Shown one piece after another: positions 1 to 64,000 of a stretch of 64,000 nucleotides of DNA. The notes beneath the pieces are model-generated. The model was given only the letters and a program-made list of their open reading frames with translations, did not search any database and was not told where the DNA came from. The position numbers and the translations under genes were made by a program. How positions within the stretch are numbered: position 1 is the first letter of the stretch; each line of letters begins with the position of its first letter. The stretch is taken from the NCBI GenBank assembly GCA_947474455.1, contig CANJIL010000002.1, forward strand, positions 1-64,000, given 5' to 3'. The DNA is from Hyphomonadaceae bacterium. Its GTDB lineage: Bacteria; Pseudomonadota; Alphaproteobacteria; Caulobacterales; Hyphomonadaceae.

Positions 1-138
1 ATCCTGCTTGAACGTGAGAAGACGAAAAGGAAGACCATGAAACTACGGCGCTTGCACCACGCCAGAGCCGCTGCTTAACTCAAACCAGATGAGCCGAACC
101 TCCTGAACATCAGGCAGCAACAGGTCTCAAATTATCTG
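1..138. other. Left edge, no gene assigned
   Basis: An open frame enters from the left edge on the + strand and stops at 76-78. It gives only a short, Arg/Lys-rich tail of about 25 residues that I do not recognise. It could be the end of a preceding gene. A small hairpin (CCTGA, 3-nt loop, TCAGG) lies near 101-113. No Shine-Dalgarno sequence is visible before the ATG at 139. Confidence 0.3.
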
Positions 139-1476
139 ATGACGGACAATTCGGAGCTGGCGAAGGCGTCGGCGGCGCGGGCAACGGCTTATCAGCGTGT
201 CGGGATCGGCGCGGGCGATGTCGTGCTGATCGCGAGGGGGGTCTCGGTTGAGCTTTACGAGATCCTGCTTGCGGTTTTCAGGCTGGGCGCCGTGGCGATG
301 TTTCCGGAACCGGCGGCGGGGCTGAAGGGGCTAAGGCTGGCGACGCAAGCGGTTCGGCCGAAGGCTCTGGCGACTGCCGGCATTGGGCATGTGCTTCGGC
401 TTGTGTTTCCGGAGCTCCGGCGGTTGAAGGCGCTTCCGGAGCCTGACGACGGCGCAGCAGATCAGGAAATTCTTGCACATCTGCCGGGTGATGCGCCCGC
501 ACTGATCACCTTTACGTCGGGGTCGACCGGGCGGCCCAAAGGGATCGTCCGGACCGCGGATTTTCTGATGCTGCAGCACACGCTGCTGGAGAAGCTGCGG
601 GGGACGAAGCCGGGCGATGTCGATCTGATCTCGCTTCCGGTTTTCATATTGTCGAATCTCGCCGCTGGAGCGGCGAGCGTGATCCCGGCGGGAAAGCTCA
701 CCCGTCCGGCGAAGCTCAGTGGCGCGCGGTTGCGGGCGCAGATCGCTGCTCATCGGGTGAACCGTGTTGTTGCCCCGCCCGCGGTCTGTGCGCGCGTCGC
801 GGACGGGGCTCAGCAGATGGAACAGATCGAGGCTGTGTTCACCGGCGGCGGACCAGTGTTTCCCAACCTGCTTCACGCCATCGCCCGAGCGGCGCCGCGT
901 GCGGCCGTGCACGCCGTCTATGGCTCGACGGAGGCGGAGCCGATTGCGCATATCGAGATGAAAGAGATCACGGCTGCCGACTGGGAAGCGATGGCGCATG
1001 GCGAAGGATTGCTGGCGGGGACGCCGATAGCTGAGATCGCTGTCGAGATACGCGATCACGAGTTGTTCGTTGCCGGGCCACACGTGAACCGAGGCTATCT
1101 CGATCCGACGGATGATCGATCGACGAAGTGCATCAAGGGCGACAAGATGTGGCATCGCACGGGCGATGCGGCGAGGATGGATGAACAGGGTCGGGTGTGG
1201 CTGCTGGGACGTCGCGAGGCGTCGTCGGGCGGGTTGTTTCCGTTTGCGGTGGAGACTGCGGCGTTGAGCTGGCCAGGCGTGCGGCAGGCGGCGCTGTTGG
1301 CGGGCGAGCCTCGGGCGAAGCTGGCGGTGGCTGGCGATGGCCTGAGCTCGATCGCATTGCAGGCGCGTGCGGAAAAACTTGGGCCGATCGATGTCGTGCT
1401 GCTGCAGGAGGTGCCGATGGACAAGCGGCACAACTCGAAGGCGGACTATGCGCGATTGAAGATGCTGCTCGCATGA
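139..1476 (+). CDS. OleC-like AMP-dependent acyl ligase, N-terminus short
   Basis: ANL-superfamily enzyme of 445 residues that adenylates a carboxylic acid with ATP. The phosphate-binding motif FTSGSTGRPKG starts near residue 125, YGSTEAEPI near 261 and RTGD near 340; the Lys-containing C-terminal motif PMDKRHNSK is close to the end. The GGGPVFPNLL and YGSTEAEPI blocks and the C-terminal motif resemble the OleC/fatty-acid ligase group, which makes beta-lactones or acyl adenylates. No OleA, OleB or OleD gene is visible nearby, so the product is uncertain. The P-loop-like motif lies roughly 40 residues earlier than is usual for the family, and no ribosome-binding site precedes the ATG, so the gene may have lost its 5' end. 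Its stop overlaps the next start (ATGA). Confidence 0.8.
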   Translation: MTDNSELAKASAARATAYQRVGIGAGDVVLIARGVSVELYEILLAVFRLGAVAMFPEPAAGLKGLRLATQAVRPKALATAGIGHVLRLVFPELRRLKALPEPDDGAADQEILAHLPGDAPALITFTSGSTGRPKGIVRTADFLMLQHTLLEKLRGTKPGDVDLISLPVFILSNLAAGAASVIPAGKLTRPAKLSGARLRAQIAAHRVNRVVAPPAVCARVADGAQQMEQIEAVFTGGGPVFPNLLHAIARAAPRAAVHAVYGSTEAEPIAHIEMKEITAADWEAMAHGEGLLAGTPIAEIAVEIRDHELFVAGPHVNRGYLDPTDDRSTKCIKGDKMWHRTGDAARMDEQGRVWLLGRREASSGGLFPFAVETAALSWPGVRQAALLAGEPRAKLAVAGDGLSSIALQARAEKLGPIDVVLLQEVPMDKRHNSKADYARLKMLLA

Positions 1477-1913
1477 GGTTCATGCGCCAGATCAACCAAG
1501 CGTGGCGCACAGAGATGAATGCGGCGGACCGCTTTCGCATCTGGCTCGCTTGGGGGTTCGTTTTTGGCGCGGCGAGTCATGTCGGCTGGGTCGTAGCCCA
1601 TGGCGATCTTTGGTACTACGGGCCGGCGCCAAGCTGGGCGCCTTTGTTCTGGTACGGCACCTGTCTTGTGGATCTGGTTGTGTTCTGGATGTTTCTGGAG
1701 AAGCCGCGCGTTGGGCTCGTGCTGAGCGTTACCACGATGATCACGACGCTGATTGTCAACTGGACGCAGTTTCCGACCTTCGAGTTCGGGTTCAACTACG
1801 TGCTGCTTGGGTTGACGCTGTTCGGCGTCGTTGTTTTCGTGACAACGCCATGGCTGTGGGCGGCCTCGCGGTGGAGACTCAGCCCGAAGATTTTAGAACG
1901 TAGCGCCGGTTGA
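1473..1913 (+). CDS. Four-helix integral membrane protein, unknown function
   Basis: A protein of 146 residues with four hydrophobic segments at about residues 19-40, 53-74, 79-98 and 103-124, rich in Trp and aromatic residues. It ends in a short basic tail, so it should sit in the inner membrane. The ATG at 1473 overlaps the TGA of the upstream ligase by four bases, indicating translational coupling; ATG 1482 and 1515 are alternatives. I do not recognise the family. Its 3' end overlaps the convergent carbonic anhydrase gene by 35 bp. Confidence 0.72.
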   Translation: MRFMRQINQAWRTEMNAADRFRIWLAWGFVFGAASHVGWVVAHGDLWYYGPAPSWAPLFWYGTCLVDLVVFWMFLEKPRVGLVLSVTTMITTLIVNWTQFPTFEFGFNYVLLGLTLFGVVVFVTTPWLWAASRWRLSPKILERSAG

Positions 1914-2676
1914 GCGGCTGCACGGGTCGAGCGTTCCAGGGGAACAGCATCGAGAAGGCGGATATCTGGCCAGGCGAAGCGGTGAGCGGCGCCGCCATCA
2001 CCGTCCAGTGGACAGTTTCCGAACAGGGCGGCGTGGTGAGCGAACCTTCGTAGCGGAACGCGTCAGGCGTCTTGGGCAGAAATTTTGAGACGTCGATCTC
2101 GAACGCAACGGCGGCCTTGCCTTCCCTTCCGGGCGCAGTGGCCCAGATGGCGTCGAGATTCATGTTGGCGGCGCCTTCGGCGAACATCACGCCGACGACG
2201 GCGAGGTCGCCATCCTTTGCGGCATGGACGAGGTGCACTTCCAGCGGAAACTGTTTCCCGTCGATGGTGTGTTCCGAGGGATGGTGGAAGTGGAACTGCT
2301 TGAGCGCATATTCCTTGCCGTTCAGCGTGATCCCGCCGCTATTGTTAAGGTCGACCTGTATGGTGTGGCCGTTGTTGATGATCATGGCGCCGCGCGCGGG
2401 CGCCCAATGGGATTGGGGGACAGCCACCGACGCTGTCATCGCGCCGGCAAGGTCGACGGGGGATTGTTGGAGCCCGGTTGCGCAAGGCTTGTTTTCGGGC
2501 GCGAGTTCGCTCCAGTGCTCCGGCCCGCCCTCGCCGCCATACGACCAATGGGCGGGGTGAGCGGAGGTCTTTGCCGTATCGGCAGTTTCCGGCGGATCGA
2601 CAAACGCCGCCGTCAGCGCGGCCATAGCCAGCGCGCTGAGCATCAGGGATGCGCGGATTGAAACCGTCATAAGCAT
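1879..2676 (-). CDS. Periplasmic alpha-class carbonic anhydrase
   Basis: Converts CO2 and water to bicarbonate. The 265-residue precursor has a hydrophobic signal peptide (about residues 8-24), so it acts in the periplasm. Zinc ligands are recognisable as His129 and His131 in HFHHPSEH and His148 in EVHLVH. The substrate-pocket motif GSLTTPPCSE follows, and two Cys (PCATG and PPCSE) can form the family disulfide. All key residues are present and the length is normal. It is divergent from the helicase gene, with about 107 bp between starts, and its 3' end overlaps the convergent membrane-protein gene. A start two codons later (ATG of MTVSIR) is possible. Confidence 0.93.
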   Translation of the reverse strand: MLMTVSIRASLMLSALAMAALTAAFVDPPETADTAKTSAHPAHWSYGGEGGPEHWSELAPENKPCATGLQQSPVDLAGAMTASVAVPQSHWAPARGAMIINNGHTIQVDLNNSGGITLNGKEYALKQFHFHHPSEHTIDGKQFPLEVHLVHAAKDGDLAVVGVMFAEGAANMNLDAIWATAPGREGKAAVAFEIDVSKFLPKTPDAFRYEGSLTTPPCSETVHWTVMAAPLTASPGQISAFSMLFPWNARPVQPLNRRYVLKSSG

Positions 2677-2783
2677 GGAGTTTCCCCGGTTATGGCCAAC
2701 AAAAGGTTAAGGGCCGGGCAGCAGCGATTAATGTGTGGCTGGTCGGGCAGGACAGGAGGCGGTGGAACGCCTATCTTCGGGCG

Positions 2784-5252
2784 ATGGCTGACGATCAGAT
2801 AGAGCTGAGCCTGCTGCCGCCGCGCTTTGCGGACTGGTTTGCTTCGCGCGGCTGGAGTCTGCGGCCGCATCAGGCGGGCTTGATCGAGGCCGCAAGACGT
2901 GGCCGAGGCGGGCTGGTGATCGCGCCCACTGGCGGCGGCAAGACGCTGGCGGGGTTCCTGCCCAGCCTGATCGAGCTCGCCGATACGCCGCCGCGGGTCC
3001 ATCCGGCGTTGCATACGCTCTACATTTCTCCGTTGAAGGCGCTGGCGACCGACGTTGCGCGGAATCTCAAGTCGCCGGTCGAGGAGATGCAGCTTCCCAT
3101 AACGCTGGAGACGCGGACGGGCGACACGCCGCAATCGCGCCGGCAACGACAGAGGGCGAAGCCGCCCGATATCCTGCTGACAACGCCGGAGCAGTTGGCG
3201 TTGCTGGTCGCGTCGGAGCATGCGGGGCGGTTCTTCGCTGACCTGCGCGCGGTGATCGTGGACGAGGCCCATGCGATTGCACAGTCGAAGCGCGGAGACC
3301 TGCTCGCGCTTTGTCTCGCAACCTTGCGTAACTGGGCGCCGGCGGCGCGCCATGTCGGACTGTCGGCGACGGTTCGTGATCCCGATGCTCTGGCGCGGTG
3401 GCTGGGACCGGAAACCCCGATCATCCGGCATCAGGGTGGCGCGAGGGCCAATATCTCCGTGCTGGAAAGCGAAGCGCACATTCCATGGTCGGGGCATACC
3501 GGGCGTCATAATATTCGCGAGGTCTATCAGGCGATCAAAGCCGCGAAGATGTCGCTGGTGTTCGTCAACACGCGCAGCCAGGCGGAAATGACATTTCAGG
3601 AACTGTGGCGTGTAAACGAAGACTCTTTGCCGATCGCCCTGCACCATGGCTCGCTGGATGTGGAGCAGCGACGGAGGGTCGAGGCCGCGATGGCGGCGGG
3701 CAAGCTGAAGGCCGTGGTGTGTACGTCCACGCTCGATCTGGGGATCGACTGGGGCGATGTCGATCTGGTCGTGCAGATGGGCGCGCCCAAGGGATCGTCG
3801 CGGCTGATCCAGCGGATCGGGCGGTCGAACCACAGGATGGATGAGCCGAGCCGCGCCCTGCTCGCGCCTTCGAACCGGTTCGAAGTGCTGGAATGCCGGG
3901 CGGCGGTTGAAGCTGTTGCGGCGGGAGAGCTCGATGGTCCGGGGCTGCGGCGGGGCGGGCTCGATGTGTTGGCGCAGCACGTGATGGGACGCGCGTGCGG
4001 CGACGGGTTCGATGCGGTGAAACTGTATGACGAGATCACGGTCGCGGCGCCTTACAAGGATCTCGACTGGAAAACGTGGGAGCGCGTTGTCGATCTGGTG
4101 ACGACGGGCGGCTATGCGCTCAAGACATATGACCGCTTCCGGCGGATCGTGAAGTATACCGACGGGGTCTGGCGGGCGCGCAATGATGACGTACGGCGTC
4201 AGCACCGGATGAATATCGGCACGATTGTCGAGGATCCGATGATCTCGGTGCGGATGGTCAGCTTCTACAAGGGCTCGGAGAACAAGAAGCTGATGCGGCC
4301 GGGCCGGAAGCTCGGCGAGATGGAGGAATATTTCTTCGAGATGCTGACGCCTGGAGACACATTCCTGTTCGCCGGCGAAGTGCTGAAGTTCGAAGGCATA
4401 TCCGACACGGATGCGCTTGTGACGCGGACTTATGACCCTGATCCGGCGATCCCGAGCTATAATGGCGGCAAGTTTCCGCTGACGACGTTTCTCGCCGATC
4501 GCGTCCGTCGCATCCTGCATGATCGGGACAGCTGGCATTTGCTGCCCGATCAGGTGCGCGAGTGGATCGAAGCGCAAGAGCGGAAATCGATCATTCCCAA
4601 AGCTGATCAACTTCTGGCGGAGACGTTCCCGCGCGGGGACCGGCATTATCTCGTCTGCTATCCGTTCGAGGGGCGGCTGGCGCACCAGACGCTGGGCATG
4701 CTGCTGACGCGCCGGATGGAGCGGGCGGGCCTTAAGCCGTTGGGCTTTGTGGCGTCGGAATATGCTTTGTCGGTGTGGGCGCTGGAAGACTTGCGGGGTG
4801 AGGACCTGGATCAGCTGTTCCATGAGGACATGCTGGGCGACGATCTTGATGCGTGGCTTGAAGAAAGCGCACTGATGAAGCGCACCTTCCGCAATAATGC
4901 GCTGATCGCCGGGCTCATTGAGCGGCGCATGCCGACGGGTGAAAAGACCGGGCGGCAGATTACCTTCTCGACCGACCTTATCTACGACGTGCTGCGGTCG
5001 CATGAACCGGATCACATCCTGCTGCACGCGGCGCGGCAGGATGCGGGAGACGGGCTGCTCGATATCCGCCGGCTGGCCGACGCGCTGAAGCGGATCAAGG
5101 GCAAGATCGTGCACTCCAAGCTCAACCAGATTTCGCCCTTTGCGGTTCCGGTCATGCTGGAGATTGGCAAAGAGCCGGTGTTTTCCGGCGATGTGGCCGA
5201 GGCGATCCTGCGCGAGGCGGAGGACGATCTTGTGCGGGACGCCATGAGCTAG
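2784..5252 (+). CDS. Ligase-associated DEXH-box DNA helicase (Lhr-like)
   Basis: Superfamily 2 ATP-dependent helicase of 822 residues in the Lhr group, associated with the bacterial DNA-ligase repair operon. Walker A (APTGGGKT) is near residue 47, DEAH at about 160-163, the SAT motif appears as LSATVRDP, and motif VI as QRIGRSNHR. A long C-terminal part typical of Lhr-type enzymes follows. I chose ATG 2784 because the recognisable helicase N-terminus begins there; a GTG at 2733 would add 17 atypical residues. The metallophosphoesterase PdeM lies 88 bp downstream on the same strand, its usual partner. The ATP-dependent ligase and exonuclease often found with this pair are not in the window. 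Confidence 0.93.
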   Translation: MADDQIELSLLPPRFADWFASRGWSLRPHQAGLIEAARRGRGGLVIAPTGGGKTLAGFLPSLIELADTPPRVHPALHTLYISPLKALATDVARNLKSPVEEMQLPITLETRTGDTPQSRRQRQRAKPPDILLTTPEQLALLVASEHAGRFFADLRAVIVDEAHAIAQSKRGDLLALCLATLRNWAPAARHVGLSATVRDPDALARWLGPETPIIRHQGGARANISVLESEAHIPWSGHTGRHNIREVYQAIKAAKMSLVFVNTRSQAEMTFQELWRVNEDSLPIALHHGSLDVEQRRRVEAAMAAGKLKAVVCTSTLDLGIDWGDVDLVVQMGAPKGSSRLIQRIGRSNHRMDEPSRALLAPSNRFEVLECRAAVEAVAAGELDGPGLRRGGLDVLAQHVMGRACGDGFDAVKLYDEITVAAPYKDLDWKTWERVVDLVTTGGYALKTYDRFRRIVKYTDGVWRARNDDVRRQHRMNIGTIVEDPMISVRMVSFYKGSENKKLMRPGRKLGEMEEYFFEMLTPGDTFLFAGEVLKFEGISDTDALVTRTYDPDPAIPSYNGGKFPLTTFLADRVRRILHDRDSWHLLPDQVREWIEAQERKSIIPKADQLLAETFPRGDRHYLVCYPFEGRLAHQTLGMLLTRRMERAGLKPLGFVASEYALSVWALEDLRGEDLDQLFHEDMLGDDLDAWLEESALMKRTFRNNALIAGLIERRMPTGEKTGRQITFSTDLIYDVLRSHEPDHILLHAARQDAGDGLLDIRRLADALKRIKGKIVHSKLNQISPFAVPVMLEIGKEPVFSGDVAEAILREAEDDLVRDAMS

Positions 5253-5340
5253 CTGCCTGTGGGGCGCAGCGAAAAGTCCCTGTATTTGGGCTGATCTGGC
5301 GGCGTTGACGGCGCGGGCGGTTCTCGCCACGGTCGGCGCG

Positions 5341-6075
5341 ATGTCGGACGCCGTCCTTTTCTCGAGCCATGTCCGCCCGGACCTCGTTTTCGAGGTTGCC
5401 GGCGAAAGACTGTCTCTGCGGCCGTGCGGCGCCCTGTGGTGGGAGGCGGCGAGCGTTCTGGTCGTTTCGGACCTCCACCTTGAGAAGGCGTCTTCCTACG
5501 CGGCGCGCGGCCAGATGCTGCCGCCTTATGACACACGTGCGACCCTCGGCCGGATTGCGGCGCTGGTCGCAGCGCTGAGGCCAACGACGGTGGTTTCGTT
5601 GGGCGACAGTTTTCATGATCGCCGGGCTCGGCCGCGCATGGCGGAGGTTGATGTTGCGTTTGTTCGCGCGATGACTGCGGTCTGCGATTGGGTCTGGATC
5701 GAGGGCAACCACGATCCAAAGCCGCCGGAGGATCTGGGCGGGCGGACGATGCATGAATTGCACCTGGGGCAACTGGTGTTCCGGCATGAGCCTGCCTTTG
5801 GGCCGGCGGCCGGTGAGATCGCAGGGCACCTGCATCCCTGCGCGCGGGTAGTCGGGCGTAGCGGGCGAAGCGTTAGAGCGCGCTGCTTTGCGACGGACGG
5901 CGCGCGGCTTGTGATGCCGGCGTATGGCGCGCTGACGGGCGGACTGAATTTGCTCGACGATGCTTTCAGCGCTCTCTTTCCGGACGGCGTGTTCGCGGCC
6001 ATGCTAGGACGGGACGGAGTCTACCTGGCTGCGGGAGATCGTTTGGCCCCGGATGCGGCGAGGGCCGCATCCTAG
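5341..6075 (+). CDS. pdeM: Ligase-associated DNA damage response endonuclease PdeM
   Basis: Calcineurin-like metallophosphoesterase of 244 residues. The metal-binding motifs appear in order: SDLHLEK (DxH), GDSFHD, GNHD and GHLHP. Family knowledge places PdeM with an Lhr-type helicase and an ATP-dependent ligase in DNA repair, and here the helicase gene is immediately upstream. The start is the ATG at 5341; twelve upstream in-frame codons do not resemble the family. It is convergent with the TIGR02186 gene, with only 6 bp between the stops. Confidence 0.9.
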   Translation: MSDAVLFSSHVRPDLVFEVAGERLSLRPCGALWWEAASVLVVSDLHLEKASSYAARGQMLPPYDTRATLGRIAALVAALRPTTVVSLGDSFHDRRARPRMAEVDVAFVRAMTAVCDWVWIEGNHDPKPPEDLGGRTMHELHLGQLVFRHEPAFGPAAGEIAGHLHPCARVVGRSGRSVRARCFATDGARLVMPAYGALTGGLNLLDDAFSALFPDGVFAAMLGRDGVYLAAGDRLAPDAARAAS

Positions 6076-6081
6076 GCGGTT

Positions 6082-6834
6082 TCACTTCCGGCCGAACCAT
6101 GCGGCGACGGCCCCGACGCTCACGCCCAGCAAGACAGCCACGAAGCCGTAGATGAAGCCGTGCTGGCGCGAGAGATCAAAGAGCGTTGCGTCGAGGCCGC
6201 TGCGAACGAGCGTGAGGACTTGCTCGCTCTCGCCTACCGGCGCGCCGTTTCGGAATGCTACCGCGCGAATACGGTATTCGCCCGGCGGCGCGTTGATCGG
6301 TAGCGGGATCTTGGCGCGGCGAAGTCCGCCATCCAGGCGCTCGATTGTCGTGTCGCTGAAGGAGTAGAGGCCCTCCTCCATCTTCAGATCGACAAAGGCG
6401 GCGCGCCATGTGTCGAGCTCAGGCAGCATCAACTGGTCCGAGCGTGGAATTGCGGAGGCCTGGGCATTCAGGCCAGCGTCGATCATCACTTCGGGCGCGA
6501 CGCTGGCGGCGACCTGGGGTTCGGCGCCAATGGCGAAGACCAGCGGAGCGGCCAGGAATTCGATGGTCTGGTCGCCTGCAGCGGTGCGGTGGATCATCTT
6601 CTGTGGCGCCATCGGGCCGATTAGCGCGACGGCCATGCCGGATGTTTCGTTCTCGGGCTGGGGCGCGGTGGCGAACAGCACGATGCGCGTACCGGTGTAG
6701 TTGAGTTTCACCTCCACGATGTCTTCGGCAAGGCCTGCAGCCATGAATGGGCGATCTGGTCCCTCAATGCGCTGGGCGGAGGCGTGAGGTACGGCGAGCG
6801 CAGCGAGAGCAACGATCACAAGGCGGAGTTTCAT
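6082..6834 (-). CDS. TIGR02186 family membrane-anchored protein
   Basis: A 250-residue protein with a cleavable signal peptide (about residues 1-20, ending ASAQ), a largely beta-rich extracytoplasmic part and a single C-terminal transmembrane helix (FIYGFVAVLLGVSVGAVAAW) followed by a short basic tail. It matches the alphaproteobacterial TIGR02186 family, which is recurrently encoded beside TauE/SafE transporters. The start ATG overlaps the TauE stop by four bases (6831-6834), so the two are translationally coupled. A role in anion or organosulfur export is inferred from the pairing; no enzymatic motif is visible. Confidence 0.87.
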   Translation of the reverse strand: MKLRLVIVALAALAVPHASAQRIEGPDRPFMAAGLAEDIVEVKLNYTGTRIVLFATAPQPENETSGMAVALIGPMAPQKMIHRTAAGDQTIEFLAAPLVFAIGAEPQVAASVAPEVMIDAGLNAQASAIPRSDQLMLPELDTWRAAFVDLKMEEGLYSFSDTTIERLDGGLRRAKIPLPINAPPGEYRIRAVAFRNGAPVGESEQVLTLVRSGLDATLFDLSRQHGFIYGFVAVLLGVSVGAVAAWFGRK

Positions 6835-7739
6835 GTTGTCTCCTCCAGCCGGTATTCCGGCGTCGGAGCGACGTAGAGTTCGTAGACAAGACGGCCTGCG
6901 ATGCCGAGCACGAGAAGGGCCAGCATAAGACGAAGCTGCGCGGCCTTCAGCTTGCGGCCCGCCATGGCGCCGTAGCGCGCGCCGACGACGCCCCCGACCA
7001 TCAGCACGCCGGCGAGCACGAGATCGACCGTGCCGTTGAACGTGGCCTGCAGGAATGTGACGTAGGCGGTGAGGAAGATGATCTGGAACAGCGAAGTGCC
7101 GACCATAACGCGTGTTGGCACGCCGAGCAGGTACACCATGGCTGGGGCAAGAATGAAGCCGCCGCCAACGCCTAGCACGGCGGCGAGAACGCCAACAAAG
7201 AAGCCGATCCCTATCGGCGGAATGATCGAGATGTAGAGGCCCGAACGCGGGAAGCGGCGCTTCATCGGCAGCGTACGCATCCACACGCGCAGACGCGTGC
7301 GGCGGCCAGGATCGCCGCCCGCGCCGCCCAGCGCGCCCACGCTTTCCCACGCCATAAGTCCGCCAATGACGCCGAGGAAGACGATGTAAAGAACGGAGAT
7401 CGTAGCGTCGACGACTCCGAAATACTTCAGTAGGCTAAACACGCCCACGCCGACGGTGGAGCCCGCAAGACCTCCCATCAGCATCAGGGTTCCAAGGCGC
7501 GTATCGACCTGCCGCTCGCGCCAGTGGGCCGAGACGCCCGCGATCGATGTGGCAAGAACCTGATTGGCTTGCGTGGAGACGGCCACCGCAGCCGGCACGC
7601 CGTAGAAAATCAGAAGCGGGGTCAGCAGGAAGCCGCCCCCTACACCGAACAGTCCTGACAGGAAGCCGACCAGCATGCCAATCGCGATCAGGATCAGCGG
7701 ATCGACCGCGATCTGAGCGATGGGGAGGTGAATCAGCAT
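6831..7739 (-). CDS. TauE/SafE family anion exporter
   Basis: Polytopic inner-membrane transporter of 302 residues. The two half-repeats carry the glycine-rich signatures SGLFGVGGGFLLTPLL near residue 28 and AVLGVGGGFILAPAMV in the second half, as expected for TauE/SafE (DUF81) sulfite/sulfonate exporters. About eight membrane segments are visible. It is the first gene of a two-gene operon with the TIGR02186 protein, overlapping by ATGA. A TATAAT hexamer on the - strand at 7792-7797 lies about 53 bp upstream of the start. The substrate cannot be told from sequence alone. Confidence 0.9.
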   Translation of the reverse strand: MLIHLPIAQIAVDPLILIAIGMLVGFLSGLFGVGGGFLLTPLLIFYGVPAAVAVSTQANQVLATSIAGVSAHWRERQVDTRLGTLMLMGGLAGSTVGVGVFSLLKYFGVVDATISVLYIVFLGVIGGLMAWESVGALGGAGGDPGRRTRLRVWMRTLPMKRRFPRSGLYISIIPPIGIGFFVGVLAAVLGVGGGFILAPAMVYLLGVPTRVMVGTSLFQIIFLTAYVTFLQATFNGTVDLVLAGVLMVGGVVGARYGAMAGRKLKAAQLRLMLALLVLGIAGRLVYELYVAPTPEYRLEETT

Positions 7740-7791
7740 CGGGTAGTTCTACGCGCGGGAAACGCGCGCCGGAAGCGCCTCCGAAGCGGCC

Positions 7792-7797
7792 ATTATA
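7792..7797 (-). promoter_or_regulatory. -10 hexamer of the tauE promoter
   Basis: A perfect TATAAT reads on the - strand at this position, 53-58 bp upstream of the tauE ATG, in an otherwise AT-poor neighbourhood. No convincing -35 hexamer at 16-18 bp was found. Confidence 0.45.
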
Positions 7798-7865
7798 GGT
7801 AGAATGTCATTTTAACAGGGCCCGTACGCTAGAAGGGCTAGACCCGATCGTGCGGTGAGAGAGGC

Positions 7866-10800
7866 CTATTCGGCTTTATTCAGCGTCGCGGAACGAAGCT
7901 GGTCGAGCAGCGAGACGCTAGCCTCACCCGTGACAGGGAGGCCATTGTCGCGTTCGAACTGGCGGATGGCCTCGGCCGTGCGCGTGTTCATCGTGCCGTC
8001 CGCGGAGCCAGAAGAGAGGCCCAGACGTGTCAGGAGGCGCTGGGCTTCGATGATCTGCGCGGGCGTGGCGATGTCCCACGAACGACGGCCGAAGTCGCCA
8101 TTGGCGCGGGGAATGCCCCGTTTGGGTGCGAACGCACGAGCTTTGCGCTTGATCGCCTCAGCCTGGGTCGGTTGCATTTCAGCGAACATCGCGCGCGCCC
8201 GGCGGCCGGCATCCTGATCGCCAGCGCGGCCTGCGACCTCGTACCAGTAAGCCGCCTCCGGCTTGTCCTGGCTGAGGCCGAGCCCCTGTTCGTAAAGAAC
8301 GGCAAGATTGTACTGACTGTCGACCAGGCCATGGTCAGACGCCTGGCGGAACCATTCGACGGCGGCGGCATAGCTCTGCGGGCCGGCATCGCCTTCGGCG
8401 TAGAATACTGCGAGGTCGTGCATGGCCTTCACGTTGCCGCCGACAGCGGCTTTTTCTGTCCACGAACGAGACGCGGCCATGTCGCGCGGAACGCCTTCGC
8501 CACGCTCGTAGAGCTTGGCGAGGCGATAATCAGCCATCACCAGGCCACGGCCAGCCGCATCGCGCAGCATCTGGACGCCCTTGGCCTTTTCCCCGTTCTG
8601 CAGAAGCTCGAGCGCATAGTCGTGCAGCGCGACCGGATCGCCAATGCGAACGGCGTCGGCGAGCGAGATTACCGGTTCTGCGGGCGCAGCCGCGGCTGGA
8701 GCTTTTACCGATGCAGGTCTCAGGGTGGGTGCAGCCGGTGTGGCGGCGGTTTCCTCGAACAGGTCGGTCGCAGCGTGGGTGTCAGGGGCGGTTTCGGCAG
8801 CTCCAGCTTCGGCAGTTTCACGCGTCTCGCTGAACAGTACGTCGTCGGCGGCGCCCGTGCTCAAAGCATCGACGGGTGCTGCGGGGTCGACCTTGGCGAA
8901 GTCATCGCCTTGCGTCTCCTGCTTGCCGCGCATGACCGTGAAAGCGGCCCCACCAGCGACGGCGACCGCCAGCATGCCGGAGGCGATCAGCGGCCCCCTG
9001 CCGATGCCCTTTTTTGCGGAAGCGGGGGCGATGACGCGACGGCCTTGACGGGCGGCGCGTCTGGCTTCTTCCAGATAGCCGGCGGACAGTTTCTCGCGGC
9101 TGTCATCGGAGGGCAGATCGGCGACGAACTCGCCAGCAGTGACGGGGCCGAGTAGTACATCGTCAGTCTCGAGCAGGTCCTCAATGCGCGCTGCAGCTTC
9201 TCCCGAAGGCGGAGGGGCGACCGTCGCGGCAGGCATGTCTTCCGAGAACAGGTGGGCGTCGCGTTCATCGAACTTGCGGTCGAAGGGTGGCGGTTCTACG
9301 CCGACAATATCGGTAGTGCCGGCGACCGCGTCAGCTTGCCCAACAGCAGCAAGCGCCTGCGTCGCAATCGCGCTGTCGATGATGATATCCTCGGGGACGT
9401 CATCAACAATGACGTATTCGTCGGTCACGATCGGGATGTCGCGTGTGACCGCAGGCGCCGGGGCGCCGCGGCGCGTATCCTCAAGATCTTCAAGACGACG
9501 CGCCAGCGAAGAGACCGTCTTCTGCATCGGCGCAAGGAAGGCGGTCGACTGATCACCTACTTCGTCCATGCGGCGCTGCACTTCCGACAGTACGTCGCCA
9601 AGTTTGCTTTCGTAGCTGCGGCCAGATTCAGAGAGCCGGGTTTCGAAGGCGCGCAAGGACTCCACTTGCTGAGTCTGAAGGCGGTCAGCGACGCGCGCGA
9701 CCTGTTCGCCTATCTGACCGATGGCTTCAGCGCTGCGGCGCTCGCTTTCCTTGACCCGCTCATCAAGACGGTCGGCCAGGCGATCAATCTCGGTGTTGTC
9801 CAGCGGGCGCGCGGCCATGGCCGTTTCGGCGATGCGGTCAGACAGGCGCTGGACGCTTTCGTCCTGACGCTTCTGCAGACGTTCAGCGACCAGGGCGACC
9901 TGTTCACCAACCGCGTCGAGCGCGCCGGCGCTGCGCTTCTCCAGTATGTGGAGCTTGTCGTCTACCGCGGTATTCAGCCGGCCAAGGGATTCGACGGTGG
10001 AGCGATGCGATGTTTCGACGTTGCCCAAACGCGCGTCGATCGTATCTGCGAGGCGGGTTATTTCCCGGCGCACGTCGTCAATCGAACGCTGATCGCCGCG
10101 GGCTTCAACCGAGCGGAGCCGGTCGTCAACGGCGCGAGAGAGGCGCTCGACCTGCGAACTCATCGCTTCGACGGCGTCCGCCTGCCGGGCTTCTGCGATT
10201 TGCACTTGTTCTTGCAGCTGACGGATCGTGCGCTCGAGGCGCTCGACCTTTTCCGGATTGCCGGTGCGCTCCACTTCTTCAAGGCGGCGCTCGACATCGG
10301 CGCGCACTGCGTGAATTGGACGCGACAGGTCTTCCGCCAGGCTGTCGAGGTGTTTCTGAAACAGGGTCTGCAACTGGGCGAAATTCTCGGCTTGTTGCCG
10401 AGAGTCGCCGCCGCGCTCCACGCGATTATCGATATCCGTCACCGCGCGTTCGAGCACGCTGACGGCGGTGTCGGTCTTACGTTCGGCTCGGCCAAGGCGT
10501 TCTGAGATGCGCGCGACGGCGTCGCCGACGCTGTTCATCGCTTCGCGGGTTTTCTCTTCGATGCCGTCAACGCGGTCGAGCACTTCCTTCGACATCGCTC
10601 GCGAACGGTTTAGAGTCGTCTCGAGCGCACGCTCCATGCGCCAGGTCGTATCGCCAACGGCGCGCTCGGCTTTGGTTTCGAAAAGCTCGAAGCGTGTGGC
10701 GGCGTCGGTGATCTTGTTAATGCCGGCCTCAATACGGCGTTCGACCGAAGACATTTTCTCTTCGATCTGATCAACGCGGCCTGTTAGGTTTGCGGAGCCC

Positions 10801-11429
10801 GAGCGTATTGCATTGGCGACAGCCGCATCCACCGAGCGGGCGACATCATCGACTTTCGACGATACCTGGTTGACCTTGTCGTCGAAGAGCGCGTGGAAGT
10901 CGTTCTGGTCCTGCGTGCGAGCGTGCACGGTTTCCGAGAGGCGGTTGAGCGACGCTTCGAGCGCTTTAAGAGCGTCGATGGTTGGAAGGTTGCCGTGGCC
11001 GGTTTCAAGCGTGTCGATGCGAGAGCGCAGGGCGGTCTGTGTCGACTCTATCTCACCCATGGCGCGGGTGACCCGCTCGAGCGCCTGGAGTTGTGCCTTG
11101 CCCGACAAGTCGACCTTGCCCATGAGGCCAAGGATGGACTTGTCAATGCCGGAGACGGCCCGGGCCGAACGGGAGGTCGACGCCTCGAGTCGTTGGGCGA
11201 GCTGATCGATCTCTTGCGACATGCGGCGGAGATCGTGGTCCCCGGACGGGCTGGACGAGCGAGAGAAGGTATTGGAGAGGTCGATCTCCTCAAAGCTGCC
11301 GGAATCGCCCTCGAGGAGCAGTGAATTCAAGTATTGGCCCAAGGTCACGCCCTGCCGCTGGGCGCGCTCCCGCGCGAGTTCTCGCGCCTTTGGGTCAATT
11401 CCTTTAACGCTCCAGGGTCCCTGGGTCAT
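7866..11429 (-). CDS. podJ: PodJ-like polar localisation protein
   Basis: A 1187-residue protein with the architecture of Caulobacter PodJ. It starts with a conserved WSVKGIDPKARELAR motif (residues 6-20), followed by a very long Ala/Glu/Arg-rich coiled coil to about residue 670. An acidic linker follows, then one transmembrane helix near 810-832 (LIASGMLAVAVAGGAAF), a periplasmic linker, three to four Sel1/TPR-type repeats at about 925-1090 and a C-terminal peptidoglycan-binding domain at about 1115-1180. PodJ localises polar factors needed for pili, holdfast and flagellar-pole development. It is longer than the roughly 970-residue Caulobacter protein because of the coiled coil. It is monocistronic, with a dyad and TTAA boxes upstream. 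Confidence 0.87.
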   Translation of the reverse strand: MTQGPWSVKGIDPKARELARERAQRQGVTLGQYLNSLLLEGDSGSFEEIDLSNTFSRSSSPSGDHDLRRMSQEIDQLAQRLEASTSRSARAVSGIDKSILGLMGKVDLSGKAQLQALERVTRAMGEIESTQTALRSRIDTLETGHGNLPTIDALKALEASLNRLSETVHARTQDQNDFHALFDDKVNQVSSKVDDVARSVDAAVANAIRSGSANLTGRVDQIEEKMSSVERRIEAGINKITDAATRFELFETKAERAVGDTTWRMERALETTLNRSRAMSKEVLDRVDGIEEKTREAMNSVGDAVARISERLGRAERKTDTAVSVLERAVTDIDNRVERGGDSRQQAENFAQLQTLFQKHLDSLAEDLSRPIHAVRADVERRLEEVERTGNPEKVERLERTIRQLQEQVQIAEARQADAVEAMSSQVERLSRAVDDRLRSVEARGDQRSIDDVRREITRLADTIDARLGNVETSHRSTVESLGRLNTAVDDKLHILEKRSAGALDAVGEQVALVAERLQKRQDESVQRLSDRIAETAMAARPLDNTEIDRLADRLDERVKESERRSAEAIGQIGEQVARVADRLQTQQVESLRAFETRLSESGRSYESKLGDVLSEVQRRMDEVGDQSTAFLAPMQKTVSSLARRLEDLEDTRRGAPAPAVTRDIPIVTDEYVIVDDVPEDIIIDSAIATQALAAVGQADAVAGTTDIVGVEPPPFDRKFDERDAHLFSEDMPAATVAPPPSGEAAARIEDLLETDDVLLGPVTAGEFVADLPSDDSREKLSAGYLEEARRAARQGRRVIAPASAKKGIGRGPLIASGMLAVAVAGGAAFTVMRGKQETQGDDFAKVDPAAPVDALSTGAADDVLFSETRETAEAGAAETAPDTHAATDLFEETAATPAAPTLRPASVKAPAAAAPAEPVISLADAVRIGDPVALHDYALELLQNGEKAKGVQMLRDAAGRGLVMADYRLAKLYERGEGVPRDMAASRSWTEKAAVGGNVKAMHDLAVFYAEGDAGPQSYAAAVEWFRQASDHGLVDSQYNLAVLYEQGLGLSQDKPEAAYWYEVAGRAGDQDAGRRARAMFAEMQPTQAEAIKRKARAFAPKRGIPRANGDFGRRSWDIATPAQIIEAQRLLTRLGLSSGSADGTMNTRTAEAIRQFERDNGLPVTGEASVSLLDQLRSATLNKAE

Positions 11430-11471
11430 CGCCGCTCCGAATCGATGCGAGCGCCTATTTTTGCACCCGCA

Positions 11472-11518
11472 CCAACTGTCAGTTGGCCGAGATACGGTTA
11501 ACGGGCGTTAAACGTTAA
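11472..11518. promoter_or_regulatory. podJ upstream region: dyad plus CtrA-like TTAA boxes
   Basis: A perfect 7-bp inverted repeat CCAACTG-T-CAGTTGG lies at 11472-11486, 43 bp upstream of the podJ-like start. Three TTAA boxes follow at 11498-11501, 11508-11511 and 11515-11518. The first two are 6 bp apart; the canonical CtrA site is TTAA-N7-TTAA. A GAATC (GANTC, the CcrM methylation motif) sits at 11439-11443. The combination suggests cell-cycle control, but the spacing is not canonical. Confidence 0.4.
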
Positions 11519-11567
11519 TTGCCGCTCGCCGGGCCCGCCATTTCGCTTGAATTGACCTGCCGGGGAG

Positions 11568-11577
11568 GTAACGTTAC
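11568..11577. promoter_or_regulatory. Palindrome in the merR promoter, likely autoregulatory operator
   Basis: GTAACGTTAC is a perfect 10-bp palindrome 80-90 bp upstream of the MerR-family gene. It follows a TTGACC (-35-like) hexamer at 11552-11557 and would fall between -35 and -10 elements, the position where MerR-family regulators bind. The -10 element itself is poor. Confidence 0.45.
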
Positions 11578-11657
11578 GTATTACTGAGCGTTAATTAAAG
11601 GGCGCCGCCTGTGCTTACCCCACGGAGCAAAAAAACAAAAACAAACGGGAGGTAGAG

Positions 11658-12116
11658 ATGAAAACGTACACAATCAGCGAACTTGCGCGAGAATTTCAGG
11701 TCACTCCGCGCGCGCTGCGATTTTACGAGGACAAAGGACTTCTTTCGCCTACGCGTGATGGATTGAATCGTGTGTATTCAACGCGTGACCGGGCCAGACT
11801 CAAACTGATCCTGCAGGGCAAGAGCGTTGGGTTCTCGCTTTCTGATATCCGTGAGATCCTCGACCTCTACACCCTTGAAGGCCACCGGGCCCAGTTGAAG
11901 CTTTCGCTCAAGAAGTCACGTGACCAGATCAAGAATCTGGAAAAGCAACGCGAAGACGTCGAAGCAGCGCTCGATACGCTGCACAAGGGCGTCAGATGGG
12001 TTGAAGAGAAGCTTCAGGAGCTCGGACCGGGTGCGGAAGTGGAGCAATCCGCACGCGCTTATGACCGTGTGGCGCGCGCCGGACTCGACGGCGAGACAGC
12101 TCATCTAGATAGCTGA
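11658..12116 (+). CDS. MerR-family transcriptional regulator of beta-oxidation genes
   Basis: A 152-residue regulator with an N-terminal winged helix-turn-helix typical of MerR (TISELAREFQVTPRALRFYE, residues 4-23, then the wing with RVYSTRDRARL). A long dimerisation helix follows from about residue 80. No Cys-based metal site is visible in the C-terminus, which argues against metal sensing. Regulators of this type (LiuR-like) control fatty-acid or branched-chain amino-acid catabolism in proteobacteria. Here it immediately precedes an acyl-CoA dehydrogenase, thiolase and FadB-type gene. A good GGGAGGTAG ribosome-binding site precedes the ATG. Confidence 0.88.
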   Translation: MKTYTISELAREFQVTPRALRFYEDKGLLSPTRDGLNRVYSTRDRARLKLILQGKSVGFSLSDIREILDLYTLEGHRAQLKLSLKKSRDQIKNLEKQREDVEAALDTLHKGVRWVEEKLQELGPGAEVEQSARAYDRVARAGLDGETAHLDS

Positions 12117-12154
12117 CGTAAAGTCAGACTCGACACTGTCCGCCGACTGGTATT

Positions 12155-12178
12155 ACGCCGGAAGCTCGCTTCCGGCGT
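12155..12178. terminator. Perfect hairpin between merR and the acyl-CoA dehydrogenase gene
   Basis: Eleven-base arms (ACGCCGGAAGC and its complement) flank a 2-nt spacer. No T-tract follows, so it may be an attenuator or RNA-processing element rather than a classical intrinsic terminator. Confidence 0.4.
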
Positions 12179-12221
12179 CGCCTCCGTTGACGAGCGCGGC
12201 ATTACCGAAGGGTGAGGACAG

Positions 12222-14006
12222 ATGCCCAAATACCAAGCGCCGCTCAAGGACATGAAGTTCTTGCTTTACGACGTGCTTGAGATCGGCGCGTATTCAAATC
12301 TTCCGCGGTTTGCCGATGCTCCACGCGATGTCATCGACGCAGTGCTCGACGGTGGCGCAACGTTCGCCAGCGAGGTGCTACAGCCGATAAACGCTATCGG
12401 CGACAAACAGGGCTGCAAGCGGAACCCCGACGGTTCTGTGACAACGCCCAAGGGATTCCGTGAAGCATACCAGCGAATGTCCGACGACGGCTGGATGGCC
12501 ATCTCGGCTGACCCGCAGTTTGGCGGACAGGGGTTGCCGCGGGTAGTGGCGTTCCCGTTCCTAGAGATGTGTTCGTCCGCCAACATGGCGTTCTCGATGT
12601 ATCCGGGCCTGACGCGCGGCGCGGCCGAAGCGATCCAGCACGGCGGTTCTGAAGGGCAGAAGAAGACCTATCTGCCAAACATGGTGAGCGGAAAATGGTC
12701 CGGCACCATGAACCTCACTGAGCCCCAGTGTGGCACGGATCTTGGCTTGATCCGCACCAAGGCGGTTCCGCAGCCTGACGGCTCTTACAAGATCACCGGT
12801 CAGAAGATCTGGATCTCGGGCGGAGAGCAGGATCTAGCGGAGAACATCATCCAGCTCGTGCTGGCTCGCATCGAAGGCGGTCCGGAAGGCATCAAGGGCA
12901 TTTCGCTCTTCATTGTCCCGAAGTTCCTCGTGAATGCTGATGGGTCGCTCGGCGCACGCAATGCGTTCCAGTGCGGCGGCCTCGAAGAGAAGATGGGCAT
13001 CCACGGCAACGCGACGTGTGTGATGAACTATGAGGGCGCCACCGGTTATCTCGTGGGCGAGGCTCACAAAGGCATGCGCACTATGTTTGTCATGATGAAC
13101 GAAGCGCGCCTCGGCGTTGGCTTGCAAGGTCTCTCACAGGCGGAGGTTGCGTTCCAGAACGCGGCAGATTTTGCGCGCGAGCGTCTGCAGGGCCGGTCGA
13201 TCACCGGCGCAAAATCACCAGACAAGCCTGCGGATCCGATCATCGTGCACCCGGACGTGCGCCGCATGCTCATGGACATGAAGGCGTTTATCGAAGGCGG
13301 CCGCGCTTTTGCCTATTGGACTGCGCTGCAGGGCGACCTCGAAGTCGTGTCGCCAGATCCGCATGTTCGCGAGAAAGCAGAAGATCGGATGGCGCTGCTG
13401 ACGCCAGTCATCAAAGCCTTCCTGACGGACCGGGGCTTCAAGAGCGCATCCGAAGCGCTGCAGCTGCATGGCGGCACGGGCTATACGCGCGAGCAGGGCG
13501 TCGAACAGTTTGTGCGGGATGCGCGCATTGCGCTGATCTATGAAGGCACGAACGGAATCCAGGCGCTCGACCTCGTCGGTCGCAAACTCGCTGCGAATGG
13601 CGGCCGGGCGGTGTTCAGCTTCTTCTCGGATCTGGAAGATTTTGTTTCGTCCAATGATGAGAACGAAAAGCTGAAGCCCTATGTTGACGGCGTGACTACC
13701 GCGACGGCTCAGCTCAAGGACGGCACGATGTGGCTTATGCAGAACGGAATGTCGAACTTCGACAACGCCGGTGCGTCCAGCCACGACTATCTGCAACTGT
13801 TCGGTTTGACCGCGCTTGCGCTGATGTGGGCCAAGATGGCCAAGGCGGCCCTCGAGCGCCAGGGCAACGGCGACCGATTCTACGACGATAAACTTGCTAC
13901 TGCTCGATATTATTTTGAGCGGGTCTTGCCTGACGCAACGTCACATCTCGCAAAGGTAAAGGCGGGCGCTGCGCCGGTCATGGCGCTCAGCGCAGACGCA
14001 TTCTGA
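12222..14006 (+). CDS. Acyl-CoA dehydrogenase (FadE-type, C-terminal extension)
   Basis: FAD-dependent first step of beta-oxidation, converting acyl-CoA to trans-2-enoyl-CoA. The 594 residues are longer than the roughly 380-residue classical enzymes because of the C-terminal extension of the 600-residue class. The FAD/substrate motif LTEPQCGTDLG is present. The catalytic glutamate is probably Glu441 in IYEGTNGIQ. GGTGYTREQGVEQFVRD precedes it, as in the family. It is the first enzyme gene of a rightward cluster with thiolase, a small membrane protein and a FadB/J-type protein, 105 bp after the MerR gene. Confidence 0.93.
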   Translation: MPKYQAPLKDMKFLLYDVLEIGAYSNLPRFADAPRDVIDAVLDGGATFASEVLQPINAIGDKQGCKRNPDGSVTTPKGFREAYQRMSDDGWMAISADPQFGGQGLPRVVAFPFLEMCSSANMAFSMYPGLTRGAAEAIQHGGSEGQKKTYLPNMVSGKWSGTMNLTEPQCGTDLGLIRTKAVPQPDGSYKITGQKIWISGGEQDLAENIIQLVLARIEGGPEGIKGISLFIVPKFLVNADGSLGARNAFQCGGLEEKMGIHGNATCVMNYEGATGYLVGEAHKGMRTMFVMMNEARLGVGLQGLSQAEVAFQNAADFARERLQGRSITGAKSPDKPADPIIVHPDVRRMLMDMKAFIEGGRAFAYWTALQGDLEVVSPDPHVREKAEDRMALLTPVIKAFLTDRGFKSASEALQLHGGTGYTREQGVEQFVRDARIALIYEGTNGIQALDLVGRKLAANGGRAVFSFFSDLEDFVSSNDENEKLKPYVDGVTTATAQLKDGTMWLMQNGMSNFDNAGASSHDYLQLFGLTALALMWAKMAKAALERQGNGDRFYDDKLATARYYFERVLPDATSHLAKVKAGAAPVMALSADAF

Positions 14007-14071
14007 CGGACGCACCGTTTGGCGTCCGCATCCTTCCCGTTCGCGGGGCAGTGATTCACAAGGAGGCCGGA

Positions 14072-15276
<1,205 letters not shown>

Positions 15277-15277
<1 letters not shown>

Positions 15278-15498
15278 TGCAGGTGAGTGAGGCGAAGGTC
15301 AGCGCGTTCGCCGTGTCGCTTCTCACGGGCGTCGGGCTGACTTTGATGTTCAACACTGCTCTGCGCGATCTGGGCTATGCCCTGTCGATCTCGGTTCCAG
15401 CGACCCTTGTGATGGCGGCGGTGCTGATGCTGTTCGCCTGCGACAACGTCAAGAAAGGCGGTGAAGAGCCGCCAAAACAGGCCAACAAAGGCAAGTGA
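15277..15498 (+). CDS. Small two-helix membrane protein in the beta-oxidation operon
   Basis: A 73-residue protein whose ATG overlaps the thiolase stop (TGATG), so it is translated from the same message. Two hydrophobic stretches (about residues 9-26 and 34-53) suggest a helical hairpin in the inner membrane, followed by a Lys-rich hydrophilic tail. A single Cys lies at the end of the second helix. The FadB/J-type gene begins one base after its stop. I do not recognise a family. Location and spacing imply a role linked to fatty-acid oxidation or uptake, but this is inference. Confidence 0.75.
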
Positions 15499-15499
15499 C

Positions 15500-17722
15500 A
15501 TGAAACTCGAAACCTTCAGCCTCGACGTGGACGCAGACGGCATCGCCGTCGCCACTTTCGATGTTCGCGGTCGCTCAATGAACACGCTGACGGCGCGTGC
15601 GATTCAGGATCTCGGCGCTATCGCCGACGAGGTCGGCTCGAATGCGATGATCAAGGGGCTCGTGATCACCTCCGGCAAGACGAGCGGTTTCTGCGCCGGC
15701 GCCGATCTCGGCGAACTCGGTGGCGGAAGCATCGAAGACGCAGGCCCCGCAGGCGATGTCGAAGCGCAGCTCAAGGCGGCATTTGATCGCGCGTTCCAGA
15801 TGAACAAGATCCTGCGCAACCTCGAGACCTGCAAGAAGCCGGTCGCCTGTGCGATCAACGGGCTTGCGCTTGGCGGCGGTTTTGAGGTCGCGCTTGGCTG
15901 TCACTATCGCATCGCGGCCAACGACAATCCCAAGCTGCAGCTCGGCTTGCCCGAAGCCAAGGTCGGCCTGATGCCAGGCGGCGGGGGCACGCAGCGTCTT
16001 CCGCGCCTGATCGGCGCACAGGCGGCCGCGCCCTACCTGTTGCAGGGCGACAGTATGACCGCCCAACAGGCTAAGGACCTTGGCGTCGTGCATGAGCTTG
16101 CGCCGACCGCGCAGCTGGTCGGCCGCGCGAAGGAGTGGGTGAAGGCGAACCCCAACGCCAAGGCGCCGTGGGACGACGCCAGATTCAAGATCCCGGGCGG
16201 CAATGCGAACACGCCGAGCGGCTCCATGGTCTTCACATTTGGCGCCGCGATGCTGGCGAAGCAGACCTGGGGCAATTATCCGGCGCAGAAGCACATTCTC
16301 TCGGCGGTGTATGAGGGACTCAACGTTCCGATGGACGCAGCCCTACGCATCGAGAGCCGTTATTTCGTGAAGACGTTGATGACGCCGGAAGCGAAGGGCA
16401 TGATCCGGTCGCTGTTCCTGTCGATGCAGGAACTCGGCAAAGGCTCATCGCGCCCGGCTGGATATCCGACGTATGAGGTCAAGAAAGCGGCTGTGGTTGG
16501 CGCGGGTCTCATGGGCGCGGGCATAGCCTATGTGCAGGCCAAGGCCGGCATAGAAACCATCCTGATCGACCAGAGCCAGGAAGCGGCTGAGAAGGGCAAG
16601 GACTATTCGCGCAAGCTCGTCGAGAAGGACGTCTCGCGCGGCAAGATCAGCAAGGAGAAGGGCGAGGCTCTGCTCGCTCTCATCACGCCGACGACGGACT
16701 ATGCACTGGCGGAAGGGGTCGACATCGTGGTTGAGGCGGTGTTCGAGAATCCGGAGATCAAGGCGGTGGTCACCAAGAAGGCGGAGGAGCAGCTTGCGGC
16801 ATCGGCGGTGATGGGCACCAACACATCAACGTTGCCGATCACGGGGCTTGCGAAATCATCGGTGCGGCCAGCCAACTTCATCGGCATTCACTTCTTCTCG
16901 CCGGTTGAGCGTATGGGTCTCGTCGAGATCATCAAGGGCAAGGAGACGTCCGAGGAGACGCTTGCCAAGACGATGGACTATGTTCTCAAGATCAAGAAGA
17001 CGCCGGTCGCGGTGAATGACTTCCGCGGCTTCTACACCAGCCGCGTGTTCGGCACATATCCGGAAGAAGGCCTGACGATGCTGGCGGAAGGCATCGCTCC
17101 GGCGATCATCGAGAATGTCGGCAGGATGGCGGGCATGCCGATGGGGCCGCTGGAAGTATCCGACTCCGTTGGCGTCGACACCATGCTGAAGATCGGTCGC
17201 GAGAGCGCCAAGGCCGTTGGCAAATCCTACGAACAAAGCCCAGTCGGCGATGTCACCACATGGCTGGTGGAAACGCAGAACCGCATTGGCCGCAAAGCCA
17301 ATAAGGGCTTCTACGACTACAACGAACAGGGGAAACCTTCGCGGATCTATCCGGATCTCGCCAAGAAGATCGAAGTGAAAGTCAACGATTGTCCGCCGGC
17401 GTTGAAGGCGGAGTTGACGAAGCGGATGCTCTATCGTCAGTGCGTGGAGGTCGCTCGCTGCTTCGAGGAAGGCGTTATCACTGACGCGCGTGATGCGGAT
17501 ATCGGATCGATTCTGGCATGGGGCTTTGCTCCATACTCGGGCGGCGTGTGTTCGTTCGTGGACCTGAAGGTTGGGATCAACAAGTTCGTGGAGGAGTGCG
17601 ATCGTCTCGCCGAGCAATATGGCGAGCGCTTCCGTCCTAACGCGCTGCTTCGCGATATGGCGGGGAAGGGGCAGACCTTCTACTCGCGCTTCCCGCCCAA
17701 AGATCAGAAAGCGGCAACCTAA
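15500..17722 (+). CDS. Bifunctional enoyl-CoA hydratase / 3-hydroxyacyl-CoA dehydrogenase (FadB/FadJ type)
   Basis: Multifunctional beta-oxidation protein of 740 residues. The N-terminal crotonase domain (about 1-190) has the oxyanion-hole region NGLALGGGFEVALGCHYRIA split across two glycine turns, and LPEAKVGLMPGGGGTQRLPR. The NAD-binding domain begins near residue 330 with GAGLMGAGIAYVQA, and the dehydrogenase C-terminal domains follow (NDFRGFYTSR, PMGPLEVSDSVGVD). Together with the upstream dehydrogenase and thiolase it completes the cycle. It starts one base after the small membrane gene. ATG 15500 is preferred; upstream in-frame codons overlap that gene. Confidence 0.94.
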   Translation: MKLETFSLDVDADGIAVATFDVRGRSMNTLTARAIQDLGAIADEVGSNAMIKGLVITSGKTSGFCAGADLGELGGGSIEDAGPAGDVEAQLKAAFDRAFQMNKILRNLETCKKPVACAINGLALGGGFEVALGCHYRIAANDNPKLQLGLPEAKVGLMPGGGGTQRLPRLIGAQAAAPYLLQGDSMTAQQAKDLGVVHELAPTAQLVGRAKEWVKANPNAKAPWDDARFKIPGGNANTPSGSMVFTFGAAMLAKQTWGNYPAQKHILSAVYEGLNVPMDAALRIESRYFVKTLMTPEAKGMIRSLFLSMQELGKGSSRPAGYPTYEVKKAAVVGAGLMGAGIAYVQAKAGIETILIDQSQEAAEKGKDYSRKLVEKDVSRGKISKEKGEALLALITPTTDYALAEGVDIVVEAVFENPEIKAVVTKKAEEQLAASAVMGTNTSTLPITGLAKSSVRPANFIGIHFFSPVERMGLVEIIKGKETSEETLAKTMDYVLKIKKTPVAVNDFRGFYTSRVFGTYPEEGLTMLAEGIAPAIIENVGRMAGMPMGPLEVSDSVGVDTMLKIGRESAKAVGKSYEQSPVGDVTTWLVETQNRIGRKANKGFYDYNEQGKPSRIYPDLAKKIEVKVNDCPPALKAELTKRMLYRQCVEVARCFEEGVITDARDADIGSILAWGFAPYSGGVCSFVDLKVGINKFVEECDRLAEQYGERFRPNALLRDMAGKGQTFYSRFPPKDQKAAT

Positions 17723-17756
17723 GGAACTGCCGCTTATCGCCGGTGCTTGATGTGTG

Positions 17757-18563
17757 TTAAGCGTGCACTGCGATTGCGCCTTCCATCTTCCAGTTCGCGG
17801 GCTTGTCGCGCCAGCGGCGTCGGTTGGCGGCGGCCTTGGCGCCGAACGCGGCGAGAACGGCATCGAGGGCGTCGGCGGATCTCAGCATTTCCTTGCGGTC
17901 GGCGTCGTCGATCATCAGGTGCTGTTGCTCTTCAAGGTGGGTGACAATATTTGCGCGCACCGACTTCCCCTCGGCGTCGGAATAGTTGGCGTGCGGCAGT
18001 TTCCAGGCGCGGAGCTGGGCGGCTGGGAATGTCTCGACCAGCATGCCGGGCGCGTCCTTCCAGGGCCAGATAGGGCGCTCGGCGCGCGCCAGAAGAGTGA
18101 GGCAGGCCGCGGCGAAGGGCGCGCCGGGTCTTGCGCCATTCCAGAGCGTTGAGCGTGACGCATTGTGCTGGCGCTCGGTGATGCGGCTGGGTTTGGCGCT
18201 GGCCAGAGGCGCATGGGCGCGCGCGTAAGCCAGGATGGCGGCGCCACGCGGAAAGGGTCGGTCATCAGCAGCCGGGAGCTGCGCAATGTCTTTCAAGAGC
18301 TGCGCGTGGCCGCCAGAGGGCATGTGGGCTTCGGGCAAACAGAAGGGCGCGTCTATTGCGGCGGCGCGGTATCGGCCTTCGCGCAATAATGCAGCCAGGT
18401 TCTCAAACGGGTGACCGTCGCCTTCGAGCTTTTGCACGGGACGCAGATCTACGAGGCGTGGGCCTTCCAAGGCTGCGATCCATACCGTCGGCTTCGCGTA
18501 GACGGGGCGCCACGGGCCAGCGCCGCCAGAGAAGTCGATACCGAAGAAGCGGGCGTCGCTCAT
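17757..18563 (-). CDS. DUF429 domain protein
   Basis: A 268-residue protein beginning with GIDFSGGAGPWRP and containing an acidic AAIDAPFCLP block, features of DUF429 proteins with an RNase-H-like fold. The function of the family is not established. It is transcribed toward the beta-oxidation cluster, with its stop about 35 bp from the FadB-type stop. ATG 18563 is chosen; an in-frame ATG 18 codons upstream would extend into the promoter region of the divergent TetR gene. Confidence 0.7.
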   Translation of the reverse strand: MSDARFFGIDFSGGAGPWRPVYAKPTVWIAALEGPRLVDLRPVQKLEGDGHPFENLAALLREGRYRAAAIDAPFCLPEAHMPSGGHAQLLKDIAQLPAADDRPFPRGAAILAYARAHAPLASAKPSRITERQHNASRSTLWNGARPGAPFAAACLTLLARAERPIWPWKDAPGMLVETFPAAQLRAWKLPHANYSDAEGKSVRANIVTHLEEQQHLMIDDADRKEMLRSADALDAVLAAFGAKAAANRRRWRDKPANWKMEGAIAVHA

Positions 18564-18654
18564 TGCGGCAAGTTGAATGGGATTGACCACGCCGCCAATC
18601 CCCGTGACATGCCGCAACCTTGACAGAATGCGGCATTATGGGCGCCCTGGCTGG

Positions 18655-19233
18655 ATGACAACGCTCACCACGTCCGGCGCGGCGACGCGCGGAAAGCTGA
18701 TGCAGGCGGCCGCCCGCATTGTCGCGCGCGACGGCCTCGCCGCGGCGACGACGGCCGCTATTGCTGCGGAAGCGGGCGTGGCCGAGGGCACGCTCTACCG
18801 TCATTTCGAGAGCAAGGACGACCTGCTTATCGCGGCCTACCGGCAGATGAAGCAGGAGGTGTTTCTCAACGCTGGCGCGGCGCTGGACACGACGATCGCA
18901 CCGCCGGAGCGGCTGAAGCGGACGTGGAAGGTGATCTATCTGGCGTATCGCGCCAACAGGGACGCCTTTGCATTCGGTCAGCGCTTCGCGGAATCGGCGC
19001 TGGCGGAGCGCGAGGGCGGCGAGGCCGGGCGCGCCGTGATGCGCATGGTGGGCGACCTGCGCAAGGCTGGCATCGCCTCGGGCGATTTCAAGAACCTGCC
19101 GATGGATCTTCTCTCGAGCCTGTTCATGGCCCCGATCTCGTATCTAATGAAGAGCGAGATCAACGGGCGCAAATGGACGGACGCCGAACTGGACGTCGCT
19201 GCGACCACGGTCCTGGCTGGTTGGAGGAAGTAA
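18655..19233 (+). CDS. TetR-family transcriptional regulator
   Basis: A 192-residue repressor-type regulator. The N-terminal helix-turn-helix is clear (AAARIVARDGL, then TTAAIAAEAGVAEGTLYRHF, residues about 14-54), followed by an all-helical ligand domain with no obvious subfamily signature. It is divergent from the DUF429 gene, 91 bp apart, so the two may share a control region. ATG 18655 is chosen; an in-frame ATG at 18628 is an alternative. Its target is unknown; a TetR-style operator is visible only far away, upstream of the aldo/keto reductase at 28.3 kb. Confidence 0.86.
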   Translation: MTTLTTSGAATRGKLMQAAARIVARDGLAAATTAAIAAEAGVAEGTLYRHFESKDDLLIAAYRQMKQEVFLNAGAALDTTIAPPERLKRTWKVIYLAYRANRDAFAFGQRFAESALAEREGGEAGRAVMRMVGDLRKAGIASGDFKNLPMDLLSSLFMAPISYLMKSEINGRKWTDAELDVAATTVLAGWRK

Positions 19234-19446
19234 TCGCCAACTTTAGAACGGAACAGACAGGCGGGCCGGCGCGCGTCCGCGTGCGGCATGACGTAACGTA
19301 ATATTTAGCCCCCTATTGCTGGCATTGCTGCATCGCAGCATATATTGCTCGCGTCCGCACAATAATCAAACGAACAGTGCAAAAGGAAACGCTCCGGGAT
19401 CGTTCAGCACGCACAACGTCAAACCACAAGTCTTAGATCTAATGTC

Positions 19447-19814
19447 TTGAAATGTATAATTATTTCTGCCGTGATCGCTGTCTCGGCGGCGACGTCCTAT
19501 GCTAATCCCTTGACGGTAATGGCGCCCACCGCAAGCGCCTCGACCGAACAGGTCGCAGCTATCTCGCCAAGCTCGACAAGGCCGTGAAGAGGGTCTGTTG
19601 GCAGGCGTATGTGCCGCTGATCGGCTTCGGCCTAGATGGCTATCAGGCCTGTCTGAAGGACGCCCACCGGAAGTCGCGAAGAATGATCCAACGGGGCTCT
19701 ATGCCACTGGCCAATCGAAAACCGGCGGCGCAGTTCTCGCTGTCAGATAGTTCGAGCCCTTCTCGCTTGTTCATAGCGCGAGTGTGTCATCCCGGGCATT
19801 TTCGTTGGTTTTGA
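19447..19814 (+). pseudogene. Frameshifted UrcA-family relic
   Basis: From a possible TTG start at 19447, one frame encodes a plausible signal peptide ending TSYANP and stops at about 19584. In the next frame, from about 19552, the sequence reads GRSYLAKLDKAVKRVC and later DGYQACLKDA. This matches the conserved second half of UrcA proteins, with two Cys flanking a short loop. Joining the frames needs one frameshift near 19550. An intact UrcA gene lies 158 bp downstream. The 3' end past about 19690 does not look like UrcA. Sequencing error is possible but would not explain the missing ATG. Confidence 0.5.
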
Positions 19815-19860
19815 GCAGTCGGGCCGCAGCAAACGCCACAAAATTGGCCGATTTCACCCA

Positions 19861-19888
19861 TTGACGCGAAATATTGGTATTCGATAAA
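19861..19888 (+). promoter_or_regulatory. Candidate promoter of the UrcA gene
   Basis: TTGACG at 19861-19866 is followed 16 bp later by GATAAA at 19883-19888, in a locally AT-rich stretch about 85 bp upstream of the UrcA ATG. Confidence 0.4.
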
Positions 19889-19971
19889 AGAACATCGATT
19901 TTCGAGATAGTAGTCAGGCATCTTCTGGAAGGATCGAGAGAAAAATAACCGTGTCCAATCGGAGAAAGGTA

Positions 19972-20325
19972 ATGAAAACGACGACCTCCAAAACCCGCCT
20001 GATCGCCACCCTTACCATGGCGGCAGCTTTCACCGCCGGCTTCGCGATGGGGCCGGCAACGGCCCAAACGTCCCTGCCGCAGCTGCTGAAATTCGAATTC
20101 AAGTTCCATTACACCGACGCTGAACTCGGTGATCTCAACTCGGCGCAGAAACTGCTGACCCGTCTGGAGAGGGAGGTGTTCGAGCATTGCGGCGGGGAGC
20201 GGGCGATGCGCCCGGACCGCAAGCACGCGACCATGCGATGCATCGACCAGACGATGCAGACCTCGATCGCCAAGTTCGGCTCGCCCGTGGTGGCCCAAGC
20301 CTATCAATCGCGCACTGACGGCTGA
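19972..20325 (+). CDS. UrcA family secreted protein
   Basis: A 117-residue precursor with a signal peptide (about residues 8-32, ending ATAQ) and the UrcA core: FKFHYTDAELGDLNSAQKL, then a helix LLTRLEREVFEHC and a second Cys in ATMRCIDQTM. UrcA proteins are common in Caulobacterales and Sphingomonadales; their role is unknown. The ATG at 19972 follows a GAAAGG-type ribosome-binding site; a GTG-led extension seven codons upstream is less likely. An intrinsic terminator follows at 20351. It sits in a relatively AT-rich pocket beside a decayed paralogue. Confidence 0.85.
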   Translation: MKTTTSKTRLIATLTMAAAFTAGFAMGPATAQTSLPQLLKFEFKFHYTDAELGDLNSAQKLLTRLEREVFEHCGGERAMRPDRKHATMRCIDQTMQTSIAKFGSPVVAQAYQSRTDG

Positions 20326-20350
20326 TCCCAGATTGCGTCAGAGCTCGTGG

Positions 20351-20387
20351 GGCCGGACCTTTCCGACAGGTCCGGCCTCTCCTTTTC
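20351..20387 (+). terminator. Intrinsic terminator after the UrcA gene
   Basis: Perfect 10-bp arms GGCCGGACCT and AGGTCCGGCC with a 7-nt loop are followed by TCTCCTTTTCT, 25 bp after the UrcA stop. Confidence 0.85.
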
Positions 20388-20495
20388 TATGTAAGCCCAT
20401 CTCTCCCTCCTTCCTGTGCTTCCGGAAGGCGCCGCGGAGAGCCGGCGGGAGAGACCGCCCCAGTCGCCTCCACCAGAACGCAGCGCCAACCGGCG

Positions 20496-20524
20496 CCCGC
20501 GCTCGTAACTCCAGCGAGCGCGGG
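20496..20524. terminator. Hairpin at the 3' end of pyrD
   Basis: Perfect 10-bp arms CCCGCGCTCG and CGAGCGCGGG with a 9-nt loop lie 10 bp beyond the pyrD stop on the - strand. No T-tract follows, so it may only stabilise the transcript end. Confidence 0.4.
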
Positions 20525-20534
20525 TGGTGGGAAA

Positions 20535-21590
20535 TCAGGCCGCGTTCAGATCAGAGAGCCGCTCGGCGCCGCGGGAATCCATCATGGCGACGAGATCCGC
20601 CTTGATGCGCTGGGCGAGCATCGGTCCCTGGTAGACGAGCGCGGAATAGAGCTGTACCGCCTGCGCCCCGGCGCGAAGCTTGGCGATGACATCATCCGCC
20701 GAGGCGATTCCGCCAGCGCCAATGAGGTCGAGACTGTCTCCAACTTCGGCGTGGAAGGCAGCCAGGACGGCGGTGGATTTCTTCATCAGCGGAGCGCCGG
20801 AGAGACCGCCGGCTTCTCCCTTGTGCTTGGAGGCGAGCGTGTCCGGGCGAGCGATCGTCGTGTTGGAGACGATGAGGCCCGACAGCCAGTCCTGCGCCTT
20901 CGCAACGTCCGCGATGTCGCTGATCGCCTTGTCGTCCAGATCAGGTGCGACTTTCAGGAAGAGCGGCCGGTTCTTGACCGCCGCATCCATATCGCGCGCC
21001 GCGATGCCGATGCGGCCGAGCAGTTCTTCCAGAGCGCCGCGATCCTGCAGGCCGCGCAGGCCGGGCGTGTTCGGCGAGGAGATGTTGATCGTGATGTAGC
21101 CGCAATACGGCCAGACGGCTTTGACCCCCGCCACGTAATCCGCCACGCGGTCTTCGCTGTCCTTGTTGGCGCCGACATTGGCGCCGATGACGCCAATGGC
21201 GCGCGGAGCTGCAGAAAGGCGGCGGACGAAATAGCCGATGCCGTCATTGTTGAAGCCCATGCGGTTGATCACTGCGCGATCCGCATCCAGGCGGAAGAGG
21301 CGGGGGCGCGGATTGCCAGCCTGCGCGCGCGGCGTGACGGTGCCGCATTCGACGAAGCCAAAGCCGAAGGCGAGCATCTGTGCGAACACTTCCGCATTCT
21401 TGTCGAAGCCAGCAGCGAGGCCGATCGGGTTCGGAAGCTTGAGGCCCGATTTGCGGAGCGTGACAGCGAGACGCGGATCGTCGAGCTGCGGCTGGGGTTT
21501 GGCGAGCCCCATCTTCAACGCGTCGATGATGAACCGGTGGGCGCTTTCGGCCGGGAGGATGCGGACCGCGCGGGCGGCGATGTCGAACAT
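20535..21590 (-). CDS. pyrD: Dihydroorotate dehydrogenase (quinone), class 2
   Basis: Membrane-associated FMN enzyme that oxidises dihydroorotate to orotate in pyrimidine synthesis, passing electrons to quinone. The 351-residue protein has the N-terminal helical extension typical of class 2 (AESAHRFIIDALK) and the FMN-binding blocks GLAAGFDKNAEV, FGFVECGTVTPRAQAGNPRPRLFR and NRMGFNNDG. The catalytic-serine region NISSPNTPGLR is present, and LIGAGGIASADD closes the phosphate site. ATG 21590 is the family start. It lies 16 bp after the DUF952 gene on the same strand, so they are probably co-transcribed. Confidence 0.96.
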   Translation of the reverse strand: MFDIAARAVRILPAESAHRFIIDALKMGLAKPQPQLDDPRLAVTLRKSGLKLPNPIGLAAGFDKNAEVFAQMLAFGFGFVECGTVTPRAQAGNPRPRLFRLDADRAVINRMGFNNDGIGYFVRRLSAAPRAIGVIGANVGANKDSEDRVADYVAGVKAVWPYCGYITINISSPNTPGLRGLQDRGALEELLGRIGIAARDMDAAVKNRPLFLKVAPDLDDKAISDIADVAKAQDWLSGLIVSNTTIARPDTLASKHKGEAGGLSGAPLMKKSTAVLAAFHAEVGDSLDLIGAGGIASADDVIAKLRAGAQAVQLYSALVYQGPMLAQRIKADLVAMMDSRGAERLSDLNAA

Positions 21591-21606
21591 GGTCACCTTG
21601 GCGTGC

Positions 21607-21984
21607 TCACTTGTCGGCGCACGGCTTGCTGCGCGGTTCGGGCGCAAGCACGACCACGTCCGGCGCGAGGGGGGCGCCATCCGCATCGAACTCGTCCAGC
21701 GGCCAGATCGACCTGATATGGTGCTCCTGGACCGCGGCGTAGACGTGCGGGAAATAGTCGCCGTCGCGCGATTTTTCCCATTTGAGATCGGGTCCGAAAT
21801 CGTCGCCGTTGACAGAGACCAGCGCGCATCCTTTCTGGCCCTTGAACCATTTGGCGAGGGTGTTCTGCACCTGCCTGCTGGTCGAGAAGTGGACATAGCC
21901 GTCAGCGATGTCGACGGGCGCCTGCATGGCTGCGCCATTCTCGACGGCGGCCAGCTGTTCGGCGGTGAGCACCTTGTAGATCAT
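21607..21984 (-). CDS. DUF952 domain protein
   Basis: A 125-residue protein starting MIYKVLTAEQLAAVE, with ADGYVHFSTSRQVQNTLAKWF and a later DGDYFPHVYAAV, as in DUF952 proteins. These are small, cytoplasmic and often encoded next to pyrD in alphaproteobacteria; biochemical function is not established. The conserved HFS and HVY histidines are present. It is 16 bp upstream of pyrD in a likely two-gene operon and divergent from queC. Confidence 0.85.
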   Translation of the reverse strand: MIYKVLTAEQLAAVENGAAMQAPVDIADGYVHFSTSRQVQNTLAKWFKGQKGCALVSVNGDDFGPDLKWEKSRDGDYFPHVYAAVQEHHIRSIWPLDEFDADGAPLAPDVVVLAPEPRSKPCADK

Positions 21985-22067
21985 GCGCGGGTTTTTGCTC
22001 TTGTTGATGGCGGGTGGCAAGCGGGGGCGTGCTTGACCGGGAAGAGCTGCGGCGCCATCGCAGGCGC

Positions 22068-22769
22068 ATGACCACCACCTCCGCGCTCGTGCTATTTTCC
22101 GGCGGCCAGGATTCGGCCGCGTGTCTTGGCTGGGCGCTGCAGCGCTTTGACCAGGTGGAGACGATTGGATTCGCCTATCGGCAGAGGCATTCAGTCGAGC
22201 TGCAATGCCGGAGCGTGTTCCTGGCGAAGCTGCGTGACGGATTTCCGGACTGGGCCGCGAAGCTTGGCGATGATTATCTGCTGGATCTGGGCGTGCTCGG
22301 AGAGGTTTCGGAGACGGCGCTGACGCGCGAACAGGAAATAGGGTTCGCGGAAAGCGGGTTGCCGTCGACCTTCGTGCCGGGACGCAATCTGGTGTTCCTG
22401 ACATTTGCAGGCGCGGTGGCTTATCGGCGCGGGCTTGGGGCGCTCGTTGGGGGAATGTGCGAGACCGATTTTTCCGGCTATCCCGATTGCCGGCGCGATA
22501 CGATCAACGCCGTGTCGAACGCGTTGACGCTGGGTCTGGATCGACCGACGCCGATCGAGACGCCTCTGATGTATCTCGACAAGGCGCAGACATGGGAGCT
22601 GGCTGATAAGCTTGGCGGCTCGAAGCTGGTCGATCTTATCGTCGAAGACACGCACACCTGTTATCTAGGCGACCGCAAGCATCGGCACGCATGGGGCTAT
22701 GGCTGCGGAGCGTGCCCGGCGTGTGATCTGCGTGCGAGGGGCTGGGAAAAGTGGCGAGCCGGCCGATGA
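22068..22769 (+). CDS. queC: 7-cyano-7-deazaguanine synthase QueC
   Basis: ATP-dependent conversion of 7-carboxy-7-deazaguanine to preQ0 for queuosine in tRNA. The 233-residue protein has the PP-loop [14 protein letters not shown] near residue 9. The zinc site follows near the C-terminus: one Cys in THTCYLGD, then [17 protein letters not shown] 22068 fits the family start. Its stop overlaps the queE start (ATGA at 22766-22769), so the two are translated together. QueD and QueF are not in the window. Confidence 0.96.
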
Positions 22770-23398
22770 CGTATTCGGTCAAGGAGTGCTTCTACACGTT
22801 GCAGGGCGAAGGTGCGCAGACGGGCCGTGCGGCGGTGTTTCTGCGCTTTGCCGGATGCAATCTGTGGAGCGGGCTGGAGCGGGATCGCGCAGACGCCGTC
22901 TGCAAGTTTTGCGACACGGATTTTGTTGGTGTGGACGGTGAAGGCGGCGGAAAATTCGCGACTGCGGCAGCTGTGGCAGAGCATGTCGCGGCGCGCTGGA
23001 AAGGCGCGACGGGGCGGCCCTATTTGGTCTGCACTGGAGGCGAGCCCCTGCTTCAGCTTGATGAGGAGCTGATCTCGGCGCTGCATGCGCGCGGTTTCGA
23101 GGTGGCGGTGGAGACTAACGGCACGGTGTTGGCGCCCAAGTCGCTCGACTGGGTCTGCGTCTCGCCGAAATCGACCGCAGAGTTGAAGCAGGTTTCGGGC
23201 GACGAACTGAAGCTCGTCTATCCGCAGGCCGATGCACCCCCCGAGAAATTCGTGGCGCTGGCGTTCCGTAACTTCTTCCTGCAGCCGATGGATGGAGCAG
23301 CTCGCGAGGCGAATACAGCGGCTTGCATCGCCTATTGCCTCGCGCATCCTCAATGGCGATTGAGTCTGCAAACCCACAAGGTCACGGGAATTCCCTAA
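22766..23398 (+). CDS. queE: 7-carboxy-7-deazaguanine synthase QueE (radical SAM)
   Basis: Radical SAM enzyme that rearranges 6-carboxytetrahydropterin to 7-carboxy-7-deazaguanine. The 210-residue protein carries the iron-sulfur cysteines in the extended C-x14-C-x2-C form (CNLWSG... CKFCDTDF), as in the Gram-negative QueE group, and the SAM-binding [17 protein letters not shown] 22766 overlaps the queC stop by four bases. An intrinsic terminator follows 19 bp after the stop. Confidence 0.95.
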
Positions 23399-23416
23399 CG
23401 TGTCCCAGAAACACAA

Positions 23417-23440
23417 AACGCCGCCCGAGAGGGCGGCGTT
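23417..23440. terminator. Strong hairpin shared by convergent genes
   Basis: Perfect 10-bp arms AACGCCGCCC and GGGCGGCGTT with a GAGA loop lie between the queE stop (+) and the stop of the leftward secreted-protein gene. The arm ends in TT on the + strand and is preceded by AAAA, so it reads as a terminator with T-residues mainly on the - strand. Confidence 0.75.
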
Positions 23441-23461
23441 CTGCAATAAGCTTATGAAGGG

Positions 23462-23941
23462 TTAGGTCAGCTGATCCGCAAAGCGGTCAGCAAACCGGTC
23501 GAAGCTTCTGTATGCATCGGCCCAGGTGTTGTAACCGATGACGTTCTCGATGCTCGGCTCGTACCACTGGTAGTCGAATTTGCCGATTTCCTTGCCCGAG
23601 GCATCGTACGCCGTTCCAGTCATGCGGGCGCCGCCAATGCTGACGGAACGCATCGCATCGAGGCCCGGCTTGCTGGAGGTTTGCGCCCACGTCGGGCGGT
23701 TCGGCTTCGCGTCTTCGATCGTGACGACGATGCGCTCGGCCTTCACGCCTTTGCGCTCGAATACTTTCGTCACTTTCCGGGTCAGCGAATCTGTAAGGAC
23801 CTTCGATTCGCGAACGCCTAAATCGCGTTGCAGCTTGGTCTGAAATTCTTTCGAAACGCCGGCTTCAACGGTCACCGCAAAAGCGGGAGCCGCCATCAGA
23901 AGACCAGCGACGGTAGATATTGCGATGTTGGCAATACGCAT
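23462..23941 (-). CDS. Secreted protein of unknown function
   Basis: A 159-residue precursor with a clear signal peptide (about residues 1-22, ending APAFA) and a periplasmic domain of about 137 residues. The mature part begins VTVEAGVSKEFQTKLQRDLG and contains a repeated aromatic/basic C-terminus (RSFDRFADRFADQL). No catalytic motif or known family is evident to me. ATG 23941 is supported by the GGAGG-containing stretch just upstream. It is convergent with queE across a shared terminator. Confidence 0.75.
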   Translation of the reverse strand: MRIANIAISTVAGLLMAAPAFAVTVEAGVSKEFQTKLQRDLGVRESKVLTDSLTRKVTKVFERKGVKAERIVVTIEDAKPNRPTWAQTSSKPGLDAMRSVSIGGARMTGTAYDASGKEIGKFDYQWYEPSIENVIGYNTWADAYRSFDRFADRFADQLT

Positions 23942-24063
23942 GGGTCTCCTCCCTGAACTAATCATCAACTCCGTGCAGCCGGGACGACAATCCGGCGGAA
24001 GAACTGGGTGAAGTTTAGCATGAAGGCGGGATGAACAAAGGCCCAATCTGCGTGGTTGCGGGG

Positions 24064-24282
24064 TTATTGGCTCTTTTGGCGACGGAGTTCTTCGTTCTCT
24101 TTGCGAAGACGCTCATTGTCTTTGGCCATCTGCTCTTCGGGAGAGGTGGTCACAAGATCAACCGCTCCGCCGACAACCGCGCCCGTCACGCCGACTGCCG
24201 CACCTGCAACGTCAGCCACCAGACAACCGGAGAGAAGCGGGGTAGCCCCGAGAACTCCCGCAAGAACAATGGCTTTACGCAT
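24064..24282 (-). CDS. Small lipoprotein with C-terminal coiled coil
   Basis: A 72-residue protein with a lipoprotein signal (LLSGC, Cys19). A glycine/valine-rich segment follows (GAAVGVTGAVVGGAVDLVTT), and then a charged helix rich in Glu, Arg and Lys (residues 50-72) that can form a short coiled coil. The Gly-rich stretch recalls glycine-zipper membrane lipoproteins, but length and sequence do not allow a firm assignment. It stands alone between two secreted-type genes. Confidence 0.68.
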   Translation of the reverse strand: MRKAIVLAGVLGATPLLSGCLVADVAGAAVGVTGAVVGGAVDLVTTSPEEQMAKDNERLRKENEELRRQKSQ

Positions 24283-24380
24283 GGCTCGCTCCGCCCTCAG
24301 AAAACCGGCCCGATCCGGTACAGCGCAGGTTACAGCAGGCTGGGCCGGAACTGAATGGCCAAGGGCGCCCTTGGGTTAAG

Positions 24381-25088
24381 TCAGAGCGTGTCAGTCAGCA
24401 CGATCTCAGCGGGGCCTTCGAGCGCCTTGAAGACGACTTTCGAGCCGCCCGTGAAAGCCACACCATCGCGGGCGTTGACGCGTTTGCCATCCACCTCGAT
24501 CAAGCCAGTCGCGGGCACCGCGTAGACATGGCGGTGGGGTTCGGTTTCCCAGCCCAGCTCCTGGCCGGCTTCGAGGGTCGCGCCGACGACGCGGGCATCC
24601 GCCCGGATCTCGAGGGCGCCCTCGTCGCCCTTGCCAGAGGCAAGTATCGACCAGCTTCCGACGCGTTCAGCCTTGGGAAACTGCTTTGCGCCCCAGCCGG
24701 GCGCGCCGCCCGTCCGATCGGGTTCGATCCAAATCTGAAAAAGCGTTGTGTTCTCATCTTCGAGGTTGAACTCGGCGTGGCGCACGCCAGTACCTGCAGA
24801 CATCACCTGGACGTCGCCGGCGGCCGTGCGGCCCTTGTTGCCCATCGAGTCCTGATGGCTGATGGCGCCGGTGCGGACATAAGTGATGATCTCCATGTCC
24901 CTGTGCGGATGCGGCGGGAAGCCGGACTTTGGTGCGATCAGGTCGTCATTCCACACGCGAAGGCGGCCCCAGCTCATGCGCTTGGGATTGTAGTATTCAG
25001 CGAAAGAGAAGTGATGATGGGCGTCAAGCCAGCCATGGTTGGCGCTGCCGAGGGTTTCGAAAGGCCGGACTTCGATCATTGGAATCAC
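24381..25088 (-). CDS. Pirin family protein
   Basis: Bicupin protein of 235 residues. The N-terminal cupin carries the metal ligands in PPHPHRDMEIITYV and the following HQDSMGN, with the later RHAEFN; these are the conserved pirin His/Glu residues. Bacterial pirins include quercetinase-like dioxygenases and redox regulators, so the activity here is open. The start could be ATG 25088 or the ATG three codons later. It appears monocistronic. Confidence 0.92.
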   Translation of the reverse strand: MIPMIEVRPFETLGSANHGWLDAHHHFSFAEYYNPKRMSWGRLRVWNDDLIAPKSGFPPHPHRDMEIITYVRTGAISHQDSMGNKGRTAAGDVQVMSAGTGVRHAEFNLEDENTTLFQIWIEPDRTGGAPGWGAKQFPKAERVGSWSILASGKGDEGALEIRADARVVGATLEAGQELGWETEPHRHVYAVPATGLIEVDGKRVNARDGVAFTGGSKVVFKALEGPAEIVLTDTL

Positions 25089-25164
25089 CAGCTACAAAAG
25101 TTCGTTGGCAGGCATATAGTTGCAAATGCAACAACATGCAAGAGGTCTTGAGGCTACAAATGAA

Positions 25165-25195
25165 AAGGCGGCCAGTCCGAGGGACTGACCGCCTT
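25165..25195 (-). terminator. Intrinsic terminator of the NIPSNAP gene
   Basis: On the - strand a 14-bp stem with one mismatch (AAGGCGGTCAGTCC / GGACTGGCCGCCTT) and a 3-nt loop is followed by TTCATTT, 22 bp after the stop of the leftward NIPSNAP gene. Confidence 0.82.
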
Positions 25196-25217
25196 GTTCA
25201 TGTTGTTGTGCGAACCG

Positions 25218-26057
25218 CTACTTCAGCGGAGAATAATCCGTTGGCGTCAGTTGGACAGAGACGACGCCGCCGGGGGAAATGAGCATCGGGCCGGTCTTCT
25301 GGCTGTCGGCGGCGACCTTCTTCCATTCCTCGTCGGCGCCAAAGGCTTTCCACGAGTCGTTGCGGGCTTCCTGGTTCGGGAAGGCGAGCATGTAGACCAT
25401 CTTGTCGGTCATGGCCGGTTGGTCGGCAACTGGACGCCAGTACATGAAGTTCGTCATGCCGTGCTTGGCGAAGATGCGCGTTGTATGATTGCGGAAGCGG
25501 CTGTGCAGGTCTTCGAGACGGCCTGGCATCACAGTGTATGTGCGCAGTTCGAAATGGCGCGGGCTGGCCGAAGACATGGTGTTGAGCTTCGGCGAATAGT
25601 CAGTGGCGCTGAGGAAGATGTTCTCGATCTTCGAGGTCAGCGAGCCATCCTTCTGGCTGTCCGCGTAGACCTGTTTCCATTCGGGATCGGCAGCAAAAGC
25701 CATCCACGAAGCGTCCCTGGCGGCGCGATCCTTGTAGCCCATGACATAGAAGAGCCGATTGTCCAGCGTCTGGCCGGGCATAGGCGCGACATGGAAGAAG
25801 CTGATTGGCGTCATCCCGTGTTTCTTGAACAAACCAATCGTGTGGTCGCGGAAGCGGCCATCGAGGGCCGCCATCTTGCCGGGAGAGGCTGTGTAGATGC
25901 GCAGCTCGTAAAGGCCAAGCGCCGGCTCTGCAGCCGAGGATGCGGAAGGCGCAGAGTCCATGTTGGCGCACGCGGCCGCCAGCATGGCTGCGGCCGCAGC
26001 GAAGCCGGCCGCGACGCGGCGGAAAAGCGAGGGGCGGTGAAGGGCGAGCGTCGTCAT
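25218..26057 (-). CDS. Tandem NIPSNAP-domain lipoprotein
   Basis: A 279-residue protein with a basic N-terminus, a hydrophobic signal and a lipobox LAAAC (Cys near residue 30). It carries two copies of the NIPSNAP (dimeric alpha/beta barrel) domain. The first begins LYELRIYTASPGKMAAL and the second FELRTYTVMPGRLEDLH; each continues with a HGM motif and a WKAF/WMAF-type end. Bacterial NIPSNAP proteins have no settled function. Most carry no lipoprotein signal, so the membrane anchor here is notable. It is followed by its own terminator. Confidence 0.88.
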   Translation of the reverse strand: MTTLALHRPSLFRRVAAGFAAAAAMLAAACANMDSAPSASSAAEPALGLYELRIYTASPGKMAALDGRFRDHTIGLFKKHGMTPISFFHVAPMPGQTLDNRLFYVMGYKDRAARDASWMAFAADPEWKQVYADSQKDGSLTSKIENIFLSATDYSPKLNTMSSASPRHFELRTYTVMPGRLEDLHSRFRNHTTRIFAKHGMTNFMYWRPVADQPAMTDKMVYMLAFPNQEARNDSWKAFGADEEWKKVAADSQKTGPMLISPGGVVSVQLTPTDYSPLK

Positions 26058-26179
26058 GTTTCCTGCCTATTTATCGACCAGAGCCGCCCAAGCCAGGCAG
26101 CCCATTTGCTCCGGATTAGCGCACAGTGGCGCGGAGCGACAGGCGTTGGAAAGGGGTTCAGGAGATTGTGACGACGAGA

Positions 26180-26959
26180 TCAGCTGAACGCGAACGCGTC
26201 CATCCGCAAAATCCCATAAGTGGTGCTTTGGTGCAGGTGTTTCACGCCAATCTGCCCGGCGCCCAGGGCGACATAGAGCGGCAGCAGATGCTCTTCGGTT
26301 GGGTGATTGTGTGCCGCTTCCGGGGCGCGGACACGATAGTTGAGCAGCTCGTCCAAACGACGTTCAAGTAATGCGGCAGCCATCCATTCCGCAAAGGTAT
26401 GGACCCAGTAAGGCTCCGGCGCGTCGATGCGCCCCCCCGAGGTCCGGAAACTGGCCAGATCATGCGTGAAACTGCCCGACCCGACGATCAGGACGCCTTC
26501 CTCACGCAACGGAGCGAGAATCTGGCCAAGCCGGTAGTGATGGGCGGGCCCGAGGTGGGTCTGTACCGAAAGCTGGACAACCGGGATATCTGCATGTGGC
26601 CAGGCGACCATCAGGGGCGTCCAGGCGCCATGGTCGAGACCGCGGCGTTTATCAATGTCCGCAGGAAGACCGGCGGCGGTGAGGCGTTCCGCAACGCGAC
26701 CGGCGAGGTCGCCTGAAGGAGGAGCTGGATAGGTGAGCTGATACAACTTCGGGGGGAACCCGCTGAAATCATGGATGGTCTCATTCCACGCCGGCGCGCT
26801 GACCGTGGGACGGAGACGCTCCCAATGAGCCGAGACCATAAGGATGACCTTTGGTTGCTCGGGCAGCACGTCCGGCAAACGTTCGAGAAAGTCTCGCGCG
26901 GGTGTATCCTCCAGGGCGAGCATGGGGGAACCGTGAGAAACAAAAATCGCTGGCAGCAT
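26180..26959 (-). CDS. DODA-type extradiol ring-opening dioxygenase
   Basis: LigB-superfamily protein of 259 residues, related to 4,5-DOPA dioxygenase (YgiD). The expected non-haem iron ligands are in FVSHGSPMLAL near the N-terminus and SAHWE, and the later GSGSFTHDL and HNHPTEEHLLPLYVALG blocks are typical. It opens aromatic rings of catechol-like substrates; the natural substrate is unknown. ATG 26959 gives the family N-terminus MLPAIFVSHG; a much longer in-frame extension upstream is not family-like. Confidence 0.9.
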   Translation of the reverse strand: MLPAIFVSHGSPMLALEDTPARDFLERLPDVLPEQPKVILMVSAHWERLRPTVSAPAWNETIHDFSGFPPKLYQLTYPAPPSGDLAGRVAERLTAAGLPADIDKRRGLDHGAWTPLMVAWPHADIPVVQLSVQTHLGPAHHYRLGQILAPLREEGVLIVGSGSFTHDLASFRTSGGRIDAPEPYWVHTFAEWMAAALLERRLDELLNYRVRAPEAAHNHPTEEHLLPLYVALGAGQIGVKHLHQSTTYGILRMDAFAFS

Positions 26960-27056
26960 GCACGGCAAGGTGGCGGCTAGAAGCGATGGGATCAAGGCCG
27001 CGCTTGACGATGCGGTGCGATGACAGAGACTGCCAGTCAGTGGCCGGAGTGATTTG

Positions 27057-27302
27057 ATGAAACTTAGACTGACGGTCTGTGCGCTTGTCTGCCTAGGCGC
27101 TTGCGACGCCCAACCGCCGGCGAATCTTGTGCCGTCCAAGGCGCCAGAGGTTTTGTCCCTTGAAGCCGCCGCAAAGACGTCCTGCGCCGAACTGACCAAC
27201 TATTTTCCGGACCGGCTGGCGTCGATGACCCCGGAAATGCAGGCGCTCGTGACGCGCGAATACAATCTGTGTGTGGCAAAAGTCTCCAGTGAAGACCGCT
27301 GA
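27057..27302 (+). CDS. Small lipoprotein of unknown function
   Basis: An 81-residue protein with a lipoprotein signal and lipobox LGAC (Cys at about residue 16). A short Pro-rich linker and a helical C-terminus with two further Cys (TSCAEL and NLCVAK) follow, which could form a disulfide in the periplasm. The stop is four bases from the convergent aldo/keto reductase stop. I do not recognise a family. Confidence 0.62.
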   Translation: MKLRLTVCALVCLGACDAQPPANLVPSKAPEVLSLEAAAKTSCAELTNYFPDRLASMTPEMQALVTREYNLCVAKVSSEDR

Positions 27303-27306
27303 GCAG

Positions 27307-28293
27307 CTAGCCGTTGACTGCTTTCATCCCGTTTTCGTCGTAGCGTTCGCCTTTCACCTTTGCCGCGAGACTATCAAGCTTCGCGAGGGCGGCGGGCGTA
27401 AGTTTCACGTAGGCGGCCGCCAGATTCTGCTTCAGGTTCGTAAGCTTCGTCGTGCCGGGAATGGTTACGATATTGTCTGCGCGTTGAAGCACCCAGGCGA
27501 GGGCGACCTCTCCGGCCGTCGCGCCCAGGTCTGAGGCGACATGGGCGATCTCTTCCACAAGCGCCAGATTGTTCTCCAGCGCTTCCCCTTGGAAGCGCGG
27601 CGCCATCGTCGCGCGGAAATCCCATCCGTCGGCCTTCCAGTCTTTCGACCAGCCCGCGAGCATTCCCCGACCGAGAGGCGAATAGGCGACCAGCGTAGCG
27701 CCGACGTCCTTACAGGCGGCGAGAACACCGTCTTCCTCGATGAAGCGCGTGAAGATCGAGAACTCAGATTGCACGGCGGAAATGGCGTGAACCTTGGAAG
27801 CGGCGCGCAGGCTTTCCGCGGCGACCTCCGACAAGCCGATCTGTCCGACTTTTCCTTCTTTCACCATTTGCGCCATTGCGCCGATGGTTTCCTCGATCGG
27901 ACGCGACAAATCCCGGCGGTGCAGATACCAGAGATCGATGTGATCGGTTTGAAGGAAGCGGAGCGATTGCTCGATTGCCCGCCGGGCGTTCTTCTCGGAG
28001 CCGTCGACGCCGGTTCGCTGGCCTGTTTCGCGGTTATAGGTCGGGCCGAATTTCGTGGCGATGAAGACCTTGTCGCGGCGGTCGTTGAAGGCTTTGCCAA
28101 GCAGCTGCTCGTTGTGGCCCATGCCATAGATCTCAGCGGTGTCGAAATGATCGACGCCCAAGTCGATCGCTTCGTGAAGCAGGGCGATGGCGTCGGCTTC
28201 CTCCATTGCGGGGCCGTATGCGAACGACATACCCATGCAGCCGAGGCCGATTGCGTTGAGAGGACGACTCGAACCGATGCTGCGGCGGATCAT
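27307..28293 (-). CDS. Aldo/keto reductase
   Basis: NADPH-dependent oxidoreductase of 328 residues with a TIM-barrel fold. The catalytic tetrad is visible: Asp and Tyr in HFDTAEIYG, Lys in IATKFG and His in LWYLHRRD. The C-terminal nucleotide motif IPGTTKLTNLKQNL is present. The GLGCMGMSFAYG start places it in the YhdN/AKR13-like general reductases. ATG 28293 has a good AGGAG upstream. A perfect inverted repeat at 28312-28331 overlaps its promoter. Confidence 0.94.
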   Translation of the reverse strand: MIRRSIGSSRPLNAIGLGCMGMSFAYGPAMEEADAIALLHEAIDLGVDHFDTAEIYGMGHNEQLLGKAFNDRRDKVFIATKFGPTYNRETGQRTGVDGSEKNARRAIEQSLRFLQTDHIDLWYLHRRDLSRPIEETIGAMAQMVKEGKVGQIGLSEVAAESLRAASKVHAISAVQSEFSIFTRFIEEDGVLAACKDVGATLVAYSPLGRGMLAGWSKDWKADGWDFRATMAPRFQGEALENNLALVEEIAHVASDLGATAGEVALAWVLQRADNIVTIPGTTKLTNLKQNLAAAYVKLTPAALAKLDSLAAKVKGERYDENGMKAVNG

Positions 28294-28311
28294 GGCTGGC
28301 TCCTGCATGTC

Positions 28312-28331
28312 ATGTGAGCATTTGCTCACAT
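28312..28331. promoter_or_regulatory. Operator of the aldo/keto reductase gene
   Basis: ATGTGAGCA-TT-TGCTCACAT is a perfect 9-bp inverted repeat with a 2-bp centre. It overlaps the -10 region of a promoter reading leftward: TTGACC at 28351-28356, an 18-bp spacer, and TATGTG at 28327-28332. A TetR-, MarR- or GntR-type repressor is the likely binder. No regulator gene is adjacent. Confidence 0.65.
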
Positions 28332-28404
28332 AGTCAGGAATGGCCGTGATGGTCAACCCGATGGATCAGGATTCCAAGCCGACCAACGTCCGAAAAGGAA
28401 CCTG

Positions 28405-29004
28405 CTATTCCGGCGCCGCAATCTGCTTGCGGATTTCTGCAACGCCGCGGATTACGGATTTGATTCCGTCATCGGGCGTTTCTGAGAGCGCGCCGCGATA
28501 GCCTTCAATGGTCAGGTCGGGGCCGATCAGCAGATAAGCAGGTGTCCTGTCGATGCCTGCACTCGTCGCAATCGCTCCGTTGTCCCTTACGGTCGGCCAG
28601 GCCGATGCAGCGTTGGCGGGCGAACCATTCACTTGAAGGAAATCAAGATCGGGATCTTGATCCGCTGCAGAACTCAACGCAGCGACAAAGGCATTTTCTT
28701 GTGCGCTTGCGGCATCGGGCGCAGCGAAGCCTAGGATCGTCCACCGGGCTCGCAGATTTGCCTGCGTCAACTCGGGCCCGTTTGGTTGTTCGCTCTTGAA
28801 GGCCGGAAGCGTTGAGCCGATGCGCGAGAAAACCAAGGGATCCGTCTCCCAGCCTTCGATGGGCGCGCCCGGCGTAGCGGCCAGTTCAGGCGGCGCGGGT
28901 TCCCTGCGGGCGGCCTGAGGTTCAGCAGTTTTTGTTGCCAGTGGCTGCCCGCAAGCTGCTAGCGCAAACAATGTGGCCGACAACACAATGAAACTCTGAC
29001 TCAT
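28405..29004 (-). CDS. Thioredoxin-fold-like lipoprotein without a CxxC motif
   Basis: A 199-residue protein with a lipobox (LAAC, Cys18), a Pro/Ala-rich linker to about residue 48 and a domain that resembles AhpC/TlpA-type thioredoxin folds. Recognisable parts are ANLRARWTILGFAAPDAAS where the CxxC would normally sit, LDFLQVNG, and TPAYLLIGPDLTIEGYRGAL with the cis-Pro. The redox cysteines are absent, so it may bind a partner or metal rather than do thiol exchange. Fold assignment is by eye. Confidence 0.65.
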   Translation of the reverse strand: MSQSFIVLSATLFALAACGQPLATKTAEPQAARREPAPPELAATPGAPIEGWETDPLVFSRIGSTLPAFKSEQPNGPELTQANLRARWTILGFAAPDAASAQENAFVAALSSAADQDPDLDFLQVNGSPANAASAWPTVRDNGAIATSAGIDRTPAYLLIGPDLTIEGYRGALSETPDDGIKSVIRGVAEIRKQIAAPE

Positions 29005-29217
29005 CGTTTGCTCCCGATCCGGGAACGCTCAACTCTGATTTGGGCGGTTACATGGCGCAGGTTTGTGGATGACGCGATCGTCCGATGCGTAAACGCAACT
29101 GAACGCATGCTCATACCGCACTGCAATTGCCACGCTTTCGCTGTTTCACGCGCAACTGACTGAAGGCCAGGCGGCTCAACCATCGCGCGGAGGGGCAGGT
29201 TGGCTAGGACTAAAGCC

Positions 29218-29623
29218 ATGAGAAACATGACCACGAAAATGATTCGAGCGGGCGCCATTTCGCTTGGCGATATCACTCTCGCGCCGATGGCAAGCGCGGG
29301 AGAGTGGCGACTGAATCCGGACCGCTGCCCGGATATCCGCGAGGAATGGCGCGCCATGCGGCGAAACACTGGCTGGCGTGACCGTAGAGAAGACCGTCGC
29401 GACCATCGCGTGATCCAATGCTTGGCCCGCGTGTGGACCTATGTTCCGAGCCGCCCGAGCACGTTGGGATTACAGGCGCGGTCGCGACCACGATCTCTAT
29501 CCCGACCACGATCGCTATGGCTACACGCCGCGGGAGGTCTCTCGCTACAGCGACGGAGGCGCCGACCAACGCAACTATCACGGAGACGTTGCAAGCTTGG
29601 GCATCAGCCTGTGCTCCGGCTAA
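29218..29623 (+). pseudogene. Frameshifted secreted Arg/Asp-rich protein
   Basis: From ATG 29218 the frame encodes a signal peptide (ending MASAGEW) and a basic/acidic domain with RDRREDRRDHRVIQC. It then loses coding character near 29450. The +1 frame from about 29417 continues plausibly with ARWDYRRGRDHDLYPDHDRYGY and ends at 29623, just before a hairpin terminator. The two halves look like one gene joined by a single indel. No start is available for the second half alone, so a truncated product is expected unless the indel is a sequencing error. Confidence 0.5.
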
Positions 29624-29651
29624 TCAGCAACCAACGTCCAGTACGGGATGT

Positions 29652-29680
29652 CCCGGCATCACTGCCGGGCCATTTTGCTT
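29652..29680 (+). terminator. Hairpin terminator after the frameshifted secreted protein
   Basis: Seven-base arms CCCGGCA and TGCCGGG with a TCAC loop are followed by CCATTTTGCTT. The hairpin sits 29 bp after the 29623 stop and is convergent with the thiolase gene. Confidence 0.7.
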
Positions 29681-29694
29681 GATGGAAATGGAAA

Positions 29695-30912
29695 TCAGAA
29701 AATCTCGAACAGGCCAGCGGCGCCCTGGCCGCCGCCGATGCACATAGTGACAACACCATACTTGGCCTTGCGGCGTTTGCCTTCGAGAAGCAGATGGCCA
29801 GTGCACCGCGCGCCCGTGACGCCGTATGGATGGCCGATCGAAATCGAGCCGCCATTCACGTTGTACTTGTCCGGATCGATGCCGAGCGTGTCGCGGCAAT
29901 AGAGGCACTGGGAGGCGAAAGCTTCATTGAGCTCCCAGAGATCGATGTCCTGGACGTGGAGACCGTGCCGCGCGAGCAGGCGGGGGACGGTGAAGACGGG
30001 GCCGATGCCCATTTCATCGGGCTCGCACCCGTGCACCGCGAAACCTCGAAACGCGCCGAGCGGCTCAAGTCCGCGCCGCTCGGCTTCTCTCGCTTCCATC
30101 AGGACCAGCGCCGCGCCACCATCCGAGAACTGCGAGGCATTGCCAGCCGTGATGTATTTGCCGACAGCGATTTTCTGTCCGCCCGTGAAGACAGGCGGGA
30201 GTTTCTGGAGGTCGGCGAGCGTCGTTTGCGGACGATTGCATTCGTCTTTCGTGACCGTGTAGTCGATCATCGAGACGGCGCCAGTTTCCTTGTCGGCCAC
30301 GGCCATCTTGGTCGTCATCGGGACGATCTCGTAAGCATACTTATTGGCGGCTTGCGCAGCCGCGGTGCGTTGCTGTGACTGGAGCGCGTACTCGTCCTGC
30401 TTCTCGCGCGAGACGCCGTAGCGTTCGGCGACAATCTCCGCCGTCTCGATCATTGTCATGTAAATCGCGGGGATCCTGGCGAGCAGCTTTTCGTCGAGCG
30501 TACGATTACGGCCATCTTTGTCGGGCGCGGATCGCGGGCCGAACTGGACGAGCGAAATGGATTCGACCCCGCCGCCGATCATGATGTCAGCGCCGTCACG
30601 GATCTGCTGCGCAGCCGAGGCAACTGCGTTGAGGCCGGAGGAGCAGAAGCGGTTGATCGTTCCGCCGGCCACAGAGACGGGCAAGTCGGCCCAGAGCGCA
30701 GCCTGGCGCGCAATGTTGGCGCCGGTCGCACCTTCCGGATTGGCGCAACCGATGTAGACGTCTTCGACTTCCTTAGGGTCAACCTTTGCTCGCTCAACAG
30801 CGTGCTTGATGGCATGACCAGCGAGAGCCGCCCCGTGAGTGACGTTGAATCCGCCGCGTACCGATTTCGCGAGACCGGTACGCGCCGTTGACACGATCAC
30901 CGCCTCACGCAT
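29695..30912 (-). CDS. Acetyl-CoA C-acyltransferase (second thiolase)
   Basis: Thiolase of 405 residues. Active-site residues are Cys90 in [11 protein letters not shown], His361 in [11 protein letters not shown] and Cys391 in [10 protein letters not shown]. It is only moderately like the thiolase at 14.1 kb (GHPYG versus GHPLG around the catalytic His, a different N-terminus), so the two probably differ in chain length or direction. A GGAGGAATG-type ribosome-binding site precedes the ATG at 30912. No beta-oxidation partner is adjacent; broken genes lie on both sides. Confidence 0.94.
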
Positions 30913-31041
30913 TCATTCCTCCAGGTCCTTTTTTGCGCTTGGAGACGGGTTAAGCAGCAGAATGCAGAGGAATGCAACAGATCACCCGACATAGGGAACA
31001 TGCCGGGCGTTGGTTATTGTGCGTCAAAGCTGACCGGCGGA

Positions 31042-31426
31042 TCACCCGCCGGATTTCGGAGTTCTAGTCGTGATCGTGATGACCGTTGTCGGTTCGCTCG
31101 CGGGCGTTGCTAGCATCGCTTCATGCTGTGCTTTCACGATGTCGGCGCTGGTATAGTTCTTCTTGCCGTCGACCACGGCTTGGACTTCCTGTGCGGCCGG
31201 GTGTTCCGCATCGAGAGCAGGACGATCAGAAACCGGAGTAATCACTTCCGTCGTGGTTTCCACCTTGGCGGCGGGCGTGTCGGCGACAGTGGTGTCGATC
31301 ACGACACTCTTTTCCGATTGCGGAGTCTGCGCTTGTTCGCTTCGCGCTGTGGGCGGCTGCTGCGCGAAAGCCGGGACAGCCACGAGCGACGGCGGCAAAC
31401 GCCGTCGAGGCGAGGAGGAGTTGCAT
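31042..31426 (-). pseudogene. Secreted protein with a frameshift inside its signal peptide
   Basis: An ATG at 31426 starts a good signal peptide (MQLLLASTAFAA), but that frame then leaves the gene. The neighbouring frame supplies its natural continuation (SLVAVPAFAQQ, with an AxA cleavage site) and a mature domain of about 115 residues, rich in Thr, Val and Glu and ending TRTPKSGG. One extra base near 31390 would explain this. The only start in the downstream frame (ATG 31461) gives a Ser/Arg-rich, non-secretory N-terminus. A CCGGCGG hairpin overlaps the stop codon. The family is unknown. Confidence 0.5.
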
Positions 31427-31466
31427 CGGACGATCCCGCTGCAAGTTAGCCTCAAACTCATGGCGA

Positions 31467-31942
31467 CTATGGAAGAAGCGACGGCGTCGTTCGTTCCGAC
31501 TCATGTGGGATTGTAACGTGCGCGGCCTGAGGCGTCGGGCCGCTTGCAACTTCGGGATTCTCGACATGATCCGCGAGGAACACGCCCCGTTGTCCGGGCT
31601 TTCCAGGCGAGACAACGGTCGGGTCCTGCGCGGCGAAGAGTCGAGCCGAGAATTGAGATCCGCTCCCATGCAGATTGCATGGGCGGAAAACCAAAACCAC
31701 ATTAGCAGCGCTGCTACCGCACCTAGCGACCCAAGCGCTGTATTGAAGGCGTTGAAGTTCTCAAGATGGAGTGAAAATCCGATCGAGACGACAAGCCAGA
31801 CCGCGCCTGCGGGGAGTGCGCCGGGTATGATCCAGCGCCAGCGTGCGTGTGCGCGCGATGGCGCGATGCGATAGATCATCGCGCAAGCGATCGCGAACAG
31901 GCCAATCATCATCAGCCAGCGGACGGTTCCGTTCGCCACATT
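31467..31942 (-). pseudogene. C-terminal relic of a YihY/BrkB family membrane protein
   Basis: On the - strand from about 31942 the sequence shows the last membrane segments of the YihY/BrkB family: AMIYRIAPSRAHARWRWIIPG, WLVVSIGFSLHLENF, then FNTALGSLGAVAALLMWFWF and MGADLNSRL. After a one-base shift near 31645, the next frame supplies the typical tail (FAAQDPTVV, GQRGVFLADHV). The N-terminal half of the roughly 280-residue family is missing: the similarity stops at 31942, next to the start of the dipeptidase gene. The gene is therefore truncated and frameshifted. Confidence 0.75.
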
Positions 31943-31974
31943 GCAGTGGGCATAACGCCGCGTAGGCTGCGCGT

Positions 31975-32763
31975 ATGAGTCGAGATCCAGCAGCGTGGAA
32001 GTCGAAACCTGTCCCTCCCTCCGCCGAGGTGTTGGCCCGGAAGGCGGGTTACCGGGAGACCGCGCCGATTGATTTCTCGGGAATATTGGCGAACGAACGG
32101 TGCGTCGAGATGCGCGAACGGGGGGTTGCGGGGGACAATCACTATAACACGCAGCACAATCCGCCATATTATATCAGCATCCCGGGGTCGGTGAGGGAGC
32201 TTTACCTCAGGCAATCGGTTGCCGCCAAACTGGTTGAAGTAAATGCCCGCCTCAAGACAGTGGGCGTGGAACTGTACCTGTTCGATGCGTGGCGGCCGCA
32301 GGCGATCCAGCGGTACTTTCACGATGTGTGGTTTCCGAACTGGCTCATCGAACGGCAGCCACATCTGGCGGGGCAGGCGCTGGTCGACGAGGTGGAGAAA
32401 TACTGGGCGGCTCCGACGGCTGGCGAGGCGTCGCCATCGCCGCATTCGACCGGAGCAGCCCTCGATCTTACGCTAAGGTTCCGGGATACGCGACAGCCCC
32501 TCTATATGGGCGGGATATTCGATGATCTTACTCAAGACGCGTGGACTGACGGCTTTGAACGCAAAACCATTGCTTCGATGTCGGACGAAGAGGCGCGCAA
32601 GAACCGACGGCTTCTCTACTGGGCAATGACCGACGCAGACTTCGCCAACAACCCAACCGAGTGGTGGCACTATTCGTGGGGCGATCAGCTGTGGGCCAAG
32701 CTCGGCGGACACCCTGCGGCGCATTATGGCGCCTACATTCCGACCGGCAGATCAGACGTTTAA
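31975..32763 (+). CDS. D-alanyl-D-alanine dipeptidase (M15/VanX-like)
   Basis: Zinc peptidase of 262 residues that hydrolyses D-Ala-D-Ala from peptidoglycan precursors or turnover. The M15D signature is present: His157 and Asp164 in SPHSTGAALDLTL, Glu229 and His232 in EWWHYSWGD, and the upstream YLFDAWRPQAIQRYF. No signal peptide is visible, so it is cytoplasmic. Its ATG lies 32 bp from the truncated BrkB relic on the opposite strand, so an upstream rearrangement may have changed its promoter. Confidence 0.92.
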   Translation: MSRDPAAWKSKPVPPSAEVLARKAGYRETAPIDFSGILANERCVEMRERGVAGDNHYNTQHNPPYYISIPGSVRELYLRQSVAAKLVEVNARLKTVGVELYLFDAWRPQAIQRYFHDVWFPNWLIERQPHLAGQALVDEVEKYWAAPTAGEASPSPHSTGAALDLTLRFRDTRQPLYMGGIFDDLTQDAWTDGFERKTIASMSDEEARKNRRLLYWAMTDADFANNPTEWWHYSWGDQLWAKLGGHPAAHYGAYIPTGRSDV

Positions 32764-32817
32764 GACCCCGGCAACCTTAACGGGCGACACTGGCCTTTCA
32801 GTCGATTGCGAGGCCCG

Positions 32818-33240
32818 ATGCTCAACGCCTTTGTGAAGCACGTATCTGAGTCAACAGCGCTGCCGGCAGAACAGGCGGAAGCCGCCATCGGTATCGTGCT
32901 GAACGCGGCGGACCGGCAGGGCGCCCCTATCGCTGACGAGATTTTCGAGAGAATTCCCGGCGCTCGCACGCTGGCGGCCCGGATGGGGTCCCGTGTTGGC
33001 GCGGCCACCGGCGTGATCGCGCGCCTGATCGAACGCACCCCGGGCGGTCGTGTGGCCGTTGCGGAGCAGGTAATCCGCGACCTCCAGAAGCAGGGTCTCG
33101 GCAATAATGAAATCGGTCGCCTGTTCCCGGCGATCGGCAGGTACGCGGAATCCGCGTTTGGCGTGACCGGCATAGGCCATCTTGGCGACATGTTCGGAGC
33201 GGTGAATGCCCCGGCCAGTGGAGTGAGTAGCGTAGCCTAA
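32818..33240 (+). CDS. Small Ala/Gly-rich conserved protein
   Basis: A 140-residue cytoplasmic-looking protein, mostly helical, with no signal peptide. It starts MLNAFVKHVSESTALPAEQAEAAIGIVLNAADRQGAP, a pattern reminiscent of the DUF2267/YidB-like helical proteins, but I cannot confirm the family. ATG 32818 follows an AGGCCC stretch; an in-frame TTG at 32806 is an alternative. It ends just before a strong terminator (33266-33298). It is co-oriented with the dipeptidase, 54 bp away. Confidence 0.65.
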   Translation: MLNAFVKHVSESTALPAEQAEAAIGIVLNAADRQGAPIADEIFERIPGARTLAARMGSRVGAATGVIARLIERTPGGRVAVAEQVIRDLQKQGLGNNEIGRLFPAIGRYAESAFGVTGIGHLGDMFGAVNAPASGVSSVA

Positions 33241-33265
33241 CGACAGAGTAAGAGTTTCAAGCCTG

Positions 33266-33298
33266 GCGGGCGGCCTTCGGGTCGCCCGCTTTGGCTTT
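33266..33298 (+). terminator. Intrinsic terminator with a UUCG tetraloop
   Basis: Ten-base arms GCGGGCGGCC and GGTCGCCCGC (one G-U pair) close a TTCG tetraloop and are followed by TTTGGCTTT, 26 bp after the preceding stop. Confidence 0.85.
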
Positions 33299-33299
33299 G

Positions 33300-33502
33300 G
33301 ACTTTACAGGGCTGCCAGAACGCCAGTCTGACCTTTCAAAAAAAATCGCGATTGGGCTGGAACCGGTGAAGCGCAGTGGCGTTTTTCCTTCGATCTTCCC
33401 GGCGAGGCGGTCTTTTCCGTCCCCCCCGACCCCCGAGACTGCGCGCCGGGAAGATGCCAATCTTCGAAAGGTTAGCCCGCTCCGGAGCGGGCCTTTTGTT
33501 TT
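33300..33502 (+). ncRNA. Candidate structured small RNA
   Basis: A stretch between two terminators that has no convincing protein frame but strong pairing. ACCTTTC (33331-33337) is complementary to GAAAGGT (33466-33472). A 12-bp stem joins 33393-33404 with 33444-33455, extended by GCGGTCT/AGACTGC with one G-U pair. A competing hairpin GAAGAT-GCCA-ATCTTC lies at 33451-33466. A terminator with a T-tract closes the region. 6S RNA is one possibility. I found no clear promoter, and the boundaries are guesses. Confidence 0.4.
33475..33502 (+). terminator. Second intrinsic terminator, at the end of the RNA-like region
   Basis: A perfect palindrome with arms GCCCGCTCC and GGAGCGGGC is followed by CTTTTGTTTT. 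It is 186 bp beyond the first terminator, so it probably ends a separate transcript. Confidence 0.85.
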
Positions 33503-33506
33503 GCGG

Positions 33507-34376
33507 TCAGTGTTTGTCTGACTCAGGCAAGACTAACTGCAGGTCCGATGTGGGCGGCGTCACGATGATGTGCCCCGATATAGCGACCCGCATTGCGTCC
33601 GTCGGGGCCGCCATCGATGCCGAGACATAACCAGCCTGCGCCTTGACTGCGTCACCCGACTTCTCAGCTAGCGCCGCGCGACCAAGCGCGACGCGCCAGT
33701 CTTGTGGTGTGATGGCGGCCAGTTGGTCGAGGCGGTTCTTTGCTTCGTCCGGCTTCTTCGCATCAAGCAGGCAGAGTGCGTGGTCGCCCATTGCTGAGAG
33801 CGCCCAAGCATCCTTCGCAAGTTCTGCGGCCGCTGTGGTGCAGCGCACCGCGTTGATGCCAGCCAGTGAGGCTATCGAAACGGCGTTCCCCGGTTTCGAA
33901 GGCGCGGCGTCCACTGATCTTACGGGCGCGGCGTTGGACGCGCCTTTCATCAACGACGAACCTCCGCTAAGCACGGGGTCAGCAAGCTTTGCCTCGATCA
34001 GGACTGCGTTGCGATATATCACGGTTGTCGCGCTGCCAAAAGCCGCCCCCGACAGCGTCAACCTTCCTGAAGCGGCATCGACTTTCGTCAGCAGCGAACC
34101 GGAAGGAGGAGACAGAGCAAAGGGCGCGAGCGTCAGGCCATCGATCTCGACCGTCAGCGTTTCCCCAGCGATCTGCGCCGCCGCCGCGACAGGTTGCTGG
34201 GATAGCTTGACCAGGATCGATACGGTTTCAGCTTCCTGCGCGACTTCGATGTCGCCGATGCGCGCGGAAATGGGCGCCGGCGCCGGTGCGGATTGGGCGT
34301 GAGCGGGCGCGGCGGCTGCTAAGGCAGACAGCGCCGCGCTCGACAGGCAGACCGCAGGGAATAGCATCCGAAGCAT
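33507..34376 (-). CDS. Secreted protein with a C-terminal helical-repeat-like domain
   Basis: A 289-residue precursor with a signal peptide (about residues 1-27, ending PAHAQ). Residues about 40-140 look like a beta-rich domain (VSILVKLSQQP, LTVEIDGLTLAPF, LTLSGAAFGSATTVIYRN) of the type seen in AMIN domains. Residues about 180-270 look like TPR helices (AKDAWALSAMGDHALCLLDA, DWRVALGRAALAEKSGDAVKA). The combination suggests an envelope scaffold. The family assignment is by eye. It is divergent from the 34457 gene. Confidence 0.7.
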   Translation of the reverse strand: MLRMLFPAVCLSSAALSALAAAAPAHAQSAPAPAPISARIGDIEVAQEAETVSILVKLSQQPVAAAAQIAGETLTVEIDGLTLAPFALSPPSGSLLTKVDAASGRLTLSGAAFGSATTVIYRNAVLIEAKLADPVLSGGSSLMKGASNAAPVRSVDAAPSKPGNAVSIASLAGINAVRCTTAAAELAKDAWALSAMGDHALCLLDAKKPDEAKNRLDQLAAITPQDWRVALGRAALAEKSGDAVKAQAGYVSASMAAPTDAMRVAISGHIIVTPPTSDLQLVLPESDKH

Positions 34377-34456
34377 GCGTCCATCGGCTACGCCCCATAC
34401 GTTAATGGCCGGTTAGCATTGCTTAACGCGACAAGCATTTGAGGGTATGCCTGGGA

Positions 34457-34765
34457 ATGAGCGATCAGACGCTGGCCACGATGAAGCAGGTCTCAGCCGC
34501 GGATCTTGGCGGTCCCTGCTCGCCCGATCCCGAGTTGTGCGCAACGGCCGCCATCGAGGCGCTACGTGATGCGGCCGGTGAGGGATTCCGGTTGACGTCG
34601 CTATCCCTGGAACTGGCCTCTCGCGCGATCGGCGAGGGAATGGTCGCGGTGGCGATACAGACAGACAAGCGGACAAAGGCGATCGTATTCGCATCTGTCG
34701 AAGCACGGATAGGCCCGGCAATGGTGTTTTCGGCGCAGGCTCTGTTCAGCAGAGGCGCAGTTTGA
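34457..34765 (+). CDS. Small conserved cytoplasmic protein, unknown
   Basis: A 102-residue protein with no signal or membrane segment. Its sequence alternates a short helix (ELCATAAIEALRDAAGEGF) with strands (LTSLSLELASRAIGEGMVAVAIQTDK, KAIVFASVEARIGPAMVFSAQALF). This could fit a hotdog-type fold, but no thioesterase catalytic motif is present. ATG 34457 is preferred over the upstream in-frame start at 34439. The following DUF4197 gene starts 65 bp downstream. Confidence 0.6.
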   Translation: MSDQTLATMKQVSAADLGGPCSPDPELCATAAIEALRDAAGEGFRLTSLSLELASRAIGEGMVAVAIQTDKRTKAIVFASVEARIGPAMVFSAQALFSRGAV

Positions 34766-34830
34766 CGGAAGGGGTCTTTCCGGGTCCTATCCGCCGGCAA
34801 GAGCAGGGTAATCCTGTTCGGGAGGCGACT

Positions 34831-35568
34831 ATGCGCGTGTGGATGAGGATAGCGTCTGTCGCGCTTGCTGTGGGCGTCGGCTCGACACGCGGGGCTACGG
34901 CCCAGGACTTCGGGAAGATCGCGTCCGATATCCTTCACAAATCGCTGCCTGGCGACAAAGGCAATCTTTCCAAGGGCGACATAACGCTGGGGTTGAAGGA
35001 AGCGCTAAATGTCGCGAGCGGTCTGGCGTCCGAGCGGTTGAGCGCCAAGGACGGCTTCATGGGCGACGCGGCTGTGCGCATCCCATTGCCCGGCGTCCTG
35101 GGACAGGCGCAGAAAAAGCTGCAACCTTTCGGCATGGCCGGGCCGCTCGATGATCTGCAGATGAAAGTGAACCGCGCCGCAGAGGCGGCTGTGCCAACGG
35201 CAAGCAAGCTCGTCATCGACGCCGTGAAAGCCATGACCCTCGACGACGCCATGAGCATTCTGCGCGGCGGCGACACGGCAGCCACGACTTTCCTCCGCAA
35301 ACGGACCGAAGCCGGCCTGCGGCAATCCTTCCGCCCCTATTTCGACAAGTCTCTGGCAACCTCGGGCGCGCTGGCCGCTATTGACGGCGTCGTGGCGAAA
35401 TACGGGGCAGGACTAGTGAAAACCGACGCAAAGACGTGGCTGGCGGATGCCGCCACGACTGGCGCCCTCGACGGATTGTTCTATTACGTCGCCCGTGAGG
35501 AGCAGGCGATTCGACGCGATCCGGCAAAGCGGACCAGCGATATCCTGCGTAAAGTGTTCGGAGGCTGA
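34831..35568 (+). CDS. DUF4197 secreted protein
   Basis: A 245-residue precursor with a signal peptide (about residues 1-24, ending ATAQD) and a DUF4197 domain. Diagnostic blocks are DITLGLKEALNVASGLASERL, AAVRIPLPGVLGQAQKKLQPF and DAMSILRGGDTAATTFLRKRT, ending GLFYYVAREEQAIRRDPAKRTSDILRKVFG. Family function is unknown; members are periplasmic. ATG 34831 has GGGAGGCG immediately upstream. The alpha/beta hydrolase gene follows after 9 bp. Confidence 0.9.
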   Translation: MRVWMRIASVALAVGVGSTRGATAQDFGKIASDILHKSLPGDKGNLSKGDITLGLKEALNVASGLASERLSAKDGFMGDAAVRIPLPGVLGQAQKKLQPFGMAGPLDDLQMKVNRAAEAAVPTASKLVIDAVKAMTLDDAMSILRGGDTAATTFLRKRTEAGLRQSFRPYFDKSLATSGALAAIDGVVAKYGAGLVKTDAKTWLADAATTGALDGLFYYVAREEQAIRRDPAKRTSDILRKVFGG

Positions 35569-35577
35569 GCGCGCAGG

Positions 35578-36534
35578 ATGCGCAGGTTTCGGATCGACAT
35601 AAAGGATGGTGAAACATCCGGCATCGCGTTCGGCGACCCCGTGCGGCCGGTCGATGTGCTGTGGCTGCACGCGACCGGCTTCAATGCAATCACTTATGAA
35701 TCAATCCTCGAACCACTCGGCAGCCAGATGCATGCGGCGGCGGTGGATTTCCGAGGGCATGGCCGCTCAAAGCTGCCCGTCAATCCGCGCAAGCTGAAAT
35801 CGTGGAACAGGTTCCGCGATGATATCATCCAGATTCTCGACAAGGTGGCGCCTGATGGCGCGGTGCTCGGCGGGCATTCGATGGGCGCGACGGTGGCGCT
35901 GCTGGTCGCTGGCAAACGGCCAGACCTGGTGCGTGGCCTGGTGTTGGCCGATCCGGTGCTGACGCGGCGCAGCGTCTATCGCGTGTATAACTTCCCGATC
36001 CTCAATATGTTCATCCAGAAGAACCAGCTGGCGAAGAACGCACTGCGCCGTCGCCGCGATTACGGCTCTCCTTCTGAAGCGGCAGAGTCGCTGCGCGGAC
36101 GTGGCGCCTTCAAAACGTGGCGCACACCCTTCCTCGATGACTACGTCGTGGACGGCGTGCTACGACAGGATGACGGGCGGTATTCACTGTCATGCACGCC
36201 GGAATGGGAATCCGCAGTGTTCAGCGCGCAGCGCTACAGGCCTTGGACGGCCATGCGGCGGCTGCGCAAGAAGCGTATCCCGATTGTCGTGTTGCAGGCG
36301 GAAAAGGAATCCACATCGGTTCCCGACGCGGATGTGCGCATACACTCTATCCGCCCCGATGCCGCGATCACCAAAGTGCCCGGCACGACGCACTTCGTTC
36401 CGATGGAGCGGCCGTATGTCGTGCGCGATGCGCTGAAGATGCTCTACGAAGCGGTGATCGAGGGACACCAACTCGTTGATTATGTCGGCGCAGTGCGAAG
36501 AACGATCGACGACAGCGTCGGGATCATGGACTAA
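35578..36534 (+). CDS. Alpha/beta hydrolase
   Basis: A 318-residue hydrolase with the nucleophile elbow GGHSMGATVA, the oxyanion region LWLHATGFNAITY and the catalytic His near the C-terminus in PGTTHFVPMERP. The acid is probably Asp in TSVPDADVRIH. A cap insertion sits between the nucleophile and acid. The substrate is not predictable. It starts 9 bp after the DUF4197 stop, so the two are probably co-transcribed. Its stop is 8 bp from the convergent LpxL-type gene. Confidence 0.9.
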   Translation: MRRFRIDIKDGETSGIAFGDPVRPVDVLWLHATGFNAITYESILEPLGSQMHAAAVDFRGHGRSKLPVNPRKLKSWNRFRDDIIQILDKVAPDGAVLGGHSMGATVALLVAGKRPDLVRGLVLADPVLTRRSVYRVYNFPILNMFIQKNQLAKNALRRRRDYGSPSEAAESLRGRGAFKTWRTPFLDDYVVDGVLRQDDGRYSLSCTPEWESAVFSAQRYRPWTAMRRLRKKRIPIVVLQAEKESTSVPDADVRIHSIRPDAAITKVPGTTHFVPMERPYVVRDALKMLYEAVIEGHQLVDYVGAVRRTIDDSVGIMD

Positions 36535-36542
36535 TAGTGCTG

Positions 36543-37523
36543 CTACATCACGCCGGCTTTGGCCCACGCCGCTTTCGGCCAGCGGTTGTGCATCCAGAAC
36601 CATTGGTCCGGCGCTTCGCGGATAACCGCCTCGGTGAAACGGTTGATGAGCAGCACAGTGTTGTAGATTGCCTTTTCCTCGTCGGGATCGGCGTCCGGTA
36701 TGAGCGGCTCGTGGAACGTCACGCGATAGCGCGCCGGCCCAAGGCGCTTGCATGAAATTGGCAGCAGCGGCGCCTTGAACTTCATGGCGAGCCGCGTGGG
36801 TCCGGGCGCCGTCATAGCATCGTGGCCGAAGAACGGGACGGCAATGCCCTGGTTGAACTTCTGGTCGTTGAGCAGCGCGATCGATTGGCCGCGACCAAGC
36901 GCCCGCATGAGTTCGCGGGTGCCAGCGCCCTTGGGCGTCAACACCTGGATGCCATAGGCGTGACGCGCCTTTGCGATGCGGCGATCGATGTAGGGATTGT
37001 TGGCGGCGCGATAAGTGATCTGGCAGTCGAGTGGCCGATTGCAGATAGCGGAGGCCATCACTTCCCAGTTCGCAAAATGCCCAGTCACGAAGACGACCGG
37101 TTTTTTCGACGCACGGATTGTATCGAGCCGCTCTGCGCCGACAACTTCAATGCGGCTGTCGCGCACATAAGGCTTCATCTTAGCAAGATGAGGCATCTCA
37201 CCTGCCAGGCGGCCGAGATTCTCCCAGGCGCCTTTTGCGCATTCCTCCACCTGCTTCTCCGACCAGTCGGGAAACGCCATGCGAAGATTGCGGATCATCG
37301 AGCGATGTTGGGAAGTTGCCGGGCCGATGGTCTTGAGGATACGGGAGACCGTGTTGGATGCAGCCTCGAGCGACAGGGCCGCCATCGGGTTCCAGTAAAC
37401 CCAATCCCAGGCGAACGCTTCGAGTGACCAGCCGATCTTCGCGCCCAGCGTGCTGCGCTGTTCGTTGTCTAAGTCGACCGGACGGATGAAACGGCCAGCT
37501 TTAGGCCTGCTGTCGTCGTTCAT
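36543..37523 (-). CDS. LpxL/HtrB-type lipid A acyltransferase
   Basis: Lysophospholipid-acyltransferase-family enzyme of 326 residues that adds a secondary acyl chain to Kdo-lipid A at the inner-membrane face. The HX4D/E-type motif appears as TGHFANWEVM. The second conserved block is ALLNDQKFNQGIAVPFFGHDAMTAPGP split around Asp-Gln, and WFWMHNRWP is near the C-terminus, as in lauroyl/myristoyl transferases. Its start overlaps the lpxK stop (ATGA). It is the last gene of the leftward DUF374-waaA-lpxK-lpxL group. Confidence 0.9.
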   Translation of the reverse strand: MNDDSRPKAGRFIRPVDLDNEQRSTLGAKIGWSLEAFAWDWVYWNPMAALSLEAASNTVSRILKTIGPATSQHRSMIRNLRMAFPDWSEKQVEECAKGAWENLGRLAGEMPHLAKMKPYVRDSRIEVVGAERLDTIRASKKPVVFVTGHFANWEVMASAICNRPLDCQITYRAANNPYIDRRIAKARHAYGIQVLTPKGAGTRELMRALGRGQSIALLNDQKFNQGIAVPFFGHDAMTAPGPTRLAMKFKAPLLPISCKRLGPARYRVTFHEPLIPDADPDEEKAIYNTVLLINRFTEAVIREAPDQWFWMHNRWPKAAWAKAGVM

Positions 37524-38503
37524 TGCAGCACGCGGGCGAGCAGTGCGGCGAAGGCGGGCTCATCCTCGAACTTGGCTTCCACAGATGCGCGCAGCACATG
37601 ATCCTTCAAGTCTGGCGAAAGACGCACATGGTCCTTGTCGGTTGTGACGAGGCGGGCGACGCGTTCTTTCGACAGCTTCATGAGGTAGTCGATATCCGAT
37701 CGCGTGAAGGCATGATGGTCCGGAAAAGGCACGCCCTCGGCGAGTTCGACGCCCTCCTGCTTCTGCAGGCTGTCGAAGAAGCGCTCGGGCCGGCCGATGC
37801 CTGCGAAGGCGATGTAGCGCCCGGGCGGCAATGGCGCCAGAGGGACAAGACGTGCCCGCAGCACCACGCCACTGAAGTTTTTAAGCGCGGCCGGTGTTTC
37901 GCCTTCGCCCATCAGCACGACAGCATCGGCGCGCGCAAGGCCTTCGGCCACGGGTTCGCGCAATGGACCTTTTGGGAAGACGTGGCCATTGCCGATGGGG
38001 TTTGCGGCATCGACGACGATGATGGAAAGAGATTTTCGTAAACTGGGATTCTGGTGGCCGTCGTCCATGACAATGATCTGGACGCCGTCGAGCTTCATGC
38101 TTGTCGCGCCGAGCGGACGATCCTTCGATATCCACGCTTCACCACTAGCCGCCAGCATCAGCGGCTCGTCCCCTACCTCGCCGGCGGCATGCACGCCTGG
38201 GTCGACGCGATGTGGGCCTTCCATATTGCCGCCATAGCCGCGCGAAAGGCTCGCCGCCTTGAGACCTTTTGACAGGTAGTATTTGCGCGCCGCTGCCGTG
38301 ACAGGCGTCTTGCCGGCGCCGCCAAGCGTCAGGTTGCCGATGCAGACGACGGGTACGCCTACGTCTTCAGGCGTCGCGTTTGCGATCCGCCGCTTGCCGG
38401 CCCACGTGTAGATCATCGAAAGCGGCGTGAGCAGCAGCTTGATCATGGGCGCCGAGGCGCGAGAGCGCTTGTCAGTCACCGTCCAGAAGTGCGGTTCACG
38501 CAT
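37520..38503 (-). CDS. lpxK: Tetraacyldisaccharide 4'-kinase LpxK
   Basis: Phosphorylates the 4' position of the lipid A disaccharide. The 327-residue protein has the Walker-type motif VCIGNLTLGGAGKTPV near residue 54, the SRGYGG block, VGDEPLMLA, and the catalytic/DD region MDDGHQNPSL. The C-terminus carries HHAFTRSDI. ATG 38503 overlaps the waaA stop by 8 bp, and the gene overlaps the LpxL-type start by four, so the operon is translationally coupled throughout. Confidence 0.95.
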   Translation of the reverse strand: MREPHFWTVTDKRSRASAPMIKLLLTPLSMIYTWAGKRRIANATPEDVGVPVVCIGNLTLGGAGKTPVTAAARKYYLSKGLKAASLSRGYGGNMEGPHRVDPGVHAAGEVGDEPLMLAASGEAWISKDRPLGATSMKLDGVQIIVMDDGHQNPSLRKSLSIIVVDAANPIGNGHVFPKGPLREPVAEGLARADAVVLMGEGETPAALKNFSGVVLRARLVPLAPLPPGRYIAFAGIGRPERFFDSLQKQEGVELAEGVPFPDHHAFTRSDIDYLMKLSKERVARLVTTDKDHVRLSPDLKDHVLRASVEAKFEDEPAFAALLARVLQ

Positions 38504-39770
38504 GAGCGGCCGCCGGCAACATGGCTTCGATCGCATCGAGCGTTCGTTCGAAAGGCGCGCGCGAAGCGGAGAATAAGGACTCAACCACCGGCATTGGTTG
38601 TGGCTGACCGAGCGCCGCGAGCCAATAATCCGATAGCTCCTGATAAGTGCGGCCAACAACAAGCGCGCCGGTCTTTTCCATCGCCTCGAACGTCTCGCGA
38701 AAATTGAATCCGTGCGGGCCGGTGAAAACGCGCTTTCCAAGTTGCACCGGTTCGACCGGATTGTGGCCGCCGATCCCTTCGGCAGTCGCGCCGCCGAGAT
38801 AGACTGCGTCCGAGATCGCATACCAGAACAGCAATTCTCCGATCGTGTCCGCGACCAGCACGTCAATCTCCGGCCCCGGCGCGGACCGGTGCTTGGACCA
38901 TTGCTGTGTCGTCACTCCGCGCTCGCGCATTAACGACACGATGGCGCCACCTCGGTCGGGATGGCGCGGGACGAGGATCATCAATACACCGGGCTTGCGC
39001 ATCCGGATCTGGACAAACGCGTCGAGCGCAACTTCCTCCTCACCGGGATGAGTGGAGGCGCCCAGCACGATCGGCCGTCCGTTCGTGCGGACCCGGAAAT
39101 CGGCCACCTTCTCCGGCGAGGGGCCTTCGACGGCGGAGGCGATCTTGAGGTTGCCCACAATCTCGATACGACGGCCAGTCGCTGCGTGAATGCCGCTCGC
39201 CGTGAGCTGGTCGGCTGCACCCATGAAGCCAAATGTAGCGAACACTTCCCGGGCGGCGGCGCGACGACCGTGCCAGCTTTTCAGCGTCTTTTCGGTCATC
39301 CGCGCGTTGACCAACGCAGCCGGTACGTTGTGCTGCTTCAGTGCGCCGAGCATGTTCGGCCAAATCTCGCCTTCGGCAAACACGGCGGCATCAGGCTTCC
39401 AGTGCAACAGAAAGGCTTCCACAGCCTTGGGGCCATCGACCGGCGCCATCTGGTGGATCACGCGGGGCGGCGCCCATGCGGCGATCATGTCGGCGGAAGT
39501 TGTCGTCTGCGTCGTGACGAGAGCGCTTGCATCAGCGCGCCGTTTGCGCAGCGCCGAGAACACGTCGAGCAGCAGGCGCGATTCTCCTACACTGGCGGCA
39601 TGCATCCAGATCAGCGGCCCCGCTGGCCGCGCAAACTGCGAGACGCCGAAACGCTCGCCGATGCGGTCGGGGTTCTCCTTGCCCTTCTTGATGCGCTGCT
39701 CGACCAACCACGGAGCGAGCGGTTCAAGCAGGCGCGTTCCAAGACGATAGAGCGCTAGCGAAGCGGTCAC
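38496..39770 (-). CDS. waaA: 3-deoxy-D-manno-octulosonic acid transferase WaaA
   Basis: GT-B glycosyltransferase that adds Kdo to lipid A. The 424-residue protein has the N-terminal membrane anchor region YRLGTRLLEPLAPWLVEQR, IWMHAASVGES, the FAEGEIWPNML catalytic block and GGATAEGIGGHNPVEP in the CMP-Kdo binding half. The start is a GTG at 39770, which overlaps the TGA of the upstream DUF374 gene (GTGA). The frame remains open far upstream, but those residues belong to a shadow reading of DUF374. Confidence 0.94.
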   Translation of the reverse strand: MTASLALYRLGTRLLEPLAPWLVEQRIKKGKENPDRIGERFGVSQFARPAGPLIWMHAASVGESRLLLDVFSALRKRRADASALVTTQTTTSADMIAAWAPPRVIHQMAPVDGPKAVEAFLLHWKPDAAVFAEGEIWPNMLGALKQHNVPAALVNARMTEKTLKSWHGRRAAAREVFATFGFMGAADQLTASGIHAATGRRIEIVGNLKIASAVEGPSPEKVADFRVRTNGRPIVLGASTHPGEEEVALDAFVQIRMRKPGVLMILVPRHPDRGGAIVSLMRERGVTTQQWSKHRSAPGPEIDVLVADTIGELLFWYAISDAVYLGGATAEGIGGHNPVEPVQLGKRVFTGPHGFNFRETFEAMEKTGALVVGRTYQELSDYWLAALGQPQPMPVVESLFSASRAPFERTLDAIEAMLPAAAHA

Positions 39771-40570
39771 GTGCCGCGATGCTCCATCACGGCCTCTGGC
39801 TCTTCGACAGAAGGCAAGGGCTCGGCAGGCTCGGTGTTCGCCTCTGTTTTCGGGACCAGCACAGTGTCTGGCGCGAGGCCGCAGAGCTCGTCGGCGCGTG
39901 CGGTCGCCGCCTTGAGCGCGATTTCGACGCGCTGGCGTAGTTCTTCGGAATCCATGCTCTTCGAGGTGGGGATCGGCTCGGGGATCACAACCGCGCCGCG
40001 TGCGAAAGGCCTTGGCCAGAGAAGGCGGTCCCAAGTGTCGAGGCGCTTCGCGTGAGCGGAGAGGCCGTAGATCACGATGGGCGCGCCCATCTGTTGTGCA
40101 AGCTTGATCGTGCCGATGCCTACGACTTCGCGCGGACCTTTTGGGCCGTCGATTGTCATAACGATGCAGCCGCCCTTCTTCATCACCTCCATCGACTCGC
40201 GCGCCGCGGAGACGCCGCGTTTGCTCTTGTCGCTGCGGCCTGAAGAGGAGCCGCGGATGATATGGAGGCCGAGCCATGTGCCGGCACGCTTGGTGAACTC
40301 ACCATCTCTCGAAGGCGAAACCATCAAAGTGGCCGGGTGGGGCGGCTTCGGCCATTTCGGCCGTTCACGGATCTGGATGTACGGCATCAGAAGGATGCGT
40401 GAGTGCCAGGTCGCGGCGACCCAGCCCTGCGGCTTGTCCCATATGTTGCGCACATGCTCCATCCCTTCCACGCGCCAGCGCATGGTGTGCGAGAGGATGG
40501 ACATGTAAGCCCAGATCAACGTGCCCCCGATCCAGGGAATCACAGGTGACTGGCTGCGACGCTTCGACAT
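39767..40570 (-). CDS. DUF374 lysophospholipid acyltransferase-like protein
   Basis: A 267-residue protein of the DUF374 family, which is related to glycerolipid acyltransferases and often sits at the head of the Kdo/lipid A operon in alphaproteobacteria. Conserved blocks are ATWHSRILLMP, SPSRDGEF, RGSSSGRSDK and TIDGPKGPREV. One N-terminal membrane segment (IPWIGGTLIWAYMSIL) is visible. The C-terminal 35 residues are Pro/Glu-rich and variable. It is the first gene of the leftward operon, divergent from the Cys-phosphatase. Confidence 0.87.
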   Translation of the reverse strand: MSKRRSQSPVIPWIGGTLIWAYMSILSHTMRWRVEGMEHVRNIWDKPQGWVAATWHSRILLMPYIQIRERPKWPKPPHPATLMVSPSRDGEFTKRAGTWLGLHIIRGSSSGRSDKSKRGVSAARESMEVMKKGGCIVMTIDGPKGPREVVGIGTIKLAQQMGAPIVIYGLSAHAKRLDTWDRLLWPRPFARGAVVIPEPIPTSKSMDSEELRQRVEIALKAATARADELCGLAPDTVLVPKTEANTEPAEPLPSVEEPEAVMEHRGT

Positions 40571-40687
40571 GAGCCGCTATATACTCCCTGATGCGCGGCC
40601 CGCCAGACTTTGACAGCTGCGACGCATCTTCCTGCGATAGCCTCACCGCCTTGCAATCCCGGCCAGAAACGGCATCTAGCGGGCAAC

Positions 40688-41377
40688 ATGAGCAGCGGCG
40701 CAGCCACAATGGCCTTTCCGATCAACCTCGCGACCCCGGCCGGCCGTCGCCGAGCCCGGAACGAATTGATCTGGGGCGACCACGGTTTCCTGCGGCTGCA
40801 CTTCCGGAATCTGCACCAGATCTCGGAGGAGATGTACCGGGCCAACCAACCCTCGCCGGAGCATATCGCCCGCTACGCCAAGGAGCTCGGGCTCAAGACC
40901 ATCATCAACCTGCGGGGGAAGAGCCCAAAGGGCTATTACCTTCTTGAAAGGGAAGCCTGCGACCGCAACGGAATCGAGCTGGTCGATTTCCAGATGTTCT
41001 CGCGTGAAATCCCGGCCCCGGAAAATGTGCTGGCGGCGCGTAACCTCTTTGATTCCATCGCCTATCCGGCCCTGATGCACTGTAAGTCGGGCGCGGATCG
41101 GGCGGGGATAATGGCCGTGCTCTATCAGCACTTCCGCAGGGGACAGCCTATCGATGACGCGATGGAGATGCTTTCGCGGAAATACCTGCACATCCGGCAG
41201 GGAAAAACCGGCATTCTGGATGCTTTCTTCGAAACCTACCTGGCGGAAGGCGCCCCAAAGGGCCTTACATTCCTGCAGTGGGTAGAGGCAGGCTATGATC
41301 GTGCGGCCATGAAAGCGACGTTCCTGAAGACGCGCAAGTCGAAGATCGACATCGATCAGTTACTTCGCCGCGAATAA
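40688..41377 (+). CDS. Cys-based phosphatase (tyrosine/dual-specificity type)
   Basis: A 229-residue protein with the phosphatase signature HCKSGADRAG (Cys132, Arg138, the Cx5R P-loop) and the upstream general-acid region VDFQMFSREIP. It has no signal peptide, so it is probably cytoplasmic. The substrate could be protein, sugar or lipid phosphate; its position beside the lipid A operon suggests an envelope-related role, by inference only. ATG 40688 is preferred; ATG 40709 also fits. It is divergent from DUF374, 117 bp apart. Confidence 0.87.
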   Translation: MSSGAATMAFPINLATPAGRRRARNELIWGDHGFLRLHFRNLHQISEEMYRANQPSPEHIARYAKELGLKTIINLRGKSPKGYYLLEREACDRNGIELVDFQMFSREIPAPENVLAARNLFDSIAYPALMHCKSGADRAGIMAVLYQHFRRGQPIDDAMEMLSRKYLHIRQGKTGILDAFFETYLAEGAPKGLTFLQWVEAGYDRAAMKATFLKTRKSKIDIDQLLRRE

Positions 41378-41473
41378 CGGCAAATACATACACCCTGACA
41401 GATAGCGGAAAAAAGCGTTCGCTTGTGGACTTGGCAACGGCTAGAAAGACAGTCGGTACGCGTGGAGGGGTTC

Positions 41474-41791
41474 ATGAAGTTCTTTATCATCAACAGTTTC
41501 CGCTTTCTCGTTTACATCGCTTACTTCGGGATCATCGCGCTTTACGCGTTCGGGGCCTATATCGAGCGAGCCCAGATCCAGGAAATCATCTCCAAACTGA
41601 CGGGCGGCGGCGTGTTGCCGACTGGCCAGATCGATCCGGGTATGGTGCTGCAGCCGTCCGGGCTCGCTGCTCTGTCGATCGTGGCCGGCCTGATCATGGG
41701 CTGGGTCGCCGCGACGCTCGTCTGCGGCGTGCTGGTCACGTTGCTGGACATCCGGGACGATATCAACGACCGCCTGCCGCGCGCAAAATAA
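41474..41791 (+). CDS. Two-helix membrane protein, unknown
   Basis: A 105-residue protein starting MKFFIINSFRFLVYIAYFGII, with a first membrane helix at about residues 8-27 and a second at about 68-92 (LAALSIVAGLIMGWVAATLVCGVLVTLL, split by Gly). The C-terminus is charged. The short loop between carries a Gly-Gly-Gly and Pro. A GGAGGGG ribosome-binding site lies just upstream of ATG 41474. I do not recognise a family. It sits between the phosphatase and the PmbA/TldE gene. Confidence 0.66.
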   Translation: MKFFIINSFRFLVYIAYFGIIALYAFGAYIERAQIQEIISKLTGGGVLPTGQIDPGMVLQPSGLAALSIVAGLIMGWVAATLVCGVLVTLLDIRDDINDRLPRAK

Positions 41792-41891
41792 CGCAGCGGC
41801 AATCAATGATCGAGGCGCTGGCGACAAACGTCGGCGCCTCTTCTTTTTTGCCGCTCTTGGCCTTTCGCGTTCGCCGCTTCAAATAGGGCCC

Positions 41892-43229
41892 ATGACCTCA
41901 GCTCACGCCGATCTGCTTCAGTCCCTCATTGCAACAACGCTCAAGGCCGGCGCGGATGCTGCCGATGCTAGACTATCCGAGAATGCAAGCCTGTCGGTGG
42001 AAGTGCGCAATGGCGAGCTGGAGGGCGTCGAACGTGAGGAGTCACGCGGGATCGCGCTGCGGGCGCTGGTCGGACGCCGTCAGGCGGCGGTTTCGGGCAC
42101 AGACCTGTCGCCGGACGCGCTGAAGGCGCTTAGCGAGCGCGTGGTGGCGATGGCCAAGCTGGCCCCGGAAGACAAATATTGCGGGCTCGCTGACGCGAGC
42201 GAAATCGCAAGGGATCATCCAGATCTGCAGCTCGATTGCGACGACACGCCGGAGGCCGAAGAGCTGGAACGGCGTGGCGTCGTGATGGAAGAAGCCGCCA
42301 TGGCGATCGCAGGCGTCAAGCAGATGTCGCACTGCGGCGCGTCATGGGCGACCGGCAGTTCATGGCTTGCGGCGTCCAACGGGTTCTTCGCACACAAGAC
42401 ATCAGGTTATTCCTCGATGGCGGCTGTCGCGATCTCAGAGCGTGACGGCGCGATGGAGCGCGACCACGAAAGCTCGTCCGAGCGCGTACTCGCTAAGCAC
42501 AAATCTCCCGAATGGATAGGTCGCGAGGCCGGGCGGCGCGCGGCAGCTCGCCTTGGCGCACGCAAGCTCGACAGCCAGACCGCGCCGGTGATCTTCGAGA
42601 ATCGCCTTTCAAGCAGGCTGCTAGGCGCGTTCGTCGGCGCCATTTCAGGGCCTGCGATTGCGCGAGGCGTGTCATTCTTGAAGGACCGAATGGAAAAACC
42701 GGTCTTCGCGCCCGGCGTCAATGTGATCGATGATCCGCTCCGGCTCGCCGGTTTCGGCTCCCGCGCGTTCGATGGCGAGGGCAGGCCGGTGAAGCGCACG
42801 GCGCTGGTGGACCATGGCGTGCTGACCCAGTGGCTGCTCAACGGTCCGGCTGCGCGCCAGCTGGGGCTTGCGCCCAATGGTTTCGCCAGCATGGGTTTCG
42901 GCGACCCTCCAGGCGTCACGACTTCGAATCTCGAGATTCAACCGGGAAATCGTTCGCTTGCGCAACTCATGAAGGATGCGGGGAAGGGGTTGCTCGTGAC
43001 CGATATGTTCGGTCCTTCCCTCAATCCCAACACCGGCGATTATTCCGTTGGCGTTTCCGGTTTCTGGTTTGAGAATGGCGAGCGGGCTTATCCGGTATCC
43101 GAAGTGACGGTGGCTGGCGACATTCCGGCCATGCTGTTGCGCGCGATTCCCGCATCGGATCTTGAAATCCGCGGCTCGACGAATGCCCCCAGCCTGCTCA
43201 TTGATGGGATGGCCCTTGCCGGCCGGTGA
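41892..43229 (+). CDS. PmbA/TldE-family metallopeptidase subunit
   Basis: A 445-residue protein of the TldD/PmbA family. Conserved features are LSVEVRNGELEGVEREESRGIALRA, GASWATGSSWLAASNGF, and the C-terminal DMFGPSLNPNTGDYSVGVSGFW block. I see no HExxxH zinc motif, which fits TldE/PmbA rather than TldD. The TldD/E complex is a protease that processes antitoxins and bacteriocins; a TldD partner is not in the window. It overlaps the following inositol-phosphatase-family gene by 26 bp. Confidence 0.92.
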   Translation: MTSAHADLLQSLIATTLKAGADAADARLSENASLSVEVRNGELEGVEREESRGIALRALVGRRQAAVSGTDLSPDALKALSERVVAMAKLAPEDKYCGLADASEIARDHPDLQLDCDDTPEAEELERRGVVMEEAAMAIAGVKQMSHCGASWATGSSWLAASNGFFAHKTSGYSSMAAVAISERDGAMERDHESSSERVLAKHKSPEWIGREAGRRAAARLGARKLDSQTAPVIFENRLSSRLLGAFVGAISGPAIARGVSFLKDRMEKPVFAPGVNVIDDPLRLAGFGSRAFDGEGRPVKRTALVDHGVLTQWLLNGPAARQLGLAPNGFASMGFGDPPGVTTSNLEIQPGNRSLAQLMKDAGKGLLVTDMFGPSLNPNTGDYSVGVSGFWFENGERAYPVSEVTVAGDIPAMLLRAIPASDLEIRGSTNAPSLLIDGMALAGR

Positions 43230-44049
43230 CGCACTCGACGCAGATTTGACGCTGCTGCAGGATCTCGCGCTGCTCAAGGCAGTGGCGCGGGAAGCCGGGC
43301 AGTTGGCGCTGGACTGGCTGCGCCGGGGCGCCAGAGCGTGGAGCAAGTCGCCTGGCAATCCGGTCACCGAGGCGGACATCGCCGTCAACGACCTTATTTC
43401 CAAACGATTGCGCAGCGCGCGGCCGAAATACGGCTGGCTGTCGGAAGAAACGAGAGACAATCCAGCCGACCGCACGCAGGACAAGGTCTGGGTTGTCGAT
43501 CCGATCGACGGCACAAAGGCGTTCGTGAAGGGCGATACCGGTTTCTGCGTTGCTATTGCCCGGATCGATCGCGGAGAACCCGTTGCCGGCGTGGTGTACA
43601 ATCCGAACTTCGATGAATTGCTGCACGCCCGGATGCGCGGCGGCGCGTTCCTCAACGACCGCCCGATACGGGTGACGCAGCGGTCAAAAATTGGCTGCCG
43701 CATGGTGGGGCAGCCGGATGTATTCGCGAGCGCTGACGCAGCTGTCCGATGGCCCGGCATTGAGCTGATCACGCCCATGCCGAACGCGGTTGCCTGGCGG
43801 CTCTGCCTGGTCGCCGCCGGCAGGTGGGACGCCGCCGTGGCTATGAATCCCAAGAATGACTGGGACCTTGCCGCCGCCGTTCTCCTGGTGCGCGAGGCAG
43901 GCGGGATTGCTACGGATCGTGACGGCCAACCCCTTGTTTTTAACCGCCCATCCGTGATTCAGCGCGGCGTGGTGGCCGCTGGCGCCGCTCTTCACCCCCT
44001 GATAATGGGGGGGCTGCAAACTTTGCCTTCCTTTCAGGACCGACAATGA
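43204..44049 (+). CDS. Inositol-monophosphatase/CysQ family phosphatase
   Basis: Li-sensitive metal-dependent phosphatase fold, 281 residues. Metal ligands appear as SEET, then VDPIDGTKAFVKG, and NDWDLAAAVLLVREAGG near the C-terminus. Substrate could be inositol or histidinol phosphate or 3'-phosphoadenosine phosphates. ATG 43204 lies inside the PmbA gene; the overlap is real because the family N-terminus begins soon after. The next gene (DUF4170) overlaps its stop by four bases. Confidence 0.92.
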   Translation: MGWPLPAGDALDADLTLLQDLALLKAVAREAGQLALDWLRRGARAWSKSPGNPVTEADIAVNDLISKRLRSARPKYGWLSEETRDNPADRTQDKVWVVDPIDGTKAFVKGDTGFCVAIARIDRGEPVAGVVYNPNFDELLHARMRGGAFLNDRPIRVTQRSKIGCRMVGQPDVFASADAAVRWPGIELITPMPNAVAWRLCLVAAGRWDAAVAMNPKNDWDLAAAVLLVREAGGIATDRDGQPLVFNRPSVIQRGVVAAGAALHPLIMGGLQTLPSFQDRQ

Positions 44050-44297
44050 CTTCCAATACGCCCGATAAGCAGCTCCTCCACCTCGTCATTGGAGGCGAAC
44101 TCAAGGATCTGGACCGCCTCGAATTTCAGGATCTGAACGAAATACATTTCGTCGGCGCCTATCCGAATTACCGTGCAGCGCTAGACGCCTGGCGAGGCGC
44201 CGCCCAGCGGACGGTCGACAACGCCCAGATGCGCTACTTCATCCTCCACGCTCACCGGCTGCTCGATCCGGGAACCGGCAAGCACTACGATGCCTGA
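44046..44297 (+). CDS. DUF4170 small protein
   Basis: An 83-residue protein matching DUF4170, a short alphaproteobacterial family encoded between the phosphatase and lipid A genes. Key block: EIHFVGAYPNYRAALDAWRGAAQ. It has no signal or membrane segment. Its ATG overlaps the upstream stop (ATGA), and its stop overlaps the ABC transporter start, so the four genes are tightly coupled. Function is unknown. Confidence 0.9.
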   Translation: MTSNTPDKQLLHLVIGGELKDLDRLEFQDLNEIHFVGAYPNYRAALDAWRGAAQRTVDNAQMRYFILHAHRLLDPGTGKHYDA

Positions 44298-46035
44298 CGC
44301 TGTAGGCGGGCCCGCTGGGGACCGCCTTTCCTACCGCTTTTTGAAAGATTGGCTGCTTCCGCGGTGGAAGTGGTTTGCCCTCGGGGCGTTCTTTGCAGCG
44401 GTCACCGCCGCCTGCGCCTGGGGCTATTCGCAGATCACATCGCTTGCGACTGACTGGCTTTCGAGCGGTGATCCACGCATCTTCAGCGTGGCCCCGCTGG
44501 TGATCATCGCGCTCGTCGCACTGCGCGCGCCGGCGATGTACTGGCAGACGCAGGCCAACAACCGCGGCGTGCAGAACGCGATCGTGAAGCTGCAGGAAGC
44601 GTTGTTCGCCCGCCTGATCGACGGCGACTTCGCCCGCCTGCAGGCGAAGAACTCAGGCGAGTATGTCTCACAGTTCGCCAACGACATGGTGCTGATCCGT
44701 GAAGCGGCGCTGCGCGTGTCGACCAACCTTGCCAAGTCAACACTGACAATCCTCGCCGCCGCCATCTACATGATGATGACGGACTGGATGCTCACCCTGC
44801 TTCTGTTGATCGTCTATCCGATCGCGTTCTATCCGGTGATCCGGCTCGGCGCGCACGTGCGAAAATCGTCCCAGAAATCCCAGGAACAGGCTGGCGCACT
44901 GACCTCCATTCTTAATGAAGCTTTCCAGGGCGCACGGACGGTGAAGGCGTTCGGGCTTGAAGGCTATCAGAAGGCCCGCGCGCATGCGGGCTTTACCGAG
45001 CGGGCGCGGCTGTACATGAAAGTGCTGCGCTCGAAGGCGCTGGTCGACCCCTTCCTTGAAATCGTTGGCGGCATCGCACTCGCCGGCCTGTTCGCGTTCG
45101 CTGGGTGGCGCTCGCTGACTGGAGACATAACCGTCGGAGAGTTGCTTGGCGTGATCGTTGCGGTTGGCGTGGCTTCGCCGGAAATCCGGGCGCTCGGCAC
45201 GTTGAATGCCGTCGTCAACGAAGGCCTTGCGGCGGCCACACGTGTTTACGCGGTTATCGATGAGAAGACGGCCGTGGCCGATCGCGCGAGCGCGCATGCA
45301 CTTGGTCGCGCTGATGGGCATATCGAGTTCGCCGACGTGTCGTTCTCATATCCCGGCGCAAGCGCCGCGTTGAGCGGGCTCGGCTTTGTCGCCAAGCCGG
45401 GCGAGACGATCGCCATCGTTGGCCCTTCCGGCGCGGGCAAGTCCACCATTTTCAACCTCTTGCTGCGTCTCTACGAGGCCGGCAGCGGCAGCGTGCGCGT
45501 GGATGGGCACGACGTGCGCGATCTGCAGCTCGCCTCGCTGCGCCGCAATCTCGCGCTGGTGTCCCAGGACGCCTTCCTGTTCGACGCCAGCGTCGAGGAG
45601 AACATCAGGCTGGGCATGCCCGGCGCGACCAAGGATCAGGTCCGCCAGGCTGCCCAAGCCGCCGCCTGCGATTTCATCGACGCTTTGCCCGGAGGTTGGA
45701 ATGCTCCGGCCGGTGAGGGCGGCCGCAATCTCTCCGGCGGACAGCGCCAACGCATCGCGTTGGCGCGGGCGCTGCTGTCAGATGCGCCGATCCTGCTGCT
45801 GGACGAGGCGACAAGCGCGCTCGACTCCGAAAGCGAAGCACGCGTGCAGCACGCGCTCGCGCAGTTGATGGGCAGACGCACGATCATCGTGATTGCTCAT
45901 CGCCTCGCGACCGTGCGTCGCGCCGATCGCATTTTTGTGCTCGAAAGCGGCCGCGTTGTGGAAGCGGGCTCGCATGACGAGCTGATGGCGCGCACAGGGG
46001 CCTACGCCCGCCTCGCCACGCTCCAATTGTCCTAA
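44290..46035 (+). CDS. MsbA-like ABC exporter (fused permease-ATPase)
   Basis: Type I exporter half-transporter of 581 residues. Six membrane helices occupy residues about 25-310, followed by a nucleotide-binding domain with Walker A GPSGAGKST, Q-loop SQDAFLFD, signature LSGGQRQRIALARALL, Walker B ILLLDEATSALD and the H-loop IAHRL. The length and order match MsbA, the lipid A flippase, and the location beside lipid A genes supports that role. Other lipid or drug exports remain possible. It starts inside the DUF4170 gene (8-bp overlap). Confidence 0.93.
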   Translation: MPDAVGGPAGDRLSYRFLKDWLLPRWKWFALGAFFAAVTAACAWGYSQITSLATDWLSSGDPRIFSVAPLVIIALVALRAPAMYWQTQANNRGVQNAIVKLQEALFARLIDGDFARLQAKNSGEYVSQFANDMVLIREAALRVSTNLAKSTLTILAAAIYMMMTDWMLTLLLLIVYPIAFYPVIRLGAHVRKSSQKSQEQAGALTSILNEAFQGARTVKAFGLEGYQKARAHAGFTERARLYMKVLRSKALVDPFLEIVGGIALAGLFAFAGWRSLTGDITVGELLGVIVAVGVASPEIRALGTLNAVVNEGLAAATRVYAVIDEKTAVADRASAHALGRADGHIEFADVSFSYPGASAALSGLGFVAKPGETIAIVGPSGAGKSTIFNLLLRLYEAGSGSVRVDGHDVRDLQLASLRRNLALVSQDAFLFDASVEENIRLGMPGATKDQVRQAAQAAACDFIDALPGGWNAPAGEGGRNLSGGQRQRIALARALLSDAPILLLDEATSALDSESEARVQHALAQLMGRRTIIVIAHRLATVRRADRIFVLESGRVVEAGSHDELMARTGAYARLATLQLS

Positions 46036-46094
46036 GACGACGTAGCTTTGCGTTAATGTAAGTATCGTAGCTCGCCATGAGGCAGGGGCGATCT

Positions 46095-46613
46095 ATGTCC
46101 AGTTCGATTGACCTGAGCGTCGTCGTGTGCGTGGCGATTCCGGGCATCGCGCGCACGCTCCGGATGGCGCTGCGCGTCATGGGCGTTCGCAACGTGGTGC
46201 TTGCCGCCGATACGGCGCAGCTTCTCGAAGGGTTTACCGTTGCGGAGCCCAGCTGCGTGATCGTGTACGTCGACGGTGAAAATCCCGATGATGCAGGACT
46301 TCAGACGCTGAACTTCATCCGCAGATCGGAAGCCAGCCCGCACCCGCAGATTCCGGTCGTTGCAGTTTCCCCGCGCTGCGATCTGCTGACGATTAATGCA
46401 GTGATGAACGGCGGAGCGCACGAGTACGTTCTCTTCCCGGCGTCGGGCGAAGTCCTGCTGAAGAAGATCAATGCGGCCTGGGCCACGACGCGGCCCTGGA
46501 TCGACAAGCCCGACTATTTCGGCCCGGAGCGCCGGATGGATCGAGAAGCGCAGCCGGGGAAGAAAATTCCGGCGGCCGCGGCGCCGGAAGCTGGCGAAAC
46601 GAAGGCCATTTGA
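46095..46613 (+). CDS. Degenerate response-regulator receiver protein
   Basis: A 172-residue protein with a CheY-like receiver fold and a Pro/Ala-rich tail, with no output domain. The putative phosphoacceptor Asp is in CVIVYVDGENP and the signalling Ser in VVAVSP. The N-terminal acidic pair is missing (VVVCVAIPG), and the conserved Lys of the KP motif is replaced (YVLFPAS). The C-terminal WIDKPDYFGPERRMDR motif occurs in alphaproteobacterial receiver-type proteins. ATG 46095 has CAGGGG upstream; ATG 46077 is an alternative. It follows the ABC transporter by 59 bp. Confidence 0.72.
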   Translation: MSSSIDLSVVVCVAIPGIARTLRMALRVMGVRNVVLAADTAQLLEGFTVAEPSCVIVYVDGENPDDAGLQTLNFIRRSEASPHPQIPVVAVSPRCDLLTINAVMNGGAHEYVLFPASGEVLLKKINAAWATTRPWIDKPDYFGPERRMDREAQPGKKIPAAAAPEAGETKAI

Positions 46614-46690
46614 CTGCAGATCGTCTGAGAATGCGCGCGTACATCCGCAGCGGAGCCTGTTAGGCTGACTCTGAACTTGGGAGACGCGCC

Positions 46691-47218
46691 ATGGCCGGAA
46701 AACTCGCCGCCGCAGGGATGTTTGCTTTCGTGCTGATAGCGTGCAGCCCGCAGACACCTGCCGTCCCCGCGCCGGTTACGACTGCACAGGCGCAGGCGCC
46801 TGACCAGCACGGAAATACGCCCCCGGAAGATCTGGACCCCTTCGTGGTGACGATCGGCGCGGAACGCTGGACTGTGCTGCTCGACAAGGCGCTCGAAGGC
46901 GCGCGCGAGGCGCCGGAGGCTGCTAGCGCGCCGGGAGAATCTAACCTCTACCGCGCCGACGCCGCGCTGAAGAACGGCGCCGCTATGGTGATCGAGCTGC
47001 GCAACAGTGTGTGCGGCAAGGGCCTAGTAACGGGCGATGCGTGCAATCTACCCGAATGGCCTGCCTGGACGCGAGAGCCCCCCACCGGCGACACGCCACT
47101 CGCGGAGGTCGACCGCCGTTCGGGCTGGCTGGACATGGTCATGGCGCCCTTCACCGAGGCCGGCTGCGAAGCCGGGCGCAGGGCGATGAAAGACGACATG
47201 TTCTGTTCGGTGGAATAG
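46691..47218 (+). CDS. Lipoprotein of unknown function
   Basis: A 175-residue precursor with a lipobox (LIAC, Cys18), a Pro/Ala/Gln-rich linker to about residue 45, and a globular domain with conserved-looking Trp and four Cys (SVCGKGL, GDACNL, EAGCEAG, MFCSVE) that could form two disulfides. The block FVVTIGAERWTVLLDKAL suggests beta structure. I do not recognise the family. It is convergent with the TauE gene, 3 bp between stops. Confidence 0.7.
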   Translation: MAGKLAAAGMFAFVLIACSPQTPAVPAPVTTAQAQAPDQHGNTPPEDLDPFVVTIGAERWTVLLDKALEGAREAPEAASAPGESNLYRADAALKNGAAMVIELRNSVCGKGLVTGDACNLPEWPAWTREPPTGDTPLAEVDRRSGWLDMVMAPFTEAGCEAGRRAMKDDMFCSVE

Positions 47219-47221
47219 GAT

Positions 47222-47986
47222 TCAGCCCAGCCACAGGCCGCGCGCGAGATACACCACGCCTGTCGCGGTCACGATCCACTTCGTCCATGTGCGGAAGTCC
47301 GCATCCGTCATCCGGTCCAGCACGAGGCCGCCAAGCCATGTGCCGAGCAGCGACAATGGAACAACTGCCGCGAACATCCAGAGCGGCGGCAGGCGCGCGT
47401 CGGCCTGCAGCCCGGGGTCTGACAGCACGGCCAGAAGCGGAAAGCCCCAGAAAGCGATCTTCACGGCGTGCGCCATGACCTGTGTTGTTGCTTTGGTGGC
47501 CACGACCGTCTGGCGCGTCAGCTCTGTCTTCACGAAGAACAAGTCCAGTAGGGGTCCGGCAACACCTGACAAAGTGTTCAGCGTCTGCACCAAAAATCCG
47601 CACAACTCTGCTTGGAAGCGCTTCTCCACGTTGATCTCGACCAGTTTCTTGGGAATCCACACCAGCATTGCGGTCAATCCGAGCAGCATGAACACCATCG
47701 TCTGCGTCGGACGCCAGGTTATCATCACCAGGACGATCAGCGCGCCGCCTATTCCCAGCGCATAGCGACCCGTGATTGCCCACGAGATGTGCTTTGCCAG
47801 AAAAGCTGCACGTAAGAAGTTGGAGATGAGCTGTATAAACCCATGCAGCACCATGGCGGTCGCGACAGGAACATAGGACGCCAGCACGCCCATCAGGATC
47901 AGGCCGCCCGCCATCCCGAAGACGCCCGAGACTGCGGCGGTTACGAACGTCGCAACGAGAATGATGCCGACGATGGCGGAATTCAT
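47222..47986 (-). CDS. TauE/SafE family transporter (second copy)
   Basis: Polytopic membrane protein of 254 residues with TauE/SafE glycine motifs: AVSGVFGMAGGLILMGVL near residue 15 and a second half-repeat with NTLSGVAGPLLDLFFV. About seven to eight membrane segments. It differs from the copy at 7 kb and lacks a TIGR02186 partner. ATG 47986 gives the family N-terminus; upstream in-frame codons overlap the region of the divergent GNAT gene. Confidence 0.9.
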   Translation of the reverse strand: MNSAIVGIILVATFVTAAVSGVFGMAGGLILMGVLASYVPVATAMVLHGFIQLISNFLRAAFLAKHISWAITGRYALGIGGALIVLVMITWRPTQTMVFMLLGLTAMLVWIPKKLVEINVEKRFQAELCGFLVQTLNTLSGVAGPLLDLFFVKTELTRQTVVATKATTQVMAHAVKIAFWGFPLLAVLSDPGLQADARLPPLWMFAAVVPLSLLGTWLGGLVLDRMTDADFRTWTKWIVTATGVVYLARGLWLG

Positions 47987-48134
47987 GGGACGCGGCCGAC
48001 TGAACCGAATCAAAACGGGAACGATCGGGCACCCGTGCCGCGACATAGCGCCAAGCAACCATTCTGTCGAACAAGGTGGCCTTGCGCATCTCGGCTCCCC
48101 ACATCAAGCTTGTTGAGTCGGAAGGAGTCGCGGG

Positions 48135-48698
48135 ATGATCAACATTCGCCTGGCCCGCCGTGTGGACGCGGCGGGAATTGCCCGCGTCCATGAGCGCACC
48201 TGGAAAGAGGCCTATCGCGGCCTGCTGGACAGCACGTATCTTGATGGCCTGTCGGAACGCCGCCTCCTGGCGCGCTGGCGAACCACCCTCGATCGCCGCG
48301 CGGAAGACTTCGACGAGCAGATCTTCGTCGCCTGCTTCGGCAAGGAAGTCGTCGGCTTCGTCGTGGTCGGTTCCTCGCGCGAGGCGTTTGCCCCATGGGA
48401 AGCCGAGATCAGCATGGTCTATGTGCTGAAGGAAAATCGCGGTTGCGGAATTGGCCGCGCGCTTATGAAGGTGGCCGCTGACCACTGTATCCGTCGCGGC
48501 ATGTTCTCCGGCGGCCTCTGGGTGTTGCGTGATAATGGCGGCGCTCGGGATTTCTACGAGGCGCTTAAGGGCGAGCACGCAGGACGCAAGATGGATAGTG
48601 TGGGCGGCCAGATTGTGCCGTTGGTTGGCTATTGGTGGCGCGATCTCGCTACGCTCGCTGAACGCACGGTTCCGGCAGTTTCCTTCGGCGGCGCCTGA
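48135..48698 (+). CDS. GNAT-family N-acetyltransferase
   Basis: An acetyl-CoA-dependent acetyltransferase of 187 residues. The N-terminal pattern IRLARRVDAAGIARVHERTWKEAYRGLL is typical. The acetyl-CoA pyrophosphate loop appears as ENRGCGIGRALMKVAADHC (Q/RxxGxG/A), and the C-terminal VLRDNGGARDFYEAL strand-helix follows. Substrate is unknown. It is divergent from the TauE-like gene, about 150 bp apart. ATG 48135 follows GGAGTCGCGG. Confidence 0.9.
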   Translation: MINIRLARRVDAAGIARVHERTWKEAYRGLLDSTYLDGLSERRLLARWRTTLDRRAEDFDEQIFVACFGKEVVGFVVVGSSREAFAPWEAEISMVYVLKENRGCGIGRALMKVAADHCIRRGMFSGGLWVLRDNGGARDFYEALKGEHAGRKMDSVGGQIVPLVGYWWRDLATLAERTVPAVSFGGA

Positions 48699-48880
48699 CG
48701 TTCAGCTCAAACAGCTGTTTGCAACCGCAATGCGGATTGCCCGACCATTGCCTTGAGTTGGCGGCGCAGCTACCCAGTCCCGCAACATAAAACGAAATCG
48801 CGCGGCTGCGCACGCGAAGGGTCAGGCCCTTTATCCGGGACGCAGTGCTGAACCGCGCGACCCGAGAAGGCGGAGCGCCC

Positions 48881-50161
48881 ATGGATTTCGAGTACAGCGC
48901 CAAGACGAAGGAATGGATCGCCCGCGTTTCGGTCTTTATGGACCGGCACATCTTTCCTAACCTCGACATATATCGTCAGCAGCACGACAGCGGCGACCGT
49001 TGGGTCACGCCCCAGATCGTCCACGATCTCAAGGCCATCGCGAAGAAGGAAGGCCTGTGGAACATGTTCATGCCTCCGCACAAGGAGCATGACAAAGACG
49101 GGTGGAAGGGCGCCGGCCTCACGAACCTGGAATACGCTCCGCTCGCCGAACTGATGGGCCGCGTTGAGTGGGCCTCCGAAGTCTTCAACTCTTCCGCGCC
49201 CGACACGGGCAACATGGAAGTGCTGCACTACTATGGAACGGACCAGCAGAAGCAGAGATGGCTCAAGCCGCTCATGGACGGCGGTATCCGCTCCGCCTTC
49301 CTCATGACGGAACCGGCCGTCGGCTCGTCGGACGCCACCAACATTGAAACACGCATCGATCGCAAAGGTGACGAATACGTGATCAATGGCCGCAAGTGGT
49401 GGTCATCGGGCGTGGGTGACTCGCACTGCAAAGTCGCCATCGTGATGGGCAAGAGCGACCCCAACGCCGAGAAGCACAAGCAGCAGTCGCAGATACTCGT
49501 TCCGCTCGACGCGCCGGGCGTGAAAGTCGTCCGCATGCTCCCCGTGTTCGGCTTTGACGACGCCCCTCACGGCCATGCAGAAGTCATCCTCGACAATGTC
49601 CGTGTCCCGTCTTCGAACATGCTCCTAGGCGAAGGCCGGGGCTTCGAGATTGCGCAGGGCCGTCTCGGGCCGGGCCGCATCCACCACTGTATGCGCACCA
49701 TAGGCTCGGCGGAGGTCGCCCTCGAGAAGATGTGCAGGCGTCTCCTGTCGCGCACTGTCTTCGGCAAGAAGATCGCCGAACACTCCGTTTGGGAGGAGCG
49801 CATCGCCGAAGCCCGCATGAACATCGAGATGACGCGCCTGCTTTGCCTCAAGGCCGCCGACATGATGGACAAGGTCGGCAACAAGGGCGCCCAGAACGAA
49901 ATCGCCATGATCAAGGTCGCGGGCCCGAAAGCCGCGCTGAAGATCATCGACGACGCGATCCAGGCCCACGGCGCCGGCGGCGTCAGCGCCGACTTCGGCC
50001 TAGCCAAGCAATACGCCTCGATGCGCACCATGCGCCTCGCAGACGGGCCGGACGAAGTCCACAACCGCGCCGTTGCTCGCAACGAGTTCAAGAAATACCG
50101 GGACAACGAGTATTCCGCGAAAGTCGAAGCCGAGCCAAAGACCGAAAGTGTTCGCTCCTGA
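48881..50161 (+). CDS. Acyl-CoA dehydrogenase family protein (second)
   Basis: FAD-dependent dehydrogenase of 426 residues. Recognisable blocks: [18 protein letters not shown] (FAD/substrate), the C-terminal [40 protein letters not shown]. The length and the C-terminal DGPDEVH motif fit the ACAD10/11-type subgroup rather than the short-chain enzyme. In those proteins the catalytic Glu/Asp sits in this final motif. ATG 48881 has GGAG upstream. It stands alone, with 180 bp before it and 140 after, so it is not part of the 12-17 kb cluster. Confidence 0.93.
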
Positions 50162-50301
50162 GTGATTGACGTTTGTCGCGTCCCACACCCGGATCGCTGC
50201 TTCGTAACTGCAGACGGCGCCGAACCTGCCGCGTCTTTGCCGCGATTTTATCGTCAGTCGCATGGTGCGCGCCCGGTGAGGCGCTTTTGGAGGGACGCCC
50301 A

Positions 50302-51021
50302 ATGAAACGCCTGCTTCTTGTCGCTGCGGCGGCAATCGCTATCGCGGCCCCCGCCGCTAACGCCCAGGTCGTGCGCGGCGACCAGATCGTCGCGCAAAGC
50401 AACTATGTGAGCCGCCAGCAAGCCGCCATTCCGCAGGTCTCGATCATCGTCCGCGCGGACTTCGTGCTGTTCAGCGTGCGCTACGAAACGGCCACCCGCG
50501 CCACCGATGCTCGCGGGAGCGAACTCGCACTGGTGTTCAAAACCGTCACCGAACGCGCCGCCCGCACTGAAGGCATGAGTATCGAGGTTGGCCAGCCTGG
50601 CTTCTCCGCCGCTATGGAGACGGCCGCCATCAAGGAGCTGATCCAGGATCAGGGAGGCGATCGCTCCGCCATCGACATTGTGTTGAAGGTCAATGTGAAG
50701 GAGAAGGAAACCTTCGACGCTGTCCGTGCGCGCGCCGAGAAGTTCGTCAAGGACACGCCGCTGACCGGACGCGTCGAGGCCGTCATCGGCGACAGCCAGT
50801 TTCTGGGCGTCGCGGAACCGAAAAAGCATCGCGATGCGCTGATAAAGGCGATCTCCGAGGATGTGAGGCTGATGCAGAGCTCTTTTGGCGGCCCCAGCTC
50901 CCCGGTTCAGGTCTCGCTCACCGGAATGGAACAACGGGCCCAGACCCGTCCGGTCGGCCCACTAGATCTGGAAATCTACATTCCCTATTCGATGAGCCTG
51001 CGTTCCGGCGCTGGCAATTGA
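50302..51021 (+). CDS. Secreted protein, possibly SIMPL-domain
   Basis: A 239-residue precursor with a signal peptide (residues 1-21, ending ANAQ). The mature part alternates strands and helices (VSIIVRADFVLFSVRYETATRATDA, GMSIEVGQPGF, IDIVLKVNVKEKE) in a way that recalls SIMPL/DUF541 periplasmic proteins, but the similarity is weak. The final segment ends DLEIYIPYSMSLRSG. ATG 50302 has GGAGGGACG upstream. The PepSY gene follows after 42 bp, so they may share a transcript. Confidence 0.6.
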   Translation: MKRLLLVAAAAIAIAAPAANAQVVRGDQIVAQSNYVSRQQAAIPQVSIIVRADFVLFSVRYETATRATDARGSELALVFKTVTERAARTEGMSIEVGQPGFSAAMETAAIKELIQDQGGDRSAIDIVLKVNVKEKETFDAVRARAEKFVKDTPLTGRVEAVIGDSQFLGVAEPKKHRDALIKAISEDVRLMQSSFGGPSSPVQVSLTGMEQRAQTRPVGPLDLEIYIPYSMSLRSGAGN

Positions 51022-51063
51022 CGGCGGCTTGCGGCTGGGGGCATGGCGGCGTAAGCGCGTGCG

Positions 51064-51783
51064 ATGATCTCCCCGCTGATGGCCAGACGCATCGCCTCGA
51101 TCCACAAATGGCTGGGGCTGGTTGTATTCGCCCAGCTGATCGTCTGGACAAGTACGGGTCTGTTCTTCGTCGCCATCCACATCACTGAAATTCGTGCCGA
51201 CTATCTGGTGCATCCGGCAGATCTTGTGACACCCGTCGACATGGGGCGCGTCAAGATCACATCGTCAGACGCCCTGAAAGTCGTGGCCGAGGATCGGCCA
51301 TTCGAAGTGACGTTGAAGTCGCTCGCTGGGCTACCAGTCTATGAAGTCCGTGCGGAAATCGGGACTTTTCTAGTCTCAGGCGAAACCGGCGAACGGATCT
51401 TCGTCGAAGAACCGCTGGCGAGGAAAATCGCCGCCGCGGCCTGGGCTAGCGACACGCCTATCCGCGCCCTGGAGGAATTGGAAATCGCGCCGCGCGAGTC
51501 CAGCGTTGGCGGCGAAGTCTGGGCCGCGCATTTCGAAGGGCAGGGCGATCCAACGCTCTACGTCTCCGCCGTAACAGGCAGGACAAGCCTGCCGCGCACC
51601 GACCTGTGGCGGACCTACGATTTTCTCTACGGCTTGCATCTGATGGACTATGGCAACCACGAGAACTTCAACACGCCGTGGATGCTGGCCGCAGCGATCT
51701 TTGCGCTGTCGGCCGTGTTGCTTGGCGCCGCGCTGCTGTTCCACCGCTTCACACGAGGCCTGATCAGGAAGGAAATCACATGA
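51064..51783 (+). CDS. PepSY-domain membrane protein
   Basis: A 239-residue protein with an N-terminal membrane helix ([19 protein letters not shown], residues about 17-35), a periplasmic PepSY-like domain ([20 protein letters not shown], later [17 protein letters not shown]), and a C-terminal helix ([18 protein letters not shown]). The short HKW and [16 protein letters not shown] motifs recall the PepSY-associated membrane family, sometimes linked to iron or redox. Its stop overlaps the downstream pseudouridine synthase start (ATGA). Confidence 0.85.
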
Positions 51784-52796
51784 CGGAGCGTCGCGAGACG
51801 GCCCAGTCGTTTGCCGAAGGCGAGCGCATCGCGAAGTATCTCGCTAGCGCCGGTGTGGCCTCGCGCCGCGATGCGGAGAAGCTGATCGCCGAAGGCCGCG
51901 TCACGGTTGACGGCAAGAAGCTGGATACGCCGGCCTTCAAGGTGACCGGGAACGAAAAGATCCTGCTGGATGGCCAGCCCGTGCGCCGCCCGGAGGTGAC
52001 GAGACTCTGGCGCTATCACAAGCCAGCCGGTCTGGTGACGACGAACAAGGACCCTGAAGGTCGTCCCACTATCTTCGACGAATTGCCCAAGGATCTGCCG
52101 CGTGTCGTCACGATCGGCCGTCTCGATCTTAACACTGAAGGTCTTCTGCTGCTCACCAATGATGGCGAACTGGCGCGTGGTCTCGAATTGCCCGCCACTG
52201 GCCTGGAGCGGAAATACCGCGCCCGCGCCTATGGCCGCATTGAGCAGCGGGAACTCGACAAGCTGCGCGATGGCGTCGTGCATGAAGGGGAGGAGTATCG
52301 CTCGATCGTGGCCAAACTCGATCGCGTGACCGGCTCGAACTGCTGGATCGACGTATCGCTGGCAGAGGGCAAGAAGCGCGAAGTGCGCCGTGCGCTTGAG
52401 AGCCTTGGCCTGAAGGTGAACCGGCTGATCCGCATTTCCTACGGCCCGTTCGAGCTGGACGATCTCGGCCCAGGCGCGCTGGAGGAGGTGCCTCCCGCAA
52501 GCCTGCTGGCTGAAGTTTCCCAGTTCATTTCTGACAAGCGGCGCCCCAATCCGTTCAGAAGCCGCGACGTGCCGCGCGGCAAGCCTATCCATCCAAAACA
52601 GGAAAAGCCGAAAGGGCAAAAGGCGCGAAGCAAGGCGAATGACAGGCGCTTTGGCGTCGAGTCTTATGTCGATCCTCGCAAGAGCGATAAGCCCAGCAAT
52701 CGTCCCCCGGGCGGCCGCGTTCCGCATTCGGGCAAGCGGCACACCGGTAAGCCGGTAAGGGAAAAACAGGGCCGTGGCCCGCGGGCGCCGCGCTAG
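51780..52796 (+). CDS. RsuA/RluB-family rRNA pseudouridine synthase
   Basis: A 338-residue RNA-modifying enzyme. The N-terminal S4 domain ([25 protein letters not shown], residues about 13-37) is followed by the catalytic domain with the active-site Asp in [17 protein letters not shown] and the family motif [19 protein letters not shown]. The C-terminal 80 residues are Lys/Arg/Pro-rich and probably bind RNA. RluB is more likely than RsuA by architecture. ATG 51780 overlaps the PepSY stop by four bases. Confidence 0.92.
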
Positions 52797-52820
52797 GACA
52801 GATCAGGAGGGAGATCCCAT

Positions 52821-53438
52821 ATGAAACTCCACTATGCCGTGATGGCCCCCAATCCGGATCGCGTGCGCTTTTTTCTCCAGGAGAAGGGCGTTTGGGATCA
52901 GATCCCCAAGACCGAGCTCAACATCATCAAGCAGGACCACAGGCAGCCGGCGTATCTGGCCATCAGCCCGCTGGGTCAGCTGCCCGCGCTGGAGCTCGAC
53001 AATGGTACGGTGCTCACGGAAAGCCGTGCGATCTGCACATATTTCGAATCGCTTTATCCTGAACCCAATCTGATGGGCGCAGACGGCAAGGAGCGCGCCG
53101 TCATCGAGATGTGGGATCGCCGTGTCGAGATGAGTTACTTCCTCCACATTGCCGGCTGGTTCCGGAACTCGCACCCCGCCATGGCCGAGCTGGAAAAACC
53201 ACAGTGTGCGGAATGGGCCGAGATCTCCCGCGGTCGCGCGCAGCAGAACATCGCCCACATAGATCAACGCCTGGCGTCATCGCCGTATGTCGCTGGCGAC
53301 CGCTTCACCATCGCCGACATCACGCTGCATGTTTCGCTCGGTTTTGGCCGCATCATGAAATATCGGCCCTGGGAAGAGCACAGCCATCTCGCTGCCTGGC
53401 GCGAGCGCATGCTGGCGCGGCCGGGTGTTGCCTCGTAG
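52821..53438 (+). CDS. Glutathione S-transferase family protein
   Basis: A 205-residue GST. The N-terminal thioredoxin-like domain is recognisable from PNPDRVRFFLQEKG, NPLGQLPALELDNGTVLTESRAIC (the cis-Pro and Ser pocket), with a helical C-terminal domain containing YVAGDRFTIADITLH (the N-capping box). No catalytic Tyr near residue 5 is obvious; a Ser/Asn class is possible. A purine-rich GGAGGGA lies upstream of ATG 52821. It is convergent with tRNA-Trp. Confidence 0.92.
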   Translation: MKLHYAVMAPNPDRVRFFLQEKGVWDQIPKTELNIIKQDHRQPAYLAISPLGQLPALELDNGTVLTESRAICTYFESLYPEPNLMGADGKERAVIEMWDRRVEMSYFLHIAGWFRNSHPAMAELEKPQCAEWAEISRGRAQQNIAHIDQRLASSPYVAGDRFTIADITLHVSLGFGRIMKYRPWEEHSHLAAWRERMLARPGVAS

Positions 53439-53462
53439 GGACGGTTCAGGCCGGAAGGCGAC

Positions 53463-53538
53463 TGGCAGGGGCGGAGGGACTCGAACCCACGACACCCGGT
53501 TTTGGAGACCGGTACTCTACCAACTGAGCTACACCCCT
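53463..53538 (-). tRNA. tRNA-Trp (CCA anticodon)
   Basis: The - strand reads a cloverleaf: acceptor AGGGGTG paired with CGCCCCT, D-stem GCTC/GAGT, anticodon stem CCGGT/ACCGG with loop CTCCAAA (anticodon CCA, Trp), and T-arm GTGGG-TTCGAGT-CCCTC with one T-T mismatch. The 3' CCA is encoded (TGG at 53463-53465 on +). The 76-nt length is normal. A TATAAT lies about 54 bp upstream. Confidence 0.96.
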
Positions 53539-53591
53539 GTAGTCGAGGCCGAGGGCAATACGCGATCCGTGCGGCGAGTTCAAGGCGGAGC

Positions 53592-53597
53592 ATTATA
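53592..53597 (-). promoter_or_regulatory. -10 hexamer of tRNA-Trp promoter
   Basis: A perfect TATAAT on the - strand, 54-59 bp upstream of the tRNA 5' end. The -35 is not clear. Confidence 0.5.
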
Positions 53598-53665
53598 CCC
53601 CCGCTGTTGACCGCTGGAGGCCGAAAAATTCGCGTCCGGCAAGGCGTTAACGAGCGCGTCGGGGC

Positions 53666-54553
53666 CTAGGATGGCGTCCAGCGTGCGAACAGGCCGGTGG
53701 GCAGCACGAGATCGCGCCCGGCCGCTTCGCGTATCGCCATCTCGCCGCACTGCACTTTGCCATAGCCCATTGCGCCCGCAAGCGACTGACCCACCGCCGC
53801 ATAGGACAGGCGCACGGCATACACCGTCGCGATGACAAACAATGGCCTCTCGCTCATCAGCGCGCGAACATGCTCAAGCAGTTTCGGAAAATCGGTCTCA
53901 AAACGCCAGACCTCGTTCTTCGGACCACGCCCGAACTTGGGCGGGTCGAGCACGATGGCCTCGTACTGCGACCCGCGGCGCATTTCTCGCTCGACGAACT
54001 TCATGGCGTCGTCGCAGATCCACCGGATCGGCGCGCCATCAAGGCCGGACATCGCGGCATTCTGCCGACCCTGTGCGATCGACTTCGGCGAGGCATCGAG
54101 ATGCACCACCTCCGCACCCGCCTGCGCCAGTGCGAGCGACATCATGCCGGTATAGCCGAATAGGTTCAGCGCCTTCACAGGCCGCATGGCCGCTTTCACC
54201 TGGTTCGCCGCCCAACGCCAGTGAACCGAATGCTCAGGGAAAACTCCCATATGCCTGAAGGCGGCAAGCCGGGCGTTGAGCTTCAGCGCGTCCCAGCTTA
54301 TCGGCCATTCGTCCGGCGGCTCCTTGCCAGGGAAACTCCACGCGCCGCGATCGTCCTCGTCATCCTTCGAAGCGAAGGTCGCATCAGCTTTCCAGTTCGC
54401 CACCGGCGCCTTGGGCTTCCACAAGGCCTGCGGGTCCGGCCGGTTGACGCGCACATTGCCGAAACGCTCCAGCTTGCGCATGTCGCCACTGTCCAGCAGC
54501 TCGTAATCGCGCCAGTCGTCGCTCACCAGAAGCTGGAAACTGTTTGCGGTCAC
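53666..54553 (-). CDS. Class I SAM-dependent methyltransferase (RlmI-like)
   Basis: A 295-residue methyltransferase similar to the RlmI/rRNA m5C group. The SAM-binding motif is LNLFGYTGMMSLALAQAGAEVVHLD, motif IV is VLDPPKFGRGP, and a substrate-binding N-terminus is Pro/Trp-rich. The start is a GTG at 54553 that overlaps the stop of the upstream TrmH-family gene (GTGA). Frame-open sequence farther upstream belongs to that gene read in another frame. Likely an RNA modifier; exact target unknown. Confidence 0.88.
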   Translation of the reverse strand: MTANSFQLLVSDDWRDYELLDSGDMRKLERFGNVRVNRPDPQALWKPKAPVANWKADATFASKDDEDDRGAWSFPGKEPPDEWPISWDALKLNARLAAFRHMGVFPEHSVHWRWAANQVKAAMRPVKALNLFGYTGMMSLALAQAGAEVVHLDASPKSIAQGRQNAAMSGLDGAPIRWICDDAMKFVEREMRRGSQYEAIVLDPPKFGRGPKNEVWRFETDFPKLLEHVRALMSERPLFVIATVYAVRLSYAAVGQSLAGAMGYGKVQCGEMAIREAAGRDLVLPTGLFARWTPS

Positions 54554-55368
54554 TTGCGCGCCCCCGCATAGGATTGCCCGCGCCAGACTTCGTAGATCAT
54601 CACGCTTGCGGCGGAAGCAAGATTGAGGCTGTCCGCCTTGCCCATCATCGGAATGCGCACCAGCTCTTCGCACTCGTTCTCGATATCGACCGGCAGGCCG
54701 GATTGTTCATTTCCCATCAGCACGATGCTGCGATGACCATAATCTGCCTTGTCATGCACATGCGCGCCGCGCATCGAAGCAGCGGTCATCCGCGCGCCCA
54801 CCGACTTGCGCCACCCATTGAAATCGACGAACTCCGCCTCCGCGATCGGCATGGCGAACAGTGAGCCCATTGTGGCGCGCACGGCCTCCATCGAAAACGG
54901 ATCGCACGTTTGTCCGATCAGTATAACGCCATCGACACCCGCAGCATCCGCGGTGCGCACAATCGTTCCGAGATTGCCGGGGTCGCGGACTTCGTAAAGA
55001 GCGACCCATCGCCTTGTCCCGTCAGAGGGAAAGTCTGACAGTTTCGACACGCGCTGCTTGAATGCAGCGATCACGGTCTGCGGATTGTCCTTTCGCGAAA
55101 CCGTCGCCAGAACCTTTTCGCTCGCGGTGAGAACACGCGCGCCCGCCTTCTTCATCCGCGCGAGCAGGTCGCTTGTCTGCGCACGTTCGAGCGCCGCCTC
55201 TCCAGCGAGTGCGTACGCCGGCAACCAACCATGGTTAAGCGCCTCTTCGGCGAGGCGCGCGCCCTCGGCAAGGAAGAGTCCGCTGTCCGTGCGGGCCTTC
55301 TTGCGCTCGAGCGACTTGAGCAGCTTCACCGTGTCGTTCGCGGTGGATGAGATGTGCTCAAACGTCAT
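54550..55368 (-). CDS. TrmH/SpoU-family RNA 2'-O-methyltransferase
   Basis: A 272-residue RNA methyltransferase with the SPOUT knot motifs: YEVRDPGNLGTIVRTADAAGVD (motif 1), IVLMGNEQSGLP (motif 2) and SLNLASAASVMIYEVWR (motif 3). An N-terminal substrate-recognition domain (TANDTVKLLKSLERKKAR, FLAEGARLAEEAL) precedes it. ATG 55368 is preferred. It overlaps the downstream RlmI-like gene by GTGA, forming a two-gene RNA-modification operon. Confidence 0.94.
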   Translation of the reverse strand: MTFEHISSTANDTVKLLKSLERKKARTDSGLFLAEGARLAEEALNHGWLPAYALAGEAALERAQTSDLLARMKKAGARVLTASEKVLATVSRKDNPQTVIAAFKQRVSKLSDFPSDGTRRWVALYEVRDPGNLGTIVRTADAAGVDGVILIGQTCDPFSMEAVRATMGSLFAMPIAEAEFVDFNGWRKSVGARMTAASMRGAHVHDKADYGHRSIVLMGNEQSGLPVDIENECEELVRIPMMGKADSLNLASAASVMIYEVWRGQSYAGARK

Positions 55369-55553
55369 GGGGCAGATCGTCCTCTTGGAGAATCCGCATG
55401 CATTCGCGGCTTTTCTGACGATCCTGAAGTCACGCGTCATCGTCTATAAGAATATTCGATGTACCTCTAGGGATGTTGGGCGTGCGTGAAAAGGTGTGCC
55501 TCGCGGCGTTTGCTGGCGAGGCGGCGTCCGGCGAAAAAGTGCGGGGGAGAGTC

Positions 55554-56174
55554 ATGGACAACAAATCCTATCCCCGGCCGCTTCTGGCCGTAGGGGTGAT
55601 TGGCCTCACTGTCACCTGCTTCATGGCGACATCAGCGAACGCGCCGGCGACCGCGACCGCCGAGCCGACTTCCGCGACAACCGAGAAGGCGGTTTCTGTC
55701 GGCCAGCCCGTCGCCCCCGCCCCCGTCGTGGAGATTGCGCCCATCCCAGCTCCAGCCCCATACGCTGTTCATTCGGCTGTCGTAAATGCCGGCCGGGTCG
55801 CCGCCTGCCAGGCTGAATTCGACAAGCTTGTCCAGGAAAACCCCATCGATTTCCAGCGCGACAGAACAGAGCTCAGCGACAAGGACAAAACGACGATCGG
55901 CAAGCTTGTCGTGGTCGTCCGCGCCTGTTCTGGCCTGAAAATCGAGATTCAGGGCCACACCGACGGTAAAGGCATACGCCAGAACAATATCCAGCTCAGC
56001 TTGAGGCGCGCCGACGCCGTCAAGCAATATCTCGTCGAACTGGGTCTGTCCCCAGACCGGCTGACTGCGGTAGGATTCGGACCGGATCACCCGGCCGCGA
56101 GCAACCGCACACCCTCCGACCGGGCCCGAAACCGCCGCATAGAGTTCCGGGTGTCCCGGTTGGAGTCGGAGTGA
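55554..56174 (+). CDS. OmpA-family outer membrane protein
   Basis: A 206-residue precursor with a signal/anchor helix (residues about 9-28) and a long Ala/Pro/Thr linker to about residue 82, then an OmpA C-terminal peptidoglycan-binding domain. Diagnostic blocks: IDFQRDRTELSDKDK, IEIQGHTDGKG, NIQLSLRRADAVKQYLVELG, ARNRRIEFRV. It tethers the outer membrane or a complex to peptidoglycan. ATG 55554 has GGGGGAGAG upstream. The next gene starts directly after its stop, with no gap. Confidence 0.92.
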   Translation: MDNKSYPRPLLAVGVIGLTVTCFMATSANAPATATAEPTSATTEKAVSVGQPVAPAPVVEIAPIPAPAPYAVHSAVVNAGRVAACQAEFDKLVQENPIDFQRDRTELSDKDKTTIGKLVVVVRACSGLKIEIQGHTDGKGIRQNNIQLSLRRADAVKQYLVELGLSPDRLTAVGFGPDHPAASNRTPSDRARNRRIEFRVSRLESE

Positions 56175-56978
56175 ATGGAAATCTGGGTCTGGCTTCTGAT
56201 CGCGGCCGCCTTCGGTGGAGCAATCGGTTGGGCAGCGCACATGCTCTATCTGCAGCAACAGGCGGACGTCCCTGCTGCTCCCGTTGTGGCGGATGAAGGA
56301 CAGGCGCAGGCCAACCGCATCGCCGAACTCGAAGGCAAGCTGAACAAGTCGGCCGCTGAAGCTGAAGACCTGCGGCAGAAGTCAGGGATTCCAAGACAGG
56401 GTCAGGAAGGCGCACCGATCGTGGAGGGGTCGCTCACCTGGCGCAACCGCCACCTCGAATCCCGCGTGCGCTTCCTTGAAGGCAAGCTGGCGGACGCTGC
56501 GACCGACGGCTCCGCCATGCTTCCCGCCGAAGACCAGAATGACGAAGCGACCCGTCTGCGCTGGCGCAACCGCTATCTCGAAGGCCGCGTGAAATATCTC
56601 GAGGAAGAGCTCGTCCGCACCGGCGGTCTCACGCCAGCGCACGTCGCGCCTTCCGCTCCGCAGCCTGACGGCGCCGCAGCCAGGCCCAAGGCGCCCGAAG
56701 GCGAAAAGCCCGACCTTCTCGAGGCGCCGGCCGATGGCCGCGCCGACGATCTCAAGCTGATTTCCGGAATCGGCCCAAAGCTGGAGCAAAAGCTCAACAG
56801 CATTGGTATCTGGCGCTACGACCAGATCGCATCATGGACGCAGGGCAATATCGACTGGGTCAACGCCGCAATCTCCTTCCGTGGCCGTATCGAGCGCGAA
56901 AAGTGGGTGCCGCAGGCGAAGCAGCTGGTCCAGGACGCCGGCGCCAGCATTGAGCCTGCGCCTGAGGGCGGGGCGTAG
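56175..56978 (+). CDS. Membrane-anchored coiled-coil protein with helix-hairpin-helix domain
   Basis: A 267-residue protein with an N-terminal membrane helix (residues about 3-25), then a Glu/Lys-rich region with two copies of the motif WRNRxLExRVxxLE at residues 89 and 130 (41 apart), and a C-terminal helix-hairpin-helix (DLKLISGIGPKLEQKLNSIGI, about 193-213) followed by AISFRGRIEREKWVPQAKQLV. The last two features resemble proteins with a FEN1-like or DNA-binding HhH domain found next to OmpA genes. It starts immediately after the OmpA stop. Confidence 0.8.
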   Translation: MEIWVWLLIAAAFGGAIGWAAHMLYLQQQADVPAAPVVADEGQAQANRIAELEGKLNKSAAEAEDLRQKSGIPRQGQEGAPIVEGSLTWRNRHLESRVRFLEGKLADAATDGSAMLPAEDQNDEATRLRWRNRYLEGRVKYLEEELVRTGGLTPAHVAPSAPQPDGAAARPKAPEGEKPDLLEAPADGRADDLKLISGIGPKLEQKLNSIGIWRYDQIASWTQGNIDWVNAAISFRGRIEREKWVPQAKQLVQDAGASIEPAPEGGA

Positions 56979-56985
56979 CTTCCGC

Positions 56986-57378
56986 TTACGCCTCGGATTT
57001 GTAAGCCAACGCCTGAGCTTGCGCCTCCCAATCGCTGCGCCCATCGAAATTAACGATGCGGACTTCGTTGAAACTTTTCGGATCGTCGAGACAGCGCAGG
57101 TTCACGCTATAGCCGTCAGGATTGGAGCGGGGGATATAGAACGACTTCACGCCGCACACCGCGCAGAACAGGTGCTTCGCCGTACCGGTGTTGAACGTAT
57201 ACGTCGCGATATGCGCCATCCCTTGGAGCAAGCGGAAGCGAGAAGCAGGCACGAGGAGGTGGAGGAAGCCCGTGCGGGCGCAGATGCTGCAATTGCAGTC
57301 CTCGACCTCGACGGCATCCGGCGTCTGCACCTCGAACCGCACGGCGCCGCAATGGCATCCGCCTGTGCGCCAGGTCAT
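56986..57378 (-). CDS. GFA-family (glutathione-dependent formaldehyde-activating) protein
   Basis: A 130-residue zinc protein of the GFA/CENP-V fold. Cys ligands appear in order as GGCHCGAVRF, EDCNCSICARTG and LFCAVCGVKSFY, with RCLDD near the end. Such proteins bind zinc and may bind S-hydroxymethylglutathione. ATG 57378 is chosen; a GTG at 57405 is an alternative that would put the start 7 bp from the upstream gene. It is convergent with the HhH gene (7 bp between stops). Confidence 0.9.
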   Translation of the reverse strand: MTWRTGGCHCGAVRFEVQTPDAVEVEDCNCSICARTGFLHLLVPASRFRLLQGMAHIATYTFNTGTAKHLFCAVCGVKSFYIPRSNPDGYSVNLRCLDDPKSFNEVRIVNFDGRSDWEAQAQALAYKSEA

Positions 57379-57412
57379 CTGATTAGTGATGAAGTTTATC
57401 CGCACCTCCGCC

Positions 57413-58630
57413 TCAACGGCAGGATCGCACGATACCCGATAGCTTGTCGCGGTCCAGATTGATCGAGATGAGATTGAACCCGGTGACCCCGTTGGTGTCT
57501 GGCTCCGTCGTCGCGATCTGGAACAGCGTTGCGCCCGTAATCACGTCAAGAAAACGCGGCGACAGGTCGATGGTCAGCTGGATATTGCCGTGCTCGGTGA
57601 CTTTGGGCGGGTCGATAATCTCATACGGCTGCAACGCCACATTGCGGATATCGGCGAACCCATCCGGCCGCTGCGCATCGAGCTGCCAGTAGACGGTGAG
57701 GCCCTTGTTCGCCAGGTCGACAACGCGCTGCGCGTCGATGGTCCGGGTGCTGCGCCTCACATCGTGCACCAGCCAGAGGTACAGTCGCGGTGCGCCCATG
57801 CGGTTGCAGAAGATCTCGACCTTGTCGTCCTTCCACTGATTGCCCTGCCGATAGCGCAGGAAGAACTGCCCCTGCACATCAGTCTCGAACTCCCAGGACT
57901 CCGTCTTGTACTCGTAGACGATCTTGTACTCTTTCAGCTTGTCTTCCGAGAGCGCGTTGATCGTTTCCGGTCGTGCCCGCGACATCTCGGTGAGGAAGAT
58001 CGGATCCACGCCCATCGAGCGCACATACTCGACCACCACGCCGTTCGCGATCTGCACCATGGTCAGCGCTTCGTTGAGGTCAGGACAGTAGTTGACGTTC
58101 GGCAGCGCCACCCACGGGTATTGCGAAAGCGCCTTGCGCTTGTCGACGCAGTTCATGCTCACCTGGTGAACGGCAAAGATCGAGCCCGGCCGCACTTCGC
58201 GCTTCACGCCGCCGAGGAAAGCAAGCGAACAAGCTGACACGCAGTGCCCGGGATAAACGCGGCTGAACGCATCGAGATCGATCGTATTGGCGTCTGCCGG
58301 ATTGCGCGTATTGCGCGCAACGCCGGTGTTGAGATTGGCCTGCCGGATGATCTTGCCGACTTCCATCCCCGCGGTGAGATCGCCGCCAAGCGAGGAGAGA
58401 TACAGCATCGTGTCGGGCGTCTGCTGCTCAGAACGTTTCAGAAAGGCGCGCAGGGCGTCCGGTGTCTCCGGTGTGAAATCGCCGCTCGCGAAGATGGCGG
58501 GCACGTCGCCATAGACCGTGACCCATTCAAAGGTCATCGGCTGATCGGCCATCGCCGCCGGTGCGCCGAGCGCCCAGCCGCTCAGGGCCGTCAGCAGCCC
58601 TGCGACAAAGCCTTTACGCCGCCCTCCCAT
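57413..58630 (-). CDS. Periplasmic Clp-fold (COG3904-like) protein
   Basis: A 405-residue precursor with a signal peptide (residues about 1-29, ending AAMADQ). The N-terminal half has the ClpP/crotonase fold pattern: LYLSSLGGDLTAGMEVGKIIR, then GHCVSACSLAFLGGVKREV with a Ser at the nucleophile position, and AVHQVSMN with a candidate catalytic His. The C-terminal 180 residues (from about VQGQFFLRYRQG) are a separate, mostly beta domain with no recognised family. Such proteins are predicted periplasmic Ser hydrolases. ATG 58630 is preferred; a longer start ten codons up is possible. Confidence 0.75.
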   Translation of the reverse strand: MGGRRKGFVAGLLTALSGWALGAPAAMADQPMTFEWVTVYGDVPAIFASGDFTPETPDALRAFLKRSEQQTPDTMLYLSSLGGDLTAGMEVGKIIRQANLNTGVARNTRNPADANTIDLDAFSRVYPGHCVSACSLAFLGGVKREVRPGSIFAVHQVSMNCVDKRKALSQYPWVALPNVNYCPDLNEALTMVQIANGVVVEYVRSMGVDPIFLTEMSRARPETINALSEDKLKEYKIVYEYKTESWEFETDVQGQFFLRYRQGNQWKDDKVEIFCNRMGAPRLYLWLVHDVRRSTRTIDAQRVVDLANKGLTVYWQLDAQRPDGFADIRNVALQPYEIIDPPKVTEHGNIQLTIDLSPRFLDVITGATLFQIATTEPDTNGVTGFNLISINLDRDKLSGIVRSCR

Positions 58631-58712
58631 GGGCCGCCGCCTCCCGAATCCACCGCGCAATCTCTACCTCAGCAATGCCGCCGGGCAATGACTGCACAGC
58701 ATTACAGGACGC

Positions 58713-59666
58713 TCACTTGGGAGCGAAAAACAACGCCAGAAGCTCATCTGCCGCGGCCGAGGCCGGAATTTGCCCATCCGCGACTCCCTGGCGCACCGTT
58801 CGCAGGCGGGTCCCAACTTCAGGGTTGCGCGCAAATCCTTCGGTGAGCCCCTGCTGGATCAGGGCTTCCAGCCAGCGCACCTGCTGGCCAGCCCGCCGCC
58901 TTGCCCGACTGCCTGACGCTTCCGTCTTCGCTCGGTGAAGCTCAATCGCCGCCCAGAGATCGGATAGGCCTTCGCCCGCAAATCCGGATACTGTCTGGAC
59001 GGGCGGGGCCCAATCCGGATCGGCCTGCTCCATAATGTGCAGCGCCACCTCATAGGCCCGCGCCGCCCGCTTGGCCGCCTTTGGATCAATGTCCGCCTTG
59101 TTGACCGCGATCAGGTCCGCGACTTCCAGCACGCCCTTCTTGATGCCCTGCAGTTCGTCGCCGGCATTGGGCAGCATTAGCACTAGGAAGAAATCAACCA
59201 TGTCGGCGACGACGGTCTCCGACTGGCCGACGCCCACCGTCTCCACCAGCACGACGTCGTAGCCAGCCGCCTCGCAAAGCAGCATCGTCTCGCGCGTTTT
59301 GCGCGAGACGCCGCCCAGCGTCTCTCCCGCAGGCGAAGGACGGATGAAGGCGTTCTCATCGGCCGCCAGCTTCGCCATGCGCGTCTTGTCGCCAAGGATC
59401 GATCCACCGGACCGTCGCGAGGTCGGATCGACCGCCAGCACAGCGACCTTTTTTCCTAGCCCCGTCAGCATCGTCCCGAATGCGTCGATGAAGGTCGACT
59501 TGCCGACGCCCGGCACGCCAGTGACGCCAATCCGCTGCGCTCCTCCCGTGCGCGGCATAATGTTAGCCAGCATCGCCCGCGCCTCCGCCTGGTGATCTGC
59601 CCGCCGCGATTCCACCAGCGTGATGGCGCGCCCAAGACCGGCGCGGGTTGAAATGTCGATCGTCAA
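58713..59666 (-). CDS. meaB: Methylmalonyl-CoA mutase-associated GTPase MeaB
   Basis: A 317-residue G3E-type GTPase that loads and protects cobalamin on methylmalonyl-CoA mutase. P-loop GVPGVGKSTF at about residue 50, the MeaB block DPTSRRSGGSILGDKTRM, the switch ETVGVGQSE, and NKAD for guanine recognition are present. It is in the leftward group with the mutase gene but separated from it by two unrelated genes. Confidence 0.96.
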   Translation of the reverse strand: MTIDISTRAGLGRAITLVESRRADHQAEARAMLANIMPRTGGAQRIGVTGVPGVGKSTFIDAFGTMLTGLGKKVAVLAVDPTSRRSGGSILGDKTRMAKLAADENAFIRPSPAGETLGGVSRKTRETMLLCEAAGYDVVLVETVGVGQSETVVADMVDFFLVLMLPNAGDELQGIKKGVLEVADLIAVNKADIDPKAAKRAARAYEVALHIMEQADPDWAPPVQTVSGFAGEGLSDLWAAIELHRAKTEASGSRARRRAGQQVRWLEALIQQGLTEGFARNPEVGTRLRTVRQGVADGQIPASAAADELLALFFAPK

Positions 59667-59727
59667 GCGAATCCGGGTCTTTTTCCTGATCTGTCGGAGG
59701 GCTTCCTACGCTGGCCCCTTACATGCA

Positions 59728-60627
59728 TCAAGGATGCACCCGCGCCAGGATCGCGCGATGATCCGAACCCGTGAACCGAGCCACCTGGTACGCGCTCACC
59801 TTGATCGTTGGCGATGCCATAATGTGGTCGATCGGCAGGCCGAGCAGAGGCAGGTTGCTGAACCATGTCGGCGCCAGCAGATAGCCGCCAACGCGCCGTC
59901 CCGGGATCGACTTGAACACGGGCGCCCATGGCGTCGCGTTGAAATCCCCCGCCAGCACAAACAGGCTGTTCGTGAGCGCGGCCAGCGTGGCGATGTGGCG
60001 ATCGCGCTCCCGCAGCAGCCTAGGCCATGTCGGCGGGGTGGGATGCGTCCCGATGATGTCCAGCGATTGGTCGCCAACACGCACACTGAACGACACGAAC
60101 GGCCTGAGACTTGGTCCAGGTCCCTGCCTGATCTGCGAGTTCTCGATGGGCAGACGCGAGAAGGCCGCGACGCGCCGCGCATACTTCAAGCCTTCTGGCG
60201 CCGGCGCGGGATATAGCCGATGAGGATAATCGCCGGGAAGCGCGTCTGCTGCTTCGGAGGGGGCGTACTCACCGATAAGTATGACATCTGCGCCTTGCGT
60301 CTTCGCCCACGCCAGCGTGCGCTCCAGCGGCCCCTGTTTGTGCCAGACATTGGCCCAGACAATCGTCACGCCGGGCGTGGACGCAAACCGTTCCTCCGGC
60401 TTCGTCCAGCGCGGCGCGGGCAGAGCGGCATAATTCACAAGCGCAAGGCCCGCGGCGATAGCCGCCCACTCCCACCGCTCACCGAGCAACAGGCAGGCCA
60501 GCACACCAATCACTCCCGCCACAATCATGTGAGGCCGGAAATGGTTCAGCAGCTCGAAAGGCCAGTTCGCGCGCATGAACAGGCTTGCGAGCGTAACGGC
60601 GCCTAGAAGGCCGATCAGAATGGGCAT
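59728..60627 (-). CDS. Membrane-anchored endonuclease/exonuclease/phosphatase-family protein
   Basis: A 299-residue protein with two to three N-terminal hydrophobic helices (MPILIGLLGAVTLASLF, MIVAGVIGVLACLLL and a weaker third), followed by an EEP-fold domain with WANVWHKQ, GEYAPSE (the metal Glu), IGTHPTPP, GDFNATPW and the C-terminal GSDHRAI. It is therefore a membrane-bound metal-dependent phosphodiesterase or nuclease facing the cytoplasm or periplasm. Substrate unknown. It starts 10 bp after the lipoprotein stop. Confidence 0.85.
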   Translation of the reverse strand: MPILIGLLGAVTLASLFMRANWPFELLNHFRPHMIVAGVIGVLACLLLGERWEWAAIAAGLALVNYAALPAPRWTKPEERFASTPGVTIVWANVWHKQGPLERTLAWAKTQGADVILIGEYAPSEAADALPGDYPHRLYPAPAPEGLKYARRVAAFSRLPIENSQIRQGPGPSLRPFVSFSVRVGDQSLDIIGTHPTPPTWPRLLRERDRHIATLAALTNSLFVLAGDFNATPWAPVFKSIPGRRVGGYLLAPTWFSNLPLLGLPIDHIMASPTIKVSAYQVARFTGSDHRAILARVHP

Positions 60628-60637
60628 CCGCGGCGCT

Positions 60638-61150
60638 TCAGGTCGGACGGTTCAGCACTTGTTGCGCGTCGTATGCGGTCGGATCGGAGGGCTTCGCCCC
60701 GCGCCCTAGTACGACCTCAAGCACGGATTGATATCGCCGCGTGTCGGCGCCGAAACTGAAACCGAGCCCAAGCCCAAGCCCAAGCCCAAGCCCAAGCCCA
60801 AGCCCAAGCCCTAGGCCCGATCCGTGTGATCCGGTGCTGCCGCCTATTCCGACGCTCGGCCCGCTCGGCGTGATCGATCCGGCCACAAGATCCGTATTGC
60901 GCGTCACGACGGTGAACCACTGAAAGCCCTGCGCCTGCGTTATCTCCGCCGCGCGGCGCAGCGCCATGTCTTCCACCTGCGGGGGCTTGAGGTCGGCATT
61001 GGCTCGGAAGGTTACGCGATAGCGCTCGTTCTCGATCCGCTGCTCGCGATAGCCTGACGCGTCAGTTGAAGCAGCCGGTCCGTAGACGGTCGGCGCTGTG
61101 GAGCAGGCGGCAAGAGCCAGAAGGCCAAGCGTTCCGAGAAGGCGTTTCAT
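60638..61150 (-). CDS. CC0125-like lipoprotein with a Gly-Leu repeat
   Basis: A 170-residue precursor with a lipobox (LAAC, Cys about 17), a YREQRIENERYRVTFRAN block and a Gly-Leu dipeptide repeat (residues about 109-127) encoded by a perfect hexanucleotide tandem repeat at 60767-60808. The sequence resembles the CC0125/CC1285 family of Caulobacter lipoproteins. AGGAG lies 8 bp before ATG 61150, which is better spaced than ATG 61156. Confidence 0.85.
   Translation of the reverse strand: MKRLLGTLGLLALAACSTAPTVYGPAASTDASGYREQRIENERYRVTFRANADLKPPQVEDMALRRAAEITQAQGFQWFTVVTRNTDLVAGSITPSGPSVGIGGSTGSHGSGLGLGLGLGLGLGLGLGLGFSFGADTRRYQSVLEVVLGRGAKPSDPTAYDAQQVLNRPT
60765..60812. repeat. Hexanucleotide tandem repeat (CCCAAG), coding for Gly-Leu
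   Basis: Seven perfect copies of CCCAAG at 60767-60808 (+ strand), with degenerate copies on both sides (ACCGAG and CCCTAG). Because six is a multiple of three, copy-number change only shortens or lengthens the Gly-Leu stretch. Confidence 0.9.
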
Positions 61151-61308
61151 GGACATGTCTCCTAGTATTCAAGGTAACGCGTTTCGGGTCCCAGGCCACC
61201 CTGCGGGCAAGACGTTATCCCGTGTAAAGTAGGCATGTTACAGGCTGCCGTGGGACACGGCATCCGTTAGGATCATCGACGACTAATATCTATCCGCCCT
61301 GAGAGCGT

Positions 61309-63501
61309 TCAGCTCGCCTGGGCCCGCGAGTTGTGACCCAGCCGCCCTTTCAGCTTGTCGAGCAGTTCGATAGCCGCGTCCGCGATCACGGTGCCCGGCG
61401 GAAAGATTGCCGCCGCGCCGGCTGCATAGAGCGCCTCATAATCCTGTGGTGGCACGACGCCGCCCACGACAACGGTGATGTCGCCACGGCCTTCCTTGTT
61501 CAGCGCGCCGCGCAGCTCGGGCACCAGCGTCAGGTGCCCCGCCGCCAATGATGACGCCGCCACCACGTGAACGTCGTTCTCCACCGCCTGCCGCGCCGCC
61601 TCGCCAGGCGTCTGGAATAGCGGCCCGATATCGACATCCCAGCCAAGGTCGGCAAAGCCCGACGCAACAACCTTCTGGCCGCGATCGTGTCCGTCCTGAC
61701 CCATCTTGGCGATCAGAATGCGCGGACGCCGGCCCTCCGATTTCTCGAAGTCGTCAGCGAGCTTGCGTGCGGCTGTAACCTTCTCTGATTTCATGCCCAT
61801 GCCCTGCGCATAAACGCCCTGGATCGACTTGATCACCGCCTGATGGCGTCCGACCACTTTCTCGACGGCGTAGCTGATCTCGCCCACGGTCGCCTTCGCC
61901 CGCGCCGCCTGAACGCCCAGTTCAAGCATGTTGCCGCGGCCCATCTCCATCGCCTTGGTGATGGCGTCCAACGCCTGCGCCACTGTCGTCTCGTCGCGCT
62001 CGCCGCGCAGACGCGCCAGCTTGTCGAGCTGCAGCTGCCGCACTTTGGCGTTGTCGACCTTGAGCACCGGCACGTCTTCGTTCTCGTTGAGGCGGAACTT
62101 GTTCACGCCCACGATCGTCTGCACGCCGCTATCGATCCGCGCCTGCGTCTTGGCGGCGGCTTCCTCGATGCGTAGCTTTGGCACGCCTTCTTCGATGGCT
62201 TTCGCCATGCCGCCCATCGCCTCGACTTCCTCAATGTGCGCCCACGCGCGTCTCGCGAGATCGTAGGTCAGCCGTTCGACATAATACGAGCCGCCCCACG
62301 GATCGATCGTGCGCAGTACGCCGCCCTCCTGCTGCACGAAGATCTGCGTATTGCGGGCAATGCGTGCGGAGAAGTCGGTCGGAAGGGCCAGCGCTTCATC
62401 GAACGCATTGGTGTGCAGGCTTTGCGTCTGCCCGCCGGCCGCCGCCATCGCCTCAAGGCAGGTGCGGATCGTGTTGTTGTAAACGTCCTGCGCCGTCAGC
62501 GACCAGCCCGATGTCTGACAGTGCGCGCGCAGCGACAGCGATTTGTCGCTCTTCGGATTGAACTGCTTCACCAGCTTCGCCCACAGCAGGCGACCGGCGC
62601 GCATCTTCGCAACTTCCATGAAGTAGTTCATGCCGATCGCCCAGAAGAACGACAAGCGCGGCGCGAACTTGTCAACGTCCAGCCCTGCCGCCATCCCGGC
62701 GCGGATATACTCGACGCCGTCGGCCAGCGTGTAGGCGAGCTCTAGATCCGCCGTCGCTCCCGCTTCCTGCATGTGATAGCCGGAGATCGAGATCGAGTTG
62801 AACTTCGGCATGTTCTGCGAGGAGTACGCGAAGATGTCCGAGATGATCCGCATCGAAGGGCGGGGCGGATAGATGTAGGTGTTCCGCACCATAAACTCTT
62901 TTAGGATGTCGTTCTGGATCGTGCCCGACAGCTTCGCCGCAGGAACGCCCTGTTCCTCCGCCGCCACGATGAACAGCGACATGATCGGCAGCACCGCGCC
63001 GTTCATCGTCATCGACACGCTCATCTGGTCTAGCGGGATGCCCGCGAACAGCGTGCGCATGTCGTAGATCGAGTCGATCGCCACGCCGGCCATACCGACA
63101 TCGCCCGTCACGCGTGGATGATCAGAGTCATAGCCCCGGTGCGTCGCCAGATCGAACGCCACCGAAAGACCCTTCTGACCAGCGGCCAGATTGCGCCGGT
63201 AGAACGCATTCGAATCTTCCGCCGTCGAGAACCCGGCATACTGCCGGATCGTCCACGGCTGGTTGGTGTACATGGTGGGGTAGGGGCCGCGTCCAAACGG
63301 CGCAATCCCTGGATAGTCATCCAGGAAGTCCAGGCCGTTGGCGTCCGCTCCGGTATAGACCGGCTTCACCGGAACACCTTCCGGCGTCTCCCAAACCGCA
63401 TTGGCGCCCGCCCCGGCCAAAGCCTCCCACGCCTTGATGTCAGCCCCGGCTGAAGCCTCCCCCAGCGGGAGTTTCGTAAAATCGGGGAAAGTCACGGCCA
63501 T
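61309..63501 (-). CDS. scpA: Methylmalonyl-CoA mutase, large single-chain form
   Basis: Adenosylcobalamin-dependent isomerase of methylmalonyl- and succinyl-CoA, 730 residues. The catalytic TIM-barrel half has [21 protein letters not shown] and the signature [18 protein letters not shown], and the C-terminal B12 domain has [13 protein letters not shown] (DxHxxG; His about 605) and the later [11 protein letters not shown]. It is one chain, so no separate small subunit is needed. It completes propionyl-CoA breakdown together with MeaB, about 1.6 kb downstream in the same orientation. Confidence 0.96.
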
Positions 63502-63740
63502 CAGAGGGCTCTCCGGAACGCGGATTCGACTAGGGTTTTCCTAGCACCGACAGGTCGCGCCATGAAAGCCTTCGCAATCACGGAGAGAGCTCCTCATGTC
63601 GCGTTCATGAAGCCCGGCTTACAGCCTCTCCCCGTACACGCAACTGCGACGACTGCTGCCCGGCTGCCGTTTCAAGCTTGCGATCGCACGATAGCGCAGG
63701 AATATGGATCTCTCCCCGGGTGCAGCTGAAGGAAAAGACC

Positions 63741-64000
63741 ATGACCCTAAGCAAAATAGCCCTCATCTCCGCTATTGCCGCGATGATCGCCGGGCCCGCG
63801 CTGGCCCAGCCGCCCACCCCGGAGGAGCGCGCTGCCCGGTTCGAAGCCGCTGACAAGAACAAGGACGGCAAGCTGGACAAAGCCGAGTTCGTCGCCAGCC
63901 TGCCGGAAGCGGCGCAGGCGATGGCTGACCAGATCTGGTCAGCCCGTGTTGACACCGACGGCGATGGCTTTGTCACCAGGGAGCAGTTCATGGCGCTCCG
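63741..64000 (+). CDS. EF-hand domain protein (partial, runs off the right edge)
   Basis: From ATG 63741 a signal peptide (ALAQ near residue 23) precedes a secreted domain with two EF-hand loops: DKNKDGKLDKAEF and DTDGDGFVTREQF, each with the Asp/Asn/Gly calcium ligands. The frame is open to the end of the window (about 86 residues visible), so the gene is truncated only by the window boundary. It is divergent from the mutase, with about 240 bp between. Confidence 0.82.
   Translation, partial: MTLSKIALISAIAAMIAGPALAQPPTPEERAARFEAADKNKDGKLDKAEFVASLPEAAQAMADQIWSARVDTDGDGFVTREQFMAL

Follow-up and report, generated by a model that had tools for sequence, protein, structure and literature searches.

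GsrN (CCNA_R0081), the general stress response small RNA of Caulobacteraceae, is described as sigmaT-dependent, with a C-rich loop and G-rich targets, and its gene carries a consensus sigmaT site (PMC5869019). According to the available part of that report, gsrN typically lies near ecfG, nepR and phyR, an arrangement that is not universal, and it was detected by BLASTn in Caulobacteraceae alone, candidates from other orders having been picked by position and promoter (PMC5869019). CcnA of Caulobacter, as the accessible portion of its description has it, takes part in cell-cycle control, thought to run via CtrA, and pairs a CCCC loop with GGGG in mRNA leaders (PMC8959179). The Caulobacter small RNA CC3664 (Rfam RF01530), which, at a guess, could be the same RNA as CcnA, is a long hairpin with two C-tracts in its apical loop. 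We describe here a predicted small RNA of Hyphomonadaceae that most likely, as judged from sequence, belongs with GsrN by its wiring and its seed, and is built on a new scaffold. Hyphomonadaceae form an order of their own under NCBI taxonomy, and in the genome set that we searched they are grouped with a sister family (f2) which we take for Caulobacteraceae. No description of this RNA was found in the titles and abstract beginnings of the open-licence literature searched.

The window, a stretch of 64,000 nucleotides on contig C2 of a Hyphomonadaceae assembly (G000), contains a strong hairpin between the end of a plus-strand ORF at 33240 and the end of a minus-strand ORF at 33507. The original prediction had placed a structured RNA at 33300-33502; it had not seen the promoter box described below, which redefines the 5′ end and gives a predicted plus-strand transcript of 33390-33502. 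This segment has a predicted folding energy of -55.3 kcal/mol, as compared with -39.6 (sd 3.65) in shuffled versions (z -4.31, none of 200 as good); the fold of the whole 33300-33502 region is less unusual (z -2.70, three of 200 shuffles as good), and its minus strand does not stand out at all (z -0.19, 87 of 200). The main hairpin (33393-33455, -37.9 kcal/mol), delimited by the fold, by pair counts and by a covariance model, is predicted to consist of a 12-bp core stem, claimed from the outset and indeed present (33393-33404 with 33444-33455), an 8-bp upper stem (33407-33414 with 33435-33442) and a C-rich apical loop (33415-33434), in which we place a proposed seed, CCCCCCCGAC (33421-33430). 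The loop holds seven C in a row, which includes the six tandem C that mark GsrN, and it is predicted to be exposed, although in the window fold the three bases GAC of the seed pair weakly with GUC within the loop.

Downstream of the hairpin, a terminator scan detected a terminator hairpin with a T-tract (33475-33502), as had been predicted, and another terminator-like hairpin follows the upstream gene (33265-33290); such sites are, however, frequent by chance (three in 1.8 kb, as compared with 1.8, sd 1.5, in shuffles), and just 5 of 14 homologous loci of the window type showed a hairpin plus T-rich tail in a simple scan. The region is not literally devoid of a coding frame, as had been stated, since a mechanically called 84-aa ORF (33376-33630) overlaps it; length differences of 1 to 4 bases within that ORF in our alignment of homologues (A2) argue against its being coding. 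An Rfam search of the whole window returned a tRNA gene (53466-53538, minus strand) as its sole match at the curated threshold. The permissive scan of the region gave seven weak matches, none of them to 6S RNA. The best of these, anti-hemB, suits a hairpin-plus-terminator shape, and was rejected as sub-threshold (20.0 bits against a cut-off of 49.5, E 0.018).

Homologues of the region were sought with blastn, which yielded matches in 13 of 41 genomes, namely in 12 of the 15 genomes of the genus (our own counted) and in one genome of another genus. Thirteen of the 15 blastn rows entered alignment A2, without L015, which matches the terminator part alone, and L016, which is truncated where its contig stops. 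R1, a covariance model restricted to the hairpin and built from 13 sequences, has matches in all 15 genomes of the genus and, under stricter filters, in 14 of 398 genomes of the order, representing two of 59 genera. Its training sequences came from most genomes of the genus; an independent locus resembling that of the window was recovered in G006 with an E-value of 1.3e-16. Sorted by sequence, the hairpins fall into three types. Type A, which is alike to the window RNA, is present in 13 of the 15 genomes; type B has another stem and the same loop, and occurs in 8 of the 15 (seven of its nine loci, which include one outside the genus, were aligned as A5); G002 and G014 carry only type C, a third, weaker hairpin without the box. 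The type C loci (L030 on G002:C43 and L031 on G014:C4) have C-tracts and no EcfG box, and lie in genomes without NepR or PhyR matches. On seven type A contigs the neighbouring genes include some of those found in the window, namely a dipeptidase, a thiolase, an alpha/beta hydrolase or the TPR-like protein, as judged by eye from N-termini.

The predicted pairing is well preserved among the 13 sequences, with standard pairs in 94.3% of pair cells as compared with 42-52% in slid versions of the alignment. Covariation of the stems had been named as a check by the original prediction: the score of 0.300 exceeds that of all 500 shuffles (mean 0.229), but the five of 19 pairs that change on both sides were equalled in 24 of the 500 shuffles, and are thus not exceptional. 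Structural support is good, but it comes from related sequences. Good support for a real, separate small RNA gene at this locus, with a transcript predicted at about 33390-33502, comes from conservation, from stem changes under which pairing persists and from a conserved promoter box that belongs to the gene itself.

The box in question, GGAAC-N16-CGTT, occupies positions 33359-33383 and ends nine bases upstream of the main hairpin. GGAAC/CGTT is the promoter consensus recognised by EcfG, the sigma factor of the general stress response in alphaproteobacteria. Among 13 type A loci of the genus (L014, which has no box, was left out of the identity calculation, and L029 was added), the -35 element GGAAC (33359-33363) is present in every one, at 100% pairwise identity, and the -10 element (33380-33383) reads CGTT in 11 and CGTA in two, at 93%, with a spacer of 16 or 17 bases in all 13; an EcfG/sigmaT consensus promoter, one of the marks of GsrN, thus accompanies each of them. 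The apical loop is conserved at 89%, while the spacer (36%), the start region (33%) and the farther flanks (29-30%) have diverged. A run of eight A upstream of the -35 element (33338-33345) may be an UP-like element, and an A-rich stretch within 30 bases upstream of the box recurs in the 13 loci, as judged by eye (48% pairwise identity). By itself the box is weakly enriched in the window's own genome, with 70 sites as compared with 53 for the backward pattern.

The seed CCCCCCCGAC is exact in 11 of the 13 type A loci of the genus, the other two (L012 and L029) reading CCCCCCAGAC, and in eight of nine type B loci. The nine type B loci include four with GGAAC-N16-CGTT (three in the genus, one in G023) and two with GCAAC or GAAAC followed by N16-CGTT, for a total of six with an EcfG-like box; two have no such box, and one begins at a contig end. 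The type B locus of G003 lies about 260 bases before nepR, which is followed by an ECF sigma gene, with an HWE kinase gene on the other strand. G023, which belongs to another genus of Hyphomonadaceae, has a type A copy without the box. A separate locus of that genome (L179, G023:C1, from about 1772255) does have an EcfG box, and there the same C-rich loop is borne by an unrelated stem, after which comes a strong hairpin.

We then compared the window RNA with GsrN, with which it has in common an EcfG/sigmaT-type promoter, a length of about 100 nt and a C-rich loop, here predicted to be exposed. In the 398 genomes of the order we searched for an EcfG box with the seed core CCCCCCGAC lying 15-45 bases further on, a pattern chosen from the window and from the GsrN target table. 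It gave 72 matches in 62 genomes, as compared with four for the backward control (totals summed by hand). Of these genomes, ten are from the genus, of which 13 of the 15 genomes were sampled, and three are other Hyphomonadaceae, where the matches in G041 and G097 look like chance and that in G023 is real. The remaining 49 belong to the sister family, and in every one of these genomes one or more of the matches have a GsrN-like body; eight of them have a second body type too, and one has an odd match. That second RNA-like locus, exemplified by L180 (G137:C18, from about 186954), has a body unlike GsrN, and its motif is an EcfG box followed by GTCCGCCCC(T/C)CTACG-CCCCCC(C)GAC or a near variant.

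Thirty GsrN-like loci of the sister family were inspected, and G[TC]GGAGGCG precedes the seed in all of them; 18 have C7GAC, that is, CCCCCCCGAC exactly as in the window, and in 12 the run is one C shorter (C6GAC), so that the form common to all 30 is the 9-base core CCCCCCGAC. Structurally, they combine an outer stem with an inner hairpin. The bases after the seed (GACUUGA in most of these loci) complement entries such as UCAAGUCGGGGC in the published target table, as far as that source was available (PMC5869019), and on account of this fit, together with promoter and seed, we take the loci for GsrN. Their scaffold differs from that of the window RNA, and the covariance models find no match either way: R2, built from 20 of the 30 loci, recovers at 2.7e-16 a GsrN-like locus that was not among its training sequences, yet detects no type A or type B hairpin up to an E-value of 10, its one match to a type C hairpin having an E-value of 5.4, and R1 gives weak matches at GsrN-like places, at best E 0.91. 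R2 also had no match in 105 Hyphomonadaceae genomes, in a search that carried no positive control of its own. On these comparisons of sequence and structure, promoter and seed core are common with GsrN and the scaffold is not, and the window RNA is no demonstrable homologue of GsrN.

As regards the place typical of gsrN, near ecfG, nepR and phyR, it is contig C68 of our genome that carries phyR, nepR and an EcfG-type sigma gene, as opposed to C2 for the window RNA. Two divergent EcfG boxes on C68 (G000:C68:1331-1400), which precede the PhyR domains and nepR, suggest autoregulation of the stress locus. Among the loci compared, a position beside these genes was found for type B of G003 only, and one rough regular expression for an EcfG box with a C-tract found nothing beside NepR in 15 NepR loci. 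NepR was found in 12 of the 15 genomes of the genus, and PhyR matches below 1e-16 likewise in 12; those of G012 are weak, and G002 and G014 have none. The genomes of the genus without type A are exactly these two without any PhyR match, and they have no NepR match either; they may be sister species, in which case they would represent one loss event. G012, which is 77% complete, has type A together with a weak PhyR match and no NepR.

The interpretation that we favour, at a probability of roughly 75%, is that the locus encodes an EcfG-dependent, trans-acting general stress small RNA, which would act in a GsrN-like manner by pairing of its C-rich loop. Conserved in the sequence are the promoter box, the stem and the loop; phyR, nepR and an EcfG-type sigma gene reside in the same genome, and the same promoter-plus-seed combination recurs at the GsrN-like loci of the sister family. 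Against it stand the weak enrichment of the box by itself, the presence of type A in G012 without NepR and in G023 without the box, the two boxless type B loci, the scarcity of canonical terminators among type A loci, and the outcome of the target searches given below.

A different descent, with the same loop pairing, would follow if the RNA were a rewired relative of CC3664 brought under EcfG control. CC3664 loci do have the same topology and a similar loop, their long hairpin ending in an apical loop where two other bases separate C7 from C5-6; CC3664 ranks second by bit score among the Rfam matches in the region, and R1 gives weak matches at the place of the RNA in some CC3664 loci, the best being L095 (18.0 bits, E 0.019). 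But the Rfam match, at 15.3 bits and E 2.6, is far under the gathering score of 60, R1 scores as well at unrelated places (18.5 bits, E 0.013), and none of 20 CC3664 loci has an EcfG box in the upstream 110 bases, so we regard such a relationship as improbable. CC3664 itself had no match in our genome. Elsewhere, three contigs (G088:C28, G113:C41 and G123:C89) each carry two CC3664-like RNAs a few hundred bases apart. CcnA, which was compared by description only, resembles the window RNA in the reported pairing of its loop and differs in its assignment to cell-cycle control, as far as the accessible text goes (PMC8959179).

We consider it equally unlikely that the locus is a true, highly diverged GsrN orthologue with a rebuilt scaffold. 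The same promoter and seed core would fit such a descent, as would the type B locus adjoining nepR and ecfG in G003, which is the typical place of gsrN in the available text (PMC5869019). It is disfavoured by the failure of R2 to recognise types A and B while it recognises a non-training GsrN-like locus, by the position of the seed, which is in the apical loop of the window RNA and on the 5′ side below the inner hairpin in GsrN-like loci, and by the separation of type A from the stress genes in its own assembly.

The original prediction had also envisaged a switch based on alternative structures, and a cis-acting switch or attenuator of this kind now appears very improbable. The mutually exclusive hairpin, of 6 bp, is present in the window (33450-33465), but its -6.5 kcal/mol falls short of the -37.9 kcal/mol of the core by about 31 kcal/mol, and most homologues do not keep it, with an energy of 0 in seven of 14 and of -5 or below in two, the window included. 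The long outer complementarity (near 33330 with near 33467) draws on bases that precede the promoter box, and its exact match of 7 bp in the window shrinks to 4 or 5 bp in the other 13 homologues (raw lengths, with no chance level attached). Neither alternative pairing is thus kept, and the downstream gene is on the opposite strand, which leaves no gene for a switch to control in cis. What stands of the predicted structured RNA is the RNA gene itself, without its outer closing stem, the switch, or the suggested identity as 6S RNA (RF00013), a stable non-coding hairpin RNA whose long outline appears when 33300-33502 is folded whole; the chance of this last identity is negligible, as the locus has no 6S covariance-model match and the genome has a separate 6S match above the cut-off on another contig (G000:C20:13167-13325, 52.4 bits).

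Returning to the EcfG-dependent RNA, we may picture its action as follows. Upon stress, PhyR would be activated and would withdraw NepR from EcfG, which would then transcribe the RNA from GGAAC-N16-CGTT; the rigid hairpin would expose the C-rich loop with the seed CCCCCCCGAC, and the seed would pair with G-rich stretches of mRNAs and so alter how these are translated or how stable they are, in the manner of Caulobacter GsrN. The scheme is inferred as regards transcription and where it starts, control by EcfG, base pairing and all targets. The seed complement, GGGTCGGGGG, is not enriched in our genome (eight sites, one of which is the antisense strand of the RNA itself, as compared with nine for the control), and no clear leader site was seen among them. 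katG is present in all 15 genomes of the genus, but no conserved G-tract could be discerned by eye in its leaders (17 katG loci, some incomplete, with katG starts not mapped); no sign of the katG target site of GsrN was thus seen, which speaks against carrying the Caulobacter katG model over unaltered, and katG is not favoured as a target. Many genomes of the genus have a recurrent palindrome like TTGGAATTATTCCAA upstream in the katG leaders (e.g., L163, L164, L166 and L169).

A broader reading, which we offer tentatively and hold to be somewhat less probable than its converse, is that in this order the general stress response retains one post-transcriptional seed, CCCCCC(C)GAC behind an EcfG promoter, whereas the RNA bodies bearing it are replaced, these bodies being the GsrN scaffold in the sister family, types A and B in Hyphomonadaceae, and the further RNA type of the eight sister-family genomes. 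If this is true, the target code would predate the RNA by which it is read, or would not depend on that RNA. An RNA that joins this promoter and seed core to a different scaffold, in a family without matches to the GsrN model, would add to the post-transcriptional arm of the general stress response, and would allow a test of whether it is the seed or the scaffold that defines the regulon.
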